A stretch of 64,000 nucleotides of DNA from Brevibacillus brevis (GTDB lineage: Bacteria; Bacillota; Bacilli; Brevibacillales; Brevibacillaceae). A model generated the notes under the pieces. The model saw only the letters and a program-made list of their open reading frames with translations, did no database searches and had not been told where the DNA came from. Shown piece after piece: positions 1 to 64,000 of this stretch (the first letter of the stretch is position 1; every line of letters begins with the position of its first letter). The position numbers and the translations under genes are program-made. The stretch lies in contig NZ_CP041767.1 of assembly GCF_022026395.1 (NCBI RefSeq), positions 5,272,001 through 5,336,000 on the forward strand, given 5' to 3'.

Positions 1-41
1 AGATGTCTACGCCCAGCAGAACCCGAAAAAAGCCGGGAGAC

Positions 42-592
42 CTACCCCCCAGCTCTTTCCTCATCCTCCGCCTCAATCATCTGACAAGCAAAAATAAACA
101 GCTTCTGCTTGTACAAATCGACTTCGTACTCGAGTAGATCCGACGGGCGGCCTCGGCCTTTTAGAAAAGCGCGGCAAATATGCCAAGCCTCCCCGTCAGA
201 TCGGATTAGTTTTTTGCTTCTTCAATGGCTTCTTCTTCCGTCTGGGTTGCATTCACTTCACGGACCGCATTGAGCAGCTTGGTGTAGCCTTCTGGATTGT
301 CGCGGAAAATTTTCTCGACGAGCTCGTACTTGGTGCCGACCTTGTACGCTTTCTTGAGCTCTTCCTGATTCCAAGGGAAATCGTGCTCGGTGGCTTTCAC
401 CAGACGTGCATCGTTGTACAGGAACCAGTCGGTTTTCTCGCCTTTGTCAGCCATGCGTTCGCAATCGCGCAGCTCGGACAAATTCAGTTGACGCACCTTC
501 CACTCGTCACCGTCGATGGTTACGGTAATTTCTTTTCGCGGAGCTTGTTCATTAGCCTTGGCCAAAAATTTCTCGAGTTTGTTTTTGTTCAT
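42..592 (-). CDS. Tail assembly chaperone, -1 frameshifted long form (about 183 aa)
   Basis: Ribosomes that slip back one base on A-AAA-AAC (209-215) leave the short-form frame one codon before its TAA and continue in a second frame open to a TAG at 42-44. The extension adds about 55 residues: it begins LIRSDGEAWHICRAFLKGRG and ends EAEDEERAGG. A G/GT-like pair made by programmed frameshifting is a conserved property of tail chaperones in double-stranded DNA phages (lambda gpG/gpGT is the model). The extension has no start codon or ribosome binding site of its own near 209, which supports frameshifting over separate initiation. Confidence 0.7.
137..215 (-). promoter_or_regulatory. Programmed -1 ribosomal frameshift signal
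   Basis: The minus-strand mRNA carries the heptamer A-AAA-AAC in the correct phase at 215-209. Six nucleotides later begins an 11-bp stem: GATCTGACGGG (202-192) pairs with CCCGTCGGATC (147-137) with one G-U wobble, enclosing a 44-nt loop that can form smaller hairpins. Slippery site, short spacer and strong downstream structure are the three standard parts of a -1 frameshift element. Confidence 0.75.
206..592 (-). CDS. Phage tail assembly chaperone, short form (XkdN-like position)
   Basis: A 128-residue soluble, acidic protein encoded just after the tail tube gene and just before where the tape measure gene is expected. Tail assembly chaperones occupy this slot in almost all long-tailed phages; they bind the tape measure protein and tube subunits during tail assembly. 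The sequence starts MNKNKLEKFLAKANEQ and has a beta-strand segment followed by a helical, Asp/Glu-rich region. The frame ends GCA-AAA-AAC-TAA, so the stop directly follows a slippery heptamer (209-215), and a longer frameshifted form is predicted. The assignment rests on position, size and the frameshift signal more than on residue-level similarity. Confidence 0.75.
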   Translation of the reverse strand: MNKNKLEKFLAKANEQAPRKEITVTIDGDEWKVRQLNLSELRDCERMADKGEKTDWFLYNDARLVKATEHDFPWNQEELKKAYKVGTKYELVEKIFRDNPEGYTKLLNAVREVNATQTEEEAIEEAKN

Positions 593-607
593 GTGGATTA
601 AACTCTC

Positions 608-1060
608 CTATTCCGTGTAGGTTGGCAATTCATCGAGGTAGTCCGGCTTTTCGATGGACATCCCTTTCAGGTCGTAGGTCGCGTGATCGTTGCCGTCTGC
701 TTTGGCTTCCCACAGCGTAATTTCGTCTGGGTTCAGCACGATATTGGAAATGCGGACGCGTTCGGAGTTACCGGCTTCCTTGTCCAGCGTCTCGCCGATC
801 AGGAATGGGAGGACTGGGGTTTTGCCTTGAGTCAATTGATCGACGCAGTAGTATTTCAACGCAGCGTTGGTTGCGGTAATTTTCAATGTCACTTCTACAT
901 GCCAGTCGTTGACGGTCTGGATTTTTCCTTTTTGCAGGCGATTCGTGTCGCCGTACTCTACCTTGAGCACCATTTTTCCTTCCAGAGTACCGAAGATCGG
1001 GTCTCCGTTTTCATCGTAAATTTGGCAGTTCTTCAGTTTAATATCGCGTGCAATAGCCAA
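608..1060 (-). CDS. Putative phage tail tube protein
   Basis: A 150-residue protein whose gene follows the sheath gene directly (start at 1060, sheath stop at 1061) and precedes the tail chaperone by 15 bp. In contractile tails this slot encodes the inner tube subunit (XkdM in PBSX), which polymerises in hexameric rings inside the sheath. The sequence starts MAIARDIKLKNCQIYDENG and alternates hydrophobic and charged residues through its length, as expected of the beta-sandwich fold of tube proteins. The N-terminus is not typical of XkdM, so the call depends largely on gene order and size. Confidence 0.65.
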   Translation of the reverse strand: MAIARDIKLKNCQIYDENGDPIFGTLEGKMVLKVEYGDTNRLQKGKIQTVNDWHVEVTLKITATNAALKYYCVDQLTQGKTPVLPFLIGETLDKEAGNSERVRISNIVLNPDEITLWEAKADGNDHATYDLKGMSIEKPDYLDELPTYTE

Positions 1061-2398
1061 TTACAGCACCTCCCAGTCAATGTCAAAGTATTCGATGGCA
1101 TCAAGCGGCTTCGCAGACAAGAGGAAGCCACGGCGATCCCCGATGCCGTTCTTCTTATCCGTAAATGTCCAGCCCGTATCAATGGCGCCCTGCTGCTCGC
1201 GAACGGTCATGTACGCGTTGACGGCAGAGACAAATACCGCCCCGCCCAAATCGTTGTTGCCGAGCTTGCCTTTGTATTTCTTGCCGACTTGGCTGATGTC
1301 GTTGACGATCTGATCCAGCGTCATGCTCACACGGATTTTGCCGTAGTCCTCGCGCTCATGCGTACCAAGGACCGCCAGCGTATTGACGGCGCTCTCGATG
1401 ATGTACACATCCCCGTCGCGGGTTGCGATCAGCGTACCGGAGCCGAGCGCACTCAAAATATCGGTGTGGCCCCAATCCTTGAGCGCTTTTTTCAATGGAA
1501 CGACGACAGCCGTCAGCGATTCATGCGCAGGTGTCGCGGCGATCATACCCGCCACCCATGCTGCCCACTCCAGACTGCCGTATACTTTTCCGTTGTTGTG
1601 TTGACCAGCGATAGCACTGTTCACAACAAAACGGGCATTTTGCGCCACAGACCGCTCGATGTGCTTCGCCATGTTCTCGTCGTCCGTCGCTTTTCCGCCG
1701 ATTACCAGTGTACTGAGCTTCTTGTTTTGTGTACGACGATCGCTCATGAATTGCTTCGCTGCCGCTTGTACAGCCGCATCGTCAAAAGGCAGATACATCG
1801 TGTCAAAATCAGCACCGGACACAGCCATGAACAGCTTAGTTGAGTCAGCTGCGGTAAGCGCTACTGTGCCACTTTTCGCTCCTGTCAGGGCTGTTTCTGG
1901 CACGATTGTAACGGCAGTCTCGCCCAGTTTTTTCACACGCACATAGTTGGATTGGCTCGTTTTCGCTGCCAACTCATTCGCATCCACAAACGAAAACTTC
2001 TCTGTTTGCAGCGGACCTGTTACCTGGAGTTCCTTCTTGCCTGGCTCGGACGTCGAGGCAGTAATCATAACCTTCAGCTCGTTACCTACCAAACCCGGAT
2101 ACAGAGCCTCGACTCTGATTGCATCCGCTTGCTCATACGCTGCTTTTGTGGCTGTGCCATTCGTCATGCGGTACGCGAGAATCGTCGCGCCGCCTTCTGC
2201 TGCCAGCTCCACGGTATCGACCTTGCCAAATGTGTGGGCAAGTCGCTCCTCAAAGCTCCCCAGCTTGACGAGCTCATCTGACGCGCCCCACTCTGCTTGA
2301 TACGGAACCAGTACGACACCGCTCTTCGGTACTACACGTTCTTTTGCTTTTGCGATCAGTTCGACCGTTACACCCGGACGTTCACGTTGAATGGTCAT
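1061..2398 (-). CDS. xkdK: Phage tail sheath protein (XkdK-like)
   Basis: A 445-residue protein with the layout of PBSX-type sheath subunits. The N-terminus (MTIQRERPGVTVEL) matches the extended arm that links neighbouring sheath subunits. The C-terminal half holds the conserved core, including the segment DGDVYIIESAVNTL and the end AIEYFDIDWEVL. Sheath subunits assemble around the tube and contract to push it through the target envelope. The ATG at 2398 is preceded by the small gene at 2401-2592, and the stop adjoins the tube gene, so the genes are probably co-translated. This is the best-supported structural gene of the cluster and shows that the tail is contractile. Confidence 0.88.
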   Translation of the reverse strand: MTIQRERPGVTVELIAKAKERVVPKSGVVLVPYQAEWGASDELVKLGSFEERLAHTFGKVDTVELAAEGGATILAYRMTNGTATKAAYEQADAIRVEALYPGLVGNELKVMITASTSEPGKKELQVTGPLQTEKFSFVDANELAAKTSQSNYVRVKKLGETAVTIVPETALTGAKSGTVALTAADSTKLFMAVSGADFDTMYLPFDDAAVQAAAKQFMSDRRTQNKKLSTLVIGGKATDDENMAKHIERSVAQNARFVVNSAIAGQHNNGKVYGSLEWAAWVAGMIAATPAHESLTAVVVPLKKALKDWGHTDILSALGSGTLIATRDGDVYIIESAVNTLAVLGTHEREDYGKIRVSMTLDQIVNDISQVGKKYKGKLGNNDLGGAVFVSAVNAYMTVREQQGAIDTGWTFTDKKNGIGDRRGFLLSAKPLDAIEYFDIDWEVL

Positions 2399-2400
2399 GT

Positions 2401-2592
2401 TTACACCCCGCCTTTGTATTTGGTCAGTCGGCTCTTCACTTGTCCTTCTGCCAGTAGTTGATCATCTGCTTCAGAAAAAAGAGCACCTGCTACCTCGAAC
2501 CGTTCGGCTCCAAGATAAGCGGCGCTCTTGATCCACGCTTGTTTGGTTTGCACAAGCTCTGGGGCCTGTGCTTGTTGTTCTTTTCGTGCCAC
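2401..2592 (-). CDS. Small conserved tail-cluster protein of unknown function
   Basis: A 63-residue protein starting with GTG at 2592, which overlaps the stop of the upstream gene by one base (TAGTG), and ending 2 bp before the sheath start. It begins MARKEQQAQAPELVQTKQAW and has no signal peptide or membrane segment. Small proteins of similar size sit just upstream of the sheath gene in several PBSX-like clusters, but their role is not established and I do not recognise a domain. Tight coupling to both neighbours supports that it is translated. Confidence 0.6.
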   Translation of the reverse strand: MARKEQQAQAPELVQTKQAWIKSAAYLGAERFEVAGALFSEADDQLLAEGQVKSRLTKYKGGV

Positions 2593-3041
2593 TATGATCG
2601 GACCCCCTCTACATCAAATTCATTGATTTTTTCTGTGGCTGCTCTCTGCACCGCCACGTTGTAGGTGAACTGGAACGCGATCTCCGTCCGGTCCTTTTTA
2701 TCCCGCCAAATACGCAAGGTGGAGCTGTCGATCTCGATGGACAATCCAGACGATTTGCCTTGATAGCTAAATTGATTTTGGCGAAGAAGCTCACGCAGCG
2801 GCTCAGCCGAAAGCGGCTGGTAGACGCCTGCTACCCTTGGATAGTGGAGGACGATGGCTGCTTCTGAGACAACCTGATAGGAAGTGAGGCTTCTTCCTTC
2901 TTCACGGACCCCTTGCGTCAAAAGAAACGCGATAGGCGGCTGAAATCGCTGCGCCATCCAGTCGTCCACATTTACAACAGTAGCCAGCTCTGGATACGCT
3001 TCCTTCACCAGTTCAATGAGAACGGCTAGCTCACGATCCAT
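2592..3041 (-). CDS. Putative tail completion/terminator-like protein
   Basis: A 149-residue protein if the ATG at 3041 is used. That start is preceded by GGAGGTGG at about 7 nt and is preferred over the ATG at 3089, which lacks a good site. The sequence MDRELAVLIELVKEAYPEL, the LTSYQVVSEAAIVLHYP segment and the C-terminal FQFTYNVAVQ strand fit the small proteins encoded at the head-tail junction, just ahead of sheath genes. It is the first gene of the tail transcript. In a headless particle such a protein could cap the upper end of the tail tube. Function is inferred from position; no catalytic motif is visible. Confidence 0.55.
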   Translation of the reverse strand: MDRELAVLIELVKEAYPELATVVNVDDWMAQRFQPPIAFLLTQGVREEGRSLTSYQVVSEAAIVLHYPRVAGVYQPLSAEPLRELLRQNQFSYQGKSSGLSIEIDSSTLRIWRDKKDRTEIAFQFTYNVAVQRAATEKINEFDVEGVRS

Positions 3042-3110
3042 CCAGCTTCCACCTCCCATACTTGTGGTATTCTCTTCTGTCTTCGTCACATGACTCTTCC
3101 CCCCACTATT

Positions 3111-3248
3111 TCACTTCATTTGGCAAGGCATCCACGGCAAATACCCGCCGAGCAGGGAGCGAGTAGCCTGTAGCTTTGAACTCGCAACATCGTGTGGCGC
3201 CATCGCCATTTTCCCCGCTCGCCGGGCATTTGAGCCGTCGGCGTACAT
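3111..3248 (-). other. GC-rich tail-operon leader: candidate structured RNA or 45-aa peptide
   Basis: Between the attenuator-like hairpin at 3249-3280 and the first tail gene lies a GC-rich stretch open as a 45-codon frame (ATG at 3248 to TGA at 3111), MYADGSNARRAG...PCQMK. The ATG sits directly on the T-run of the hairpin and has no ribosome binding site, so translation is doubtful. Several short self-complementary segments (for example GGCG-atg-GCGCC and CCCGGCGAGCGGGG) point to RNA structure instead. Nothing else is recognised in 3042-3110. Confidence 0.35.
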
Positions 3249-3280
3249 AAAAAGCCACCCGATAGCTTCTTCGGATGGCT
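3249..3280 (-). terminator. Attenuator-like intrinsic terminator in the tail-operon leader
   Basis: The minus strand reads AGCCATCCGA, an 8-nt loop, TCGGGTGGCT and then five T residues: a 10-bp stem with one G-U pair. It lies just downstream of the candidate -10 at 3312-3317 and upstream of the tail genes, so a transcript would have to pass it. It could also end background transcription from upstream. Confidence 0.6.
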
Positions 3281-3311
3281 CGTATCTCTCTTACTTGTTT
3301 CGCTTGACTCA

Positions 3312-3380
3312 AGTATAACTGATTCGGAGGAAAAACCGGGAAAATGACCCGATGTGTCAGGAAGTGTCAACCTTTGTCAA
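3312..3380 (-). promoter_or_regulatory. Candidate tail-operon promoter with three 10-bp-phased repeats
   Basis: On the minus strand TTGACA occurs at 3380-3375 and 3370-3365, and CTGACA at 3360-3355: three near-identical hexamers spaced exactly 10 bp, one helical turn. A TATACT/TTATAC element lies at 3318-3312. The distance to the TATACT is too long for an ordinary -35/-10 pair, so the repeats look like an activator site upstream of the tail promoter. The ArpU-like protein at 3449-4102 or the split sigma factor are the obvious candidates to act here. Confidence 0.45.
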
Positions 3381-3399
3381 CCTCAATCATACTTGTGAA

Positions 3400-3434
3400 A
3401 ATGAAAAGAAGCTGTCATCTTCCAGACAGCTTCT
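3400..3434 (-). terminator. Terminator after the ArpU-like activator gene
   Basis: Minus strand AGAAGCTGTC, 8-nt loop, GACAGCTTCT followed by TTCATTTT: a perfect 10-bp stem just after the stop at 3449. It separates the regulatory transcript from the tail transcript. Confidence 0.75.
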
Positions 3435-3448
3435 CATCTATTAAATCA

Positions 3449-4102
3449 TCATCCGGTCTGCTGAGCCTGATCACCATACATCGCCCATGCCATCTTCATC
3501 ACCGCACTGCGCTTGATTTCATAATACCGCTGACGGGACACACCGATTTCTTTGGCAATCAGATTGTTCTTGTCGCCATCCAGCAAAGCCTCGACCACCA
3601 AGCGTTCCTGCTCCCCCGGAATCGTCTCTACCGCTTTATTGATCCGCTCAATTTTATCCTGCAAATTTTGCAGCCTTTTCCACTTTCGCTCCCGGCGTAC
3701 AACCTCCGCGTGCGTCTTATCTCCCGTGGTGCCCTTTCCTTTTGGCATGCCTGCATCCAATCCATACTGAGAGACCATTCCTTCCCCCGCCTCGCGCAAA
3801 AAACGCTGGATACGAACGATCTCGATTTGCATGTAATTATAGTCGCGGATTTCTTCCTCGGCTTTCTGTAGAAAATCTACAATGGGTGCTTGCTCACTCA
3901 GCCGGACGAAGCCTTCTTTTCTAGCGGATACTGTCTTTTGCTGCCCTTTTGCCTCTTGATCCCGCATGTACTTGTCCCACTCCGGGCAAGAATCGATTTT
4001 TCCTACGTGCTTATCATGAACCTGACAATGTGATTTCTTTCCCCAGCACGTTGCCGGACAAACCTCGCATACTGCTTCCATGAAAATATCTTTGCTGATC
4101 AA
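3449..4102 (-). CDS. ArpU/sigma-region-4-like phage transcription activator
   Basis: A 217-residue protein with two recognisable parts. The N-terminus is Cys-rich (CEVCPATC, HC, SC between residues 11 and 40) and may bind zinc. The C-terminus (about 160-217) has the pattern EQERLVVEALLDGDKNNLIAKEIGVSRQRYYEIKR (split here as a description: an ExE helix followed by a sigma-4-type helix-turn-helix) found in ArpU-family late-gene activators and in PBSX Xpf. The middle is helical and charged. The TTG at 4102 has GGGG 11 nt upstream; an ATG at 4081 is the alternative. It is the last gene before the tail operon and is separated from it by its own terminator, which fits an activator of tail-gene transcription. 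Confidence 0.65.
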   Translation of the reverse strand: MISKDIFMEAVCEVCPATCWGKKSHCQVHDKHVGKIDSCPEWDKYMRDQEAKGQQKTVSARKEGFVRLSEQAPIVDFLQKAEEEIRDYNYMQIEIVRIQRFLREAGEGMVSQYGLDAGMPKGKGTTGDKTHAEVVRRERKWKRLQNLQDKIERINKAVETIPGEQERLVVEALLDGDKNNLIAKEIGVSRQRYYEIKRSAVMKMAWAMYGDQAQQTG

Positions 4103-4147
4103 GGCACTATTCCCCCTCGGTCATATATATGAAGTCCGTATGATTGC

Positions 4148-4261
4148 TTATCGGTTTTCGTTGACTCTTGCGTCTTTTCTTAATCTTTGAGACAAACCAA
4201 TCTGTCCGATAATGACTCCGACCAATAAAACAGCTGCTCCGATTAATGCTGCTTCTATCAT
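4148..4261 (-). CDS. 37-aa single-span membrane peptide
   Basis: This short frame starts MIEAALIGAAVLLVGV, continues IIGQIGLSQRLRKD and ends NENR. Residues 4-19 or so form one hydrophobic span, followed by a basic tail. AAAGGAG lies about 11 nt before the ATG, so translation is plausible. It lies between the 65-aa membrane protein and the activator in the same direction. Such peptides may be holin-like, regulatory or type I toxin-like; sequence alone does not decide. A longer frame over the same bases (4107-4352) has no such features and is rejected. Confidence 0.45.
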   Translation of the reverse strand: MIEAALIGAAVLLVGVIIGQIGLSQRLRKDARVNENR

Positions 4262-4307
4262 TTCGTACGTATCTCCTTTGCATCGTCATTTTCTTGTATA
4301 ATGAAAG

Positions 4308-4346
4308 GGGGCAAAGAGGATACTCACCAGTTGTATTCTTTGCCCC
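4308..4346. other. Perfect 10-bp inverted repeat between the two small membrane ORFs
   Basis: GGGGCAAAGA at 4308-4317 and TCTTTGCCCC at 4337-4346 can form a hairpin with a 19-nt loop in either RNA. On the minus strand a weak T-rich stretch (CTTTCATT) follows, so it may end or stabilise the 3' end of the 65-aa protein mRNA. Confidence 0.5.
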
Positions 4347-4352
4347 AAGCAT

Positions 4353-4550
4353 TCAACGGGGATTCCGATCGTCAGTCGGAGTCTCCTTTTTTTGTTCCAG
4401 TTGCTCTTTCTTTTTCTCTTTGTTTGCCTTTAATTGCAGATTGAACAGATTATTAATCCGAATCTGCAAATCCACCTGCTTAAACGTGACGATTAAAGCA
4501 AGGAAGCACACGACAACCGCGAGAACCTGAACGTAATCAATCGTCATCAT
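4353..4550 (-). CDS. 65-aa membrane protein, unknown (holin- or toxin-like size)
   Basis: The start overlaps the stop of the region-2-like gene (ATGATGA at 4550-4547), indicating coupled translation. Residues 6-24 (YVQVLAVVVCFLALIVTF) form one membrane helix; the rest is an amphipathic, Lys/Glu-rich tail ending DDRNPR. Layout and size resemble holin-like or type I toxin peptides found in Bacillales prophages, but no specific family was recognised. The 3' end is overlapped by a plus-strand terminator, which raises the possibility of an antisense RNA. It may alternatively be a membrane tether for the sigma components encoded just upstream. Confidence 0.55.
   Translation of the reverse strand: MMTIDYVQVLAVVVCFLALIVTFKQVDLQIRINNLFNLQLKANKEKKKEQLEQKKETPTDDRNPR
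4358..4393 (+). terminator. Plus-strand intrinsic terminator opposite the 65-aa ORF
   Basis: GGGGATTCCGA (4358-4368) pairs with TCGGAGTCTCC (4376-4386) through 11 bp including two G-U pairs, followed by seven T residues. There is no plus-strand gene here, so a short antisense RNA starting near the TATAAT at 4297-4302 is a possible substrate. The hairpin sits within the 3' end of the minus-strand gene at 4353-4550. Confidence 0.6.
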
Positions 4551-4774
4551 AGCATCACTTCTCCACTGCGGATCGCTTCGAGCATCGCGGTTTTCATTTC
4601 TTGCATGCTCTCTTCGCGAGGTAGTTTGATAAAGGAAGCGAGGTACTCCATGTCAGGAAGCAGAAAGTCGAGGATCGTCAGTACAGCCCGATTATCTCCT
4701 GACTGTGCTTTTTGGAGGGTCAGGCTGAACGAGTCAGCTTCTCGGCCAATTGGCGCAAATATTTGTTTTTGCAT
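4547..4774 (-). CDS. Sigma region 2-like subunit of a split sigma factor (RsoA-like)
   Basis: A 75-residue protein whose middle (LQKAQSGDNRAVLTILDFL) has the AxxGDxxAxxxILxxF pattern of the sigma region 1.2/2-type helical domain (HTH_16 family) found alone in small proteins such as B. subtilis RsoA (YvrHa). RsoA pairs with SigO, which carries region 4, and both are needed to make an active holoenzyme. The gene overlaps the region-4 gene by 55 bp in another frame, yet AAGGAG lies 8 nt upstream of the ATG at 4774, so the start is well supported. Its location beside a region-4-only protein makes a two-part sigma factor the natural inference. Confidence 0.65.
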   Translation of the reverse strand: MQKQIFAPIGREADSFSLTLQKAQSGDNRAVLTILDFLLPDMEYLASFIKLPREESMQEMKTAMLEAIRSGEVML

Positions 4775-5067
4775 TTACTCACTCCTTGTCTGGTCATATT
4801 CAGTTTTTTGGCTACCTGTTCTTCTGTCATTCCTTGTAGGACGACCTGCTTGATAATAATCCGGGCTTTTTCTGGGAGTTGCATCAACACCTCCTGAACA
4901 TACAGATCCGACAGATTGTCCTCGATCGCTTCCGTTCCCCGCATCTCCTCTTTGATCACCGTCTCCCTGTACAAACGCTTCTTGGCGGCGTACTGCAATC
5001 GCCAAGCAATCCTCTTGAGCACTTTTCTGCAATGCTCTTTCAACTGCTCATCTGTCACTTGCTTCAC
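4720..5067 (-). CDS. Sigma-70 region 4 protein, partner of a split sigma factor
   Basis: A 115-residue protein consisting essentially of a sigma region 4: LPEKARIIIKQVVLQGMTEE, then a helix-turn-helix (EEQVAKKLNMTRQGVSKCKNK, described here as residues about 80-100) that would read a -35 element. It lacks a convincing region 2, which the overlapping downstream gene supplies. The listed start is GTG at 5067. A GTG at 5058 has AGAAGGTGA six nt upstream and may be the real one. This pair resembles the SigO/RsoA arrangement and is the first gene of the tail-cluster regulatory transcript, so it probably directs expression of this cluster. Confidence 0.7.
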   Translation of the reverse strand: MKQVTDEQLKEHCRKVLKRIAWRLQYAAKKRLYRETVIKEEMRGTEAIEDNLSDLYVQEVLMQLPEKARIIIKQVVLQGMTEEQVAKKLNMTRQGVSKCKNKYLRQLAEKLTRSA

Positions 5068-5217
5068 CTTCTGTCTTTTTCATCCGGAAATAGGAACATT
5101 CGTTCTCTTGTAGTACAAGTATCTCATACTGATGTAATAAGTTCAAGTTCTTTCTACCAGATTTTTGGAGATGATTTTCCAGGTTGATCCACTGCATAAT
5201 TTTCAGAAGAAGACATC

Positions 5218-5250
5218 AAAAAAGCACGTTCCCGAGTGGAGATCGTGCTT
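5218..5250 (-). terminator. Intrinsic terminator upstream of the tail-cluster regulators
   Basis: Minus strand AGCACG, about 15-nt loop, CGTGCT followed by six T residues. It lies 150 bp upstream of the sigma region-4 gene. The 5068-5432 stretch holds this hairpin and the next one; no gene is supported between them, although a short untranslated transcript from the AT-rich 5251-5360 region is possible. Confidence 0.6.
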
Positions 5251-5361
5251 GTGTAGAAGTATGAAATTATCCTTATATAACTGATGTTCCCACTCTATAA
5301 AAGTACATAATTCTCATACTTTTTGGTTTTATCTGCCCATCACGCTTGAAATATCTTATAA

Positions 5362-5415
5362 AAATAAAAAAGCAAGCCCCTCTCGCATCCATAGCAGAAG
5401 AACTTGCTTGCTTTT
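5362..5415 (-). terminator. Terminator after the DinB-like gene
   Basis: Minus strand AAGCAAG(CAAG) pairs with CTTGCTT across a 25-nt loop and is followed by TTTTTATTTTTAT, 18 bp after the stop of the DinB-like gene. Confidence 0.7.
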
Positions 5416-5432
5416 CTATCTTTCGCACTCTC

Positions 5433-5909
5433 TTAATCCCAAATATTCGGACGTTCAACACCCATCGTTCTCATATAATCTAGCAGTTGACCGGTATGTA
5501 CCGACTCATGATAAGCGATTCGCAGCAGCATGTCTCCAAGTGTGCGGACATAGCCTACATCGGATCGATCGATGCGGACACTCTCCAAGTCACTCTTGGA
5601 CAGCCCTCTGACGAAGCGGAGAAACTCTTCTCGATACGGTTTCGCAAAGGCCAAATCTTCTTCTACGCTCGAAAACTCTTTGGTTTCATACGGATTGGGG
5701 ATGTCAGACAAGGCGGCGCTTCCCCGTTGGATCAAAATCTGGTGATACAAAAACTCACCCTCGATGACATGGCGAATCATTTCTCCGCACGTGAACGCTT
5801 TATCGTCAGGCTTCCAGTTCAGCATTTCTGTAGGGATTGCCTTCCACACCTTGATGCTTCTACGTCTTACTTCCTCAAAGTTTAAGATTAAGAGATCATT
5901 TTCGTTCAT
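5433..5909 (-). CDS. DinB family protein
   Basis: A 158-residue four-helix-bundle protein of the DinB/YfiT superfamily. The likely metal ligands are the His in the first helix pair (EMIRHVIEGEFLYHQ) and the HxxxH of AYHESVHTGQLLDYMR near the C-terminus, which is the family signature. Members include damage-inducible proteins and thiol transferases; this one's substrate is unknown. The start chosen is the ATG at 5909 because AGGGGAG stands 6 nt before it; a longer frame to 5960 lacks a site and would overlap tag. The gene follows tag by 28 bp, so both may be co-transcribed. Confidence 0.8.
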   Translation of the reverse strand: MNENDLLILNFEEVRRRSIKVWKAIPTEMLNWKPDDKAFTCGEMIRHVIEGEFLYHQILIQRGSAALSDIPNPYETKEFSSVEEDLAFAKPYREEFLRFVRGLSKSDLESVRIDRSDVGYVRTLGDMLLRIAYHESVHTGQLLDYMRTMGVERPNIWD

Positions 5910-5937
5910 GCCATTCTCCCCTCCCCGTAAGCTCGTC

Positions 5938-6495
5938 CTAGTTTTTTTGATAGAGATCACATGTCGCTACGTGATCATTGACCATGCCGACTGCTTGCAT
6001 AAAGGCGTAGCAAATGGTTGAACCGACAAACGTAAAACCGCGCTTTTTCAGGTCCTTGCTCATCTTGTCGCTGATTTCGGTAGAAGCAGGCACATCCTTC
6101 ATTTCCTGAAAATGATTATGGATCGGCTTTCCGCCTACAAACGACCAAAGATAGCTGCTAAAGGACCCAAACTCCTCCACAACCCGCAAATACGCGTGGG
6201 CGTTCTTCACGACGCCGCGAATCTTCAGCCTGTTTCGAACGATGCCTTCGTCTGTCAGCAATTGCTCAATTTTGGCTTCATCGTATTGAACGATTTTCTC
6301 CGCTTCAAAGTTATCAAACGCTCTTCGATAATTTTCCCGCTTCTTCAGGATCGTGTACCAGCTCAGTCCAGCCTGTGCGCCTTCCAAATTCAAACATTCA
6401 AAGAGCAACCGATCCTCATAGACAGGAACTCCCCACTCGTGATCGTGATAATCCATATAAATAGGGTCCTGATTCACCCAGCCGCACCGATTCAT
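5938..6495 (-). CDS. tag: DNA-3-methyladenine glycosylase I
   Basis: A 185-residue Tag-family enzyme that excises 3-methyladenine from alkylated DNA in base excision repair. Recognisable features: the N-terminal RCGWVNQDPIYMDYHDHEWG, which provides Cys and His of the structural zinc site; the GLSWYTILKKRENYRRAF helix-hairpin-helix region; and the C-terminal VNDHVATCDLY with the other His/Cys zinc ligands. The length equals that of typical Tag proteins. The gene starts a short unit with the DinB-like gene downstream, both plausible damage-response functions. Confidence 0.92.
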   Translation of the reverse strand: MNRCGWVNQDPIYMDYHDHEWGVPVYEDRLLFECLNLEGAQAGLSWYTILKKRENYRRAFDNFEAEKIVQYDEAKIEQLLTDEGIVRNRLKIRGVVKNAHAYLRVVEEFGSFSSYLWSFVGGKPIHNHFQEMKDVPASTEISDKMSKDLKKRGFTFVGSTICYAFMQAVGMVNDHVATCDLYQKN

Positions 6496-6582
6496 GGAAA
6501 GAAGCCTCCTCTACGAAATGCGAACATATATTCCTATATAAAGAATATACAATCATTGGGTATTCTGCAAGTTTTTCTTTAC

Positions 6583-6612
6583 AAAAAAAGACCTCATCCA
6601 TCTGAGGTCTCC
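6583..6612 (-). terminator. Terminator after map
   Basis: Minus strand AGACCTCA, 6-nt loop, TGAGGTCT and seven T residues, 7 bp after the stop of the methionine aminopeptidase gene. Confidence 0.8.
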
Positions 6613-6618
6613 CTGCAA

Positions 6619-7362
6619 TCAAGCCGTTAAAATAATTGGCTTCCCTTTCGTCACAACGATGGTGTGCTCGTATTGAGCTACGTAACTCTTATCAGGCGTA
6701 ATGAGCGCCCAACCATCCCTGCCATCGTCCACATATTCCGTCCCCGTTGAAATGAATGTTTCAATGGCCAATACGAGACCTTCTGTGAGCAAGCGTCTGT
6801 CCTTTTTGTCATAGTAATTCAAAATGTAAGCAGGCTCTTCATGCAAGCTTTTGCCGATGCCATGACCCGTAAGGTTTTTGACCACTGTAAAGCCTTTTTT
6901 CCTGGCCTCCTGATGAACAATGCGACCAATCTGGCTAAGCTTCGATCCCGCCTTTGCCGCATCCAATGCCTTGTACAGCGACTCCTCGGCGCATTCGCAT
7001 AAGGATTGTTTCTCGGGCTCACCTTCCCCTACCACGATGGAAGCACCTGTATCGGCAAAATATCCATCCAGCTCCGCCGAGACATCAATATTGATGATAT
7101 CGCCATTTTTCAAGACTGTATCATCAGGAATGCCGTGGGCAACAATGTGATTGACACTGATGCACGTATTCCCTGGAAAATCATACGTGATATTCGGTGC
7201 AGAACGCGCGCCGTATTTTGCCAAGATCTCTCCGCCAATCCGGTCGAGTTCTTTTGTTGTCACGCCTGCCCGCACTGCTTTTATCATCGCCTCTCTTGCT
7301 TCAGCGACAATACTACCGATCCGCTTCAAACAGATCAAATCATGTTCATTTTGAATTGACAT
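6619..7362 (-). CDS. map: Methionine aminopeptidase, type I
   Basis: A 247-residue pita-bread-fold metalloprotease that removes the initiator methionine from nascent proteins. The five metal ligands are visible: two Asp in IDVSAELDGYFADTGAS, His in GHGIGKSLHEEP, Glu in LAIETFIS and Glu in YEHTIVV. It stands alone with its own terminator, outside the ribosomal protein/adk cluster where the essential map usually lies, so it is probably a second copy comparable to YflG (MapB) of B. subtilis. The ATG at 7362 has GGAGGGAAT just upstream. Confidence 0.9.
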   Translation of the reverse strand: MSIQNEHDLICLKRIGSIVAEAREAMIKAVRAGVTTKELDRIGGEILAKYGARSAPNITYDFPGNTCISVNHIVAHGIPDDTVLKNGDIINIDVSAELDGYFADTGASIVVGEGEPEKQSLCECAEESLYKALDAAKAGSKLSQIGRIVHQEARKKGFTVVKNLTGHGIGKSLHEEPAYILNYYDKKDRRLLTEGLVLAIETFISTGTEYVDDGRDGWALITPDKSYVAQYEHTIVVTKGKPIILTA

Positions 7363-7455
7363 GTGATTCCCTCCTGTCTACGAATGTAATTATTCCCCTT
7401 TTCTACTCCTACATTGGAACATTTTTCATCACCAATCGCAACCCGCAGAAAAAAC

Positions 7456-7493
7456 AAAGAACCCCAGAAGCACCCTCTGCGGCTCTTATCTTA
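7456..7493 (-). terminator. Terminator after the alpha/beta hydrolase gene
   Basis: Minus strand AAGAGCCGCAGA pairs imperfectly with TCTGGGGTTCTT and is followed by TGTTTTTT, 6 bp after the stop at 7499. Confidence 0.6.
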
Positions 7494-7498
7494 CGAAG

Positions 7499-8314
7499 CT
7501 AGGCTGGATTCAGTGCATACATTCTGTGTGCTATTGTCGACTGCTTTTGAATAAACCCGATGGAGATTCGGTTAAATTCTTCCGGCTGATCGACATTGAC
7601 GACATGACCGCAGTCAGCGACTAGACTCAACTGTGCATATTGCCTTTTTTTCACACGCATCTGGACGAATGGCAAAAACATATGGTCTTCGTCCCCCATA
7701 ATGAACAAGGTAGGGATGGGAGGCTCTTTATCAAAGAGGGTTCCCAGGAAACGATTAATGCCTTTAGTCAGCTTGAACCATCTCTTGAATTCCTTTTGAC
7801 AAAGCTTTTTGGCTTCGCGGATAAACAAGGAACGCGATTCTTTATGACGCTTGTTCGGCATGATCACCCATGCGAACAGTCGATACAACCACATGTACGG
7901 GATGAAATGTTTGACCATATTCCCCAGCGTGATTAATACCTGCGATCGAACGTTCATGTGCGTCACAGCCCCTGCCAAAACCATAGAACGCATTCTGTCC
8001 GGGGCCTGCTCCGAAATAATCTGCACAATAATCGTCCCCAAAGAAATCCCCACAAAATGGGTGGAAACGATTTTTAAATGATCCAAAACCTCAATGATAT
8101 CTCTGCTGACATCATCAAAGGTGTATGTTTTAAACAGCTTGCCCGGGATGTTTTTAGATTTTCCGTGACCACGCATATCTACTAGAAGAACATTGAAATT
8201 CTCTTTGTATGCCTTAAGTTGTTTATACCAAATCGACGAGCTGCCCCCTGCCCCATGGACAAAAGTCACCCATTCGCAATCCTCACCACGTATGTATGTC
8301 TTATAATGGATCAC
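7499..8314 (-). CDS. Alpha/beta hydrolase
   Basis: A 271-residue single-domain alpha/beta hydrolase. The oxyanion motif HGAGGSSSIW is near residue 20, the nucleophile elbow GISLGT near 93, the acid is in GDEDHMF and the catalytic His in CGHVVNVDQPEEF. The region between strands 6 and 7 is rich in Lys/Arg and Phe/Trp and forms the substrate lid. The family includes esterases, peptidases and lactonases, and the sequence does not show which. No neighbour suggests a pathway; the gene has its own terminator and a GGGGGGAT site before the ATG. Confidence 0.8.
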   Translation of the reverse strand: MIHYKTYIRGEDCEWVTFVHGAGGSSSIWYKQLKAYKENFNVLLVDMRGHGKSKNIPGKLFKTYTFDDVSRDIIEVLDHLKIVSTHFVGISLGTIIVQIISEQAPDRMRSMVLAGAVTHMNVRSQVLITLGNMVKHFIPYMWLYRLFAWVIMPNKRHKESRSLFIREAKKLCQKEFKRWFKLTKGINRFLGTLFDKEPPIPTLFIMGDEDHMFLPFVQMRVKKRQYAQLSLVADCGHVVNVDQPEEFNRISIGFIQKQSTIAHRMYALNPA

Positions 8315-8408
8315 TTATATCCCCCCACCAGTATTATATAGGAGGGATGTCCCCGGTGAAAGGATTAGCATAATATTGAAATTTTTGTGTACATAGAGGC
8401 ATATCGCT

Positions 8409-8732
8409 TCACCCCAGTCTCTCTACTAAAAACCAAACGACATTGGAAATGAGCAAAGACTGTCCGATTCCAAAACTGAACCCTGTGAAAAAGCGCAGTT
8501 TGTTATTGCTTGTTCGCCACTTCCAATGTTGGGTAAAGCCATCAATCAGCATGGGCAATAAAAGCAGTCCAATGAAATAGTAAGAGGTCACGATATGCAT
8601 TCCTGCAAAAACAGGCGCCAGCAAGTATCCAGCTAGGATCGAAACACACCTGGCACATAGCGGCATTTTCTTGCCACCGATAGAAAAGGAACGATCTGCT
8701 CGTCGATGACAGGGAATCCACTGCGTATTCAT
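8409..8732 (-). CDS. DUF2085 membrane protein
   Basis: A small membrane protein of about 107 residues. The CHRRADRSF...KKMPLCARC pattern near the N-terminus is the signature of the DUF2085 family, whose Cys and His residues may bind a metal. At least two membrane helices follow (ILAGYLLAPVFAG and YYFIGLLLLPMLI), with a third at the C-terminus. GAGGGGG precedes the ATG at 8732 by 7 nt; a longer frame to 8765 is less likely. Function unknown. Confidence 0.7.
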   Translation of the reverse strand: MNTQWIPCHRRADRSFSIGGKKMPLCARCVSILAGYLLAPVFAGMHIVTSYYFIGLLLLPMLIDGFTQHWKWRTSNNKLRFFTGFSFGIGQSLLISNVVWFLVERLG

Positions 8733-8743
8733 TTTCATCCCCC

Positions 8744-9067
8744 TCAATCTGGCTTGCAATCGCAATCGGTTGCATCACAATTCGGACAATCAACGGGAAG
8801 ATGGCTGCAATCTGGCGAGCAATTTTTACGCTTTTTCCGGTTTGTCGAATAATAGAGGATCATGCTAATCAAAACAAGCAAACCAAGTATGATCAAGACT
8901 CCTCCTGTAACATAATCCCCTTGATACAGAAATACGCCTCCCGCTATCCATGCGATCATGCAAAGCGTTAATCCAAGAAAAAACAGATACACCCTCTCCC
9001 TTCTTCTCTTTCTACGAGAAAGCGTACCTGCAGTTTCACTGTGCGTTACGAAAGAGAGTGAAGTCAT
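8744..9067 (-). CDS. Two-span membrane protein with Cys-rich C-terminus
   Basis: A 107-residue protein not recognised as a known family. It has a basic segment (SRRKRRRER), two membrane helices at about 27-47 and 53-70, and a cytoplasmic or exposed tail with six Cys residues (CSPDCSHLPVDCPNCDATDC), which could bind metal or form disulfides. Its start overlaps the end of the YcdB/YcdC gene by 4 bp (9064-9067), so the two are probably translated together. The neighbouring DUF2085 gene is 11 bp downstream and is also Cys-containing. Confidence 0.6.
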   Translation of the reverse strand: MTSLSFVTHSETAGTLSRRKRRRERVYLFFLGLTLCMIAWIAGGVFLYQGDYVTGGVLIILGLLVLISMILYYSTNRKKRKNCSPDCSHLPVDCPNCDATDCDCKPD

Positions 9068-10587
9068 CGACCCGGCTGATTAGTTATGGCGTCGACATAT
9101 TTATACCGCTCTGTACGTGCGTATGTAAGCCGATAGACGGGGATCGGAACAGATGCTTTTTCTCTTCTATTTGTATCTCTGTCCTCAACCTGCACATATT
9201 CCAGTTCCACATCAAATAAGCCTACGAAACTCTCCGCGGCTTCCCGAGCAGACACACAAGTGACTGGATCGGGAATCTCCTTGTTTTGGCGTACATCGTG
9301 CTTGTAAAAACCCGTTACCTGGCCTGTCCAAGGATTCACTTTTACGTTGTAAACTCGATTGGTGAGAACAATCCCTTGTCGGCGCTCATAGAAGTAATAG
9401 GTATTTCCGGTACCGCGCAAATAAAAAAGCTCAAAATAGTGCAGCTCGGTTATTCCCCGCTCGATGTATTTCTCCAAAAAGCTCTTTGCGATTTGCAAAG
9501 CATCTTGGAATGAAAGGCGCGGCGTTTCATATTCCATTTTTTGATTAACTGTAAAGGCAAGTAACTCGTTGGTCGTTTGATTGAGTGTAACGCACACAAA
9601 ATCAGGGTCGTAAATGGTTTCAGCGTCCTCAGCTTCTGGTAAAGGCCAGTAATAATGAATAGTAGGAGGCCACTCAGGATCTGACGCAGCGTCAACGAAT
9701 TTGAAAGATCCACTCCTTGGATAGTAAGTTATTCCATCCTCATTCGGAGTCACGATTGTCGCTCTTTTAATCTCTGAGTGAGTTACATCTATTTGAAAAT
9801 GTTCCTTCAGCCATAGCTCGATCTCCTGAATGTCTGTGAAAAAAATAGATTCCCCTTGAGGAACTACGGGAATAACCTCGGAGTGGTTCTCTACAAGTCG
9901 TCTGCCCCCTATGACTGTCTTTGCTGGTTGTCCTGTCTCCGCATGAATGACTGCATAGGCTAGCGGTACCTCATCAGGAATGTACTTTAGCTGCCCTTCC
10001 TCCTGTTCATCGCATATGAGCATCATGTTGTTCTGAAATAAAGCTAGGTACGCTTGTTTCGCCTCATCCTTTGTTATGATTTGCGGCTTAGTCGGTTTAT
10101 CTTTTCGATCAAAATCATGAAATCCGCGGTAATAGATACCTACTAAATTTCCGAACTCGTCTAAAGCTATCCGCAAATGTACTCCTGAGAGCGGAATCCC
10201 ATGAAAAAAATAACGATAGTACAGCTCCCATTGTTTTTTCTTACGATACTCTCTCAAATTCGCTGTATGATCGCTCACCATCTCTTTCAGATGATCCCCG
10301 TATAATTTTTCCGCCACTTCCATAGCTCGCTCGGTTGCCGACTCGGCATCGATCCTCTCACCATATGCAATCGACTCTCGGTATGTTCTATCCAAGTCGA
10401 ATTCCATCACATATCCCGTTTCTTTGTCTATTTCCAGTTCTGTGTCATCATGACCTACTTTTATCTCCCAAGTTCTCCACTTATCGTACGTTTCGATTTG
10501 CAGATGAGACATTTCACGCAACTCTGGAAACAAACCAAACCATCTCTCCATCGTCTCCCGAACTGCTTCTGTTGGAAATGTAATCAT
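9064..10587 (-). CDS. YcdB/YcdC domain-containing protein
   Basis: A 507-residue protein built from PepSY-like YcdB/YcdC repeats. Diagnostic segments are the recurring 'x-x-TGxVxxF/Y' turns: DKETGYVMEFDLD, VNPWTGQVTGFYK and the segment DEFGNLVGIYYRG. There is no signal peptide, so it may act in the cytoplasm or at the membrane through its two-span neighbour encoded downstream. YcdB/YcdC domains are common in spore-formers but have no firmly assigned biochemical role. Three more copies or relatives occur in this window (22092-23801, 24352-25881 and the remnant at 37035), suggesting family expansion in this organism. Confidence 0.75.
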   Translation of the reverse strand: MITFPTEAVRETMERWFGLFPELREMSHLQIETYDKWRTWEIKVGHDDTELEIDKETGYVMEFDLDRTYRESIAYGERIDAESATERAMEVAEKLYGDHLKEMVSDHTANLREYRKKKQWELYYRYFFHGIPLSGVHLRIALDEFGNLVGIYYRGFHDFDRKDKPTKPQIITKDEAKQAYLALFQNNMMLICDEQEEGQLKYIPDEVPLAYAVIHAETGQPAKTVIGGRRLVENHSEVIPVVPQGESIFFTDIQEIELWLKEHFQIDVTHSEIKRATIVTPNEDGITYYPRSGSFKFVDAASDPEWPPTIHYYWPLPEAEDAETIYDPDFVCVTLNQTTNELLAFTVNQKMEYETPRLSFQDALQIAKSFLEKYIERGITELHYFELFYLRGTGNTYYFYERRQGIVLTNRVYNVKVNPWTGQVTGFYKHDVRQNKEIPDPVTCVSAREAAESFVGLFDVELEYVQVEDRDTNRREKASVPIPVYRLTYARTERYKYVDAITNQPGR

Positions 10588-10604
10588 TTTTTTCCCTCCC
10601 GAAC

Positions 10605-10636
10605 GAAAAAACCGTCAATGCAGACACTGACGGCTT
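10605..10636 (-). terminator. Terminator after the PepSY gene
   Basis: Minus strand AGCCGTCA, 10-nt loop, TGACGGTTTTTT, 20 bp after the stop of the PepSY protein gene. Confidence 0.75.
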
Positions 10637-10657
10637 TCTCTATTTAAATGTGTAATC

Positions 10658-11479
10658 CTAATCATCATCACCATCATCAAGATCATCGTCGTCGGTGTCA
10701 TTGGTGTTCGTAGCATCACTTGAAGATATATCCGCCGGAGCACTGCCGTTTTTATCCGCTGGTGTCTGATCATCATCGTCGTCATCATCGGTAGAGCTAT
10801 TGTCGATAGTCGTAGTCGAGAGCACTTTTCCGGTAATAGCATGTATGCGTACGTCTACCGTTTTCGAGTCTTTTTCCGTGATCACCCGATAGACGGCTCC
10901 ACTCTTTGTCTCGATCAAATCAACATCATCGATCTTGCCGCCACTTGTTCTTTCTGTCGCAATCTGTTTCGCTTGCTGTTCCGTAATTTTGGTCTGTGAC
11001 TGCGCTGGTGGATTCGAGCCTTGATTTGGCTTCGGCTGCTGCTGTGTTGGGGTTGTAGCTGGCTTGGTCGCGTTGCCAGAAGCATCTTTCCCAGCGTTAT
11101 TAGGTTGCTGTGCTGTGCTGGCTGTCGGAATTGAACCCGGCTGTATTGGATTCGTCGTCGTTTCGTTTGCCTTCGGCTGCGCAGTGGCTGCGACCAAGGA
11201 TAGCTCCTTCAAATCAATAATTTCGCCCGTATGTGCATTCACCATCACACTATATGTTCCACGCTCATTGAGGAGCTGGAGATTGTAAATGCTGTTTTCT
11301 CCTACATTTGTCATGGAGATTGATTCAATCTTCCCCGGGTAGCGGGCCGTCACGATCTGTTTGACTTCCTCCGCTGACAATGACCGCAAATCCATGCTCG
11401 CGAAGATCCGTTGCATGCCAAATGCTGTAGTGACCAACAGAAAACTCGCCAGCAGCCCTATTTTCCACTTTTTATTCAT
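10658..11479 (-). CDS. Secreted PepSY-domain protein with acidic tail (YkoI-like)
   Basis: A 273-residue protein with a signal peptide or anchor (residues 7-27), a first PepSY domain (LSAEEVKQIVTARYPGKI...VMVNAHTGEIIDL), a Pro/Thr/Gln-rich linker of about 55 residues, a second PepSY domain (TEQQAKQIATERTSG...RIHAITGKVLST) and a tail made largely of Asp with Ser/Thr. The tail could bind divalent cations. It is encoded 12 bp after a sensor kinase gene. The order regulator-kinase-PepSY matches ykoG-ykoH-ykoI of B. subtilis, so it may modulate or be controlled by that kinase at the outer membrane face. Confidence 0.8.
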   Translation of the reverse strand: MNKKWKIGLLASFLLVTTAFGMQRIFASMDLRSLSAEEVKQIVTARYPGKIESISMTNVGENSIYNLQLLNERGTYSVMVNAHTGEIIDLKELSLVAATAQPKANETTTNPIQPGSIPTASTAQQPNNAGKDASGNATKPATTPTQQQPKPNQGSNPPAQSQTKITEQQAKQIATERTSGGKIDDVDLIETKSGAVYRVITEKDSKTVDVRIHAITGKVLSTTTIDNSSTDDDDDDDQTPADKNGSAPADISSSDATNTNDTDDDDLDDGDDD

Positions 11480-11491
11480 ACGTACCTCCTG

Positions 11492-12859
11492 CTATTTCTT
11501 TGCCTGCCCTGGCAGAAAAACGGTCACGAGCGTCCATTTCCCTTCTTCGCTATCCAGGGCAATATCGCCTTGATGGGCATCGACGATCTGTTTGGCAATG
11601 GAAAGACCGAGTCCTACGCCCCCTGTTTCACGGCTGCGGGCTTTGTCTACACGGAAGAAACGATCAAAAACATGCTGCAAATCTTCCTTGGGAATCCCCA
11701 TTCCGTAGTCCTTCACTGAGAAAAATGGACGCTCCCCTTGAATCCCCACCTCAACCTCAATTTCATTGGAGCTGTATTTCATCGCATTGTCGAGTAAAAC
11801 GACGAGCACTTGTTTTAGTTTTTGTTCATCGGCCATCACCGGAACCGATTCGTGGCTTGCGCCCAGTTGAAAGGCTCTGCCATACGCATTGGTCAATTGT
11901 GCAATGGTCGTTTGGCACATCGGGATCAAGTCGATTTCTTTGACATCCAGATTCCATTCGGCACTATTGTTTGCAAGAAGGAGCATTTGATTGGTCATAT
12001 CCTTCATGCGCACGGCTTCGGAATAGATCGCTTCCACCGACTCTGCCAGAACCTCCGGCTTTTTCGTCCCCCAACGCTTCAATAGCTTTGCATAGCTTTC
12101 TACTACGGTCAGCGGCGTTTTCAATTCATGGGAAGCATCAGAGACGAACTGCTGCTGCTTCTCGAAGTTTTGCTGCAATAAATCCATCATCTTGTTAAAG
12201 GTACTTCCTAACGCATGCAATTCATCCCTGGATGTGTGCTCAAGCGGTATTTTCTTAAAAATACTGCGCGCTTGAATGTCTTCCATCGTTTGAATCATCG
12301 AGTTGACTGGTCGCAAAATCAGGTTGCTCAACATATGCCCTGCAAAAAAAGCAGGAATCAGCACGAACAACGAAGCAAATAGCAGAACATTTTGCAGCAG
12401 GCTCAAATTTTCTTGCAAACCGGCAATACTTTCAATGACTTCTAACGTGACAATTTTTCCATTCGTCCAAATGATCGGGACCTTGACGTATGCGTATTTC
12501 GCTCCGTTGACATCGAAGACACCGTCACTCGTTTTTCTATCAAAAATGGGCTTCGGTGCCGGGATTGGCTGCGTGCTGTCTACTTCCTGCGTGACGATCG
12601 CTCGCGATTGTTGATCGATAATCCGGATCATCCCGTTCGGTGGCAAATACGGCTGCAAGAGCGTAGCAGGGTCGAAACTTTCTACACCAATCTGATTGAG
12701 TCCACTCTGAATGTGCAGAACTTCTCGTTGCAGACGATCCAGTTCTCCGTCTGTTGTCACTTTGTAGAACATGAAGTAAATGAAGCTGTTGACCATGAGC
12801 AACAGAAGCAAGAGTGCGACCGTGGAGAACAAATGAATTTTATTTTTGATTTTCATCAT
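11492..12859 (-). CDS. Sensor histidine kinase (YkoH-like)
   Basis: A 455-residue membrane kinase: two membrane helices (about 8-30 and 158-180) frame an extracellular sensor of about 125 residues, followed by HAMP, the H-box SDASHELKTPL, and N, G1 and G2 ATP-binding motifs (DNAMKYS, DYGMGIP, GVGLGLSI). It starts directly at the stop of the response regulator gene (12859/12860). It would autophosphorylate on the H-box His and pass phosphate to the OmpR-type partner. The PepSY protein encoded downstream is a likely accessory or target; the signal is unknown. Confidence 0.88.
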   Translation of the reverse strand: MMKIKNKIHLFSTVALLLLLLMVNSFIYFMFYKVTTDGELDRLQREVLHIQSGLNQIGVESFDPATLLQPYLPPNGMIRIIDQQSRAIVTQEVDSTQPIPAPKPIFDRKTSDGVFDVNGAKYAYVKVPIIWTNGKIVTLEVIESIAGLQENLSLLQNVLLFASLFVLIPAFFAGHMLSNLILRPVNSMIQTMEDIQARSIFKKIPLEHTSRDELHALGSTFNKMMDLLQQNFEKQQQFVSDASHELKTPLTVVESYAKLLKRWGTKKPEVLAESVEAIYSEAVRMKDMTNQMLLLANNSAEWNLDVKEIDLIPMCQTTIAQLTNAYGRAFQLGASHESVPVMADEQKLKQVLVVLLDNAMKYSSNEIEVEVGIQGERPFFSVKDYGMGIPKEDLQHVFDRFFRVDKARSRETGGVGLGLSIAKQIVDAHQGDIALDSEEGKWTLVTVFLPGQAKK

Positions 12860-13546
12860 CTACCCCTTCAGCATATAACCAACGCCTCGTACTGTATGCA
12901 AAAGCGGGGTTTCATACCCTTGGTCCACCTTTTTACGCAAGTAACGGATATACACGTCAACGACATTTGTGTCTCCGAAATAATCAAATCCCCATACATG
13001 TGTAAGAATCTGTTCACGATTCAGAACTTGGTTTTTATTCTGCATCAAATAAAGCAACAAATCGAATTCACGCGGCGTCAGCTCGATCTGGCTGGACCCT
13101 CTCGTCACTTCCCGCGATTTTTCATCCAGGCTTAAATCCGCTACTTCTACCTTGGAGCTGGCTTCCACTTTTCTTGTCATCTGGGACAAGCGGAGGCAGG
13201 AACGGATGCGAGCCAGCAGTTCTTCGATTTCAAAAGGTTTCGTGATGTAGTCGTTCGCTCCTTGATCGAGTCCATTTACTTTGTCTACGACAGCATTCCT
13301 GGCCGTCAACAAAATGACTGGCGTCGCGGAGTCCTTTACCCGAATCCGACGAAGCACTTCTATGCCTGACAAACCTGGCAGCAGTACATCGAGCAAAACC
13401 AAGTTCCATCCGCCTTGGTTGTATTGTTCCAGCGCCTCGAGCCCTGTTTTTGCGATCTCACTTTCGTAACCTTCGTATTCCAGTTCTAATTGAATCACAC
13501 GAGCAATTTTCTCTTCATCTTCCACAATTAATATTCGCTCCGACAT
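12860..13546 (-). CDS. OmpR-family response regulator (YkoG-like)
   Basis: A 228-residue regulator with an N-terminal receiver (acidic pocket VEDEE, phospho-acceptor Asp53 in LLDVLLPG, Thr in LLTARN, Lys in YITKPF) and a C-terminal winged-helix DNA-binding domain (LTPREFDLLLYLM...VWGFDYFGDTNVVDVYIRYLRKK is the characteristic region). It is the first gene of the regulator-kinase-PepSY operon. GGAGG precedes the ATG at 13546. It likely controls its own operon; no binding repeats were identified in 13547-13642. Confidence 0.9.
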   Translation of the reverse strand: MSERILIVEDEEKIARVIQLELEYEGYESEIAKTGLEALEQYNQGGWNLVLLDVLLPGLSGIEVLRRIRVKDSATPVILLTARNAVVDKVNGLDQGANDYITKPFEIEELLARIRSCLRLSQMTRKVEASSKVEVADLSLDEKSREVTRGSSQIELTPREFDLLLYLMQNKNQVLNREQILTHVWGFDYFGDTNVVDVYIRYLRKKVDQGYETPLLHTVRGVGYMLKG

Positions 13547-13642
13547 GTAATCCTCCTAAGCCTTGCTCCATTATCCAGATGAGTTTAGCAAATATTGGCT
13601 GTGGATCAAAGAGTAATCCGTACGAAAGATATCATTTTTTAC

Positions 13643-15043
13643 TTATATCGATAACCCCACCCACTGCCAGTACGCGTAATAAAAGACGATCATCAGAATT
13701 GCGTGGGCTGCCCCTGCATACAAGCTCAACCGCAGCAAATCCTTAGGCAAAAAGGTCTCCTTGCCGCTTTCCTGGAACATGAGCAATGCTTTGGAGCTGA
13801 CATGGAAGGTCAGGCAGTAGTTCATGCCGACGATTCCTAAGAACAAAATGGTCACTTCATTCAAATCAAGGCTGCTCGCAAAGTAGAGAAGCGGTGGTAC
13901 AAGAATGACGGCTCTCGTTGTATGCGATGTAATGTACAGATGGGAGGTCAGTGTCAGCAAGGTAATAACCACAATGATCAGAAGGGATGATTCCCCTTCC
14001 AGATGCTCTGTGATCGTGAACAGCTTTTTCATGATCCACTCTGCCGCGCCGCTCTCCAACAACGACTTTCCGAGTGCAATCGCTGCCCCTACAAACAGAA
14101 TCAGATTCCACGAGACAGACTGTACGCCATCCTTCCATTTCATGACACCCACATTCGGCAATGTCAAAAGAAAGGCGCCAACGACTGTCGTAGTTGCAAT
14201 CTCGATTCCGTGAAAACGCTCTGTCAGCCAGAAAATGACCATCGCCCCGATCACGGCAACCGTATATTTTTCGTTGCGGGACAAGGTAAGGGAGAGCTTT
14301 TTGCTCGCGAGTGGGCGCTGCATCTCGTCTTTGGTGAGAAACAGAGCCAGAACAATCCGGCAAGTCACGATGCTGGCCACTACTCCAAACGGCAGTCCCC
14401 ACAACAGCCATTCCGCGAAGCTAATCCCTTCCCCATTGAACTCCTTCAGCATATCGAGCGCGATAAAATGGGAGCCTGCTCCGATCATAGTGGAGCTCGT
14501 CGATACTAAAATAATCGTCGGAATCAGGATCGCCATGGCTTTCGTGATTTGCTTGTTCCCGATTTCGGAGGTCAGCGAGTGAAAAACAGGCAGTAGCACC
14601 GCTGCGCGTCCAGAAGTAGACGGGATAAAGAAAGCGAGAAATTGAACGACGACCGTCAAGAGCCAAAACAAGCTTTTGACATTCTTTGCGCGGCTCACAA
14701 CCAGATCTGTTAGTTTCCCTGCCAAGCCGGTCACTTGAAGCGCACCGCCGAGAATGAACGAGCCAATCATTAACCAAATGACATCGGAGGCGAGCGAGTC
14801 GAACAAAATTTCCTGGTCAGCCGTTCCTGTCACGACGAGGAGTAATACGGAGCCAATCGCTACATAGGCGGAGTTCAGCGAGGTGGTCGTCCACAGGATC
14901 ACGGCGACACAGAAGCAGAACAAGCTCCATTTGGCTTCCAATGTCAGGGAAGACGGCAGCATAAGCAGTAATTCAACGAACATTATCAGGACAATCGGAA
15001 GGACCCAGGCAGGTCTTTCCTTTGCGACGGTCTGTGCAATCAC
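13643..15043 (-). CDS. SLC13/DASS-family transporter, probable glycerate or dicarboxylate carrier
   Basis: A 466-residue integral membrane protein with about 12 hydrophobic helices and the two Ser-Thr-rich re-entrant signatures of this family (FFIPSTSGRAAVLLPV and SHLYITSHTTRAVIL). Family members cotransport anions such as dicarboxylates or sulfate with sodium or act as exchangers. The start is taken as GTG at 15043, which overlaps the stop of the glycerate kinase gene (GTGA) with AAGGAG 8 nt upstream; a longer frame to 15133 would lie inside that gene. Tight coupling to glycerate kinase suggests the substrate is glycerate or a related hydroxy acid. Confidence 0.78.
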   Translation of the reverse strand: MIAQTVAKERPAWVLPIVLIMFVELLLMLPSSLTLEAKWSLFCFCVAVILWTTTSLNSAYVAIGSVLLLVVTGTADQEILFDSLASDVIWLMIGSFILGGALQVTGLAGKLTDLVVSRAKNVKSLFWLLTVVVQFLAFFIPSTSGRAAVLLPVFHSLTSEIGNKQITKAMAILIPTIILVSTSSTMIGAGSHFIALDMLKEFNGEGISFAEWLLWGLPFGVVASIVTCRIVLALFLTKDEMQRPLASKKLSLTLSRNEKYTVAVIGAMVIFWLTERFHGIEIATTTVVGAFLLTLPNVGVMKWKDGVQSVSWNLILFVGAAIALGKSLLESGAAEWIMKKLFTITEHLEGESSLLIIVVITLLTLTSHLYITSHTTRAVILVPPLLYFASSLDLNEVTILFLGIVGMNYCLTFHVSSKALLMFQESGKETFLPKDLLRLSLYAGAAHAILMIVFYYAYWQWVGLSI

Positions 15044-16224
15044 GATACTTGCTCCTTCGCCATTAAACGATTTGCGAGCTGCAAGCCCACCATGATGGTT
15101 CGCATGGAGCTTTCCGAGCAATCGGTCAACCATTTCTGTGCATGTATAAATGCTTCTTCCAACGTAGACGGCATCGGCAAAATACTCGTGTACGCGTCAA
15201 TTCCGTGCTCATAATTAAGTCGGGCACCTTTGCCAACAGTCCCCACCAAAGCCACTACCGGCAGGGCATGCTTCTTCGCCCGCTTCGCCACTTCCACCGG
15301 AATTTTTCCACGCGGTGTTTGAAAATCAATGCTTCCTTCCGCCGTAAACACAAGGTCTGTCTCTTGAAGCATCCGATCCAAATCAATGTACTTCATGATG
15401 ATGTCGTAGCGTGGATAAAGATTCGCACCCGTGAGAGCATGCAGTCCGGCACCCAAGCCACCCGATGCACCACTGCCCGGCATTTCTCTGACGTCGATCC
15501 CGAAATCCCGCTTAATGATAGACGCGAATTGTTCGAGTGCTTCTTCCAGCTCAACCACTTGCTCAGGCGTCGCTCCCTTTTGCGGTCCAAACACACGGGC
15601 GACTCCATTATCCCCACACAGTTTGTTAAACCAGTTGCAAGCCACATCGATTTGCACCTGCTCGAGTCGTTTGTCCATCCCGGAAACATCGATTTTCGTT
15701 ACTTTTGCCAGCGAGATACCGCCTTCAATATCGATTTCTTGACCGCTTGCATCCAAAAATCTCGCGCCAAGTGCTTGCGCCATGCCTGCCCCGCCATCGG
15801 AAGTACCAGAATCGCCGCAGCCTAGCAAAATACGCTCTGCCCCCATGTCCAGCGCCGCTTTGATCAATTCACCGACGCCATGTGTCGTCGTTTTGCGCGG
15901 GTCACGCAAGCTCCTTGGAACCAGTCGTAGTCCCGCTGCTGCCGCCATCTCAATCACAGCCGTTTGACCTGTCGTCTTTGATCCGAATATTCCGAAATGG
16001 GAAGGAATCTTTTCCCCTACAGGGCCTGTTACTTCCTTATCGATTATCGAGCCATTCGAAATTTTCACAATCGCTTTTGTAAAGCCTTCTCCTCCGTCTA
16101 CCATCGGCAGTGTCTGTACTTGGGAGAGCGGGAGCACGCGCAGAATTCCTTCTTTCATGCACTCAGCGGCTTGCTCAGCATCTAAGCTTTCCTTAAAGCC
16201 CGAAGGCACAACGAGTATACGCAT
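15040..16224 (-). CDS. glxK: Glycerate kinase
   Basis: A 394-residue enzyme of the GlxK/GarK family that phosphorylates D-glycerate (2- or 3-position, not distinguishable here) and so feeds it into glycolysis. Family markers: N-terminal VVPSGFKESLDAEQAA, MVDGGEGF, GCGDSGTSDGGAGMAQALG, MPGSGASGGLGAGL and the end-segment TAEGSIDFQTPRGK. Length agrees with family members. It is first in a two-gene operon with an SLC13-type carrier. A palindrome 50 bp upstream may be the operator. Confidence 0.92.
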   Translation of the reverse strand: MRILVVPSGFKESLDAEQAAECMKEGILRVLPLSQVQTLPMVDGGEGFTKAIVKISNGSIIDKEVTGPVGEKIPSHFGIFGSKTTGQTAVIEMAAAAGLRLVPRSLRDPRKTTTHGVGELIKAALDMGAERILLGCGDSGTSDGGAGMAQALGARFLDASGQEIDIEGGISLAKVTKIDVSGMDKRLEQVQIDVACNWFNKLCGDNGVARVFGPQKGATPEQVVELEEALEQFASIIKRDFGIDVREMPGSGASGGLGAGLHALTGANLYPRYDIIMKYIDLDRMLQETDLVFTAEGSIDFQTPRGKIPVEVAKRAKKHALPVVALVGTVGKGARLNYEHGIDAYTSILPMPSTLEEAFIHAQKWLTDCSESSMRTIMVGLQLANRLMAKEQVS

Positions 16225-16264
16225 AAAAACAACATCCCTTCTCTTTATTTGAATTTGCTTTCAC

Positions 16265-16290
16265 ATTGGTCTCACTTGAGTAAGACCAAT
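16265..16290 (-). promoter_or_regulatory. Candidate operator upstream of glycerate kinase
   Basis: ATTGGTCT and AGACCAAT form a perfect 8-bp dyad with a 10-bp spacer, centred about 53 bp before the glxK start. No T-run follows, so a protein-binding site is more likely than a terminator. The regulator is not in the window. Confidence 0.45.
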
Positions 16291-16368
16291 ACTAAGCTTC
16301 AAAAAAGAGAAGGGAATAATAGGAAGATGAGAAGTTGATGAGAGAAAAGCAAGAAGAACGTTACGATT

Positions 16369-17376
16369 CTAAGCGTTTCGTTTTCTGCGCAGTTGATAAT
16401 AGGTCACAGCCAGGGCAAGCGCCAAAACCGTCCCCTTAATAATATCGTAAGCATAATACGGCAGATTGAGCATCGTCATGCCGTTGAGTAGTACTCCGAT
16501 CAGAATGGCTCCCACAAATGTACCGAATACGTTTGGCTTTCCTGCACCGAAAACGGAGAAGCCTACGAAAGCAGCCGCTACTGCATCCATCAGCATGGAG
16601 CCGCCACTGCTCACCTGCCCGGTGCCGATCCGTGCTGCCAAAAGCATCCCGCCCAAGCCTGCAAAAAGAGCAGAAAGCACATATGCCAAGGTACGATAGC
16701 GATTCACAGGAATCCCCGACAGACGGGCTGCTTCCAAATTGCCGCCTGTCATGTACAGCATCCGTCCCTGTCTCGTATAGGTCAAGTACACATGCGTGAT
16801 CGCGACAAGTAGAAAGGTCAGGATAACCGGAACAGGAACGGAGAGAATTTCTCCTTGGCCCAGCCACAGGAACCATTCCTGAAATTTTCCCGGAGCTTGC
16901 GAGCCGTCCTGCATCGGCATGTTTGCGTAGATCGAGTAGCCTTGGGAATACGTCATATGAATACCGTTGACGATGTAGAGCATCGCCAGAGTAGCCAGCA
17001 AATCAGGAATGCGAATTTTCACGACCAAGAACGCGTTGATCAGCCCGACGAGCAAGCTGAGTACAATCGGAACAACCAGTGTCGGGAAGACTCCCTGTTC
17101 GTACCAAACCATCATCGAAGCAGAAACGACCGTGGTCAATGAAACCGTCGATCCTACAGACAAATCAAAGCCTCCGACAATCAGCGAAAACGTAACGCCA
17201 ATCGCGACAAATGTCACAATCGAGATGGAGCGAAGAATGTCCGTCAAGTTGTCGTACGTGAAGAAATACGGGTTAGTCAAGCTGAATAACAACATGACAA
17301 TAACGATGACTGCAACCGTTCCGTATTTGTAAACAAAATCAAATAAGCTAAACTTTTTATCTGCCACGTTACTCAC
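16369..17376 (-). CDS. Sugar ABC transporter permease (RbsC-like)
   Basis: A 335-residue permease of the ribose/galactose/AI-2 type (BPD_transp_2), with about ten membrane helices. Typical segments are TFVAIGVTFSLIVGGFDLSVGS near the N-terminus and GGMLLAARIGTGQVSSGGSMLMDAVAAAFVG in the second half (quoted in description only; key residues G-FDLSVGS). Its start overlaps the ATPase gene end by 8 bp. It would form the membrane channel for the substrate captured by the lipoprotein at 18953. The substrate is not known; upstream SAM-riboswitch control hints at a methionine-cycle pentose compound. Confidence 0.86.
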   Translation of the reverse strand: MSNVADKKFSLFDFVYKYGTVAVIVIVMLLFSLTNPYFFTYDNLTDILRSISIVTFVAIGVTFSLIVGGFDLSVGSTVSLTTVVSASMMVWYEQGVFPTLVVPIVLSLLVGLINAFLVVKIRIPDLLATLAMLYIVNGIHMTYSQGYSIYANMPMQDGSQAPGKFQEWFLWLGQGEILSVPVPVILTFLLVAITHVYLTYTRQGRMLYMTGGNLEAARLSGIPVNRYRTLAYVLSALFAGLGGMLLAARIGTGQVSSGGSMLMDAVAAAFVGFSVFGAGKPNVFGTFVGAILIGVLLNGMTMLNLPYYAYDIIKGTVLALALAVTYYQLRRKRNA

Positions 17377-18859
17377 CTCCGCTTGCGTAGTACATAATCA
17401 ACTCTTGTGTTGCTTCCTCGCGACTCAATTCCTTCACGATCTTGCCCTCGAACATGACGAGAATCCGATCTGCGATCCCGATAACTTCCTGAAACTCACA
17501 GGAGAAATACAGGACGCCCTTTTTCTGCTCGGCAAGATTTCCGATCAGGCGGTAAATATCGCTTTTCGCTCCGATATCCACTCCTTTTGTCGGCTCGTCA
17601 AACATAAAGAGGTGAGCGTTTGTATCCAGCCATTTACCGATCGCGACTTTTTGCTGGTTTCCGCCGCTGAGAAAACCGACCAACTGCTTGATATCGGCTG
17701 CTTTTACACCAAGGCGCTGCACCAGCTCTTTTGCGTTAGCCGCTTCCGCCCCTCTTTTGATAAACCCCAGCCAGGATTTCTTTTTCAACGAGGCGACTGA
17801 CAGATTGTTCTGCACGGACTCCTCTACAAAAATGCCCTCTTTGCGCCTTTCCTCCGGGACGAGTACGATTCCGGCATCGACGGCGTCTTTTGGCGAGTGC
17901 AGTTGGATACGTTTTCCATGCAATCGAATGGCTCCAGCCTTTGCTTCATCTGCACCGAAGAGCAATCGGGCGAGCTCAGTCTTCCCTGCCCCGACTAGAC
18001 CGACGACACCCACGATCTCTCCCTCGCGCACCTGCAGGTCGACTCCGCGTACTTTGCCGCCAGCCACACCTGACGCCTCAAAAATCGTTTCCCCAATCGG
18101 CACTTCGAGCTTCGGGAACTCCTCGTCAAAGCTTTTGCCCAGCATGTTCGCAATCACTTCGTCCATGTTGGTATTCACCGTGTCTGTGGTCATGACGTGC
18201 TGTCCATCGCGCATGATCGTGATCCGATCACAGATTTCAAAGATTTCCGGCAGGCGGTGGGAGATATAAATGATCCCGACTCCAGCTTTTTTCAACTGCG
18301 CAATGATTTGAAACAGCCGCTCGCTCTCCTTCGTGCTCAACGGCGCTGTCGGTTCATCGAAAATAACGTACTTCCCCTTTTGGACGGTCGCCCGTGCAAT
18401 CAAAATCAATTGCTTTTCCGACAGCGTACATTCCTCGACGAGCATCCTCACCGGAATGGAAAAGCCGAAGTTTTTTAAAATCTGCTCCGTTTCGTTGTAC
18501 AAGCTCTGCCAGTTGATCAGTCCTTTGGTTTTCGCCTGGACGAGCTGGTCCGCCAATATGTTTTCGGCGACGCTCAAATACGGGATCAAGGCGGTGTCCA
18601 CTTCCTGATATACACATTGGATGCCCTGTGCTTTGGCATCCTGCGGCGAATTGATCGTCACAGCCTGTCCATCGATGGTGATCGTACCGCCATCTGCCTG
18701 ATACGCTCCCGTGAGGATTTTCATCAGGGTACTCTTTCCCGCGCCATTGGCTCCGAGCAGTGCGTGAACCTCTCCTGCACGCACCTCAAAATTGACGGAT
18801 CGCAGGGCAGGAACCCCAGAAAATTGCTTCGCCATCCCTTTCATCTGCAATGTGGACAT
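17369..18859 (-). CDS. Sugar ABC transporter ATP-binding protein (RbsA-like, duplicated)
   Basis: A 496-residue protein with two ABC domains, as in RbsA/MglA. First domain: Walker A GANGAGKST, signature-like LSEKQLILIARA, Walker B YVIFDEPTAP. Second domain: a glycine-rich GLVGAGKTEL in place of a canonical Walker A, signature LSGGNQQKVAIGK, and FMFDEPTKGVD. Degeneration of the signature in domain 1 is normal for this family. It lies between the binding-protein gene (with a terminator in the gap) and the permease gene and energises uptake. Confidence 0.9.
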   Translation of the reverse strand: MSTLQMKGMAKQFSGVPALRSVNFEVRAGEVHALLGANGAGKSTLMKILTGAYQADGGTITIDGQAVTINSPQDAKAQGIQCVYQEVDTALIPYLSVAENILADQLVQAKTKGLINWQSLYNETEQILKNFGFSIPVRMLVEECTLSEKQLILIARATVQKGKYVIFDEPTAPLSTKESERLFQIIAQLKKAGVGIIYISHRLPEIFEICDRITIMRDGQHVMTTDTVNTNMDEVIANMLGKSFDEEFPKLEVPIGETIFEASGVAGGKVRGVDLQVREGEIVGVVGLVGAGKTELARLLFGADEAKAGAIRLHGKRIQLHSPKDAVDAGIVLVPEERRKEGIFVEESVQNNLSVASLKKKSWLGFIKRGAEAANAKELVQRLGVKAADIKQLVGFLSGGNQQKVAIGKWLDTNAHLFMFDEPTKGVDIGAKSDIYRLIGNLAEQKKGVLYFSCEFQEVIGIADRILVMFEGKIVKELSREEATQELIMYYASGGE

Positions 18860-18904
18860 GTTTCACACCTCCTGTTTACCTGCGTGTTCCCACCTCTATA
18901 AGGA

Positions 18905-18935
18905 AAAATCCCGTTGACGGTTACAGCTCAACGGG
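18905..18935 (-). terminator. Intergenic hairpin between binding-protein and ATPase genes
   Basis: CCCGTTGA (minus 18935-18928) pairs with TCAACGGG, followed by ATTTTTCC. Partial termination here would give more binding protein than transporter, a common arrangement in importer operons. Confidence 0.65.
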
Positions 18936-18952
18936 AAAAGCCAATTTGGTTC

Positions 18953-19975
18953 TTACTTGCCCCACTCTTTTACGTATTGGGACAGGTCGCCCATCGTTAC
19001 TTTTTTATCCTTCGGCAGGTCCTCTTGTTTCACCAGCACTGGGGTTAGCTTCACGTTGTCTGGCACCTGCTCGCCTTTGATTTTTTGGAACACGGTTTGG
19101 GCATGGATGCGTCCGATATTGGATGGGTCTACTGCTGCCGTCGCTGCCCACGGAGAGTTTTCCGCCTGGATCATTTGCAGATCCTCATCGCTCAAATCGA
19201 TGGAGTATACTTTGATTTCCGTACGGCCTGCTTGCTGGATGGCGCGTGTCGCCCCTTTGGCAAATTCATCCCATGCCGCCCATACCGCTGTGATGTCGCC
19301 TTTGTTCGGATACTTTTTCAAGATTGCTTCCATCTGCGTTTGTGTATCGAGGGCCGTATTGTTGGTAGCAGAACCGAATGCCGCAATCTCTTTCAAATCC
19401 GGATATTTCTTCTGGAAAGCTTCATAGGTCACTTGGCGCTTTTCCATAGGCGCAAAGCCAGCTACCCAAATTTTCACAATATTGCCTTTGCCGTTTGTAT
19501 CTGCCGCCAGCTTCTCCAGGCTCAGCTCTGCCAACTTGTTGTCATCCTGCGCCACAACTGGCACACCCGGAATGTTGATGTCTGTATCAAACAGAACGAC
19601 CGGAATTTTTTTATCAACGGCCTTTTGCGTGCCCTGCTGCAGCGCTTCCGCCGTACCATGATCAATCAGAATGCCGTCGAACTTTTGGTTCACAGCCGCA
19701 TCGAGATTGGACGCCATTTTTGCCAGATCGGTATCTGCATTGAAAACGGTCAACTCGCCGCCGTTTTTCTCCACCTCTGTCTTCACGCCATTGATGTATT
19801 GTGCAGAAAACGTTCCTACGTTCTGACGCATGATCAATGCGATTCTCTTCGCCTTCTCTCCCGAAGCACCGCCGTTTGTGCTGCCGGTTCCCGTTGTTGC
19901 CCCGCTGCCGCATGCCGTCACAAGAACAGATGCTGCCAAAACAAGTGATGTGATCAGACCGAGTTTCTTTTTCAT
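18953..19975 (-). CDS. Sugar ABC transporter substrate-binding lipoprotein (RbsB-like)
   Basis: A 340-residue lipoprotein starting at the ATG at 19975 (AGGGGG 9 nt upstream). The signal peptide ends in the lipobox LVTAC, followed by a Gly/Ser/Thr linker and a type I periplasmic-binding fold: RIALIMRQNVGTFSAQYI, GILIDHGTAEALQQG, VVLFDTDI, GDITAVWAAWDEFAKGA. This class binds pentoses, hexoses or furanosyl compounds. The upstream leader contains a SAM riboswitch, so ligands linked to methionine salvage, for example methylthioribose, deserve consideration; that is inference. Confidence 0.86.
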   Translation of the reverse strand: MKKKLGLITSLVLAASVLVTACGSGATTGTGSTNGGASGEKAKRIALIMRQNVGTFSAQYINGVKTEVEKNGGELTVFNADTDLAKMASNLDAAVNQKFDGILIDHGTAEALQQGTQKAVDKKIPVVLFDTDINIPGVPVVAQDDNKLAELSLEKLAADTNGKGNIVKIWVAGFAPMEKRQVTYEAFQKKYPDLKEIAAFGSATNNTALDTQTQMEAILKKYPNKGDITAVWAAWDEFAKGATRAIQQAGRTEIKVYSIDLSDEDLQMIQAENSPWAATAAVDPSNIGRIHAQTVFQKIKGEQVPDNVKLTPVLVKQEDLPKDKKVTMGDLSQYVKEWGK

Positions 19976-20090
19976 TGAGATGTTCCCCCTTTTTCTTTTT
20001 AAAACACATAACAAAATTAAAAATTTTGTTTCCCCTCATTCGATCGAAGCTTCTTTTGATTTCACTTTCAAAAAGGAAAAAAACTTCGTA

Positions 20091-20291
20091 GAAGAAGCGC
20101 ATTTCCAGTCCAAGCGCCTCTGGAGCCCATCTCAGCGTAGGAAGAAATAGCGGGGAATTTCAGCTTTTATTACATACAAAAACGCATTCGCGTTTTCAGG
20201 TTTGAAGCGCTCCCGCTATTTCTTCCGAAGCGGACAGTCTTCACTCACAGCGGGGCGGAGGCCGAAGCGTAGACTGGAAATGCGCTTCTTC
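20091..20291. repeat. 200-bp nested palindromic element
   Basis: Three nested inverted repeats share a centre: a perfect 20-bp pair (20091-20110 with 20272-20291; arm begins GAAGAAGCGCATTTCC), a perfect 15-bp pair GGAAGAAATAGCGGG (20140-20154 with 20212-20226), and a central AAAACGC-attc-GCGTTTT (20179-20196). It has no open reading frame of note and stands between the riboswitch and the ABC operon. It looks like a non-autonomous repeat or a large RNA/DNA cruciform. No second copy was noticed in the window. Confidence 0.7.
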
Positions 20292-20307
20292 CCCGCGACA
20301 GCTACGC

Positions 20308-20480
20308 AAAAAATCCTCTTTCACAGAGAAAGAGGACAAAAATCGACAAGATTCTCGCCTCTTATCTGTCAGGTATTCTACCTGTTGGAGTTAGCACCTT
20401 GGCTCGAAAGAACGCATTCTCTCGTGCTAGGTTGCCGGGCTTCATTGGGCCATTCCCTCAGCCTTCTCTTGATAAGAGTT
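20308..20480 (-). ncRNA. SAM-I (S-box) riboswitch with terminator
   Basis: The minus-strand leader contains the S-box hallmarks in order: CTTATCAAGAGAAGGCTGAG, GGAATGGCCCAATGAAGCCC, GGCAACC, AAGGTGCTAACTCCAACAG and the closing AGATAAGAGGCGAG. The aptamer spans about 20359-20480. It is followed by an intrinsic terminator, TCCTCTTT-loop-AAAGAGGA with six T residues (20308-20337). High SAM should stabilise the terminator and switch transcription off. The next gene downstream on this strand is the RbsB-like lipoprotein, 330 bp away. Confidence 0.93.
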
Positions 20481-20518
20481 GTTTCTATTTTCAAAACGTT
20501 TGTATAAGTATATACAGA

Positions 20519-20547
20519 ATATAATCTGGCAATTACCTATCTGTCAA
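20519..20547 (-). promoter_or_regulatory. Sigma-A promoter for the SAM riboswitch transcript
   Basis: TTGACA at 20547-20542, a 17-bp spacer and TTATAT at 20524-20519, about 35 bp upstream of the aptamer. The spacing is ideal. The rest of 20548-20660 is AT-rich, with no feature beyond the region preceding the plus-strand kinase gene. Confidence 0.75.
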
Positions 20548-20679
20548 CTAGGTTTACGAAACAATTTTCTTGATAAATATTCCAGTTTCTTCTGTAACAT
20601 CAAGAGGGATTTTGTTGTGTCTTGTCGAATTATCGTAGATTGATACAAGCCTAGCAAATATTTGCGATGGGGATGCTAC

Positions 20680-21933
20680 ATGAGTCTATTAAAAGAAGTC
20701 ATTCTTCAATGGTGTTTCGCCATTATCCCGTTTGTGTTTTTCAACATTTATTACCGTGACAAAATGAGGAACTACAGCCGTTCCTTTATTGTCATCACCA
20801 GCTCAGCCTGCATGTTTCTCGCGATGACCTTCGCCCCGAGTGTCACGAATGGCATGTTTTTTGATATCCGACATGTCATCATTCTTTTCGGACTGGTTTA
20901 TGGCGGAGTCGAGATTGCCTTGCTCCTTCTGATTGAAGCCTTGGTTTATAGGTACTACCTCGGTGGCGAAGGAACATGGGTTGCCCTGCTGATCCTTACA
21001 GTCAATTTTGTCATATCACTCTTTTTGTATCGACACTACAAAGCCAGTTATCGGAAAACACTGTATCTTTTTATGACGAGTGCGATTTTTTCTACGGTTG
21101 CTTTAGGGACTACCTATTACTTTTTTCCCACCTATGTAACTCAACACCTCGTTTACTACACCATAGTGATTCCTATTCAAAACTTTTTCGGCCTCTGGTT
21201 ATTAATGTCGCTTTTCAGCAAATGCGTTTCGGATAAGGAGCTGTTTATCCGCCACGCGCAAAACGAAAAAATCCAGACGATGAGCCATGTTGCTGCATCG
21301 CTCGCACATGAGGTTCGCAATCCGCTGACAGCAGTCAAAGGCTTCTTGAAATTAATACAGGAATGTCCGGAAAATTTGGTAAAAGTCGATCAATACATTC
21401 GGATCAGTCTCGATGAAATCCAACGGACAGAAGCCATTTTGACCGAGTACCTTGCGATTTCCAAGCCGCTCAAGGAACGGCATGAAATCATTAATGTCAG
21501 TGAGCATCTGCATGCCATCCGCGAAGTGATGCTCCCCTTTGCCAATATGCATAACGTGGAGCTTACGCTGCAAGACTTTGAGAGACCTGTGACGATCAAG
21601 GCCAATCCAGATGAGTTCAAGCAAGTGTTGGTGAATTTCATCAAAAATGCCATTGAGGCATGCTCAGATATTTCGGACGGAAAAGTCTCCCTGGACTTGC
21701 TCATCGAGCGAAACAAAGCCCTATTGGTCATCAAGGATAACGGTGTCGGCATGGATGCAGGACAGATCAGCCGCCTCGGAACGATTTACTTTTCTACGAA
21801 AACAACCGGGACCGGTCTTGGATTGACGTACTCCTATCATGTCATCCATGCAATTGGCGGAACGGTCAATGTATCAAGCAAACCGCGAGTAGGAACCAAA
21901 TTCACCATTATGCTCCCGTATAAGGCACAGTGA
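20680..21933 (+). CDS. Membrane sensor histidine kinase (KinB-like, 5TM-LYT type)
   Basis: A 417-residue kinase. The N-terminal half has about six membrane helices and resembles the 5TMR-LYT sensor of LytS/KinB proteins (RHVIILFGLVYGG and the following helices). The kinase core has the H-box ASLAHEVRNPLTAVKGFL, N-box NFIKNAIEAC, G1 DNGVGM and G2 GTGLGLTYSYHVIHAIGG. This type of core is shared with sporulation kinases that feed the Spo0 phosphorelay; an orphan gene without a response regulator fits that. The ATG at 20680 is preferred over a TTG at 20662, with GGGGAT before it. Confidence 0.85.
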   Translation: MSLLKEVILQWCFAIIPFVFFNIYYRDKMRNYSRSFIVITSSACMFLAMTFAPSVTNGMFFDIRHVIILFGLVYGGVEIALLLLIEALVYRYYLGGEGTWVALLILTVNFVISLFLYRHYKASYRKTLYLFMTSAIFSTVALGTTYYFFPTYVTQHLVYYTIVIPIQNFFGLWLLMSLFSKCVSDKELFIRHAQNEKIQTMSHVAASLAHEVRNPLTAVKGFLKLIQECPENLVKVDQYIRISLDEIQRTEAILTEYLAISKPLKERHEIINVSEHLHAIREVMLPFANMHNVELTLQDFERPVTIKANPDEFKQVLVNFIKNAIEACSDISDGKVSLDLLIERNKALLVIKDNGVGMDAGQISRLGTIYFSTKTTGTGLGLTYSYHVIHAIGGTVNVSSKPRVGTKFTIMLPYKAQ

Positions 21934-21970
21934 CTTCATGCAGCTTTTGCAGAGGGACTGTGCCTTTTTC
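21922..21970 (+). terminator. Terminator after the kinase gene
   Basis: AAGGCACAGT (21922-21931, overlapping the stop) pairs with ACTGTGCCTT (21957-21966), followed by TTTCC. Confidence 0.75.
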
Positions 21971-22055
21971 CATTCGATCGATAATGATGCAAATGACGGT
22001 CGGTTGCCCTTCCCCTCACGCTTTACTATGCAATTTCCGGGAAGACATTACGCAA

Positions 22056-22086
22056 AACAAAACACCAGGAGTTTCCCCCTGGTGTC
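22056..22086 (-). terminator. Terminator after the YcdB/YcdC anti-sigma gene
   Basis: Minus strand ACACCAGGGGG...CTCCTGGTGT followed by TTTGTTTTG, a few bases after the stop at 22092. Confidence 0.75.
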
Positions 22087-22091
22087 TCTCT

Positions 22092-23801
22092 TTATTGGAA
22101 TGGTAGCCATTCTCCCGTAATGGCATCCACATCCCCGTTGCTTTTCAGTATCTCCGCCGAATAGACCAAGATCGGTTGCTCTTGAATCCTATTGTTTTCA
22201 AGCGGGAATAGATAACGGGGACTGAGTGATTTATGTTGGAGATAAACCCGCGCCGCCTCTTCTGCTGAAATCACCTTGGACGCATCTGGGAAGGTCTCCT
22301 GCTCATGCGGGAATGTTAAATTCACCCCGATAATTTCTCCTGTCTGCCCGTCGATCGTGACCTTATAATACTGATCCGGCACCATTACGCCGTTTACTTC
22401 TCGGACAAATTTCAATTCAACCTGTCTGCCCATCACATAAATTTGCTCCTGCATCCGAACAGTCTTCACCCGTGAATCCAGATACGGCTCCAAAAACAAG
22501 ATCGCTCGCTCCTGCAATTCTGCGACGGCAAGTGTCGGATCACCTTCTCGCAGCTCCGGATAAGATATCTTGAACGCTGCTGCCCGATTGTTGACAGTAG
22601 TCAGCTGCATGAATCGCTCTCCTTTTTTGGCCTGGTATTCCCGTTCGTTGTCTCCCATCATATAATCGGGCACATTACTCCCGGTAAATGTGAAGCCCTC
22701 CACCTTCTGACCGAAGAACTCCATGGCGGCCGCAGCCTCTTTTGCCGATGCAACCATTGTCTTCTTGCCTCCGGGATTGACGGCAATACTGTCGCGAAAC
22801 GACTCCCCGCGCCACAAGGTCGTTTTCACTTCCTTGCCAGTACGAGCGTCGAGATACCCGGAGAAGTTTTCCGTATAACGAAGAACGTAGTCCACGTCCT
22901 TCTTCCCGCCTCTCTGATACGTCAGTTGCATGACTTCTGCAAGTCCGCTCTCCGTTTTCTTCGGAGAAGGCCGCTCAGCAATTGAAGGAAACTGCCCGGT
23001 GTCCAAATTCATTCCCGTTGAATCCCCTGAATTGACATAGCGAATATGCCCGGCATCACTCATGCCGATCCCATAGTTATCTCCCTCTACCTGCACGTCA
23101 TTCACGTAGCGTTGCAATCGGACGGCTTCATGCGAAACGGTATCTGCTCCCTCTTGCCCATCTACTTGTTCGATCCGATACTGTTCCAGATTTTTGCCCA
23201 GAAACGGTTCCATAAATGCCTTCGCCTGTCGCTCTATTCTCTCCTTGGAAGGCACTCCTTCGACTTTCTCTTGCCCTGGAATCTTTTCCAGGTCGAACCC
23301 GAGCAAGAGTCCGCTTTTGGCGTCCAATTTCGCTCTGGCATATAGCGACACTTCTGTTCGATCTTTGTTGCTGAACGTGCGAAAATCTATGTTGTACACC
23401 TCGCGAGGAGCTTTGGTTACGTAGACCCTCTTTTCCGCTTCCCGAAAAGGAGGATATTTCTCGTACAGCTTTTCCAACGTTCTAATCGCCGCTTGGCTTA
23501 GCTCGCTTTCTGTTATTTCTGTCGATGAGAAGGAGCGGGGTACCAGATGCGCTTGTGATTCAAACCGAGATTGCTTGAATATCTCCGGGGTTACCCCCAT
23601 CATCCATACTGCTGCTGCCACCGTCGCAGCGGAAACTGTCCATGTTGCCAGCTTGAGGACGATTCTTTTCGGACGATTCGTTTTGGTGCGTGCCCGTTGC
23701 ACCAGCTTTGCTTCCAGCGCTTCGACGAATTCGCTCCTTGGTTCCGCATCCTTTGACCGAGGAAGAGCCGCGAAGAATTGCTCGTCATTTGGAGTATTCA
23801 T
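22092..23801 (-). CDS. Probable anti-sigma factor with extracellular YcdB/YcdC domain
   Basis: A 569-residue protein with a cytoplasmic N-terminus of about 45 residues (EQFFAALPRSKDAEPRSEFV pattern, as in anti-sigma proteins of the ECF group), one membrane helix (about 49-68) and about 500 extracellular residues with YcdB/YcdC repeats (DAKSGLLLGFDLEKIPG, DGQTGEIIGVNLTFP, DAITGEWLPF at the end). Its start lies 17 bp inside the ECF sigma gene, so the two are translationally coupled, as typical for sigma/anti-sigma pairs. The extracellular part would serve as sensor. No zinc-binding HxxxCxxC motif is present, so it is not a ZAS-type anti-sigma. Confidence 0.72.
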   Translation of the reverse strand: MNTPNDEQFFAALPRSKDAEPRSEFVEALEAKLVQRARTKTNRPKRIVLKLATWTVSAATVAAAVWMMGVTPEIFKQSRFESQAHLVPRSFSSTEITESELSQAAIRTLEKLYEKYPPFREAEKRVYVTKAPREVYNIDFRTFSNKDRTEVSLYARAKLDAKSGLLLGFDLEKIPGQEKVEGVPSKERIERQAKAFMEPFLGKNLEQYRIEQVDGQEGADTVSHEAVRLQRYVNDVQVEGDNYGIGMSDAGHIRYVNSGDSTGMNLDTGQFPSIAERPSPKKTESGLAEVMQLTYQRGGKKDVDYVLRYTENFSGYLDARTGKEVKTTLWRGESFRDSIAVNPGGKKTMVASAKEAAAAMEFFGQKVEGFTFTGSNVPDYMMGDNEREYQAKKGERFMQLTTVNNRAAAFKISYPELREGDPTLAVAELQERAILFLEPYLDSRVKTVRMQEQIYVMGRQVELKFVREVNGVMVPDQYYKVTIDGQTGEIIGVNLTFPHEQETFPDASKVISAEEAARVYLQHKSLSPRYLFPLENNRIQEQPILVYSAEILKSNGDVDAITGEWLPFQ

Positions 23802-24330
23802 TGGCCAACCCTCCTATCCAATCGACATGCAAAACTTTTTTGAGTTCTTTTGTTGCCCGATGAAAATCTACGCGGACCTTGGCTTCGCTTGTCCCGAGGA
23901 TTTCTGCCGTTTCCCGAATACTGTAGGCCTTGATGCCACGCAAAATCAGTACATTCCGATGATGCGTCTTCATTTTCTGCATCGCCTGCTCAATTTCCAG
24001 CTGTTCTTCCTTGGAAGCCAGCTCCGCTTCCGGCCTTCCCAGAAGAGAAGGCAGCCCTTTTAACAAATCCATGCCAAAAAGCGTTTGCACCCGCCTCTTC
24101 CGGTAATCATCGATGGCGACATGCTTGGCAATATGCAAAATCCATGTCTTCACACTGGAACGCTCTTCATATCTGGCCAAAGCGTCCAAGACCCGGATAA
24201 ACACTTCCTGTGTCAAATCCTCCGCATGCTCACGCTTCCCCGTAAAGTAGTAGAGATATTGATAGACATCACGGTAATGCTCGCGATAGATCGCTTTAAT
24301 CCGCGCTTCGTAATCGACTGTGTCCTGCAC
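23785..24330 (-). CDS. ECF-type RNA polymerase sigma factor
   Basis: A 181-residue extracytoplasmic-function sigma factor. Region 2: YREHYRDVYQYLYYFTGKREHAEDLTQEVFIRVL, described as residues about 14-48, with the invariant AEDLTQEVF; region 4: MKTHHRNVLILRGIKAYSIRETAEILGTSEAKVRVDFHRA as the C-terminal helix-turn-helix. The gene is sandwiched between a secreted YcdB/YcdC protein (22 bp upstream) and a membrane YcdB/YcdC protein that overlaps its end. It probably transcribes this operon from the TGTAAC-N16-CGACTA element at 25927-25954. Confidence 0.88.
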   Translation of the reverse strand: MQDTVDYEARIKAIYREHYRDVYQYLYYFTGKREHAEDLTQEVFIRVLDALARYEERSSVKTWILHIAKHVAIDDYRKRRVQTLFGMDLLKGLPSLLGRPEAELASKEEQLEIEQAMQKMKTHHRNVLILRGIKAYSIRETAEILGTSEAKVRVDFHRATKELKKVLHVDWIGGLANEYSK

Positions 24331-24351
24331 TGGATTTCCTCTCCCTGCTCC

Positions 24352-25881
24352 CTACTTGATAAATTGACCTGTAACCGCGTCAACCTTTCCGTTTCTTTCT
24401 TTCGGCTCATAAACAAGGACAGGTGTTCCCTGGTACCGTCCGTTAAGGGAAGGAAACACGTAGCGCAGTGTAAGCGGATTAGCTTTCAACAATGCTTGTA
24501 CGGCTTGCTCGGGCCCTACGACATTTGAGGCATCATCATAGGATAATTTACCAGTAGTTATTGGTAAACTGGCGGATACAATGTCTCCCGTATGCATGTC
24601 AACTTTTACTGAATAGCCCTGTCCCTCAACCATAATCCCTTGGTGTACAGGGGAAAATAGAAACGTTTGCTTGCCTGCTTCTCTGTTATTCATTTGTGGT
24701 ACCAGCTCCATTTGTGGTACTAGCTCCGTTACCTCTGCGTCTACAAACGGTTGCAGAAACACCACTGCTTTTTCCTCGGCAGCTGCCTCTGTAATCACTT
24801 TCTGCTTTGGTGGGTTTTCAACTACATGGAAGTACGCAATCTGATCATTCACTGTCCTCACTGAGAACTTTTTGTTTCCAACCACGGCATCATACTCCTT
24901 TTCCCCTTCGAGAACTGGCGCACCTTTGGTTATTTTAAACTCAATTCCTTCAGGCAATGGAATAAAAGTGGAGAGTGCGGTGGCTATCTCCTCATTTGTT
25001 TTGGCGAAGACCCGCTGGTTGCCAGGCGTTATCGGGATTGGTTTCCCGTACTTATTTTTCTTGGTCCATCCGGACTCTACCTCGGCTCCTGATCGTGCAT
25101 CCAGATATCCGGAAAAATTCAGGCTGTAGACTGGGCGGAAGCCAGCGCTTATGTCTCTTGCTTTTTGCTCATAGCGAAGGTGGAGCATGTCTTCTAATTG
25201 TTTGCCGAATTCGTCTGGATTCCTAACCCCTGACGGAGCGGCGAATTTACTTGCGTCCATCTGCAATCCTGTTGTGTTTCCTGCGTTTATATAGTCTAGC
25301 TCGCCTACTCCATTGATCCCTACTACGTAAAGATCGTCTTTTACCGAAATCTGATTCACAACCCGAACGAAACGCACATTTGCCACGGCCTCTGCACCCT
25401 CACCATCAACTGTTACCTCGTCTATTTGGTATTGCTTGATGGCGTCACCGATGAAATCCTTCAGAATACTTGGCGCTTTTTCTTTTCCCATCGCTTCCGT
25501 AGGACGTGCAGTCGGTTTCTTTTTGGGAATGTCGTGTGCAGAGAAGAATAACAGCATACCGTTGTTTGCATCGATTTTGGCATCCGCATACAGGGATACT
25601 TCCGTCCGCTCCTTGTTGCTGAAGATGCGGAATTGGATGTGGAAAACATCTCGCTCCTGATTGTTACGCGAAATGGTTTTTTCCGCATTTTTTAATTCCG
25701 GGTAGTGTTTGTTCAGCCTGTCTACGGTTTTTTGGGCTGCTTTGCTCAATTGGGGTTGTGTCGATTTGACTGCCGCGGCTTGTACAGATACTTGTGGTTG
25801 CGTAATCCACAATGGGCTTGAGAAGAGCAAAGCAGCAGCTCCTACTGTGATCATCAGCTTTTTGGTTGCGTATGGTTTCAT
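24352..25881 (-). CDS. Secreted YcdB/YcdC domain protein
   Basis: A 509-residue protein with a signal peptide (KKLMITVGAAALLFSSPLW, cleaved near VQAAA) followed by YcdB/YcdC repeats, seen as DANNGMLLFFSAHDIPK, DARSGAEVESGW, DMHTGDIVSASLP and the final DAVTGQFIK. Its first 230 residues parallel the extracellular part of the anti-sigma at 22092, including the IDFRTFSNKDRTEVSLYA-like segment (here IQFRIFSNKERTEVSLYA). The two are paralogues. Being the first gene of the sigma operon, it may be a ligand, competitor or target of the sensing pathway. A 14-nt repeat (TTTGTGGTAC...GCTCC) encodes two copies of VPQMELVPQM. Confidence 0.75.
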   Translation of the reverse strand: MKPYATKKLMITVGAAALLFSSPLWITQPQVSVQAAAVKSTQPQLSKAAQKTVDRLNKHYPELKNAEKTISRNNQERDVFHIQFRIFSNKERTEVSLYADAKIDANNGMLLFFSAHDIPKKKPTARPTEAMGKEKAPSILKDFIGDAIKQYQIDEVTVDGEGAEAVANVRFVRVVNQISVKDDLYVVGINGVGELDYINAGNTTGLQMDASKFAAPSGVRNPDEFGKQLEDMLHLRYEQKARDISAGFRPVYSLNFSGYLDARSGAEVESGWTKKNKYGKPIPITPGNQRVFAKTNEEIATALSTFIPLPEGIEFKITKGAPVLEGEKEYDAVVGNKKFSVRTVNDQIAYFHVVENPPKQKVITEAAAEEKAVVFLQPFVDAEVTELVPQMELVPQMNNREAGKQTFLFSPVHQGIMVEGQGYSVKVDMHTGDIVSASLPITTGKLSYDDASNVVGPEQAVQALLKANPLTLRYVFPSLNGRYQGTPVLVYEPKERNGKVDAVTGQFIK

Positions 25882-25926
25882 TTTGAATTTCCTCCTGGCT
25901 TCCTCTTTTTTACGTTCTTAGCCCAA

Positions 25927-25954
25927 TAGTCGGAAGCAAAAGGGAAATGTTACA
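25927..25954 (-). promoter_or_regulatory. Candidate ECF-type promoter
   Basis: TGTAAC (25954-25949), a 16-bp spacer and CGACTA (25932-25927) match the general ECF promoter pattern TGAAAC-N16-CGTC reasonably well. It is 46 bp upstream of the first gene of the YcdB/sigma operon, so autoregulation is plausible. Confidence 0.5.
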
Positions 25955-25980
25955 AGGAAATCAAAATAAAAAAAGGCCAG

Positions 25981-26730
25981 TCAAGCCTTTGACAGGCCGC
26001 CTAGCCGTTGCGAGGTTTTGAGAGCGACATCCTTTACCCGTTCAATCAAATACTGGAGTCGTTCCTCCTTCAAATCATACGTAACAATTCCAATGCTTAA
26101 TGCCCCGATTACCTTTTGTGTGTAATCAATCACCGGTGCTGCGACGGATGCCGTATTTTCCGTCCGCTCCGCAAAGCTGACCGCATGTCCAGCTGCCCTG
26201 ATCTCCTGAAGCTTCTCCATAAAAGCAGGCACCTGCTCTTCACCCACTAGCTGCACTACGGTTTGTCGTGCTTCCTCCACAGGCATGTGGGCCAGCACGA
26301 CTTTATTGGCCGCACCGATATGCATCGGAATCCGCAAGCCCAACTGGTCGTAGATGCGGATATTGTGCTGACTGTCTACGCGATCAACGACAATGGATTC
26401 GAGTCCGCTAGGCTGACTGAAATAAACACTTTCGTTCACTTCTCTGGCGAGCTCCTCGATCATCGGCTTGATCACCTTCCGATAATCGATCCGATCAAGC
26501 ACGCGCAAGCCGAACTCCATCCATTTTATCCCCAACGTATATTGCTTGGTCGCAGCATCCTGCTCTACCAGTCCATGCTTCATCAACGTGTACAACAGTC
26601 GATAAATGGTGCTAACCGGGAGCTGACATTCCTTCGCTAAATCATTGATCGTCCACCATTTTCTATGTTCATCCGACGAAAGTGCCGTTGCAATCGCCAT
26701 CGCTCGATCAAACGATTGAATCACGGTCAT
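25981..26730 (-). CDS. IclR-family transcriptional regulator
   Basis: A 249-residue regulator: N-terminal winged helix (WWTINDLAKECQLPVSTIYRLLYTLMKHGLVEQD) at about 24-58 and C-terminal IclR effector domain (PMHIGAANKVVLAHMP, AVSFAERTENTASVAAPV, ALSIGIVTYDL). IclR proteins act as repressors or activators responding to small carbon compounds. The gene diverges from a dimethylargininase-like gene across 180 bp, making that gene its probable target. A hairpin overlapping the stop (GGCC...GGCC then TTTTTTT) serves as terminator. Confidence 0.87.
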   Translation of the reverse strand: MTVIQSFDRAMAIATALSSDEHRKWWTINDLAKECQLPVSTIYRLLYTLMKHGLVEQDAATKQYTLGIKWMEFGLRVLDRIDYRKVIKPMIEELAREVNESVYFSQPSGLESIVVDRVDSQHNIRIYDQLGLRIPMHIGAANKVVLAHMPVEEARQTVVQLVGEEQVPAFMEKLQEIRAAGHAVSFAERTENTASVAAPVIDYTQKVIGALSIGIVTYDLKEERLQYLIERVKDVALKTSQRLGGLSKA

Positions 26731-26822
26731 CCCCCCTTTTTTATCTATCTTCTCATATGAAACTATGTTAAACCATTTGCTCTAATTTTGTGAATCGCAA
26801 AAAAACTCCAAGGAATCACAGA

Positions 26823-26872
26823 TTGACAGTCAGAAATCAGAATGTGTAAACTAATAATGAACATTTCGAAAT
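26823..26872 (+). promoter_or_regulatory. Promoter and candidate operator for the dimethylargininase-like gene
   Basis: TTGACA (26823-26828), an 18-bp spacer and TAAACT (26847-26852) precede the perfect palindrome ATTTCGAAAT (26863-26872). The palindrome is placed near the expected transcription start, suitable for repression by the divergent IclR protein. Confidence 0.5.
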
Positions 26873-26911
26873 ATGAATAATATTCTGCAATGTGGAAAAA
26901 GGGAGGCAACT

Positions 26912-27787
26912 ATGTTCCAAGGCAGCCAATCCATGGTCAAAAAGATGAAAACAGTCATCATCAAGCATCCCCATCAAGCATTTATCAGTCAAGAACATCT
27001 CGATCAATCGTGGAAAACCTTCAACTATACAGACCGCCCTGACTGGGACCGCGCTCTGCATGAATACGCCAAATTCGAATCGATTTTGCGCGAGCATGTG
27101 GAAAATGTCCTGCACTTGCCACAATCCGATAAAACCGGACTGGATTCCATTTACGCCCATGATCCGGTGAAATTTACTTCCAAAGGGGCAATCATCCTCA
27201 AATCTGGTAAAGAGCTCCGTCAGGGAGAAGCAGAAGTATACAAAGCTTTTTTAGAGGAAAACAATATTCCGATCCTGGGACAGCTCACAGGCGATGCCTT
27301 GTCAGACGGCGGCGATCTCGTCTGGCTGGATGAAAAAACACTCGCGATTGGCCTTGGCTTCCGGACGAACAAAGCGGCTATCGCTCAAATTACGGAAATG
27401 GTCAAGGATTTCACGGACGAAATCATCGTGGTACAGCTTCCGTATGATCGCGGCCCTGCGGAATGTTTCCATCTGATGTCGATTATCAGCATGGTCGATC
27501 ATGATTTGGCAGTGGTCTACTCCAAGCTGATGCCTGTATTTTTCCGTCAACTGCTCATTGATAGAGGCATTCAGCTAATCGAGGTACCCGATCATGAGTA
27601 CGATAATCTCGGCAGCAATGTTCTCGCCCTTGCGCCGCGTGTGTGCATGGTCGTGGCAGGCAACCCGATTACCAGGCAACGCCTTCTCGACGCAGGAGCG
27701 ACTGTGTACGAGTATGAGGGCGAGGAGATTTCTTATAAGGGAACAGGTGGACCTACTTGCCTGACAAGCCCGGTGGAACGAATATAG
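26912..27787 (+). CDS. Dimethylarginine dimethylaminohydrolase-like amidinotransferase
   Basis: A 291-residue pentein-fold protein of the DDAH/arginine deiminase superfamily. The catalytic Cys is in GGPTCLTSP near the C-terminus, the His in AECFHLMS, and substrate-binding acids in YAHDPVKF and LSDGGDLVW. Family members hydrolyse methylated arginine or arginine to citrulline. The ATG at 26912 follows AGGGAGG at 6 nt; an upstream frame to 26873 lacks this. It is divergent from an IclR regulator. The exact substrate cannot be told from sequence. Confidence 0.8.
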   Translation: MFQGSQSMVKKMKTVIIKHPHQAFISQEHLDQSWKTFNYTDRPDWDRALHEYAKFESILREHVENVLHLPQSDKTGLDSIYAHDPVKFTSKGAIILKSGKELRQGEAEVYKAFLEENNIPILGQLTGDALSDGGDLVWLDEKTLAIGLGFRTNKAAIAQITEMVKDFTDEIIVVQLPYDRGPAECFHLMSIISMVDHDLAVVYSKLMPVFFRQLLIDRGIQLIEVPDHEYDNLGSNVLALAPRVCMVVAGNPITRQRLLDAGATVYEYEGEEISYKGTGGPTCLTSPVERI

Positions 27788-27801
27788 CTGTTAACAAGCT
27801 G

Positions 27802-27851
27802 AACTGTACCTCCATTGTTAGATACCATTAACGATTGGCGGTGCAGTTTTC
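27802..27851 (+). terminator. Terminator after the DDAH-like gene
   Basis: AACTGTACCTCCATTGTTA pairs imperfectly with TAACGATTGGCGGTGCAGTT, followed by TTCT. The next 160 bp to feoA hold no gene; I saw no clear Fur box. Confidence 0.65.
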
Positions 27852-28010
27852 TAAGACCAAAAAGTTTCCTTAAGCAAAAACTTTGTTGCCTAGGAAAGAA
27901 TCTTACCTTAAACTAAAATCATGAAGATATCGACTACGCGTACTTTTTTTTACCTTCATTTTTGCCCTAAGCCAACAGTTTGTCCTTAACGAAAAAGGAG
28001 AGTGAACATC

Positions 28011-28265
28011 ATGCCATCTATCAGCATTCCTTTGTCTAATGCCTTGATTGGAAGCCACATCTGTCTGGATCGTATTGACGTTCAGGGTATACTGCGCAGG
28101 CGATTGCTGGATCTCGGATTCGTCCCCGGCAACATCGTGGAAGTCATGCAAAAAAGTCCGCTAGGCGATCCCATTGCCTTTCGGGTAAATAACACGATCA
28201 TCGCCCTGCGCAAAGAAGAAAGCTCCCTCATATTCGGCGAGTACGTAGGAAGTGACGAAAAATGA
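28011..28265 (+). CDS. feoA: FeoA ferrous iron transport protein
   Basis: An 84-residue SH3-like FeoA protein: IDVQGILRRRLLDLGFVPGNIVEVMQKSPLGDP, described by its key residues LDLGFVPG and PLGDP, then RVNNTIIALRKEE. FeoA interacts with FeoB and is required for efficient ferrous iron uptake. The ATG at 28011 has AAGGAG about 9 nt upstream. Its stop overlaps the start of the FeoB GTPase gene by 4 bp (ATGA), showing tight coupling. Confidence 0.9.
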   Translation: MPSISIPLSNALIGSHICLDRIDVQGILRRRLLDLGFVPGNIVEVMQKSPLGDPIAFRVNNTIIALRKEESSLIFGEYVGSDEK

Positions 28266-28993
28266 GTTCATACACAATTGCGTTGGCAGGAAATCCGAAT
28301 ACCGGTAAGAGTACATTATTCAACACATTGACGGGACTGCGCCAACATACAGGAAACTGGGCAGGAAAGACAGTCGTAATGGCTGAGGGAGAATTCTCTC
28401 GGGGAAATACGACTTTTCGGATCATCGATTTGCCAGGTACGTACTCCTTGTATTCCAACTCGGCGGATGAAGAAGTGGCGAGAGATTACATTATCTTCGA
28501 GCAGCCTGACGTCACCATCGTGGTCCTGGATGCCACTTCATTGGAACGGAATCTCAATTTGGCCTTGCAGGTGTTGGAAATGACTCCGCACGTTGTCGTA
28601 TGCGTCAATTTGATCGATGAAGCGAAAAGGCTTGGCATTCGTATTGATCTGGAAAAAATCTCGCAAAGATTAGGCGTTCCCTGTATCGCCATTTCCGCCA
28701 GAAATCAAATCGGGATCGAGAATTTACTCGATCAGGTGGAGAAGGTCGCAAACGGAACCATCGTGTCCAATCCTGTACAGATAACTTACAGTGAACAAAT
28801 TGAAACCAAGCTGGCACAGTTGGAGCCTCTCATTGAGAAAACCTTGGGTAGCCGTTTTCCGACAAGATGGATCGCTCTGAGGCTGCTGGATGGCGATGAG
28901 AGTTTGTTGAATACCTTGCGGGAGCGAATGCAAGAGCCAGCTGAGTCTTTCGGAGAGGAGCGCTTGACCCATGGCCAAACCATTTGCCACTAA
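28262..28993 (+). CDS. feoB: FeoB N-terminal GTPase (split FeoB, part 1)
   Basis: A 243-residue protein comprising only the cytoplasmic G domain and the following GDI-like helices of FeoB. G motifs are visible: G1 GNPNTGKST, G3 DLPGTYS, G4 appears as VNLIDEA in place of NxxD with N-x-x-D conserved (NLID), and G5 SARNQIG. It ends at 28993 after a 23-bp overlap with the permease gene in another frame. FeoB is usually one protein of about 650-770 residues; here the two halves are separate genes. Confidence 0.88.
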   Translation: MSSYTIALAGNPNTGKSTLFNTLTGLRQHTGNWAGKTVVMAEGEFSRGNTTFRIIDLPGTYSLYSNSADEEVARDYIIFEQPDVTIVVLDATSLERNLNLALQVLEMTPHVVVCVNLIDEAKRLGIRIDLEKISQRLGVPCIAISARNQIGIENLLDQVEKVANGTIVSNPVQITYSEQIETKLAQLEPLIEKTLGSRFPTRWIALRLLDGDESLLNTLRERMQEPAESFGEERLTHGQTICH

Positions 28994-30377
28994 TCCGTCC
29001 GATCCACTGGATGCGCTTCTTTCCGTGGCCCGCGCCTCAGCAGAAGGAAGTGAGATTCGGGACACGATTGTAAGTGACATTTACCGCACCAGTCGCAGTA
29101 TTTGCAAGGAAGCTGTGACCTACGAAAACAAGCAAAAGCTGTCTAGCGCATACAAGCTCGATAAAATTGTGACGTCCAAAATATGGGGCTACCCGATCAT
29201 GCTGGCGATTTTAGGCGCGGTATTTTGGATCACAATCGCAGGTGCCAACGTTCCATCTGGAATGCTTGCCGACATGTTCGGCGTTGTCGAGGGTTATCTG
29301 ACTGCTGGCTTTCAAGCTGTGCACGCACCAGATTGGCTGCACGGCATTCTGGTTCTCGGATTCTTTCGCGGTACCTCATGGGTTGTCAGCGTCATGCTGC
29401 CTCCGATGGCTATCTTTTTCCCAGTCTTTGCCCTGCTCGAAAACTTCGGATATCTGCCGCGTGTTGCGTTCAACATGGATCGTCTGTTTAAAAATGCCGG
29501 CGGACACGGAAAACAAGCATTGACCATGTCGATGGGGTTTGGCTGTAACGCAGCTGCCATCCTATCAACCCGAATCATCGAATCTCCTCGGGAGCGAATG
29601 CTGGCGATTCTGACCAACAATTTCGTTCCGTGCAATGGTCGCTGGCCCACATTGATTTTATTGTCTTCGCTATTTATGGCGACCAGCGCGACAAGTGGAT
29701 GGCAATCTTTGACTACTGCTCTCATTGTAATGGGTATGGTTATTTTTGGAATCGCTATCACTCTTACGGTTTCCTGGACACTATCCAAAACAGCTCTGCG
29801 CGGAGTACCGACACACTATACATTGGAGCTGCCCCCCTATCGCCGTCCGCAGATATGGAAAACGATCCTGATCGCAAGCAAGGATAAATCGTGGAGCGTG
29901 CTGAAAAGAGCTGTCATTGTGGCCGCCCCTGCCGGTATCATCACTTGGGTATTGGGTAATATCTATGTCGGTGGAGACAGTATCCTCGCCCATATGGCTG
30001 CCTTTTTTGATCCGTTTGCGCAAATCATTGGGCTCGATGGCTATATTCTCATGGCTTTCATTCTCGGTTTGCCTGCGAATGAAATCGTGCTGCCGATCCT
30101 TCTGATGGGGTACATGTCCTCCGGTGCCATGGTTGATGTGGAAGGGATCGACAATATCAAGGATGTCTTCTTGCAGCACGGGTGGACTTGGTTGACTGCA
30201 CTCAACATGATGCTGTTCTCTCTGCTTCATTACCCTTGCGGCACAACCTTGTTCAATATTTACAAGGAAACGAAAAGTGTGAAATGGACAGTACTATCCG
30301 CACTCATTCCGCTCGCCATTGCTATCGGAGTAACGTTCTTGACTGCCCAGGTGGCAAGGGCACTCGGTTGGGTGTAA
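28971..30377 (+). CDS. feoB: FeoB membrane permease (split FeoB, part 2)
   Basis: A 468-residue membrane protein with the FeoB Gate/nucleoside-recognition modules: IWGYPIMLAILGAVFWIT, SMGFGCNAAAILSTRIIESPRERMLAILTNNFVPCNGRWPTL (key residues GCN, PCNGR), LGLPANEIVLPILLM and a C-terminal FSLLHYPCGTTLFNIYKE. The conserved Cys residues of the Gate motifs are present. It starts with ATG at 28971, with AGGAG 10 nt upstream, inside the end of the GTPase gene but shifted in frame. Both halves are intact and have good starts, so they probably work as two subunits and the split is not a recent mutation. Confidence 0.88.
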   Translation: MAKPFATNPSDPLDALLSVARASAEGSEIRDTIVSDIYRTSRSICKEAVTYENKQKLSSAYKLDKIVTSKIWGYPIMLAILGAVFWITIAGANVPSGMLADMFGVVEGYLTAGFQAVHAPDWLHGILVLGFFRGTSWVVSVMLPPMAIFFPVFALLENFGYLPRVAFNMDRLFKNAGGHGKQALTMSMGFGCNAAAILSTRIIESPRERMLAILTNNFVPCNGRWPTLILLSSLFMATSATSGWQSLTTALIVMGMVIFGIAITLTVSWTLSKTALRGVPTHYTLELPPYRRPQIWKTILIASKDKSWSVLKRAVIVAAPAGIITWVLGNIYVGGDSILAHMAAFFDPFAQIIGLDGYILMAFILGLPANEIVLPILLMGYMSSGAMVDVEGIDNIKDVFLQHGWTWLTALNMMLFSLLHYPCGTTLFNIYKETKSVKWTVLSALIPLAIAIGVTFLTAQVARALGWV

Positions 30378-30385
30378 AAAACAGC

Positions 30386-30435
30386 AAAAAGCCTTTGCAC
30401 AAAACCAGACCTCCTGGTTCGTGCAAAGGCTTTTT
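30386..30435. terminator. Strong bidirectional terminator after feoB
   Basis: AAAAAGCCTTTGCAC and GTGCAAAGGCTTTTT form a perfect 15-bp stem with flanking T-runs on both strands. It serves the feo operon and the convergent anti-sigma gene. Confidence 0.88.
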
Positions 30436-30461
30436 CGTGACTTTCCCAGTGGAATCGTACT

Positions 30462-31841
30462 TTATTTTGTAATAGGTATCACGCCATCCAATCTGACTCT
30501 CTCAAACTCTAGCCCGCCCATCTCTACCGTATACGTATCCTGTTTCGGTACCCTGAAAACAATGGAAACAGTTTCCAAATTCTCTGCCACAATCATATCC
30601 TTGTAAGCCTGACCCTCTACACGTAAGTTAATTTCTTCTGGTCCCTTGTTTGGAACGACAATGGACAGCTTGCCTTTGTCGTAATTTACCTTTTCAATGT
30701 CCAGCTGTTTCTTTTTTCCAAACGGAATCGTTTGCGGATATTTGGCATTCATATCAAGCACGAAGTTATCCTTTAGGGATCGCTTCATCGTCACTTCATC
30801 AAATCGCAGCTCCAGTTTTTCCGGGAGAGCCCCATAGAACAGCGACGGAATAAATTGCGCCCTATAGGTATCTGTCCCCTGCACATGCTCCACGTTTTTA
30901 TTCACCTTGTCGTCTATCGCCTGATACTCTTTCCCGCTTCTATCCACCAATTTCATATTTTCTAATCGATGTAGAACAAACCCATCCTCAAACTTAGCCT
31001 CAAGCTCTATCTCTGTCACAGTAGGCGAAGCTATCATTCGGTTCACTTGTAAGCTCGTCACCAAACCATCTGTTTTAAGCACCGCATTTACATCTGAATC
31101 CGGTTGGATTACTTTTTCGGCTGCAGTGACAGACTGTGGCAGGGGCAGCAACAGCTCAGCGACCACTACATCATCTCCTGATTTTCGCATATCAACGATT
31201 TGCACTGGCAGGACAGGCTTGCTCTGACCCATCAGCGCCTGCATTTCTTTTTCGTCAATTCGATAATCCGACTTGATTATGAGATAATGCACACCATCGA
31301 TCATTTGAAAATCCCTTGATCCATGACCTCTTTCTGACAGCTTCCCCAACTCTACACGAAGACTCCCATAAAGCATATCGCTTCTTGTCGATTCGTCCGG
31401 AATTCGCGCGATCTCCTCCATTTTTTCACCGGAGATTAACAGCGTAAACGTAATCCGTCTATGATCGACCATAGCATCCCTGATTTGATAAACAAAACCG
31501 TCCTTTTCCAATTTCACCTCAGACAAAATCGGATAGCCATTTTTCAAAGCATGCATGAAACCTTCATCGGGTGTGATCCATTCAAAAGCTTCCTGACCTT
31601 CCTCTGCCCCCGTCAGTCCCCACAAGCTTCTATCAAAGGGCTGTGCAATCTGGAAGAACAACGTCGCAGCAACTGCCACTCCTGCTGCCCAGGAGGTTAC
31701 CTGCCAACGACGGCGACGCTTCTCACGCTGAATTTTTGTGAGTACTTCCTGCTCGAATTTTTCCAAATGAAACGGATATTTTTCACGAACGGATTGCTTT
31801 GCTGATTGACTCCATTCCCTCCACATGCGATCGTCGCTCAT
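30462..31841 (-). CDS. DUF4179-type anti-sigma factor
   Basis: A 459-residue membrane protein: cytoplasmic N-terminus of about 45 residues, one membrane helix (WAAGVAVAATLFFQIA, about 50-66) and a large extracellular region. The extracellular part shows the DUF4179 pattern (WITPDEGFMHALKNGYPILSEVKLEKDGFVYQIRDAMVDHRRITFTLLI region, with key residues DGF and DHRRI). It overlaps the upstream ECF sigma gene by 4 bp. DUF4179 proteins pair with SigM/SigY-like ECF factors, so it most probably holds that sigma factor inactive until an envelope signal arrives. Confidence 0.8.
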   Translation of the reverse strand: MSDDRMWREWSQSAKQSVREKYPFHLEKFEQEVLTKIQREKRRRRWQVTSWAAGVAVAATLFFQIAQPFDRSLWGLTGAEEGQEAFEWITPDEGFMHALKNGYPILSEVKLEKDGFVYQIRDAMVDHRRITFTLLISGEKMEEIARIPDESTRSDMLYGSLRVELGKLSERGHGSRDFQMIDGVHYLIIKSDYRIDEKEMQALMGQSKPVLPVQIVDMRKSGDDVVVAELLLPLPQSVTAAEKVIQPDSDVNAVLKTDGLVTSLQVNRMIASPTVTEIELEAKFEDGFVLHRLENMKLVDRSGKEYQAIDDKVNKNVEHVQGTDTYRAQFIPSLFYGALPEKLELRFDEVTMKRSLKDNFVLDMNAKYPQTIPFGKKKQLDIEKVNYDKGKLSIVVPNKGPEEINLRVEGQAYKDMIVAENLETVSIVFRVPKQDTYTVEMGGLEFERVRLDGVIPITK

Positions 31842-32395
31842 CCTTTTACCTCCTTCGACATGGTTTCCTTCAATTGCTTCCTGGCTCGATGCAACCGTGT
31901 ACGGACGACCTCCTGCGAAACCGAGAGAATATCCGCCACTTCCGCAATCGACAGGTCTTCGTAATAATGCAGGAGGATAACCTGTCTGTATTTCGGTGCG
32001 AGGGATTGAATGTATGTGACGATCTCTTCCCGCTTCACCCGGTTCAAAATCTCTTCCTCTACCTGATTGTTTGCCTGCCGATCCATCAGGTCGCCCAAAT
32101 GATCATCCATCGTCGGAAAAATGTTGCGGAACGACCACGACCGAAAATGCTTTTTGCTCTCATTCATCGCGATCTTGTAGAGCCAATGCTTGATCTCTCC
32201 GTCCCCGCGAAACTGATCGAGATGTCGATATGCTTGGATAAACACGTTTTGGGTAATATCGTCCGCCAAGGCATGATTCTTTACGGTGAGACTCACCAGA
32301 TGAAAAATCTTCTCCCCGTATTGCTGCATCAGCCATTTCAGTCTGGCTTCCCGTGTAACCTCCAGACTCGCTGGCATTGTTTCTGCTTCGTTCAA
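31838..32395 (-). CDS. ECF-type RNA polymerase sigma factor
   Basis: A 185-residue sigma factor. Region 2 includes AQ-like HALADDITQNVFIQAYRHLDQFRG, and region 4 LAPKYRQVILLHYYEDLSIAEVADILSVSQEVVRTRLHRARKQL (key residues PxxYRxV and VRTRLHRAR). Start chosen at TTG 32395, six nt after GAGGTGA; a longer frame to 32494 reads through the promoter region. About 60 bp upstream the minus strand has TGTCACC-TTTTTG, an ECF-like -35, so autoregulation is possible. The anti-sigma gene follows with a 4-bp overlap. Confidence 0.86.
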   Translation of the reverse strand: MNEAETMPASLEVTREARLKWLMQQYGEKIFHLVSLTVKNHALADDITQNVFIQAYRHLDQFRGDGEIKHWLYKIAMNESKKHFRSWSFRNIFPTMDDHLGDLMDRQANNQVEEEILNRVKREEIVTYIQSLAPKYRQVILLHYYEDLSIAEVADILSVSQEVVRTRLHRARKQLKETMSKEVKG

Positions 32396-32468
32396 CCCGT
32401 TCACCTCATCCGTTAAATGCTTGCTATTAGGTATGATCCATCTCACAGCAAAAAGGTGACAGAAAATA

Positions 32469-32501
32469 CAAAAAGAAACCGCTGTGGCTTCCACAACGGC
32501 T
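32469..32501 (-). terminator. Terminator after the GNAT gene
   Basis: Minus strand GCCGTTGTGG, 3-nt loop, CCACAGCGGT followed by TTCTTTTT, 15 bp after the stop at 32516. Its position also isolates the sigma promoter. Confidence 0.75.
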
Positions 32502-32515
32502 ACTTCGCTATCGCT

Positions 32516-33256
32516 CTACAAAAAATGCTGCATCCAAATATTCGGCTCGATATATACCACTTCGTCCTTTTCCACGTCGACCTGCACCGGAACTAATGCG
32601 TCAGGAATGATGTACGATCCAGACTCGGGAAATTTCATCCCAGTCCAGCTTTCCCAATCCGTCAGACTTCCTCTGATCAGCATGGATTCCGGCGCTACCT
32701 GCATGATCGTCGCTCCCAGTTTCCAATGCGTGCGCACCCACGGATCAAACGGAGCGTCATCGGTTGTTTTCCACTGAACATACTTGTCCATGGGCGTGAG
32801 CGGGTACTTGTGCTTGAGCGATGGACGTACAGGTGCCACCAAGTGCACCAAGCTATTTTCCTTGGCGATATCCTTCATCGCCGTAACCATCTGCTTGCTC
32901 AGACCGAGTCCGCGATAGCGGGGATCGATGGAGATGGAGAGGGCCGATAACGCGTTAGGCTGTATTTCTTGGCGGTAGTCTTCAATCCCTTGCAGAAAGA
33001 CATCATCCCAGCCTTTTGGCAGCCCTTCCGCAGTGCCATCCCAATAAAATGGAATCGCATTTCCTACAGCCATCACTTTGTCAGCCTCGTCTGTCAGCAT
33101 AAATTGATAAGGAGAGAACCAGTCATACAGATGACTGTAATATTCATTAGCCACTTCGTCATTCAGCATGAAGGCAGACCAGCTTGCTTCAATTAGTGCA
33201 TCAGCTTGATCGTTTAGATCTGATCTTTGCGCGAAAGTGTAGATGTTGTATGACAT
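32516..33256 (-). CDS. GNAT-family N-acetyltransferase-like protein
   Basis: A 246-residue protein with a GNAT core in the middle: LSALSISIDPRYRGLGLSKQMVTAMKDIAKE, where the RGLGLS segment is the acetyl-CoA pyrophosphate-binding loop. The C-terminal half (DKYVQWKTTDDAPFDPWVRTHWKLG) is characteristic of a subgroup annotated only as GNAT in Bacillales. The acceptor substrate is unknown. Single gene with its own terminator. Confidence 0.75.
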   Translation of the reverse strand: MSYNIYTFAQRSDLNDQADALIEASWSAFMLNDEVANEYYSHLYDWFSPYQFMLTDEADKVMAVGNAIPFYWDGTAEGLPKGWDDVFLQGIEDYRQEIQPNALSALSISIDPRYRGLGLSKQMVTAMKDIAKENSLVHLVAPVRPSLKHKYPLTPMDKYVQWKTTDDAPFDPWVRTHWKLGATIMQVAPESMLIRGSLTDWESWTGMKFPESGSYIIPDALVPVQVDVEKDEVVYIEPNIWMQHFL

Positions 33257-33399
33257 GCTTGGAATCCTCCTACAAACGCAGATGTCTAGCTTCCCATCTA
33301 TTCCCTATTCGATTTTCTTCGACATTTTCCTCTTGGGATGTGTCACACAATCACCCCCTCTCTCGTTATATGGTCAAACCAAGCGAGGAGCTGATTGGT

Positions 33400-34572
33400 A
33401 TGAAAGAGCAAACATGTGTGATTGTCGGAGGCGGGTACGCAGGTATCCACGCACTAAAAGCCGTTCGGGATACATGCAAAGGACACCCGATCCGCTTCAT
33501 CTTAATCGATAAAGAACCTCATCACCTTCGAAAAGTCCTGTTGTTCAAACCAGCTGCTGCCAAAACGGATATTTCCATTCCGCTAAAAAACCTGTTTCCA
33601 GAGGGCGTCGAATTTGTGCAAGGTGCAGTCACGTCGATAAAAGGGAAGGAGAAAACCCTCTTATTCCGGAACAAAAACAGCCAAGAACAGGCGTTACCCT
33701 ACGACATGCTCATCTTGGCAGTAGGAAGCGTCATTCGCCAACCGGAGCCAGAACAAGGCGGCATCGCTTTGACGGGCGTAGAGGCGGCCGAGGCAGCTCG
33801 GGATAAGTGGCTTGCCAATATGCGTCAAGCTGTCCAAGTGAAGCAGCCATCCGAACGTGAGCGATTGTTGACGCTCGCCGTTGCGGGAGCTGGCATCAGC
33901 GGGATGGAGACCGCTGCGGAGCTGGCTTTTGCCATGCGCGAGGAAGCGAAGAACTTGGGCATTCATCCTGATGAAGTCAAGGTCTATCTCGTCAACGCAC
34001 AAAGTCGTTTGTTTACGGAAGGTCCTGCCAAAATGGGGCGTAAGCTGGAGAGTGCACTCACGGATGGCGGCGTTACCATTCTGCATGGTCAAAAGGCCCT
34101 TCATGAGCGGGACGGGGTGCTGACGCTAGACAGTGGTCACACGCTTGCTGTCGGGCTGTGCGTCTGGTCGCTCGGACTCCAGCCTAATCCAGCTTTGCGC
34201 AGCATGGGCCTGCCACTGACCACGCACGGACAGGTGGTCGTCGATGAATCCTATCGTGTAGCGGGAACGCCTGGGGTGTACAGTATTGGCGATTGTGCAC
34301 GCATCGTAGATCCAACCAGCGGGCAAGCAGACACGATGACATGTAAGGAAGCCTCCGGTCAGGCAATACGTTTGGGCAAAATTGTGCTGGCCGACTTGGA
34401 TGGAACCCCTGCCCCCACACACAAAAGCTACATGGACATGTACTGCGTCGGACTCGGCCCTGAACGCGGAATGGTTTGGACGAGAAAATGGGGACTGGAT
34501 ATCATTTTGACAGGGAAATTGGCGTGGAAGCTTCGCCAGTTCACCTGGAATATTGCCAGCATGATAAAATAG
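33400..34572 (+). CDS. Type II NADH dehydrogenase-like flavoprotein
   Basis: A 390-residue FAD/NAD(P)-dependent oxidoreductase of the NDH-2 family. The FAD Rossmann motif VIVGGGYAGIHAL is at the N-terminus, the NADH-binding GAGISGMETAAELAFAM in the middle and the second FAD motif VYSIGDCARI near residue 300. A C-terminal amphipathic/hydrophobic segment (KLAWKLRQFTWNIASMIK) suits membrane attachment. Start at ATG 33400, with AGGAG 10 nt upstream. It lies 35 bp before an ECF41-type sigma gene on the same strand, an association typical for that sigma class, and may be its main target. Confidence 0.84.
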   Translation: MKEQTCVIVGGGYAGIHALKAVRDTCKGHPIRFILIDKEPHHLRKVLLFKPAAAKTDISIPLKNLFPEGVEFVQGAVTSIKGKEKTLLFRNKNSQEQALPYDMLILAVGSVIRQPEPEQGGIALTGVEAAEAARDKWLANMRQAVQVKQPSERERLLTLAVAGAGISGMETAAELAFAMREEAKNLGIHPDEVKVYLVNAQSRLFTEGPAKMGRKLESALTDGGVTILHGQKALHERDGVLTLDSGHTLAVGLCVWSLGLQPNPALRSMGLPLTTHGQVVVDESYRVAGTPGVYSIGDCARIVDPTSGQADTMTCKEASGQAIRLGKIVLADLDGTPAPTHKSYMDMYCVGLGPERGMVWTRKWGLDIILTGKLAWKLRQFTWNIASMIK

Positions 34573-34606
34573 GAAAAAAGAGGGAAGTACGAAGACACAA
34601 GAGGAA

Positions 34607-35485
34607 GTGACACAGACCATGGAGGCTCTGTACAAACAATATAAGGGGCTCATGTTCCGCCTCGCCTATCAGATGCTTGGCTCGGCCACAGATGCGGAGG
34701 ATATCGTGCAGGACGTATTCGTGAAGGCCCATGATGTCTCGCTGGAACAGATGCTTGAACCGAAGGCTTACCTGTGCAAAATGACCACAAACCGCTGCCT
34801 CGATTTGTTAAAATCAGCCCGCAAAAAACGGGAGCTGTATACTGGGCCATGGCTGCCAGAGCCTATCTCTACCCCTGATGCAGACAGCTATGATTCTGTC
34901 ATTACCAAAGACTTGCTATCTTACGCCATGCTCGTCCTGTTAGAGCGACTGTCTCCCCCGGAACGAGCAGTGTTCGTCTTGCGAGAAGCCTTTGACTTCC
35001 AATACGACGAGATTGCTGAGCTGATTGGAAAAACTGAAGCGAATTGCCGCAAGATCGTGAGTCGGGCTAAAAAGAAAATGGGGATTGACCCAGAGGAATC
35101 TCATCTCACCGCAGACAAAGAGCTCGGCGAAGAATGGATCAGCCGTTTTCTGTCTGCGCTGGAGCACGGAAATGTCGAGAGATTGCTCACTCTGCTTGCC
35201 ACAGATGCGGTATTGCTCTCCGACGGCGGCGGCAAGGTCACCGCAGCCCTGCATCCGATCTTATCTGGCAAACGCGTGGCATCCTTCTTACTCGGCTTGA
35301 TGCGGGGCTTATCGAAGCGTCCAGATTTCGCTGTAGAGTTCGCACCTTTAAACGATCAGACCGGATTTGTAATCAGACTGGACGGCAGAATCGACACCGT
35401 GGTGTTTTTGCATATTGAACACGGAGTTATTCGTAACCTCTACTTTGTCAGAAATCCTGATAAGTTACGATTCATAGAGCCGTAG
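34607..35485 (+). CDS. ECF41-family sigma factor with C-terminal SnoaL-like domain
   Basis: A 292-residue sigma factor, longer than ordinary ECF factors because of a fused C-terminal domain. Regions 2 and 4 are at about 8-75 (SATDAEDIVQDVF) and 115-165 (LSPPERAVFVLREAFDFQYDEIAELIGK). All three ECF41 signatures are present: WLPEP in the linker between regions 2 and 4, DGGGK in the SnoaL-like domain and NPDKL at the C-terminus. In ECF41 proteins the extra domain acts as a built-in regulator replacing a separate anti-sigma. The preceding oxidoreductase gene is the usual type of partner. GTG at 34607 or ATG at 34619 may be the start. Confidence 0.88.
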   Translation: MTQTMEALYKQYKGLMFRLAYQMLGSATDAEDIVQDVFVKAHDVSLEQMLEPKAYLCKMTTNRCLDLLKSARKKRELYTGPWLPEPISTPDADSYDSVITKDLLSYAMLVLLERLSPPERAVFVLREAFDFQYDEIAELIGKTEANCRKIVSRAKKKMGIDPEESHLTADKELGEEWISRFLSALEHGNVERLLTLLATDAVLLSDGGGKVTAALHPILSGKRVASFLLGLMRGLSKRPDFAVEFAPLNDQTGFVIRLDGRIDTVVFLHIEHGVIRNLYFVRNPDKLRFIEP

Positions 35486-35507
35486 TCGGCTCTTAGCGTA
35501 GAACACA

Positions 35508-35541
35508 AAACCCTCTTTCCTATTTTCGTGAAAGAGGGTTT
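35508..35541. terminator. Bidirectional terminator
   Basis: AAACCCTCTTTC and GAAAGAGGGTTT form a perfect 12-bp stem with a 10-nt loop between the convergent sigma and SUKH genes. Confidence 0.82.
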
Positions 35542-35550
35542 GATTTCGCG

Positions 35551-36117
35551 TCATGAACGTTCCAAAAAAGTGTGGTCAAAATAAGTTTTGAAATTCGGGT
35601 ACAAAAAGACTAGTGACTCTTTCAGCTTGCTCCGATCCGTATTTTCTTCATCCATTTCAAACAAAATTTCATGGTCAATTTCATAGATTCCACACTTCTC
35701 TTCATCCAGACTTTCTTGCAAATCGATACATCGTATTTTTCCGTACTCTGTATCCCATGAAAAAGGAAGGTAGCCTAACTTGCAAAGCAATGGATTGTAC
35801 ATATCCTGAATACGATCGAATGGTTCATCAATCCCTTGTTCAGGAATGACGTCGAAAAAATGATGATAAGTAGAAATGAAGGCTTTATACCACTCCGGAA
35901 ATGTCAACCCAAATTCTCCTTCGAGTGCAGCCACATCCTCCTGACTTACGCTAGAAGGAACCAGCTTCCATCTGGACCATTCTTCATCGACATCAGCTAC
36001 CTTCATGACATCAGGGACGTCTGGCCGCATCCATCTGCAAAAACCTTCTTCTGTCACTTGGTTATATCGAGCGTAGTAAGCTTCAAAACCATTCTTGATA
36101 TACTCTCTTATTTCCAT
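35551..36117 (-). CDS. SMI1/KNR4 (SUKH) family protein
   Basis: A 188-residue protein with the SUKH hallmark in its first half: VSQEDVAALEGEFGLTFPEWYKAFISTYHHF, with key residues ALE-EFG-FPEWY. SUKH proteins are widespread immunity proteins of polymorphic toxin systems, but many are orphan genes with other roles. No toxin gene is adjacent here, only a histidine phosphatase gene 30 bp upstream. Acidic overall, cytoplasmic. Confidence 0.72.
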   Translation of the reverse strand: MEIREYIKNGFEAYYARYNQVTEEGFCRWMRPDVPDVMKVADVDEEWSRWKLVPSSVSQEDVAALEGEFGLTFPEWYKAFISTYHHFFDVIPEQGIDEPFDRIQDMYNPLLCKLGYLPFSWDTEYGKIRCIDLQESLDEEKCGIYEIDHEILFEMDEENTDRSKLKESLVFLYPNFKTYFDHTFLERS

Positions 36118-36147
36118 ATGGTAAGCCTCCTTTTTCCTAATAGGAAG

Positions 36148-36720
36148 TCAGTTCTTCCATAATCGCTTCGTTTCCACGAGTACTTCATCCTGAAACTCCA
36201 TCTTGTAAATATCAGGCTTGGACGTCGTCCATAAAAAATCCAAGTCGTACTGACTGTCAAAGTATCCCATCATTAATGTCATAACAGCACCATGTGTTCC
36301 GATTACAACTTTCTGCTCTCTGTATTGCTCTAAAATGTTTCGGAACGTTCTTACCACACGATTCCGGCAAATTGTGATGGACTCTCCTCCAGGTAAAGAA
36401 AAGTCTGGCTCAGTAAACATCTTCTTTACTAATGGATACAACTCGTTATCGGCCATGGTCTGATTGTTTCCGATAAAAACGAGTTCTCTCAGCTCTTCAA
36501 AAACCACGATCTCTTTCCCTACGGATTGGGCTAATTCTTCTATGGTTGCCATTGCTCTTTTATACGGACTTGAAATGAACGTATCTATCGCCTCATCTTT
36601 CAACAATTGCGTAATGATACGGGCATCTGACTTTCCTTTCTCAGTCAGTCCTCGTGTTCTTTCGTCCCCTTCGTTTTTTGGTGATTCTCCGTGCCTGACC
36701 ATGTAAATAAAGGTTTTCAT
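36148..36720 (-). CDS. Histidine phosphatase family protein
   Basis: A 190-residue phosphoglycerate-mutase-like phosphatase. The catalytic RHG is in MVRHGESPKNEGDERTRGLTEKGKSDA, the acid in FEELRELVF and the second His in VIGTHGAVMTLMMGYF. The fold transfers phosphate through a phospho-His; the substrate is not evident. GGAGGG precedes the ATG at 36720. Confidence 0.82.
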   Translation of the reverse strand: MKTFIYMVRHGESPKNEGDERTRGLTEKGKSDARIITQLLKDEAIDTFISSPYKRAMATIEELAQSVGKEIVVFEELRELVFIGNNQTMADNELYPLVKKMFTEPDFSLPGGESITICRNRVVRTFRNILEQYREQKVVIGTHGAVMTLMMGYFDSQYDLDFLWTTSKPDIYKMEFQDEVLVETKRLWKN

Positions 36721-36821
36721 ACATACCCTCCGTGGAAATTTTTTATTTTCCGCCCATCATCCTTCCTGCAAATATATTACAACAAAAACCCCTTTCCGTT
36801 TTGACCAGAAAGGGGGCACTC

Positions 36822-37001
36822 TTAGATTTTGAACCGATGCACGATCTCTTCCATCGTCTCCGTCAAGCCGACATTTCGCTCGGAAATAGCCGCGACCTGT
36901 TGGTTGTTATCCGCAATAATGCGGGATTGCTCAGTGATCGCCTCTGCCAACAGGTTGATTTTTTCCATCGATTCCTTCGAGTCAGTGATCGCAATTTCCG
37001 T
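36822..37001 (-). pseudogene. Remnant of a methyl-accepting chemotaxis protein (C-terminus only)
   Basis: The frame from 37001 to TAA at 36822 encodes about 59 residues with the end-of-receptor coiled-coil pattern: INLLAEAITEQSRIIADNN, QQVAAISERNVGLTETMEEI, then VHRFKI. This resembles the last part of the signalling helix of chemoreceptors. An in-frame stop (37002-37004) immediately precedes it and there is no start or ribosome binding site, so it is a truncated remnant. Confidence 0.6.
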
Positions 37002-37034
37002 TTATTGGTTCCAAAAGTGAAATAGCAGGATTAC

Positions 37035-37366
37035 AGCAAAGCGTTACAAGCAGCGTTGCAACTGCTGCAGGTTCCCGAAGGATATCAATTAAAGAGTGCT
37101 CAGGAGCACAAGCAGAATCAGGATCTAGTTTGGGTATTCCGGTACAAAAAAATTTCCAGGGACAACAACGGGCTTGGCGGTGAACATTTTTCCTTGTTGT
37201 TGAGAAAGACACACCGGGTTTGTTCGAAAAATTGGAGAACTTGTGGATTGACAATCATGACGAAACAATCGATGTGACTAAAGGGGATAAGCATGAATCG
37301 GTGACCATCTCGGATATGAAATACAAATGCTACCTTCCGGAAGAGAATAATTACGCGTTGGTGTAG
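37035..37366 (+). pseudogene. Frameshifted C-terminal remnant, possibly YcdB/YcdC-like
   Basis: Two adjoining plus-strand frames read as one coding sequence with a shift near 37195-37201, within a TTGTTGTTG tract. The first is SKALQAALQLLQVPEGYQLK...VWVFRYKK...GLGGEHFSLL; the second is VEKDTPGLFEKLENLWIDNH...YLPEENNYALV followed by TAG. The W-x-F-x-Y and GGEHF pattern is reminiscent of YcdB/YcdC or PepSY-like proteins, but the match is weak. There is no start codon region. Together with the adjacent chemoreceptor remnant and the uncharacterised 37367-37576 stretch, this is a decayed gene zone. Confidence 0.45.
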
Positions 37367-37576
37367 AAAAAGACAATCCCTTCTGAGATGAAGCCTTTCT
37401 TTTATTGTTAACGGATGTGTAGTCGTGCGCAGTCTTTTTCCCTGTGCTGTTTCTTACTGTGATCTTCTCATCATGTTTGTCGAGCTTATCAAACAATTCG
37501 GGCTCCACTATATTTAGAATTTCCCGGGACCTCTTTCTGGTCTCCTCCTTGCATGGATAATGTTCATGGGTACTTG

Positions 37577-37607
37577 AAAAAAACTCGCTTCCTTAGGGCA
37601 AGCGAGT
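37577..37607 (-). terminator. Terminator of the sucrose/levan operon
   Basis: Minus strand ACTCGCTT, 9-nt loop, AAGCGAGT and seven T residues, 15 bp after the stop of the antiterminator gene. Confidence 0.8.
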
Positions 37608-37621
37608 CGCATTCGTATGGG

Positions 37622-38464
37622 TTAACCACTCAACACTCTACTATAAATCCTTTGAATCTGCATCGTGATGTAGACCAATTCCATCTCGGGGAACTCAAAA
37701 TCATATTCTTTTTGCGCAAATTCACCTACTTTTTGTGCGCATAAATAAGATTCCTCGTACTGTTCTTTTATGATCTGGGACATTTCCGGTTCTATATCAT
37801 GAAACGATTCGCCAAACTCCGCCCGTTGTACTGCAAAGCGCAAATGTGTGACTAATCGCTCATAGGAAACCGTTTTCTCCTCAATCTTGATTTTCAAACT
37901 GCTTTCGATCAGATCGATCATATCCCGTATCATAGTGGTCATATCCATTGTTTTTGCCATATCTCCCGCGTTTATCCTGGCAGTGTGGATATGCAATGCA
38001 ATATAACCGACCTCATCTTCGGGAATTTCTATCCCTAGCTTTTCTTTTATCAATGCTTTCGCCCAGCAACCGATCTGAAATTCTTTTGCATACAAAATTT
38101 TGATTTCGTTCAGCAAGGTATTTTTAATGACCATTCCCTTCATTAATCTTTCTAGGGCGAAGGACAAGTGGTCGGTCAAAGCGATATGAATATGGTCATG
38201 CAAGGTTATCCCTAGTTCTTTTTCCGTATGGGAGATAATTTCCTCAGCCACTTGGATATGTTCTTCAGGAAGTGTTATTAATATCTCTTCGAACTTTCCG
38301 TACTCTTGCCATTCATTCATGACAAATACTTTTTCTATCTTTGAAATGTCTACCAGATCATTCTTTTTTTTCTGGAAAGCGATCCCTAAGCCCATAACGA
38401 TCTTTTCTTCTCCCTGATCCTGGACAACGACCGCGTTGTTATTTAAGATTTTTTTAATTTTCAT
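37622..38464 (-). CDS. BglG/SacY/LicT-family transcription antiterminator
   Basis: A 280-residue antiterminator. Residues 1-55 are the RNA-binding CAT domain ([20 protein letters not shown] and [12 protein letters not shown]), followed by two PTS regulation domains with conserved His residues ([13 protein letters not shown] and [10 protein letters not shown] in PRD1; [13 protein letters not shown] and the C-terminal segment in PRD2). Sugar transport through a cognate PTS controls phosphorylation of these His residues and so RNA binding. The ATG at 38464 has AGGAGGG upstream. As last gene of the levansucrase/PTS operon, it probably acts on the RAT at 44429-44458, giving positive autoregulation. 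Confidence 0.9.
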
Positions 38465-38635
38465 GGTATCCCTCCTGTCTATCCTCCCGTCACCTTCCCC
38501 ATTTACTAGGTGAACCATGATGAGAAAAATTACATCTGCGAGGAGCTCCATTACCTTTCATTTTACCGTAACCATCACCCATATAACGCATCCAATTTGG
38601 ACCAGGAAAACCTTCTCCCGGGTCATCAGAATGAT

Positions 38636-40027
38636 TTATTCCTCTTCGGTAAATCTAAGTATCCATGTCGAGGTGAAAGCGGTAGTAACCGCAATAGCTA
38701 GACCAATAAGATAATGGACTGCGTTTGATATTCCTAATGGAGTCACGAGCGCAAGCATGGGGATTCCGGTTAAGCCATATGCGTTGGCAACCACGTGAGC
38801 ACCTACGACATATGCCCCGCCCACCCCCCCTCCAATGGCCGCTCCTATAAAAGGGGTGACTAACCTCAAATTGATGCCAAACATCACGGGTTCAATAATG
38901 CCAAAAAAGGACGAAAGAGCAGCAGGTATCGCAATCTTCTTCAGTTTGTCATTTTTCGATTTGAAAAAAACGGCTAAAGCAGCTCCACCTTGGGCCACGT
39001 TAGCCATGGACCAGATCGGCAGCAAAAAATTGACACCAACCTTCGGATCGGCTAGCAACCCTACCTCAATGGCGTGCAAACTATGATGCAAACCAGTAAC
39101 GACGAATAGCGCATAAAATCCGCCAAACAGGAACCCTGCCACCAGTCCAGCATACTGGTAGACATATTCCAAGCTACCAGAAATCATCTCCCCGATCATC
39201 ATGCCCAAAGGGCCAATCGCTACGAGGGAGACAATCCCAGTAAACGTAATGGTGATAAAGGGGATGAGCAATAAATCTAATGACTGGGGTATGAATTTTC
39301 GCAGGAGTTTTTCAAACCTGCTCATTACGTATACCGACAACAAGATAGGAATCACCGTACCCTGATACCCGATCAACGCGATTTCAAGCCCAAACAAATC
39401 CATATATTCCGGGGTGCTGTTCCCCAGCTCTGCAGGGTTTAATAATGACGGGTGGGTTAATATTCCCCCAATCACTGCACCTAAAATGGGATTGCTGCCA
39501 AATTCCTTGGCTGCGCTAAAGCCAATTAATATCGGAAGAATAATGAACGATGAGCTGGAAAACATGGTGAGCATCTTCATCCATGCGCTATCCATCGTGA
39601 TCCAACCAAAAGCCTTCACCATACCAAGAAGCCCCATGAGCAAACCGCTCACTACGATAGCGGGAATAATCGGTAAAAAGATGTTGGATAGTGTCTTTAC
39701 AAAATGAGTGAATGGATTCATCTTTGGCGCCTTCTCCATCCGCTCTTTGGATGGATTTGTCTGTGCGATCTCGATCGCCTCGACAAGTGCCTTGTACACT
39801 CTGTTTACTCTGCCGGTCCCAAAGATAATTTGGAATTGTCCGCGCCTGGAAAATACCCCTTCTACGCCATCCATTTTTTCGATGGCTGATATATCCGCCT
39901 TTTCTTCATTTCGAAGAAGCAAGCGTAATCGAGAAGCACAGTGGGTAGCGTCAGCAATATTTTCCTCACCCCCTACCAGAGGCAACAACTCTTGAACAAA
40001 CTCTTTTGATTGCATCAGCTTTGCCAT
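38636..40027 (-). CDS. sacP: PTS sucrose-type EIIBC component
   Basis: A 463-residue transporter: EIIB domain with the phospho-accepting Cys in ATHCASRLRLLL (residues about 29-40), then an EIIC domain of about ten membrane helices (NIFLPIIPAIVVSGLLMGLLG, GLHHSLHAIEVGLL, GIIEPVMFGINLRLV). No EIIA domain is fused, as usual for sucrose and beta-glucoside-type systems that borrow EIIA from glucose transport. Start at ATG 40027, 8 nt after AGGAGG. Position after three levansucrase genes and before a LicT-type antiterminator supports sucrose as substrate; trehalose is the main alternative for this family. Confidence 0.86.
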   Translation of the reverse strand: MAKLMQSKEFVQELLPLVGGEENIADATHCASRLRLLLRNEEKADISAIEKMDGVEGVFSRRGQFQIIFGTGRVNRVYKALVEAIEIAQTNPSKERMEKAPKMNPFTHFVKTLSNIFLPIIPAIVVSGLLMGLLGMVKAFGWITMDSAWMKMLTMFSSSSFIILPILIGFSAAKEFGSNPILGAVIGGILTHPSLLNPAELGNSTPEYMDLFGLEIALIGYQGTVIPILLSVYVMSRFEKLLRKFIPQSLDLLLIPFITITFTGIVSLVAIGPLGMMIGEMISGSLEYVYQYAGLVAGFLFGGFYALFVVTGLHHSLHAIEVGLLADPKVGVNFLLPIWSMANVAQGGAALAVFFKSKNDKLKKIAIPAALSSFFGIIEPVMFGINLRLVTPFIGAAIGGGVGGAYVVGAHVVANAYGLTGIPMLALVTPLGISNAVHYLIGLAIAVTTAFTSTWILRFTEEE

Positions 40028-40121
40028 CGTCTGTTCCTCCTCTTTTGTATAAATAAGGGAATCGACTACGTCCCGCTTATCATTCCATGAAAACGAAAGA
40101 ATCATGAATGGATGTCCACAA

Positions 40122-40152
40122 GAATAAAGACGCTCAGCAACTACTGAACGCC
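40122..40152 (-). terminator. Weak hairpin between levansucrase copy and EIIBC gene
   Basis: Minus strand GGCGTTCAG, 6-nt loop, CTGAGCGTC followed by TTTATTCTT. It could partly reduce expression of the PTS and antiterminator genes relative to the levansucrases. Confidence 0.5.
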
Positions 40153-40184
40153 AAAAACTTTCTATTGCCAACCTCTCTTGTTTT

Positions 40185-41486
40185 TTAACGGAACACGCCT
40201 TGCTTTTTCTCATGAAGAATCCTAGTCTTGTCATCCGCCATGGAGATTTTTAGAGATGGTGCCAGCATTCCACCGAAATGCTCCTTTTGATAGTCTGGTG
40301 TTTGTTCGCCAATTTGCTGGATGTCTTTTCCCTCTACATGGACATAGTTGACAAAGCTAATAACCGTACCGTTTGGCATGACCATCCAAGAGTATGCTTG
40401 ATACGGATTGTCTTTTGGATTGGAAATCACTAGTCCGCTTCCATTCAGGGGTTTATACCCGCCAAATAAGGACCCGGACACAAAACCGTATAATCCTTCC
40501 GGCGCATCGAGACCTGGCGCGAACTTTTCATGGTGGGTTTTTGCAAAAAGATAGTATTGATTGCCTTTTACAATAATGCTTGGACGCTCCAGCTCGTCAT
40601 TTACACAGTTGGCTTCCAGTAAAGGGGGAAGAGCCTCAAATTCCGTCAGACTGTCAGAAGACGCTTTGGCGATGCCGATACTCGCATTATAAGGTTTTGA
40701 ACTGTCAGGCTGACAAGCCCGCTCTGACAAGGTTCCTGCGGAGTTGGCCTCAAATAAAATATATTCTTGTCCGTTCTTTGGGTCTTGGAAGAAGTAAGGA
40801 TCACGGAAGGCGTAAGAAGATTCACCTTGGTTGGACTGACTTTCTGTTTGATAGTATTCACCATCCGGTTCCAGGATAATTTTGTGTTCAGACCAATTTT
40901 TAAACGCCACAGAGGCATTGGTTGTTATGATATCAGCGGTAGCCGTAGCCAAACGCTGTTCGTATGTAAGTTTTTTTTCATTTTTACGTCCGGTCGCTGT
41001 ATAAAAGATATGGACTTTTCCATCTTTGTCAATCATGGCAGAGCCTGCCCATTGCCTTGAACCCAATGCTTTTCCGTCATCAAACAAACGTCCGCCCAAC
41101 TGCCAGCTCTTTCCGTCCTTTGCGTAGAAATAGCGGATTTCCGCCGTATCGTGGCGTTTGCCAGGAATCACGTCACTTGGCACCGTCAGAGCAAAAATAA
41201 CCTTATAGCCATTGACAACTGCTGGATGGCCATTTCGGTCTTGCAGCGGCCATGTATCCCATACCAGAAAGTCCTCTGAAAGTTCCTCAAGCTCCTCCTT
41301 GTTGATGACAGGTGCTGTATTCTCTTCATTCATCTTTATTTTGCTGACATCTTCGCGCGTCCAATCGAATGTAGCTGCGGTTTCTTGGGCGAAGACGCTT
41401 GAACTGATAACCGGGGCTAGAATAGCCGAAAAACCGATAACTGCTGCTGAAAGCATTTTCCCGGCATTTTTTGTGTTCCAAAACAT
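40185..41486 (-). CDS. sacB: GH68 levansucrase/fructosyltransferase, paralogue 3 of 3
   Basis: A 433-residue secreted enzyme of glycoside hydrolase family 68 that splits sucrose and builds levan or transfers fructose. The signal peptide ends near VFAQE. The nucleophile Asp77 is in VWDTWPLQD, the transition-state stabiliser Asp in YAFRDPYFF and the acid/base Glu in DELERPSIIV. Start chosen at ATG 41486 (TAGGAGG upstream). It is the third gene of a tandem triplet and the most divergent in its signal region. Extracellular; no cell-wall anchor is seen. Whether it makes levan or short fructo-oligosaccharides cannot be read from sequence. Confidence 0.9.
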   Translation of the reverse strand: MFWNTKNAGKMLSAAVIGFSAILAPVISSSVFAQETAATFDWTREDVSKIKMNEENTAPVINKEELEELSEDFLVWDTWPLQDRNGHPAVVNGYKVIFALTVPSDVIPGKRHDTAEIRYFYAKDGKSWQLGGRLFDDGKALGSRQWAGSAMIDKDGKVHIFYTATGRKNEKKLTYEQRLATATADIITTNASVAFKNWSEHKIILEPDGEYYQTESQSNQGESSYAFRDPYFFQDPKNGQEYILFEANSAGTLSERACQPDSSKPYNASIGIAKASSDSLTEFEALPPLLEANCVNDELERPSIIVKGNQYYLFAKTHHEKFAPGLDAPEGLYGFVSGSLFGGYKPLNGSGLVISNPKDNPYQAYSWMVMPNGTVISFVNYVHVEGKDIQQIGEQTPDYQKEHFGGMLAPSLKISMADDKTRILHEKKQGVFR

Positions 41487-41532
41487 GTGTATGCAGCCTC
41501 CTACCGTCACTTGTTTTTAGAAAAGAATAGAA

Positions 41533-41558
41533 GGTCAACCGACAACTTTCGGTTGACC
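41533..41558 (-). other. Intergenic hairpin between levansucrase copies 2 and 3
   Basis: GGTCAACCG and CGGTTGACC form a perfect 9-bp stem with an 8-nt loop. It lacks a proper T-run, so mRNA stabilisation or partial termination is more likely than full termination. Confidence 0.5.
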
Positions 41559-41566
41559 ATTCTAAT

Positions 41567-42907
41567 TTATTGCTTGATCCAACCTGGCTCGTACTCTTGT
41601 TCCAATTTTGTGCGATCGTCTTTGATCGACAGCTTCACCGTCGGAGCCAATGTTCCGCCAAAGTGGCTGAATTGGAATTCCGGAGTCTGATTGCCGACAT
41701 CGCCGATGGACATGTTGCCCAGATCGCCAAAATGGGCGAAACCGACCACGTTCAAGTTCGGAAGCACCAACCAGGAATATGCTTGGTATGGATTATCAGC
41801 CGGATTGGCCAAGACCAAACCGCTTCCGTTCAGCGGCTTATATCCGCCGATCAGCTTGTCTGAAACGAATCCGTACAGTCCGTCCGGTCCGGTGAGTCCA
41901 TCCGCATATTTATTGATGTGGCTGTCGGTAAACAGATAATACTTTTTATCCTTCACCACAATATGCGGGCGCTCCAGTTCTTCATTTACGTAGTTGGCTT
42001 CTACGAGCGGAGGAAGCATTTTGATTTTGGAAAAATCGCCGCCCTCCACCTCAGCGATGCCGATGTTGCCGTTAGCGTGTACGGCACCTGAAGGCACGTT
42101 TTGCTGCCCGGCAAATTCAGGACTGCCGACATATTCCGGTTTCAACTTGCGGTCGGCAGCAGAGCCTCCAGAATTCCCTTCAAACAGCAGGTATTCTTTT
42201 TTCGTCTGCGGGTCTTTGAACCACATCGGATCGCGGAAAGCGTACCCCCCGCCTTCACCCTGCTGCGCTTGTTCTTTGGTCTGATAGTATTTTCCGTCCG
42301 GCTCCAAAATGATGTGGTGATTGCCCCAATTTTCGAATCGGACTCCGCTGTTGTCCGCGACGATATCGCCGGTAGCCATGGCCAAACGTTGTTCATAGGT
42401 CAAACGCTCTTCGCCTTTGTGTCCGGTTGCGGTGTAGAACGCATGGATTTTGCCGTTATCCATCATAGCCGATCCAGCCCACTGGCGGGAACCGAGCGCG
42501 GATCCGCTCGGGAACAGCTCGCCACCCAGCGTCCAATCTTTTCCGTTTTTCGAATAAAAGTAACGGATCGTGGCAATGTCGTGCACTTTGCCCGGCAGCA
42601 CATCACTCGGTGCGGTAAGCGCGAATATCACTTTCCAGCCTTTGATCGAGGCTACATTCCCGTCACGGTCTGTCAGTGCCCACGTATCCCACATGTGATA
42701 GCCCGGCGCCAATTTCTCCAGTTTGCTGATGTCAGTGTACGGCAAGGTATTGTCTTGATTCAGCTCGATTTTCGATGCCTGCTCGCGGGTCCAGTTGACC
42801 GTTTGCTCACCGCCCTCGGCATACGCCGAGAGCGCAGTGAGGCCGGAAGCGACAACGCTTGTTGCCAAAGCCAGCGCGGTCAATGCTTTCTTGTTTTTGC
42901 GGATCAT
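41567..42907 (-). CDS. sacB: GH68 levansucrase/fructosyltransferase, paralogue 2 of 3
   Basis: A 446-residue secreted GH68 enzyme. Signal peptide with cleavage near AYAEGG; nucleophile Asp74 in HMWDTWALTD; stabiliser Asp in GYAFRDPMWF; acid/base Glu in NEELERPHIVV. In contrast to the other two copies it has Ala in place of Pro after WDTW, a position next to the nucleophile. AAGGAAAGGGG precedes the ATG at 42907. A 33-bp gap to the upstream copy indicates co-transcription. Sequence similarity to copy 3 is clear over the whole length, consistent with ancient duplication. Confidence 0.92.
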   Translation of the reverse strand: MIRKNKKALTALALATSVVASGLTALSAYAEGGEQTVNWTREQASKIELNQDNTLPYTDISKLEKLAPGYHMWDTWALTDRDGNVASIKGWKVIFALTAPSDVLPGKVHDIATIRYFYSKNGKDWTLGGELFPSGSALGSRQWAGSAMMDNGKIHAFYTATGHKGEERLTYEQRLAMATGDIVADNSGVRFENWGNHHIILEPDGKYYQTKEQAQQGEGGGYAFRDPMWFKDPQTKKEYLLFEGNSGGSAADRKLKPEYVGSPEFAGQQNVPSGAVHANGNIGIAEVEGGDFSKIKMLPPLVEANYVNEELERPHIVVKDKKYYLFTDSHINKYADGLTGPDGLYGFVSDKLIGGYKPLNGSGLVLANPADNPYQAYSWLVLPNLNVVGFAHFGDLGNMSIGDVGNQTPEFQFSHFGGTLAPTVKLSIKDDRTKLEQEYEPGWIKQ

Positions 42908-42940
42908 GTTACCGCCCCTTTCCTTTATGGCTATGCGTGC

Positions 42941-44263
42941 TTAGCGATTCGGGCCGAACGGTTTGATTTCACCTTGTTTTCCCTCTTTGGTAATGACCGA
43001 TTTGTCGCCTTCCAGGTTTACCTTCAACGTTGAAGAGAAGGTACCGCCGAATTTCACTTCCCCGTTCTCATCTTTTGGTTCGTTAATGAAGCTGATCACC
43101 TGTTGGTTCGGAAGCACCATCCAGGAATACGCTTGGTAACCGTTTTCCGCTGGATTCCCGATAACCAAGCCGCTGCCGTTCATCGGTTTGTAATCACTTC
43201 GCAGACCCTTCCCGACAAAACCGTATACGCCGTCTGGGCCGGTCAAGCCAGGTGCGTAGGTGAAGGTATGGCTGATCGTGAATAGGTAATAATCATCGCC
43301 ATTCACCACGACGTGCGGACGTTCCATCTGATGGTTGGCCCCAACTGATTCGAGCAGCGGAGGCAGCAGTTTCAATTTGGTGATGTCGTGGTCAAGTACT
43401 TCCGCGATGCCGATATTTCCGTTGTACAATTCCGCGCCTGCCGGAACCGAATGGGTTTTACGGTATTCTTCGTCACCGATGTTTTCCGGCTTCAAAGAAT
43501 AGCCACCGCCGGCCTGGCCTTCGAAAATAATGTACTCTTTGCCGGTGTTCGGGTCTTGGAAGAAGAACGGATCACGGAACGCCGTGATGATATTGCCTTT
43601 GAACTGATCAATCGTTTCGTAGTACTTGCCGTCTGCTTCAAGAATGATCTTGTGTTCACCTTCGTTCGTGAGATGCACGCCATCTTTGTCGGCGCCGATA
43701 TCGAACGTAGTTTTGGCGATGCGCTGCTCAGCCGTTTGAGCCCATCTGGATTCGTCCCAATTGTTTTTATCCCCGGTTGCCGTATAGAAGAGGTGGACTT
43801 TGCCTTTCTCATCCAGCATGGCTGTTCCGGCCCATTGCATATGACCTAACGCTTTGTCTTTGTTATAGGGAATGCCGGCGTATGTCCAGTCTTTGCCGTT
43901 TTTCGAGTAGAACATTCCGATGCTTGCTTGCGTATGACGTTCACCCCAACCCAGAGAGCGCGGAGCGACCAAGGCGAAAGCGACTCTGTAACCTTTGACA
44001 GTTGCAAGGGAACCGTCTCTGTTCTGCAGGGGCCATGTGTCCCAAACCCATTGGTCCGGTGCGACGAGCTTGAAATCCAAATCGACCGGTGGAGCGGTTG
44101 TCTCTTTCGTGAGAGCAACTTTTTCCGCTTGCTGGCGCGACCAAATCGAAGTGTGATCATCACTGACATCGGCGGCTAATGCTGGGATGGCTGCAAGCAA
44201 ATTGGCAGCTATCGCTGTGGATAAAGCTAGATTCCTAAACTTAGGTTTGCTGGATTTTCTCAT
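42941..44263 (-). CDS. sacB: GH68 levansucrase/fructosyltransferase, paralogue 1 of 3
   Basis: A 440-residue secreted GH68 enzyme, first gene of the operon. Signal peptide ending ALAAD; nucleophile Asp75 in VWDTWPLQN; stabiliser Asp in TAFRDPFFF; acid/base Glu in NHQMERPHVVV. The segment before the acid/base Glu (NHQM) differs from the DELE/EELE of the other copies, and an extra loop around KNNWDESRWAQTAEQ is present, so product specificity may differ. Start ATG 44263, 10 nt after GGGAGG. Expression should depend on antitermination at the RAT upstream. Confidence 0.9.
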   Translation of the reverse strand: MRKSSKPKFRNLALSTAIAANLLAAIPALAADVSDDHTSIWSRQQAEKVALTKETTAPPVDLDFKLVAPDQWVWDTWPLQNRDGSLATVKGYRVAFALVAPRSLGWGERHTQASIGMFYSKNGKDWTYAGIPYNKDKALGHMQWAGTAMLDEKGKVHLFYTATGDKNNWDESRWAQTAEQRIAKTTFDIGADKDGVHLTNEGEHKIILEADGKYYETIDQFKGNIITAFRDPFFFQDPNTGKEYIIFEGQAGGGYSLKPENIGDEEYRKTHSVPAGAELYNGNIGIAEVLDHDITKLKLLPPLLESVGANHQMERPHVVVNGDDYYLFTISHTFTYAPGLTGPDGVYGFVGKGLRSDYKPMNGSGLVIGNPAENGYQAYSWMVLPNQQVISFINEPKDENGEVKFGGTFSSTLKVNLEGDKSVITKEGKQGEIKPFGPNR

Positions 44264-44363
44264 TTTCTTAAATCCTCCCTTTACATCATGAATTGCAGCA
44301 AAGTTACCTATTATGGGAATATTGAGAGATTGAAAACTCTGCTCTTCTCCATTGACAGGACAC

Positions 44364-44458
44364 AAAAAAGACCCAAAACGCGTAAGGGACTGTATAGCGA
44401 TAGCCATACTTCACCCATCTCACGTCTCAGGTCTTGCCTGCTTAGCAGTAACAATCCT
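44364..44458 (-). promoter_or_regulatory. RAT antiterminator site with overlapping terminator
   Basis: The minus-strand leader has GGATTGTTACTGCTAAGCAG followed by GCAAGACCT (44457-44429), a near-perfect match to the ribonucleic antiterminator consensus bound by LicT/SacY/SacT proteins. Its 3' part (AAGACC) can instead pair with GGGTCTT of a terminator whose six-T run lies at 44369-44364. Binding of the antiterminator encoded at 37622 would prevent the terminator. Confidence 0.9.
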
Positions 44459-44480
44459 GCGGTATTTTGTTCGCATCCTC

Positions 44481-44509
44481 ATTCTATTGTCTGCGAATTA
44501 CGATTTCAA
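44481..44509 (-). promoter_or_regulatory. Sigma-A promoter of the levansucrase operon
   Basis: TTGAAA (44509-44504), 17-bp spacer, TAGAAT (44486-44481), placed about 25 bp upstream of the RAT. No clear CcpA (cre) site was found around it. Confidence 0.7.
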
Positions 44510-44644
44510 TAGTCAAAAATACCCTTTCCTACAGATCGAAACAAAGGAGAATATTCCCGGACTGTAAATAGCACCTTTCTAATTGGAACCTTAGTTAATC
44601 GTCCGCTTGGATCGGATATTTTTTCTTTTGCTATTACTCTTGAT

Positions 44645-44837
44645 CTACATCTCTTCCTTAATTCTTAACGGTTCAGCGTGACCTCTCTCCTGCATTCTCG
44701 CCTCCAGCAGACGATCCAAATGTACGATAACGGAGCTAATAAACATGATGATTAATAAAGAGTAAAAACAGAGAAATAACAATAACCAACAGTAACATCA
44801 CCACTCGTTCATAATTTACCACATCTTAACTTGTCAA
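44645..44837 (-). other. Promoter-like site and broken small membrane ORF in the long intergenic region
   Basis: On the minus strand TTGACA (44837-44832), an 18-bp spacer and TATGAA (44813-44808) look like a promoter. Just downstream a hydrophobic frame (VVMLLLVIVISLFLLFINHH) runs into another frame, FISSVIVHLDRLLEARMQ...RIKEEM, ending at 44645; joined by one shift they would give a single-span membrane peptide of about 55 residues. It may be a decayed gene. Apart from this and the operon leader, 44510-45017 holds nothing I can identify. Confidence 0.35.
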
Positions 44838-45017
44838 TCCTTTCATGAGTTTACTGTACTTTGGCAATATATACACTAGGATTTACCATTAACACCGTGC
44901 TTATAGTGTCAATGAACACCGTATGAACTTATGCCCAAAACCGCACTGTACCGCCATTTGTTATGTTAAAATCGGCTCGAACAAAGATGTGCAAAACGTA
45001 TGTAGGAGGACACCCAC

Positions 45018-45587
45018 ATGCAAAACCGTCAAAACGAAATTATTATTCCTGAAAATCCTGTTTCACACTTTCTGTTCACCAGCACAAAATCCGCTGCGAT
45101 CTGGTTGATTATCAGATTGTATGTCGGCTATTCATGGATTACTGCTGGATGGAAAAAAGTCCAGTCAGATAGCTGGACGGGAGATGCGGCTGGCGGAGCG
45201 ATTCAAGGGTTCGTAAAAGGCTCCTTGGCAAAAGCAGCCGAAGGAAAGGACGTAACCGGGTGGTACGCCTGGTTCCTGGAAAATATGGTATTGCCAAATG
45301 CCAAGGTGTTCGGCTTCCTCGTTGCTTATGGTGAGGTACTCGTCGGACTCGGCTTGATTCTCGGCTGCCTGACAGGGATCGCAGCGTTTTTCGGCGGCTT
45401 GATGAACGTCAGCTTTCTGTTCGCAGGAACGGTCAGCACCAACCCACTTCTTTTTGTTTTTGCTACTTGGCTCGTTCTGGCTTGGAAGGTTGCGGGCTGG
45501 TATGGTCTTGACCGCTGGGCGCTTTCTTATCTCGGAACACCTTGGACGAGAAAAACGCGCGATGGTGTTTTGCCGATGAACAAGTAA
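45018..45587 (+). CDS. DoxX-family membrane protein
   Basis: A 189-residue protein with four membrane helices of the DoxX/SURF4 type: AIWLIIRLYVGYSWITAGWKK (key residues RLYVGYSWITAGWKK), AYGEVLVGLGLILGC, IAAFFGGLMNVSFLF and TWLVLAWKVAGW. It is related to the DoxD subunit of thiosulfate:quinone oxidoreductase, but most bacterial members have undefined roles in redox or membrane stress. GTAGGAGG precedes the ATG. Single gene with its own terminator. Confidence 0.82.
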   Translation: MQNRQNEIIIPENPVSHFLFTSTKSAAIWLIIRLYVGYSWITAGWKKVQSDSWTGDAAGGAIQGFVKGSLAKAAEGKDVTGWYAWFLENMVLPNAKVFGFLVAYGEVLVGLGLILGCLTGIAAFFGGLMNVSFLFAGTVSTNPLLFVFATWLVLAWKVAGWYGLDRWALSYLGTPWTRKTRDGVLPMNK

Positions 45588-45607
45588 TATGTTTTTCCTC
45601 TCGAATG

Positions 45608-45640
45608 ACAAAGCCACCTATTTCGGGTGGCTTTTGTTGT
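45608..45640 (+). terminator. Terminator after the DoxX-like gene
   Basis: AAAGCCACC, 8-nt loop, GGTGGCTTTTGTT. The rest of 45641-45820 is AT-rich, with no gene. Confidence 0.8.
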
Positions 45641-45820
45641 CCCTTCAGCTAGATAATTAATAAAGTAACGGACAAATTGTATGAATTTATTCCAACATGT
45701 ACCCGTGATTTCCAATGAATATTTATACATGATGTTGAATGACTGTCTGATTGCTGTGCATTATTCTTTTGAGGAACTATAAATTTTCTCATTTTTCTAA
45801 TAATTTAACAGGAGGACAGT

Positions 45821-47452
45821 ATGAACAAGTGGCTACTAGGCATTTCTACTGCTGTTTTGTTGTTTAGTCTCTCGGTCGGCTGTAGCTCGAAGCCCGCCGA
45901 CAACCTCCCATCCCCTCCAACGGAAGCGACAGCAAAGCCTACTACATCAGAGCCAATGGTCTTGCAATGGAGCATCACCGGGGAGCCGTCTACGATGGAT
46001 GCCGGCATTGCAACAGATTCGACCTCAATGGACATGATCAATCTCACCTTCGAAGGACTGACCACCGTCGACCGTCAAGGCCAGATGATCAACGCCATCG
46101 CGGAGAGCTACACGCATACTCCTGACTTCACTCATTTTACTTTTATCATTCGAAAGGACGCCAAATGGAGCAATGGCGACCCTGTTACCGCTCACGATTT
46201 TGAGTACGCCATCAAGCGCAATCTCGACCCCAAAACTGCTTCCGGCTACGCGTATCAGCTCTTCTATATCAAAGGAGGCGAGGATTTTTACTCTGGAAAA
46301 GGCAAACCAGAAGACGTCGGGGTAAAGGCAAAGGACGACTACACACTCGATTTCACCTTGCGCTCACCAACACCGTTTTTCCGCGAATTGACCTCATTCA
46401 CTACCTACTATCCGCTTCATAAAAAAACCATCGAGAGCAATCCCCAGTGGGCAACAGAAGCGAAAACAATTGTCGGCAATGGACCGTTTATCATGGATAC
46501 GTGGGAGCACAAATCCAAGCTCTCTTTCAGCAAAAGCCCTACTTATTGGGACAGCGCCAACGTCAAGCTGGACCAGATCCATATTGTCATCATCGAGGAT
46601 AACAACACCGCCCTGTCCATGTTTGAAAATGGTGACCTGGATTGGGGAGGCTACCCTTCCTTTGGCTTGTCTCCGGATGCAGTCGGTCAGATCAAGGAAG
46701 AGGGCAAGCTGCTCGTCGCAGATAATCCCGGCACCAAAGCTGTCATTTTCAATACAGAAAAGCCCCCTTTTACCAACAAAAAAATTCGTCAGGCGTTTTC
46801 GTATTCGATCGACCGACAGCAATTGGTGGATAACATCCTGCAGACCGGCGTCCCACCCGCGTATGGCTGGGTTCCCGTTTCCATGGGGTTGAACCCGGAC
46901 GGCTACTTTAAAGAGGATGTAACGAAGGCGAAGCAGCTTTTGGCAGAAGGCATGAAAGAGCTCGGGCTGACTCAATTCCCTAAGGTCACGTATTACTACG
47001 ACACTGGAGAAACGGACAAGAAATTGGCTCAAGCACTCCAGGACGAGTGGAAGAAAACATTGGGAGTCGACATTGACATTCGCACCTCGGAATGGAAAGT
47101 GTTTAACGAGGATGTCCAAAATGGCAAATACGACTTCGGCATCTGGCTATGGGGGGCCGATTTCAACGACCCGATCAATTTCCTCGAAATGTACAAGGAC
47201 TTGGGTGGCAACAACGTCGTTCGCTTCGACAACAAGGAATACCGCGATCTACTCAATAAGAGCTACTATGAGACCGACGAGCAAAAGCGCAAGCAGTTGA
47301 TGTTTGACGCCGAAAAAATTCTCATGGAAGAAATGCCACTAGCACCGCTGCACTTCCGCGGCAATGCTTATGTAAAAAACGACAAGGTGAAGGACTTTGT
47401 GATCTTCCCTCTCGGCGGTTCCTACTTTAAATACGCGTATATTGAAAAATAA
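45821..47452 (+). CDS. Oligopeptide ABC transporter substrate-binding lipoprotein (OppA-like)
   Basis: A 543-residue extracellular solute-binding protein of family 5. Signal peptide with lipobox LSVGC (lipidated Cys near 21). Family segments: GEPSTMDAGIATDSTSMDMI, KWSNGDPVTAHDFEYAIKR, DLDWGGYP and FGIWLWGADFNDPINFLEMY. It is similar to DppE/OppA of Gram-positive bacteria that hand peptides to membrane permeases. No permease genes are next to it, so it is an orphan binding protein that may serve a transporter encoded elsewhere, possibly the one at 60428-64000. AGGAGG precedes the ATG. Confidence 0.88.
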   Translation: MNKWLLGISTAVLLFSLSVGCSSKPADNLPSPPTEATAKPTTSEPMVLQWSITGEPSTMDAGIATDSTSMDMINLTFEGLTTVDRQGQMINAIAESYTHTPDFTHFTFIIRKDAKWSNGDPVTAHDFEYAIKRNLDPKTASGYAYQLFYIKGGEDFYSGKGKPEDVGVKAKDDYTLDFTLRSPTPFFRELTSFTTYYPLHKKTIESNPQWATEAKTIVGNGPFIMDTWEHKSKLSFSKSPTYWDSANVKLDQIHIVIIEDNNTALSMFENGDLDWGGYPSFGLSPDAVGQIKEEGKLLVADNPGTKAVIFNTEKPPFTNKKIRQAFSYSIDRQQLVDNILQTGVPPAYGWVPVSMGLNPDGYFKEDVTKAKQLLAEGMKELGLTQFPKVTYYYDTGETDKKLAQALQDEWKKTLGVDIDIRTSEWKVFNEDVQNGKYDFGIWLWGADFNDPINFLEMYKDLGGNNVVRFDNKEYRDLLNKSYYETDEQKRKQLMFDAEKILMEEMPLAPLHFRGNAYVKNDKVKDFVIFPLGGSYFKYAYIEK

Positions 47453-47458
47453 CAGAGC

Positions 47459-47502
47459 GCGGGCATCCTCTCTTTGCGAAACAGATAGAGAGAGATGCCC
47501 GC
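47459..47502. terminator. Hairpin between convergent genes
   Basis: GCGGGCAT (47459-47466) and ATGCCCGC (47495-47502), extended inward by CTCTCT/AGAGAG pairing, form a long stem between the binding-protein gene and the AAA/VWA gene. Confidence 0.65.
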
Positions 47503-47507
47503 TTCCA

Positions 47508-49721
47508 TCATAAATACCGAGCGATTATCCGAACTAATTTTGCAGGGAACTCATGTAAATTGGTAATATCCAAAAATCTTTCATTCCCATAGATTTCACT
47601 AATCACATCCTTGTCTTGACCGATTGCGGCTGCAAGAAATGTGACTCCTTTTCGTTCATATTCCTGGATGGTCTGTTTCATATCTGTAACAGCGTAACTT
47701 CCGGTGTAGTCATCCATTGCTTTCGGTTGGCCGTCACTTATGCTAATCAACAGTTTTGTCTTTTGGGGTGAAGCGGCTAACCGTTCCGCCATTATTCGAA
47801 GAGCCATGCCATCGCGATTATTGCTTCTGGCATGAATTCTCATTAATCTGAAGCGATCATTGGCATCCGCTTTATTAAAGTCGGCATAGGCAAAGATCGA
47901 CATTTGCTCCAATCGGGAAACATCCGCTGTATCGCCGTAGATCAAAATGGGGATATGACAAAGCTGACAATATTCATATACCGCGATCACTGCTCGTTTT
48001 GCTGCTTCTAATCTCCCGTAAGCTGACATAGATGCGGATTCATCAACCCTAAGACCAACCACAAGAGAAGGGGATTCCGTTGGAGGACGTTTCTTGGCAA
48101 AATACTTGTAATCCCTGTAAGCAACGCTGTCTGCCTGAAATTTGCTGCCATAGTAACGATTTCTCGCAAAGTCGGATGATATCTCATGTTCCAGATACGG
48201 AAGTGTCTTTCTCGCAATCTCTTGCACAATCGGCATGAGTCCCTGACAAAGACAAACATATTCCTGTTGGTTTTCCTCATCGTAGTCTGGACGGTGAACA
48301 ATGAGCTTCACTTTTTTATGAATCGAATCGGAAATGACCTCTCTTGCATCTCGATTCAGCTTTTTACGGAAATCTCGTTCCTTTTGCTTCGCTTCCTCTG
48401 ACATGGATTCAGGATTTGCCTGATGATAGTTGGGATCGCCATCTTCACCCAAACCTGAACGTTCCATATGGGTAGAGTCATCAGAGACACGGGAAGAGCT
48501 GCTATCGGCAGATTTTTTCAAGGCGATTCCTTTTTCCTCTCGATGGTTGTCCTTGTCAAAATCCGTATCGTCTATATCTCCCCATGTCCTGATCTCTACG
48601 GCGTCGTCAAATTTTCGTTTTTTTTTTAGTTCAGTCTCGGCTTCTTCCAGGCTGGCAAGCAAACCATGATTTTTTAGTGCTTCTTCCAGAAGTTTTATTT
48701 CTTCCGAATCGGTTGTGATCTTGTAGATGACCTTATGATAAAGAGATTCTTTGGCGGAGGCTCCTGCGGCAATTGCATCTGCCCAGTAGAAAAAGGAACG
48801 CATTCCAGCCACGCCCTTGATCGCATTGGCCCGCGCTGTTCTGTCTAAAACCATAATCACATCCGCTAAAATACCCAACATCTTGCCATCTTGAAAACCG
48901 GTTTTGGCCATTACACGTTCGATCATGATTTCTTTAGTCGGCAGGTCCATCTTTTCCGTATGCTGAACCCTGTCGCGCAGCGCTTCGTTTAACGGTCTGG
49001 TTCCCGCATAACTGCGGTTTGTTGTGATAACCGCGATGAAGTCTGGGTGCCTGCGTATGATCTCAGTAGGAAGATTGATGCTGCCATCCAGCTCCAAGGC
49101 AGAGTTTAATGCCATTAACACCGCAGCATCGCGAATAACGTTTGGTTCCTGGATTTCCAGCAGGTAACCCTTTTGATAGGCTCTGACGATCTCCGAAGGG
49201 TAAAATCGGTACTCAATCGCTTCACCATCGGTGTTTTCCGCTGCTGCACGCTTCAGTAATTGCTTCATCTTTAAGGCAGCCCGTTCCTGTGTAATCCCCA
49301 GTGCATCCATTAAAATTTCAGATATGCTTTGGAGCCCATCGCTTTCATATAAAGCTTTCCATACCGCTTGCTCGGCAGGCTCCATTTTCTCGAGACGTTC
49401 AGAAGAAATGACAGGCAATATAGCGCCAATAATATCCGATTTATCCATATCAGCAAAACAAGTCACTTTCGTATACGGCAGCCCGAAATTAGCCGATAAT
49501 GCTTTGGCTAGTTGTGTTTTCCCAGAACCGGCGTCACCTTCTAACAATATATTGGCGATCTTCATTTCCCCGCGATTCCAGTTGCGTTTGATTTCTTTAC
49601 TAATGCGCCGTTCTTCTTCACTGACCCTATGCGTGATTGGCTTTTTCCAAACGAGCTTTTTTTCTGCATCTGTCAGCTGTCTTTCGGGTGACAAATGATC
49701 GTTTTCATTTTCGGTCATCAT
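47508..49721 (-). CDS. Single-chain MoxR-type AAA+ ATPase and VWA-domain protein
   Basis: A 737-residue protein joining two modules normally encoded as separate partner genes. N-terminal AAA+ domain: Walker A GDAGSGKTQLAKAL (about 62-75), a Walker-B-like strand GYLLEIQEPN that lacks the usual Asp-Glu pair order, sensor 1 VITTN and arginine-finger region LRDRVQ. A charged, Ser-rich linker (about 380-470) follows. The C-terminal VWA domain has the MIDAS DESAS, a Thr/Asp contact (YGDTAD) and ISDGQPKAMDD. CobS/CobT and MoxR/VWA pairs use such modules to insert metals or remodel complexes. Start M1 or M2 (AGGAG nearby). The target is unknown. Confidence 0.78.
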   Translation of the reverse strand: MMTENENDHLSPERQLTDAEKKLVWKKPITHRVSEEERRISKEIKRNWNRGEMKIANILLEGDAGSGKTQLAKALSANFGLPYTKVTCFADMDKSDIIGAILPVISSERLEKMEPAEQAVWKALYESDGLQSISEILMDALGITQERAALKMKQLLKRAAAENTDGEAIEYRFYPSEIVRAYQKGYLLEIQEPNVIRDAAVLMALNSALELDGSINLPTEIIRRHPDFIAVITTNRSYAGTRPLNEALRDRVQHTEKMDLPTKEIMIERVMAKTGFQDGKMLGILADVIMVLDRTARANAIKGVAGMRSFFYWADAIAAGASAKESLYHKVIYKITTDSEEIKLLEEALKNHGLLASLEEAETELKKKRKFDDAVEIRTWGDIDDTDFDKDNHREEKGIALKKSADSSSSRVSDDSTHMERSGLGEDGDPNYHQANPESMSEEAKQKERDFRKKLNRDAREVISDSIHKKVKLIVHRPDYDEENQQEYVCLCQGLMPIVQEIARKTLPYLEHEISSDFARNRYYGSKFQADSVAYRDYKYFAKKRPPTESPSLVVGLRVDESASMSAYGRLEAAKRAVIAVYEYCQLCHIPILIYGDTADVSRLEQMSIFAYADFNKADANDRFRLMRIHARSNNRDGMALRIMAERLAASPQKTKLLISISDGQPKAMDDYTGSYAVTDMKQTIQEYERKGVTFLAAAIGQDKDVISEIYGNERFLDITNLHEFPAKLVRIIARYL

Positions 49722-49734
49722 ATTGCTCCTCCCC

Positions 49735-50943
49735 TCATAGTACGGAGTCCTTCACATCTTTGCTCCCTTTCTCAACAAGAAGAGGCAACAGCAAAGCAGC
49801 ACCGATCATAATCAAAACCCCGCTCACCACATATACCGCAACCAGCGAGAACGTCTCCTTTAAATAGCCGGAGATAAACATGCCAATCACCATCATCCCC
49901 ATAAAAACAGGGGTGATCGCACCAGATACCCGGCCCATAAATGCCCCTTCTGTGTTCCGTACAATCAGCGTCTGGATTCCGCTTTGAATACAAGGGAAAA
50001 AGAAACCACTGATCACTAATAGAACAATCATCAACCAAATCGTTGTGGTAGCCCCTACTACCATCGTGCAAACCGCAGAGACAAGCAAGCCTACCATGAG
50101 CAGCATCTGTGGCCTTACCTTTTTGGCTATCCCGATAATGATTGCTCCTCCTGCCAACATGGCTAACCCGTTGGTCATAACCAACCACTGCAAAAATTGT
50201 TTGTCCTGTCCCAAATTCTCGATGACAAGGAAGATTTGAAGCGGCTGTGTCAGACCTGACGCCAATCCGACAACGAAGAAAGTCAAACAGAGAATTCGCA
50301 AGGATTGATTGGACCCGATGTAGCGCAGTCCGGCCTTCAATTCCTTGATGAAGCCGCCAGCATCCTCAGACTTCGGTTCCTCCGCGTCACGTGGAAGCGT
50401 CGCTAATATCAGGGAAGAACCCAGGAACAAAACGGCTGTCAAAATCAGAGAGACTGTAATTCCAAACTGGATGAAAATAAACGTGCCGATGACCGGACCT
50501 AAAACCGTAAAGACAGCAACAAGCGTTTGGGACATGGCCATCGCGCCCTGCAGTTGTTCAGCTGGCACATGACGCTTGTACAGTTTCATGGCCGAGGGCT
50601 GAGAAAACTGAGACAAGCTGGCGGAAATAAAGGTTCCGATGAGCAGTGCCATCCATCCCCCATTCATAAGTGCAAGCAGCACAGCCCCGACGGACACGGC
50701 AGACAGCAGATCGCTCAAAACCATTGTCCGCTTCGGTCGCCATCGGTCAGCAAAAGTTCCGCCAATCAGGCCGAATAAAAAAATGGGTGCGAATTCCGCG
50801 ACCGAAATCAGTGATACATAAACCGGATTATTATTCGTCATTTCGCTAACGAAAAGAAGAACGGCATAATTCCGGATCCAAATCCCCAAATGCAGCAGCA
50901 CGCGGGAGAGGACAATCGTTCGAACATAAACATTGGAAAACAT
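49735..50943 (-). CDS. MFS transporter (MFS_3 type)
   Basis: A 402-residue major facilitator with about twelve membrane helices. The loop 2-3 motif is GTFADRWRPKRTMVLSD, matching the MFS signature GxxxDRxGRR. The helix arrangement and N-terminus (VYVRTIVLSRVLLHLGIWI) fit EntS/MacA-like drug and siderophore exporters. It follows the DUF6530-like gene by 1 bp and ends 14 bp before the AAA/VWA gene, so these genes appear to form one transcript, although a functional link is not evident. Confidence 0.82.
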   Translation of the reverse strand: MFSNVYVRTIVLSRVLLHLGIWIRNYAVLLFVSEMTNNNPVYVSLISVAEFAPIFLFGLIGGTFADRWRPKRTMVLSDLLSAVSVGAVLLALMNGGWMALLIGTFISASLSQFSQPSAMKLYKRHVPAEQLQGAMAMSQTLVAVFTVLGPVIGTFIFIQFGITVSLILTAVLFLGSSLILATLPRDAEEPKSEDAGGFIKELKAGLRYIGSNQSLRILCLTFFVVGLASGLTQPLQIFLVIENLGQDKQFLQWLVMTNGLAMLAGGAIIIGIAKKVRPQMLLMVGLLVSAVCTMVVGATTTIWLMIVLLVISGFFFPCIQSGIQTLIVRNTEGAFMGRVSGAITPVFMGMMVIGMFISGYLKETFSLVAVYVVSGVLIMIGAALLLPLLVEKGSKDVKDSVL

Positions 50944-50944
50944 T

Positions 50945-51424
50945 TCAATACCCCATATCCTTTAATAGTCTTGATAATGTGCGCAGACGTTCGCCGATCA
51001 TCTCACCGTCGTTGCTCAGCGCTTGGCTGAACAGCTTAATGTCTTCATGAAGACTCTCATTGTCCGTACATATCGCTACGTTCATTGCATCCCCTTGCAG
51101 GGCAACCCGGTCAATGACGGGCTCCTGCGGATCATAATAATGCTCATATCTGTATGCGTCGCGAAAATGGGCCAAAGACCGACAAATCAATATGGACATG
51201 TCCAGAACGCGATGGAGAGGCAGTTCCTCCGATTGTTTTGACCATTCTTCTCCCGTGTGTCTCCATACTTTGGCCAATAGATCGACCTTCCTTCTGGAGT
51301 TGCCCTCTGCCACTCCCAGAGAAAGTGCTTTCGCATCTGTATTCCTGGCTAATCTGCCATCAACGCGCTCATAGTTATCCGACACCACAACAGGCTTATG
51401 GTTCAAGGTAGTAGGTATTTTCAT
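50945..51424 (-). CDS. DUF6530-like conserved protein
   Basis: A 159-residue cytoplasmic protein: MKIPTTLNHKPVVVSDNYER, VDGRLARNTDAKALSLGVAE, VDLLAKVWRHTGEEWSKQSE and ELPLHRVLDMSILICRS. This pattern is shared by small Bacillales proteins of unknown function that I recall as DUF6530; the family name is from memory and not checked. The His/Arg/Glu-rich segment could bind nucleic acid or metal. It lies between the GIY-YIG gene (23 bp) and the MFS gene (1 bp). Confidence 0.6.
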   Translation of the reverse strand: MKIPTTLNHKPVVVSDNYERVDGRLARNTDAKALSLGVAEGNSRRKVDLLAKVWRHTGEEWSKQSEELPLHRVLDMSILICRSLAHFRDAYRYEHYYDPQEPVIDRVALQGDAMNVAICTDNESLHEDIKLFSQALSNDGEMIGERLRTLSRLLKDMGY

Positions 51425-51447
51425 TTTCTTTCCCTCTTTTCATTTGA

Positions 51448-51807
51448 TTACTGTTCTTTCTTTTTTTCCTGGTGGTATCCGCGCTCTCCGTATGGCTGGA
51501 GCTGGTCGAGCCATTTTTGTTCCAGTTTCTTCAGGGCATCCTTTTCATCAAAGAATCCGTCTTCCTTCTTTTTCAAAACCTCCAACACTTCAAAGACGAA
51601 TGCCTCTTCTCCGTATTCATTCCATTCCTGTTGAAGCTGTTTGTTTATGTGCGAACCCATTTTGAGAGTGAACAGCTTTCCGTTCATCGTCTTGAGGTTG
51701 CGGGTGGCGCTGATCCATACTTTTTGGTTTTGGGTGTTTTTGATCTGATACACCCCTGCCTGCGTTTCCGACTCTTTATACTGTTGTTTCAGTTCTTCGC
51801 GATTCAT
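51448..51807 (-). CDS. GIY-YIG nuclease family protein
   Basis: A 119-residue protein with a degenerate GIY-YIG core: AGVYQIKNTQNQKVWISATRNLKTMNGK, where GVY and the K-x-W-I-x-A-T strand correspond to the two halves of the motif, followed by a helical GSHINKQLQQEWNEYGEEAF segment and an LEVLKKKEDGFFD tail. This short class is common in Bacilli, often next to transport or regulatory genes; the catalytic Tyr/Arg/Glu set is only partly conserved, so nuclease activity is uncertain. Start at ATG 51807 (AGGGG 6 nt upstream). Confidence 0.75.
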   Translation of the reverse strand: MNREELKQQYKESETQAGVYQIKNTQNQKVWISATRNLKTMNGKLFTLKMGSHINKQLQQEWNEYGEEAFVFEVLEVLKKKEDGFFDEKDALKKLEQKWLDQLQPYGERGYHQEKKKEQ

Positions 51808-51860
51808 TGTGTTCCCCTCACTTTTCAATAACTGATATTAAATAGACAAAATCCGTTTTT

Positions 51861-51907
51861 GTTTATTATTTAATAAACATAATGAATCATTGTTTTGTAA
51901 TTGTCAA
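51861..51907 (-). promoter_or_regulatory. Promoter and dyad operator of the GIY-YIG transcript
   Basis: TTGACA (51907-51902), 17-bp spacer, CATTAT (51884-51879), then the dyad GTTTATTA-tt-TAATAAAC (51861-51878) over the expected start site. A repressor binding the dyad would block initiation; the repressor is not identified. Confidence 0.5.
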
Positions 51908-51912
51908 GCACA

Positions 51913-51941
51913 CAAAAAAACACCGGAACATGTCCGGTGCC
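51913..51941 (-). terminator. Terminator of the peptide-catabolism operon
   Basis: Minus strand GCACCGGACATGTTCCGGTG followed by TTTTTTTG, about 95 bp after the GNAT stop at 52037. It marks the likely 3' end of the long operon to the right. Confidence 0.75.
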
Positions 51942-52036
51942 TAATTTCTGTTGGGTTACAACGAGTACAGGGCCAATAAATCTCCAACAAACAAAAGAGA
52001 AAAATGTCTACGCTTATGTTTGTAGCGACTCCCCTT

Positions 52037-52501
52037 CTATAGCGTTTTCACCATATAATAGCGATCGTTTCCACTTCCATATTCCGCTATCCGTGTCTCG
52101 ATAACCGCAAAGCCTGCTTTTTGATAGAGTCCGACTGCTCCAGTATTATCTGGGCTTACCGTCAGGCAAATCTGACGAAACCCATCCTCACGCAATTTCT
52201 CCAGCAATCGGTTCAAGAAAGAGAACCCATAACCCATTCCTTTCCGATCTGCTCGGATGTAATACCCATACATGTAGCACTTGTCCGGCTGACGAAAATC
52301 CCTCAAGAGCTGGCACACCCCAACAGGACGTGCCTCCTCTGCTTCCATGAAAAGTGCAACGCAGCCATGTCTCGCCAGTGGTACGAGCACCCATTCATCA
52401 ATCGCTCCATATGGGCCAAAGGCCTCCTGCTCCATTGCCTTGATCATCTGAAGCTGGCTCTCTGTCAATGCCTCGACAATTTCTATGCGCGTATTTTGCA
52501 T
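52037..52501 (-). CDS. GNAT-family N-acetyltransferase
   Basis: A 154-residue acetyltransferase with the GNAT core: CYMYGYYIRADRKGMGYGFSFLNRLLEKL (acetyl-CoA loop around RKGMGYG) and LTVSPDNTGAVGLYQKAGFAVIETR (motif B). It is the last gene of the peptide uptake/processing operon, 12 bp after the epimerase gene. The substrate could be an amino acid or peptide derived from imported material, but this is inference from position. Confidence 0.82.
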   Translation of the reverse strand: MQNTRIEIVEALTESQLQMIKAMEQEAFGPYGAIDEWVLVPLARHGCVALFMEAEEARPVGVCQLLRDFRQPDKCYMYGYYIRADRKGMGYGFSFLNRLLEKLREDGFRQICLTVSPDNTGAVGLYQKAGFAVIETRIAEYGSGNDRYYMVKTL

Positions 52502-52513
52502 TCAGTCCTCTCC

Positions 52514-53644
52514 CTATACGGGTTGCCGCTTCGCTCCGATGACCTGCTCTGACTTATCCGTTATACCGGCAAGCACCGCTTCGTCTAGCACTAATCCTAA
52601 GCCCGGCTGATCTGTCACGACTATTTGACTTCCATGAATCGCAAGCTGAGCTACATCCCGCGAAATGATCGTAGGTCCTGCCAACTCGTTGGAAATGATG
52701 TTTTTTTTCGCCAGTGACAAATGTGCACCAGCTGCACTGCCAATCGAGGACTCCAGCATCGAACCGATTTGACACTCCATCCCGGCCATTTCCGCCTGAT
52801 TCACCAATTTGAGAGCAGGATAAATCCCTCCACTTTTCATCAGTTTGATGTTTACTTTATCTGCAGCTTTCTTCGCGATGACTTCCCGCATTTCCTTCGT
52901 CCCGTGCAATCCCTCGTCTACCATAATGGGAATGGTCGTTTGCCTGCGAATATCCGCCAGCGCATCGAGATCATCTGCCAAGACAGGCTGCTCCATCCAA
53001 TCAATGTGACAATCCTCAATCTGTTTCATAACAAGCAAGGTGTTCGCACGGTTCTCCCAACCTTGGTTGGCATCCACCCGCAGTCCTACATCAGGGCCAA
53101 CCGCCTGCCGAACAGCCCGGATTCGCTGGATATCTGTCCGAAGATCAGCTCCCACCTTTATTTTGATCGTGTCATACCCATCTGCCACTGCTTGCCTAGC
53201 TTCAGCTGCCATGACCTCTGGCTCTAATATGCTTAACACATAGGGGAAGGAAAGAGTCGTGTGATATTTTCCGCCCAAGAAATGATAAACAGGTTGACCA
53301 GCAGCCTTGCCCATCAGATCGTAGCAAGCGATATCGATGGCGGCTTTTGCTGCTGGGGCTCCCCAAACAGCCTGGTTCATCTTCTCGTGGATTCTCTCGA
53401 TATCAAATGGATTCTCACCGATCACAACAGTCGCCAGGTTTTGAACGAGCATCGTATAGGTAGACTCCCACGTCTCTCCGGTGACATTTTGATCCGGTAC
53501 CGCCTCGCCTAATCCGACCAAACCATTGTCTGTCTCCACTTTTACAATAATGGACGGCATATCCTCATATGAGGCGTACGCGATAATAAATGGGCGTTTT
53601 AGCGGCAACCTGATGGCATGAACGCTTACAGATGTTATTTTCAT
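52514..53644 (-). CDS. Dipeptide epimerase (enolase superfamily)
   Basis: A 376-residue enzyme of the muconate-lactonising subgroup. Catalytic features: KIKVG with the acid/base Lys after strand 2, metal ligands in RVDANQGW, WMEQPV and MVDEGLHG, and the second acid/base Lys in NIKLMKSGG. The family's L-Ala-D/L-Glu epimerases (YkfB in B. subtilis) act on murein dipeptides. Its gene overlaps the serine hydrolase stop by 4 bp and lies in an operon for peptide import and hydrolysis, supporting a peptide-epimerising role rather than muconate metabolism. Confidence 0.85.
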   Translation of the reverse strand: MKITSVSVHAIRLPLKRPFIIAYASYEDMPSIIVKVETDNGLVGLGEAVPDQNVTGETWESTYTMLVQNLATVVIGENPFDIERIHEKMNQAVWGAPAAKAAIDIACYDLMGKAAGQPVYHFLGGKYHTTLSFPYVLSILEPEVMAAEARQAVADGYDTIKIKVGADLRTDIQRIRAVRQAVGPDVGLRVDANQGWENRANTLLVMKQIEDCHIDWMEQPVLADDLDALADIRRQTTIPIMVDEGLHGTKEMREVIAKKAADKVNIKLMKSGGIYPALKLVNQAEMAGMECQIGSMLESSIGSAAGAHLSLAKKNIISNELAGPTIISRDVAQLAIHGSQIVVTDQPGLGLVLDEAVLAGITDKSEQVIGAKRQPV

Positions 53645-55107
53645 ATTCGACTACCCTCCGTAGCTGCTACTCGTGGAATAATTCGATAATAAAGGGACAT
53701 GGCTTTTACAGAGCCGTCTTCGCCTTTTACAAAGCCAACTGTCAGCTCGCTTCCCTCTCTATCGGTAATAAATTGATGCTCTCCAATTGGTCGCAATGGA
53801 TAGTTCAGTTGTTTTCCACCAAACGCATCCGATGTCTTATCTATCATCATCAGGACACCCTCTACCACATATACGATGATATCCATTCCTTCCCCACTGA
53901 CGTATCGACCGACATACTCTCCTAACTGGGCAAGAGGGACGCTGTATGTCTCGAATTGGTACTGCGGCGTATTCAATGGACGCCCTTCTAAGGCATGCAG
54001 TGCAGTCAGAGTGGCTTTTTCGACGGGGCTTCCGACCAAATTGGCCAAAGCCATGGATGTAATACCCCGCTCCGGAACAATCGCTAGATGGGCGGCGACA
54101 CCTTTGATTGCTCCACCGTGCTTGATCAAGGTACCCCCATAGTAGTCGGGTTGAATGGATAAGCCATACCCGTAGTACCTGCTGTAGCTGTTCTGGACAT
54201 GCGGGTAAATCATTTGTTTGACGCTCTCCTCCGATAAAATCCGTTCCTTGCCCACACATCCGCCTGTACGAAAAATTTCAGCGTAGTTCAACATGTCATG
54301 CACGGTTGAATTCAAATGCCCCGATGCCGCTACGAGTAGCCCATCCTCCCAATTGGGATCAGGGTAAATCTCGGATACGCCATTGCTCTCTTTGAAATGA
54401 TAGATGGTCGTTACATCCGGCAGGTGTGGCAGATCGCTCAGAAGAAAGGTGCTGCTCTTCATGGCTGCTGGTTCCAAAATATGCTCTTTGACATACTCGT
54501 CATACGACTTCCCACTCACTCTGGCTATGACCGCTCCCAAGAGAGAGTAGCAATCATTCGAATAGCTGAACAATTCCCCTGGAGAGCCCACCAGCTCATA
54601 TTCCGCCAGGGCAAGAGCTTCCATTAGCTCTTCGAATGTGTAGATCGGTTTCTGGTACTCCTTTTTCAAGTACCGGTGAATCGGGTTATCCTCGTCAGGC
54701 ATGTCATCGAGCATGGAGTTGCGAATTGCCAGATTATCAATCGGCAGAGGCGGTATGCCCGTCGTGTGCGTCATAAAATGGTGGATCGTCATCTGCTCCG
54801 TTTTTTGACGATCCGGGGTACGAAATTCGGGTAGGTATTTGATCACCGGATCATGAACAGAGAGCTTCTTCGCTTCCTGTAGCTGCATGATCGCCATGCA
54901 TGTAAAGGACTTCGTAACGGAGGCCAAACCCATCACGGTATCAGGAGTGATTTCGAGTTCCTTTTCACGATCACGATAGCCAAAGCTCTTGCGAAACAGG
55001 CTCTGTCCATTCAAATTCACACCCATGACGAAGCCCGGAACTCTGCCTTCCTTCATTTCTTTTTCAACCAGTTCTCCCCACTCTGCTAACCAGCCTGGCT
55101 GTCTCAT
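53641..55107 (-). CDS. Serine hydrolase, class C beta-lactamase/D-aminopeptidase type
   Basis: A 488-residue protein with the penicillin-binding/beta-lactamase fold. SxxK: GLASVTKSFTCMAI (SVTK); second motif YSNDCYSLLG; third motif likely HGG in LIKHGGAIKG. A C-terminal domain of about 130 residues follows, as in EstB-like esterases and D-aminopeptidases. No signal peptide is seen, so it is probably cytoplasmic and acts on imported peptides. The start at 55107 has AGAGGTGG 5-6 nt upstream; ATG 55140 is an alternative. Context (epimerase, M19 dipeptidase) favours D-amino-acid-containing peptides as substrates. Confidence 0.8.
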   Translation of the reverse strand: MRQPGWLAEWGELVEKEMKEGRVPGFVMGVNLNGQSLFRKSFGYRDREKELEITPDTVMGLASVTKSFTCMAIMQLQEAKKLSVHDPVIKYLPEFRTPDRQKTEQMTIHHFMTHTTGIPPLPIDNLAIRNSMLDDMPDEDNPIHRYLKKEYQKPIYTFEELMEALALAEYELVGSPGELFSYSNDCYSLLGAVIARVSGKSYDEYVKEHILEPAAMKSSTFLLSDLPHLPDVTTIYHFKESNGVSEIYPDPNWEDGLLVAASGHLNSTVHDMLNYAEIFRTGGCVGKERILSEESVKQMIYPHVQNSYSRYYGYGLSIQPDYYGGTLIKHGGAIKGVAAHLAIVPERGITSMALANLVGSPVEKATLTALHALEGRPLNTPQYQFETYSVPLAQLGEYVGRYVSGEGMDIIVYVVEGVLMMIDKTSDAFGGKQLNYPLRPIGEHQFITDREGSELTVGFVKGEDGSVKAMSLYYRIIPRVAATEGSRI

Positions 55108-55148
55108 TTCTTCCACCTCTTTCGAATGTTGTCTTGTCATGCCATGCC

Positions 55149-56789
55149 CTACTCGTTCACCCACATGTCCTGAATAATCAAAGATGCTAATGGATTTGGC
55201 TTGACGCCTTGAATCCGGTTACTGACGACCACGAATGTTTTTGCAGAATAGAGCGGAATCCAATAGGCCTGTTCCACGATTCTTTTTTGAATGTCCGCAA
55301 AAACCTGCTGTCGCAGTACTTGATCTGTTGTCGTTCGTCCTTTATTTAGCAGGCTATCGAGCTGTTGATCACTGAGGCGAAAGAAATTTAAGCCCCCGAT
55401 CTGACTCGAATGCAGTAGCAAGTGCAAAATATCTGGATCGACGCTGCCATGACTCGTTGAGAACAAATCGAACTCGCCCTTCAGTGCCTGTTCAAGAGCT
55501 GTCGCAGATTCATACTTTTGGATATGCAATTCGACGCCAATGTCTTTGAACATGCTTTGCACCAGCTGATGCCCAGGATTTGAATCTTCGATGAGCATCG
55601 TCAGGCTGAGCGTTTCCCCATTCTTTTCCCTTATCCCTTGCGCGTTTGGCTTCCATCCTGCCTCTTCCAGCAGTTGTCTGGCTTGATCAGCATTGTACTT
55701 GTAGCCGTACTGCTCTACTGCCGCATCGTATCCGATCATCGTTGGCGGGATCGGTCCGTAGACAGGCACCCCCTCTCCTTGCAAATCCGCTATGATCAAT
55801 GCGTCTTTGTTGATCGCCAGGTTCAGTGCCTTTCTCACGCGGACATCTTGCAACGCTTTATTTTCCAAATTCATCCCAATAAAGTACTCTGTAGGCTGCA
55901 TTCCTTCCAACACCGTAAAATCTTTGTGATCCTTGTATTTCTTCGCATTTTTCGGGGGTACAGTGGCAATATCAATCGTCCCACTGTCGAGAGCAGCCAT
56001 CATGGTCTGGTCGTCTTGAATAAATTTCAGAACGAACTTGTCGGGTCTCACAGGTCCTTGATTCAGAGCAAAAGGAGCTGCCCACTTATACTCGTCGTTT
56101 CGTACCAGTGTGATTGATTCGCCTGTTTTCCAGCTCTCGAATTTCCACGGACCTACCCCGACAGGATTGCGCCCCAGCTCATTTCCGTATTTATTCCGTG
56201 CCTCTATGGAAATGGGTTGCTGGTAGCCGCCATATGACAAGTTAGAAAGTAATGAAGCAGAGGGCTTATCTAAATGAAAGATCAATGTGGAGTCATCAGG
56301 AGCTGAAATAGATTTGATCGAAGATACATCCGGTCCCGTAACCGGCGAGGCTGTTTTCGGATCGAGAGCACGTTCATAGCTTTGCTTAAAAACTTCCGCA
56401 GTGAGCGGTGTTCCATCATGGAACTTCACGCCAGGACGCAACTTGAACGTCACGGTCTTGCCGTCGTCCGAGATTGTATACGATTCAGCCAGATGCGGCT
56501 TCAACTCCAGCGTAAAAGGATCGAGGATCAGCAAAGCTCCCCCCAACATGCCCCCAACAAAATTTCCCGCTGGCAACGACGTCTTTTGTGGGTCCAGCGT
56601 ATCTGGCTCCATCTGGTAGCCCATGGTGATCGTCCCACCCTTTTTGGGCTGGGAGACTTTTGCTGGTTGATTTGCTTGCTTCTCATCTGTAGCCGGAGTG
56701 GGAGCAGAGCTACAGCCAACGATGGAAAAGACGAGTACTCCCATGAGTAAAACGATGCGAATTTGGCTCTTTAACTGTTCTGATAGCAT
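55149..56789 (-). CDS. Peptide ABC transporter substrate-binding lipoprotein
   Basis: A 546-residue family 5 solute-binding protein. Lipobox FSIVGC (lipidated Cys near 26), then a Pro/Thr/Lys-rich linker and PDTLDPQKTSLPAGN, VKFHDGTPLTAEVFKQSYERAL (key residues FHDGTPLTA), GVGPWKFESWKTGESITLVRN and a C-terminal VEQAYWIPLY. It is the extracellular receptor for the OppB/C/D/F-type transporter at 60428-64000, although separated from it by two peptidase genes and a regulator gene. A 154-bp gap upstream may give it its own promoter. Confidence 0.88.
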   Translation of the reverse strand: MLSEQLKSQIRIVLLMGVLVFSIVGCSSAPTPATDEKQANQPAKVSQPKKGGTITMGYQMEPDTLDPQKTSLPAGNFVGGMLGGALLILDPFTLELKPHLAESYTISDDGKTVTFKLRPGVKFHDGTPLTAEVFKQSYERALDPKTASPVTGPDVSSIKSISAPDDSTLIFHLDKPSASLLSNLSYGGYQQPISIEARNKYGNELGRNPVGVGPWKFESWKTGESITLVRNDEYKWAAPFALNQGPVRPDKFVLKFIQDDQTMMAALDSGTIDIATVPPKNAKKYKDHKDFTVLEGMQPTEYFIGMNLENKALQDVRVRKALNLAINKDALIIADLQGEGVPVYGPIPPTMIGYDAAVEQYGYKYNADQARQLLEEAGWKPNAQGIREKNGETLSLTMLIEDSNPGHQLVQSMFKDIGVELHIQKYESATALEQALKGEFDLFSTSHGSVDPDILHLLLHSSQIGGLNFFRLSDQQLDSLLNKGRTTTDQVLRQQVFADIQKRIVEQAYWIPLYSAKTFVVVSNRIQGVKPNPLASLIIQDMWVNE

Positions 56790-56872
56790 GTCGCGACCTC
56801 CATTTTTCGAGTCTTTTCCATTCGAAGCCTACTTACGTCGGTATATAGTCGCTAATTAGGTCGGATTGCTTC

Positions 56873-56939
56873 TTACATGAGGGGGGGCCCGGATTGCCTT
56901 CGCAAACGGAAATCCGGGACAGGTTGATGTTACATGAGG
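56873..56939. repeat. Hairpin flanked by a 10-bp direct repeat
   Basis: TTACATGAGG occurs at 56873-56882 and again at 56930-56939. Between them lies a hairpin, CCCGGATT...AATCCGGG. The arrangement could be an operator for the adjacent regulator, an insertion footprint or part of a terminator, though no T-run follows on the minus strand. Confidence 0.5.
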
Positions 56940-56943
56940 AGAA

Positions 56944-58257
56944 TCATGGATGATTAAGGCGATACACAGCCCGCGGGCGTCCTTGCTGATACGGCTGTTC
57001 TTCTCCGACGATCTCTACGACCTGATGCTCGATCAGCTTTTTCAAGGTTCTTTCTGAGCTGCGGCGACTGATCTGGAGGTACTCGGCTAAATCGGAAGCG
57101 GTGAAGCGGTTATCGCGGCGAAGCTTGACATACTGCATGATTTTCGTGATAGTAGCGACACTTGCGCCAGTCTTCTCCGCGATCTCCAGCACTTCCTTGT
57201 TCTCGCTTTTTAATTGGAAGCTCTTCGATTCGGTGTTCAACGGCCCAATCACTTCTTTTTCATCCGTCACCAGATACGCACTGCTTTCCTTTGTTTTCTG
57301 GGCATGATAAATCGCAATGCGCGCGTTGGCCTCAGCCTCTTTCGCGGTTAGGCCAAAACCAAACCCGATAGCAACCGTCACTTTGGCAAGCAGGTCGACA
57401 TTGCCCACTACTTGCATGATCTTCCCGAATTCAATCATTTGCTCGATGCTGCCTCTCGTACCATAGATGATGAATTGATCCAGTCCCAATTTTTGAATGG
57501 AAGCGTCCGTCTCTTTGACTAGCTCCAGCAGCTCTTGCAGCAAAATAATCGTCGCATCCTGCCATTGTGTTTCTACTGGCGGGCCATCATTTTGCTGGAT
57601 CGCTGCAATTCCCACGGCGATTTGCGAGTTTTTGCTAATTTTCAATTGACCATAAGCAATGGCTTGATTGACGGCATCGCGAATATTTTTATCGGGACTG
57701 ACGAGCGATGCGGAAGGAATGTTCATCTCACGCAATTGACGATATACGTAATCAACGCCAGTTAAAGCAAAATGACTCTGTTTCTGTTCCCAAAGCTCCT
57801 TGTGGAACTGAATAATCTCCTCTACGTCAAATTTCGTCCCGCCTTCTTCGATAATCTCACTGTAGTCTTTTACATACCAAGGCGTAAAAATAATGCCCAA
57901 TTCATCAGCGACCTTCTCAATATACTCCGCTTTTGGCAAATCTATCGAGATGCGGTCCAGTCCTCCTGGTACGTTCAGCAAGGTATGAAACAAAGAGAGG
58001 GAAATGGTATATTCATCGATCGGGATGTACACAGCAGGCAGCTTCTTTTGCTCTACCTTTTCCTTGGCAAAAAAATAAGGAAGTGGGCCAGCAAAAAGCA
58101 GCACGTCGCAGTCATGGATTTGATCAAGCAACGCAACGCTCTCTTTTGGATTCTGGTATGTATACGAGGTCAGTTGAATGTAATCGATGGATTGGGTATG
58201 CTTCAAGATCCTTGGCAAAAATTCTTCCGAAGAGATTACCGCTATCGTAATGGTCAA
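56944..58257 (-). CDS. Regulator with degenerate GGDEF-like domain and C-terminal winged helix
   Basis: A 437-residue protein, cytoplasmic. The first 200 residues (ITIAVISSEEFLPRILKHTQ, DCDVLLFAGPLPYF) form a possible sensory fold of the PrpR-N type. Residues about 215-335 resemble a GGDEF domain without active-site residues (VTVAIGFGFGLTAKEAEANARIAIYHAQ). The last 80 residues have helix-turn-helix features (FTASDLAEYLQISRRSSERTLKKLIEHQVV). It is encoded in the middle of the peptide operon, before the binding protein, and probably controls it in response to a peptide or amino acid. The domain reading is tentative. Confidence 0.6.
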   Translation of the reverse strand: MTITIAVISSEEFLPRILKHTQSIDYIQLTSYTYQNPKESVALLDQIHDCDVLLFAGPLPYFFAKEKVEQKKLPAVYIPIDEYTISLSLFHTLLNVPGGLDRISIDLPKAEYIEKVADELGIIFTPWYVKDYSEIIEEGGTKFDVEEIIQFHKELWEQKQSHFALTGVDYVYRQLREMNIPSASLVSPDKNIRDAVNQAIAYGQLKISKNSQIAVGIAAIQQNDGPPVETQWQDATIILLQELLELVKETDASIQKLGLDQFIIYGTRGSIEQMIEFGKIMQVVGNVDLLAKVTVAIGFGFGLTAKEAEANARIAIYHAQKTKESSAYLVTDEKEVIGPLNTESKSFQLKSENKEVLEIAEKTGASVATITKIMQYVKLRRDNRFTASDLAEYLQISRRSSERTLKKLIEHQVVEIVGEEQPYQQGRPRAVYRLNHP

Positions 58258-58277
58258 TGTTCCACTCCCTCATCTCT

Positions 58278-59282
58278 CTATGATTTCCACACATCCTTGA
58301 ACACGCGGATGAAGTTTTTTCCCAAAATACGCTCAATCGCTTCATCCTTGTATCCTCTTTTGGCAAGAGCACGCACAAGCTCCAGAACCTTGGTATGTCC
58401 TTTTACGACATCAAAATCTTTGCGTCCTGCTTGGATAAACACGCCCGGAGAATCGTATTTCATAAATGGCTCGATAATGTCCAGACCCAGTCCGACGTGT
58501 TCAACACCAACCAGCTTCACGATGTGATCGACGTGGTTGATCATGTGCTCAATATCAGCCTGGTCGTCTGTGTCCCCTACGAACAGATTGACGCCATTGA
58601 TGCCAATAACGCCATTGGTGAATGCGATCGCCCTGATTTGCTCATCTGTCAGATTGCGCATGGAGCTCGCTAATGTCCGGCAATTGGAATGAGAAGCGAT
58701 GATGGGCTTACGCGCTACCTCGATCAGATCCCAGAACCCTTCGTCATTCAGATGGCTGACATCAATGATGATCCCCATTGCTTCTGCCTCTTCGACGACG
58801 CGGATGCCGAACTCGGTGAGCCCGCCCTTGCGTCCTTCCCGTACCGGACTAAAATGACTGCCATCTCCAACGAAATTCCGCCTGCTCCACACGAGACCCA
58901 TAAGGCGCACGCCCAGCTCGTAAAAAACACGGAGCATACTCAGATCATTATATAACGGTTCCGCGCCTTCCAGAGAGAGCACAAAACCAATTTTCCCCTG
59001 TCGCTTCGCGGTCTCGATATCGCTCACACTTTTGCAAACCATGATTTTATCAGGCGATTCATCTGCCTCTGCGTGCAACGCGCTGATTTGTTGCAGTGCT
59101 TTTCTCAAGCCCATCTCCGGCAGGAATTTGTTGTCAATAAAAATCGCTGCGACAACCGTATCCACCCCGCCCGCCACGAAATCGGGCAAGTAATCCGTTT
59201 CAATAACTTTTCGCCTGCCATGCTCGCGTTGAATAGCGACATCCAGCAAAAGGTCAAAATGCGCGTCGATTCCATGTGTCAT
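58278..59282 (-). CDS. Membrane dipeptidase-family (M19) dipeptidase
   Basis: A 334-residue zinc dipeptidase. Metal ligands: DAHFD at the N-terminus, Glu in LSLEGAEP, His in IIDVSHLND and His in IIASHSNCR; a C-terminal GLDI acid follows. M19 enzymes hydrolyse dipeptides, including those with a D-amino acid at the second position. No signal peptide, so it would act on imported peptides. The next gene is 20 bp downstream. GGAGGAGC precedes the ATG. Confidence 0.88.
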   Translation of the reverse strand: MTHGIDAHFDLLLDVAIQREHGRRKVIETDYLPDFVAGGVDTVVAAIFIDNKFLPEMGLRKALQQISALHAEADESPDKIMVCKSVSDIETAKRQGKIGFVLSLEGAEPLYNDLSMLRVFYELGVRLMGLVWSRRNFVGDGSHFSPVREGRKGGLTEFGIRVVEEAEAMGIIIDVSHLNDEGFWDLIEVARKPIIASHSNCRTLASSMRNLTDEQIRAIAFTNGVIGINGVNLFVGDTDDQADIEHMINHVDHIVKLVGVEHVGLGLDIIEPFMKYDSPGVFIQAGRKDFDVVKGHTKVLELVRALAKRGYKDEAIERILGKNFIRVFKDVWKS

Positions 59283-59299
59283 GCCTCATGCTCCTCCAG

Positions 59300-60406
59300 T
59301 TACTTCAGGTTTTCCGGGTTAAGTGGTGCAAGCTCCGGTAAAAGAAAGCGTCCGTCTCTGCGAATCAAGTGGTCATCGAACCAAATCTCACCGCCACCGT
59401 ACTCCGGGCGTTGAATCATGACCATGTCCCAATGGATGTTCGACTTGTTGCCATTGGATGCCTCGTCATAGCATCGTCCCGGGGTAAAGTGGAAGCTGCC
59501 GTCGATTTTTTCATCGAATAAAATATCCTGCATGGGCTCCCGAATGAACGGGTGCACTCCCAAAGCAAACTCCCCAATGTACCGGGCACCTTCATCTGTA
59601 TCCAAAATGTTGTTCAAGCGCTCCGTATCATTGGCTGTGGCGTGAACGATCTTTCCGTCCACAAACTCCAGCCGTACTTTTTCAAAGGTAAAGCCTTGAT
59701 AAGGCGAGGGCGTGTTAAACGATAGGACACCGTTCACCGAATCGCGAACAGGGGCCGTAAATACTTCACCGTCTGGTATGTTGTAGTGCCCCGGACACGG
59801 AATGGCTGGAATGCCTTTGATGGAGAAGGTCAGCTCTGTGCCAGGTCCCGTGATTTTCACGCGGTCAGTTCGCTCCATCAGCTCCTTGAGCGGCTGCATG
59901 GCTTTTGCCATTTTGGCGTAATCCATTGTGCAGACATCGAAGTAAAACTGTTCGAACGCTTCTGTACTCTTATTCGCCAGCTGTGCCATGGAAGGCGTCG
60001 GATAACGGAGATAGACCCATTTCTTTTTGAGACGCACGATACTTACTTCTTTGAAAAAGGATGTAGCCAGCTTCATTTGCTCATCAGGGACATCAGACAC
60101 TTCATTGATGTTCAGCCCACCCTCGATGATGATGCACGCCTGCATTTTTTCCATTCGTTCTTTGTCCATCTCTGCCCCTAAACGGAAATGCTCCTCTGTT
60201 CCCGCTAGCAATAACTGACGACTAATCGAGGATTCACGCAGGTTCACAAAAGAATGCCCGCCTGCTCGCGAAACTGCTTTGATTAGCTCCTTTATCAGAG
60301 CAGCGTCCACCTCCATCGCATCGATCAGCACATTATCTCCCGGCTGCACATTCGTCGAGTAATTTACCAGCACATTCGCCAGCTTCGTAAGGCGTGGGTC
60401 CAACAT
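59300..60406 (-). CDS. M29-family aminopeptidase (AmpS/PepS-like)
   Basis: A 368-residue thermophilic-aminopeptidase-type enzyme. Family features: LVNYSTNVQPGDNVLIDA at the N-terminus, ITGPGTELTFSIKG, IPDGEVFTAPVRDSVNG (metal-binding Glu), GEFALGVHP and the C-terminal SNIHWDMVMIQRPEYGGGEIWFDD with a metal-binding His and Asp. It removes N-terminal residues from peptides and would act after import. Position directly after the OppF gene supports this. Confidence 0.9.
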   Translation of the reverse strand: MLDPRLTKLANVLVNYSTNVQPGDNVLIDAMEVDAALIKELIKAVSRAGGHSFVNLRESSISRQLLLAGTEEHFRLGAEMDKERMEKMQACIIIEGGLNINEVSDVPDEQMKLATSFFKEVSIVRLKKKWVYLRYPTPSMAQLANKSTEAFEQFYFDVCTMDYAKMAKAMQPLKELMERTDRVKITGPGTELTFSIKGIPAIPCPGHYNIPDGEVFTAPVRDSVNGVLSFNTPSPYQGFTFEKVRLEFVDGKIVHATANDTERLNNILDTDEGARYIGEFALGVHPFIREPMQDILFDEKIDGSFHFTPGRCYDEASNGNKSNIHWDMVMIQRPEYGGGEIWFDDHLIRRDGRFLLPELAPLNPENLK

Positions 60407-60427
60407 CTATCTATCACTCCTGTTCCC

Positions 60428-61390
60428 TTATTTTTCATAGAGATGACACGCAACCAGTCTGCCGTCTGCTTCTGTTAATAGAGGGGCTTCTGTCTTGCAC
60501 ACGTCCATGCACGCCCAACAGCGCGGATGAAACTTGCAGCCCTTCGGTGGATTGGATGGAGACGGCAGATCTCCTGTTAACATGATCCGCTCTTTTTTCT
60601 CGTCAGGATCCGTGATAGGAATGGCGGAGAGAAGCGACTGTGTGTAGGGATGCATCGGACGTTGAAACAGCTCTTCTTTTTTCGCCAGCTCAATCACTTC
60701 TCCCAAGTACATCACTGCTACTCGATCGGCGATATGCTCGACGACACTCAAGTCATGCGAGATAAAAAGATACGTGAGCGAAAACTGCTCCTGCAAATCC
60801 TGAATCAAATTGAGAATTTGCGATTGGATCGATACATCGAGAGCAGACACAGGCTCGTCAGCTATGATGAGCTTTGGCCTGAGCATCAAGGCGCGAGCGA
60901 TCCCGATTCTTTGCCTTTGTCCCCCGGAAAACTCATGTGCGTATCGCGACAAATGACTATTGTTCAAACCGACGATCTCTAGCGTCTCTTCGACCATGGC
61001 TGCTCGCTCGCGCTTTGGGATACCATGGGCAATCAACGGCTCTGACAAAATGTGCTGGATCGTCAGCTTTGGATTGAGCGTATCAAATGGATTTTGAAAC
61101 ACCATTTGCATATCACGCCGCAGCTTTTGCATGTCTGCCTTCTGTAAGCCGCGGATATTTTGACCCTCGAACACGATCTCGCCGTCTGTCGGCTCGACCA
61201 AGCGCAAAATACATCTGCCCAGTGTTGACTTGCCACAGCCTGACTCTCCTACGATCCCCAACGTTTCACCTGCGTTGACAGTTATGTTCACTCCATGGAC
61301 GGCATGCACGTAACTCGGCTGCTGAAACCACCCTTTGCGGACAAGGAACTTCTTATTCAGGTTCTTCACTTGTAAAAGAGGCGTCTTCAT
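60428..61390 (-). CDS. oppF: Peptide ABC transporter ATP-binding protein (OppF/DppF-like)
   Basis: A 320-residue ABC ATPase: Walker [10 protein letters not shown], signature LSGGQ in [15 protein letters not shown], Walker [13 protein letters not shown] and a C-terminal Cys-rich [14 protein letters not shown] segment that in this family can bind an iron-sulfur cluster. The start ATG at 61390 overlaps the stop of the OppD gene (ATGA). A longer frame to 61528 is an extension without a site. Works as the second ATPase of the importer. Confidence 0.9.
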
Positions 61391-62385
61391 CCATTCACCG
61401 CCGGACTTTCCCTGTTCTCTCGATACAGCCAACAACGGCACTCCGACTGTTGATCCACATCCAGCAACGGGGGATTTTTTTCTAAACAGACAGCCATCAC
61501 CTTCTCGCATCGCGGAGCAAAGCGGCATCCCTGCGGATAACGATCGGGGGTCGGCACACTTCCCGCGATACTGTGCAATCTCTTCTGACCTTTGGCATTA
61601 TGCGGCGTTGATTTGATCAAGCCCATGGTGTACGGATGCTTGGGGCTACGCAGCAGTGTGCGAACATCAGCCGCTTCAATGACCTGCCCCGCATACATCA
61701 CCAGTACCCGGTCACATGTCTCGGCGACGACGCCCAAATCATGCGTGATCATGATGAGCGACATGCCCAACTCTTTTTGGATTGTTTTCATGACATCCAA
61801 TATTTGCGCCTGGATCGTTACGTCTAGCGCCGTCGTCGGTTCGTCCGCTATCAACAGCTTTGGATGACAGGCAATCGCCATCGCAATCATCACACGCTGC
61901 CGCATCCCCCCTGACAGACGATGCGGGTACTCGTGATAAATTTCATCGGCACGTGAAATGCCTACCTGCGTCAACAGCTCGAGCACTCTTTGTCTCGATT
62001 GGACTCGGTTCATTCCCTCGTGCTTTTCCAGCCCTTCGCTCAATTGCTTGCCGATGGTCAGTACCGGATTCAATGAAGTCATCGGCTCCTGAAAAATCAT
62101 GGCGATCTCTTTTCCTCTGATCTTCTGCATCTCTTTTTCGCTATAGCGCAAGAGATCGGCTCCGTCCAGTTGAATACGGCCTTCAATGCTTCCGTTTTTA
62201 CTGAGCAAGCGCATCATGGATAGGGAGGCAACGCTTTTTCCACAACCTGATTCTCCGACGATCCCGACCGATTCACCTTTTTTGACCTGCAAACAAAGAT
62301 TGTCCACTACTTTGAAAACCTTTTCATTTTTTGAAAACGTGGTAGTCAATCCTGTCACTTCCAACATATTTGTCACGTTACTCAC
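61387..62385 (-). CDS. oppD: Peptide ABC transporter ATP-binding protein (OppD/DppD-like)
   Basis: A 332-residue ABC ATPase: Walker [12 protein letters not shown] (Lys-Ser), signature LSGGMRQRVMIAMAI, Walker B LLIADEPTTALD and a C-terminal CRFAPRCEKVMAVC segment similar to that in OppF. The GKS-V variant is typical of OppD. It pairs with the ATPase encoded next, overlapping by 4 bp. Start ATG 62385 has a short AGGAGTGAG-type site upstream. Confidence 0.9.
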   Translation of the reverse strand: MSNVTNMLEVTGLTTTFSKNEKVFKVVDNLCLQVKKGESVGIVGESGCGKSVASLSMMRLLSKNGSIEGRIQLDGADLLRYSEKEMQKIRGKEIAMIFQEPMTSLNPVLTIGKQLSEGLEKHEGMNRVQSRQRVLELLTQVGISRADEIYHEYPHRLSGGMRQRVMIAMAIACHPKLLIADEPTTALDVTIQAQILDVMKTIQKELGMSLIMITHDLGVVAETCDRVLVMYAGQVIEAADVRTLLRSPKHPYTMGLIKSTPHNAKGQKRLHSIAGSVPTPDRYPQGCRFAPRCEKVMAVCLEKNPPLLDVDQQSECRCWLYRENRESPAVNG

Positions 62386-62413
62386 TCCTTTTTCGGGAAC
62401 GGAAGCTCGTCAA

Positions 62414-63268
62414 CTATGCTTTGGGATCAAAGATATCGCGCAATGCATCCCCGAGCAGATACACCGTAAAAACGACCGCCGTAATCGCAAGACCGGGAAA
62501 AGTAGCGAGCCACCAAGCCTCTCGCAAGTAATTTTTCCCTTCATTCAGCATCGTTCCCCACTCCGGTGTAGGAGGCTGCGCACCCAAACCGATAAAGCCC
62601 AGTGCCGAGGTCCCCAAAATCGCACTGCCTATAAACATGGTCGTATAGACGATCAGCACATTGGAGATGTTCGGAATGAGCTGGCGCGTAATGATCCACC
62701 AATTCGAGCTGCCGATGGAGCGGCTTGCTTCCACATAGCCGGATTGCTTGATCGAGAGTGCCGCACCACGGATCAGAATCGAAAAGGCCGGAATCGATGA
62801 TATTCCAATCGCGATCATCGCATTTTCCTGACTCGGTCCGAGTACAGCTACAATGGCGAGAGCCAGTACAATGCCGGGCAACGCCAGCATGATATCCATG
62901 ATTCTCATGATCAGATTGTCGACGATTCCTCCGAGGTAAGCACATGTCACACCAATCAGCGTTCCTGCTACAAACGTCATGACAGACGCCAGCACAGCTA
63001 CGGTCAGCGTCACTCTAGTTCCGTACAGCATCCGGGATAAAATATCGCGGCCAATCGCATCTGTCCCTAGCCAAAAGTCTTTCGACGGGCCTTGCATAAA
63101 CGCTTCGTAGTACGCTTTCGTAGGGTCATGCGGAGCAATCCACGGCCCGATGATTCCCAGCAAAACAATGCAGAGCATCATCAGGAAGCTGTATTTCGCT
63201 TTCTTTTGCTGCATGATCTTCTCCCATAATTCCAAACGAGGCATAGACCATTGTCTGCTCCAGAACAT
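62414..63268 (-). CDS. oppC: Peptide ABC transporter permease (OppC/DppC-like)
   Basis: A 284-residue permease with six membrane helices and the EAA-type cytoplasmic loop YVEASRSIGSSNWWIITRQLIPNI (key residues EASRSIG). The N-terminal segment includes a periplasmic loop APHDPTKAYYEA and the family motif LGTDAIGRDILSRMLYGTR. The ATG at 63268 lies 1 bp after the OppB stop, with GGAGGGGG upstream; a longer frame is unsupported. Confidence 0.9.
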   Translation of the reverse strand: MFWSRQWSMPRLELWEKIMQQKKAKYSFLMMLCIVLLGIIGPWIAPHDPTKAYYEAFMQGPSKDFWLGTDAIGRDILSRMLYGTRVTLTVAVLASVMTFVAGTLIGVTCAYLGGIVDNLIMRIMDIMLALPGIVLALAIVAVLGPSQENAMIAIGISSIPAFSILIRGAALSIKQSGYVEASRSIGSSNWWIITRQLIPNISNVLIVYTTMFIGSAILGTSALGFIGLGAQPPTPEWGTMLNEGKNYLREAWWLATFPGLAITAVVFTVYLLGDALRDIFDPKA

Positions 63269-63269
63269 G

Positions 63270-64000
63270 CTACACCCCCTCCTTCGCGGCATAGTCAATG
63301 CGGGGATCGAGAAGCGCGTACAGGACATCAATTAAAATGACAACGAGGACATACACAGCTCCGATAAACAGCGTCGTTCCTTGAATCATCGGAAAATCCC
63401 GCGAGCTAATCGCTTGAATCGCCAAAGTCCCCACTCCCGGCCAGCCAAAAACCTGCTCGATAATCACAGCCCCGCCAAGCAAGCCAGCCAGTTCCAGACC
63501 AATGACAGCCACAATTGGAATCATCACATTGCGAAAAGCGTGCCGTAGCAGCACAACTCGTTCATTCATCCCTTTGGCACGTGCTGTTCGGATATAGTCA
63601 TTGGACAAAACCTCTACCATACCAGCACGAGTGAGTCGGCTGAGTGCCGTCGCCAGCAATGTCCCCAAGGTAAACGCTGGAAGAACCATGTCTTTTAGCC
63701 CCGTCCCTCCCGCTATCGGAAACCAGCCCAAATGAACGGAGAATACAAGTATGACGAGTAAACCCAACCAAAAGCCGGGTATAGACATCCCAAAGGTGGA
63801 AAAGGTCATAATCGCTCCGTCGATGGGTGTATCCTTGTATTTCGCCGCTAGGACACCCAACCCGATACCGATCACAACTGCTACTACAAGGCTGGCTACT
63901 GCCATTTTTGCTGTCGCGGGAAAACGATCCGCAATTTCTGTGCTGACAGGTCGGCCCGTTTTCAGGGAAGTACCGAGATCCCCTTTTAAAACGCCGGAAG
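63270..64000 (-). CDS. oppB: Peptide ABC transporter permease (OppB/DppB-like), 5' end outside window
   Basis: The C-terminal 243 residues of a DppB-type permease; the N-terminus lies beyond 64000. Visible: LGTSLKTGRPVSTEIADRFP (periplasmic loop), the EAA loop DYIRTARAKGMNERVVLLRHAFRNV (key residues RTARAKG), GGAVIIEQVFGWPGVG and the C-terminal LDVLYALLDPRIDY. It is the first visible gene of the peptide operon; its promoter and any further genes would be to the right. Confidence 0.9.
   Translation of the reverse strand, partial: SGVLKGDLGTSLKTGRPVSTEIADRFPATAKMAVASLVVAVVIGIGLGVLAAKYKDTPIDGAIMTFSTFGMSIPGFWLGLLVILVFSVHLGWFPIAGGTGLKDMVLPAFTLGTLLATALSRLTRAGMVEVLSNDYIRTARAKGMNERVVLLRHAFRNVMIPIVAVIGLELAGLLGGAVIIEQVFGWPGVGTLAIQAISSRDFPMIQGTTLFIGAVYVLVVILIDVLYALLDPRIDYAAKEGV

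Follow-up and report, generated by a model that had tools for sequence, protein, structure and literature searches.

What would an importer of ribose-transporter type carry when its genes stand behind a SAM riboswitch? The question is raised by a locus of Brevibacillus brevis, analysed here within a stretch of 64,000 nucleotides (the window), for which a first-pass annotation made from the sequence alone had proposed uptake of a methionine-cycle pentose or nucleoside, such as 5-methylthioribose (MTR), and not of a general sugar. Taken together, the comparisons below indicate that the locus very probably encodes a SAM-riboswitch-controlled ABC importer for MTR, the mtr system (mtrACB/mtnXYZ) of methionine salvage. 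A SAM-sensing RNA ahead of an MTR importer would make recapture of that sulfur depend on how much SAM the cell itself contains. Features of the locus, together with a second importer discussed at the end, are listed in Table 1.

Table 1. Features of the importer locus, in window coordinates, and location of a second S-box importer locus in the same genome
Feature	Position	Strand	Remarks
Promoter-like site, TTGACA-18-TATATT	20518..20547	(-)	consensus match only
SAM-I (S-box) riboswitch aptamer	20359..20478	(-)	RF00162
Antiterminator	20323..20369	(-)	3' side of P1, AAGAGG, pairs with CCUCUU of terminator 5' arm; ACAGA pairs with UCUGU
Intrinsic terminator of riboswitch	20313..20337	(-)	also present in the fold
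MITE-like repeat with inverted ends	20087..20295 (about)	(-)	in the leader, after the terminator and before the start codon
Substrate-binding lipoprotein (SBP), predicted MTR-binding, Peripla_BP_4	18953..19975	(-)	ATG at 19975; PF13407
CUT2-type ABC ATPase, two ABC domains	17369..18859	(-)	AraG/RbsA-like; PF00005 in two stretches
CUT2-type permease	16369..17376	(-)	PF02653
Glycerate kinase	15040-16224	(-)	downstream of permease
DASS symporter	13643-15133	(-)	downstream of glycerate kinase
BMP-type importer locus	L152:2289-8655, own genome about 5768.3-5774.7 kb		S-box and gene set

The pairing of a SAM riboswitch with a ribose-type ABC importer downstream, as first annotated, was confirmed from both sides. 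Rfam model RF00162 has a gathering score of 44.4 bits and matches the leader with 81.7 bits (E = 1e-17); it is the sole Rfam match at gathering score within the 64-kb window. NCBIfam and Pfam models identify the three genes downstream as SBP, ATPase and permease of the CUT2 type. The riboswitch model aligns in full (1-108), J1/2 (AUCAAGAG) and the core agree with the SAM-I consensus, and nothing unusual was seen in the aptamer by comparison with RF00162. Promoter, aptamer and terminator had also been described as intact, which holds: the promoter-like site matches the consensus at 11 of 12 positions, the aptamer covers the full model, and the terminator has a 10-pair stem followed by a T run. 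Two promoter-like sites were observed in the scanned region, with 2.0 expected from shuffled sequence; because this count is that of chance, the weight of the site ahead of the aptamer lies in its quality and its place. Terminator-like sites in the scan numbered five, with 2.5 expected (sd 2.0).

The window leader has alternative minimum-energy folds of the kind expected for a terminating switch, with P1, antiterminator and terminator all represented. For the full leader, the minimum (-61.2 kcal/mol) contains P1 and the terminator. When the transcript is cut before the 3' arm of the terminator, the minimum contains the antiterminator, at -55.9 kcal/mol versus -49.2 kcal/mol with P1 imposed. 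Similar antiterminator arms were seen by eye in 12 aligned Brevibacillus leaders, and these arms differ little from leader to leader. For the other 21 leaders, each folded with 75 extra bases, the minimum does not in every case combine P1 with the terminator, and these folds were not counted as evidence. We infer from sequence and predicted folding that the window aptamer binds SAM and that termination depends on SAM.

For the transporter itself, the best NCBIfam models are RbsB for the SBP, AraG for the ATPase and the ribose permease model for the permease. The SBP falls below the curated cut-off of every one of the 12 NCBIfam models that it matches, and the ATPase falls below those of the sugar equivalogs listed. 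Cut-offs of the RbsABC set are missed by all three components, with 61.7 of 337 bits for RbsB, 481 of 745 for RbsA and 183.7 of 398 for the ribose permease.

An AlphaFold2 model of the SBP (mean pLDDT 89.5) was compared with solved structures by VIA-align, which ranks 4RY8 at the top (Z 42.0, rmsd 1.4 over 298 residues, 37% identity), tied with 5ULB (Z 41.3, 38% identity) and followed by 4WT7 (34.9); the best ribose-binding protein reaches Z 32.8. Foldseek returns 5ULB first and 4RY8 second, and a sequence search of solved structures gives the same two proteins as its top matches. The ligand of 4RY8 is taken from the beginning of its title, 'Crystal structure of 5-methylthioribose transporter solute binding protein TLET_1677'. 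This protein of Thermotoga lettingae, an organism of a different phylum from Brevibacillus, shares one fold with the window SBP along the mature protein, although identity is limited to the 37% noted above. 5ULB, similar in fold, comes from Yersinia enterocolitica and is a sugar ABC transporter SBP; no ligand is given in its title.

The ligand pocket of E. coli RbsB includes D89, R90, R141, N190, D215 and Q235. The alignment shows the equivalents of D89, R141 and D215 retained in the window SBP, 4RY8 and 5ULB, while those of R90, N190 and Q235 are replaced in the three proteins by T/L, W and V/T, respectively. 3L49 and 4WT7 share the pocket tryptophan, which therefore has no diagnostic value and carries little weight.

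The genome that encodes the importer (6.16 Mb) has 14 S-boxes, and its salvage genes form two clusters, mtnK-mtnA and mtnW-mtnX-mtnB-mtnD, each behind an S-box of its own. MtnX passes PRK09552 and scores just under the cut-off of TIGR03333 (288.4 of 303.2 bits); MtnD was assigned by its ARD Pfam family. The transporter lies some 260 kb from mtnK. With these clusters present in the genome, imported MTR could be phosphorylated and returned to methionine.

The annotation had suggested looking for the same pairing in related genomes. Of 26 Brevibacillus genomes, 24 do have an S-box ahead of the SBP gene; in the other two, L049 and L053, the contig ends less than 150 nt upstream. A broader sample of 80 related loci was taken from genome contigs, 14 of them from Brevibacillus and overlapping the 26-genome set. 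Here the S-box stands directly upstream of the SBP gene in 21 loci, and 12 of the 80 show the run S-box-mtnK-mtnA-SBP-ATPase-permease. In 47 loci, the parts of the coding strand that were searched contain no S-box; these loci are mostly from Paenibacillus and its kin but include Brevibacillus contig ends (L071 and L073) and short contigs (L099, L103 and L116). Rfam searches of 11 of these 47 loci returned no SAM-family RNA; their matches were one tRNA and two group II introns, all in L144. Universal S-box control of the transporter, given 47 of 80 loci without an S-box in the stretch examined, was rejected. Among the S-box-negative loci, mtnK follows the permease gene in L130 and L135, and mtn genes stand just upstream in L099 and L116, both of them short contigs. 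None of the Paenibacillus orthologues examined shows S-box control. Upstream of the orthologous transporter in two such loci, L088 and L115, is a large divergent gene; its product (about 790 aa, membrane-like at the N-terminus) is perhaps a different regulator.

Farther afield, a Priestia megaterium plasmid carries mtnW-mtnX-mtnB-mtnD-SBP-ATPase-permease with an S-box before mtnW; its mtnD product, annotated as a cupin protein, was matched to MtnD here. On an Enterobacter plasmid the order is ATPase-permease-SBP, with mtnK and mtnA close by; in an Acetoanaerobium record these two mtn genes lie downstream. Distant homologues on Rahnella and Rhizobium plasmids (36-39%) had no mtn neighbours in the stretch seen. 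A link of the family to mtnK or mtnA is thus found among relatives, while in the source genome the genes are not adjacent.

Co-occurrence was scored for this SBP alone across 299 genomes of the class, with SBP calls accepted at E up to 1e-75 and MTR kinase calls above the curated cut-off. MTR kinase is present in 78 of 79 SBP-positive genomes versus 66 of 220 SBP-negative genomes, and the two genes lie within 6 kb of one another in 34 of the 79. The single SBP-positive genome lacking a kinase match, G030, is a 2-Mb draft. Since the genomes share ancestry, the Fisher p of 3e-30 for this association overstates it.

A system of this kind has been predicted before, with an S-box in Bacillus cereus and under MetJ in enterobacteria. 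According to PMC3228920, which cites Rodionov et al. 2004, B. cereus was the species in which a probable MTR transporter was first recognised; its control was assigned to an S-box in that species and to metboxes in gammaproteobacteria, and it was then functionally uncharacterised. The same paper reports that MetJ represses mtrB (tight) and mtrA (0.42). Both MTR and MTA arise as by-products when polyamines are made and in other reactions of SAM, and E. coli excretes MTR (PMC3228920). PMC4239095 places mtnXYZ in the MetJ regulon, listed as methylthioribose uptake. No MTR uptake data for the mtr transporter class were found in the literature searched, nor was the phrase 'methylthioribose transporter' found in the full texts searched.

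The window locus resembles mtrACB/mtnXYZ in having a CUT2-type ABC importer, methionine-responsive control and an association with mtnK/mtnA; its control element is the S-box conserved in the genus, for which a response to methionine or SAM is predicted. It differs in being a stand-alone S-box transcript away from the mtn genes, in its gene order of SBP-ATPase-permease, and in the repeat within its leader. Because a probable MTR transporter with an S-box had already been predicted in B. cereus (PMC3228920), the window system is not new in kind, and it is, judged by its genes and their context, a further well-supported example of the predicted mtr system. In the sources consulted, support for the class comes from genome context, from data on MetJ repression and from a crystal structure; the locus offers a test case for it outside pathogens.

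A mechanism can be proposed. With SAM plentiful, P1 would be stabilised, the terminator would form, and transcription would halt before the importer genes. With SAM low, and hence methionine low, the terminator's 5' arm would be paired instead to the 3' side of P1, letting RNA polymerase continue across the inserted repeat into the genes for lipoprotein, ATPase and permease. External MTR would be bound by the lipoprotein, imported, and phosphorylated by MtnK, and phosphorylated MTR would be converted to methionine by way of MtnA, MtnB, MtnW, MtnX and MtnD. Since importer and mtn enzymes all stand behind S-boxes, scarcity of SAM would induce them together. Binding and transport of MTR, and read-through across the repeat, are steps that we infer.

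Other identities for the substrate can be weighed against MTR. An importer for ribose, or for monosaccharides generally, that came to stand behind an S-box by chance would account for the CUT2 family membership and for the RbsB, AraG and ribose permease models at the top of the NCBIfam results, but it is very improbable in view of how widely the curated cut-offs are missed (that of RbsB, for example), the grouping of the SBP with 4RY8 and 5ULB by both sequence and fold, the recurrent linkage to mtn genes, and the retention of the S-box across the genus. The ribose importer was rejected on the cut-offs, the structure ranking and the genomic context. The original proposal of MTR over a general sugar draws its support, at the level of sequence, from the 4RY8/5ULB ranking, the mtn context, the near-constant presence of MTR kinase and the mtn genes of the source genome. 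A broader range that overlaps this reading, with 5-modified pentoses (MTR and 5-deoxyribose) as substrates and with methionine salvage combined with disposal of radical-SAM by-products, is possible, if doubtful. Some pocket positions are unlike those of ribose-binding proteins, as such a range would allow, and in the DHAP shunt of E. coli MtnK and MtnA handle 5-deoxyribose as well as MTR (PMC10986504, PMC12632272). Against the broader range stand the title of 4RY8, which names an MTR transporter protein, the fit between sulfur salvage and control by SAM level, and the position of relatives of the importer beside mtnW, mtnX, mtnB and mtnD, the methionine-producing branch.

Control by SAM has to be weighed likewise, and here the repeat in the leader, which went unmentioned in the first-pass annotation, comes into play. 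It is a hairpin-forming element of roughly 200 bp with long inverted arms, including an inverted repeat of 25 nt (20091-20115/20267-20291), and the genome contains 44 matches to it, counting the window copy; in 22 of them the match covers 180 or more of the 216 bases of the query. The distance from aptamer to start codon is 383 nt in the window versus about 95 nt in two close species, L048 and L052, whose compact leaders lack the repeat; the window leader, like RF00162 members in having a full aptamer, antiterminator and terminator, is about 290 nt longer than these. The same repeat occurs in the leaders of L046, L047 and L050, with a partial copy in L049. Leaders L046 and L051 have, between terminator and SBP start, an extra stretch with inverted arms of its own that is absent from the window.

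An insertion with long inverted arms between terminator and start codon could have uncoupled the riboswitch from the transporter, leaving the latter on another promoter or silent, and the annotation had itself named a separate transporter promoter as grounds for abandoning its reading. A consensus scan of the minus strand from 20313 to 19975 finds no promoter-like site, and the repeat sits after the switch, not within it. Whether or not the repeat is present, the aptamers of L046, L047, L048, L050, L051 and L052 share 96.7-99.2% identity with the window aptamer, and SBPs of the six closest species with visible leaders are 96-99% identical to the window SBP. Such near-identity of aptamers regardless of the repeat gives no sign that the insertion freed the switch from selection, and we consider uncoupling unlikely. 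Still less credence is due to an aptamer of the rare spermidine-sensing SAM-I type, which would tie the importer to polyamine level in place of SAM. Such variants exist, and MTA arises from polyamine synthesis, but PMC10853860 describes them as altered in J1/2 and the P3 internal loop, whereas J1/2 and the conserved core of the window aptamer are those of the SAM-I consensus. The spermidine variant was rejected by this measure.

Returning to the SAM-controlled MTR importer, the extent of its transcript calls for one correction. The transporter had been described as the only genes downstream on its strand, which is not so; beyond the permease gene the minus strand also carries genes for a glycerate kinase and a DASS symporter. 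The scan recognised no terminator-like site between permease and glycerate kinase genes, and a weak promoter-like site just before the latter (16425-16396, 9 of 12 matches) is at chance level. The transcript may run past the permease gene into both. The two genes accompany the transporter in 3 of the 80 loci, all from close relatives (L071-L073).

Elsewhere in the genome, an S-box at 5774532-5774654 precedes genes for a BMP-type (PnrA-like) lipoprotein, an ATPase and two permeases. After the permeases, on the same strand, come a molybdopterin-oxidoreductase gene and then a phosphorylase-superfamily gene, for which the nearest models, uridine phosphorylase and DeoD, are matched below cut-off. 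The BMP lipoprotein occurs in 25 of the 26 genus genomes (E up to 1e-60). Its gene has an S-box ahead of it in 24 of them; the remaining locus, L178, is a contig end. Among 15 more distant BMP loci, three have an S-box upstream, all in the family of the source genome. No literature on pairing of an S-box with a BMP importer was found by title or abstract start. These observations suggest a second importer under the control of SAM; its ligand, at a guess, is a nucleoside such as MTA. We suggest only tentatively that Brevibacillus has a two-importer regulon under SAM riboswitches, in which the mtr system would take up MTR and the BMP-type importer a SAM-derived nucleoside, for example MTA; this reading is weakened by the molybdopterin-oxidoreductase gene, which separates the phosphorylase gene from the second permease. 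If it is true, both by-products of SAM use, MTR and MTA, would be recaptured when SAM is low.

Elsewhere in the same genome, a tandem S-box pair (3807721-3808003) lies upstream of a homoserine-dehydrogenase-like gene, and the weakest S-box (L014, 2990361-2990487, 48.2 bits) stands before an Xaa-Pro aminopeptidase-like gene, an unusual-looking target; both genes are named from their translations.
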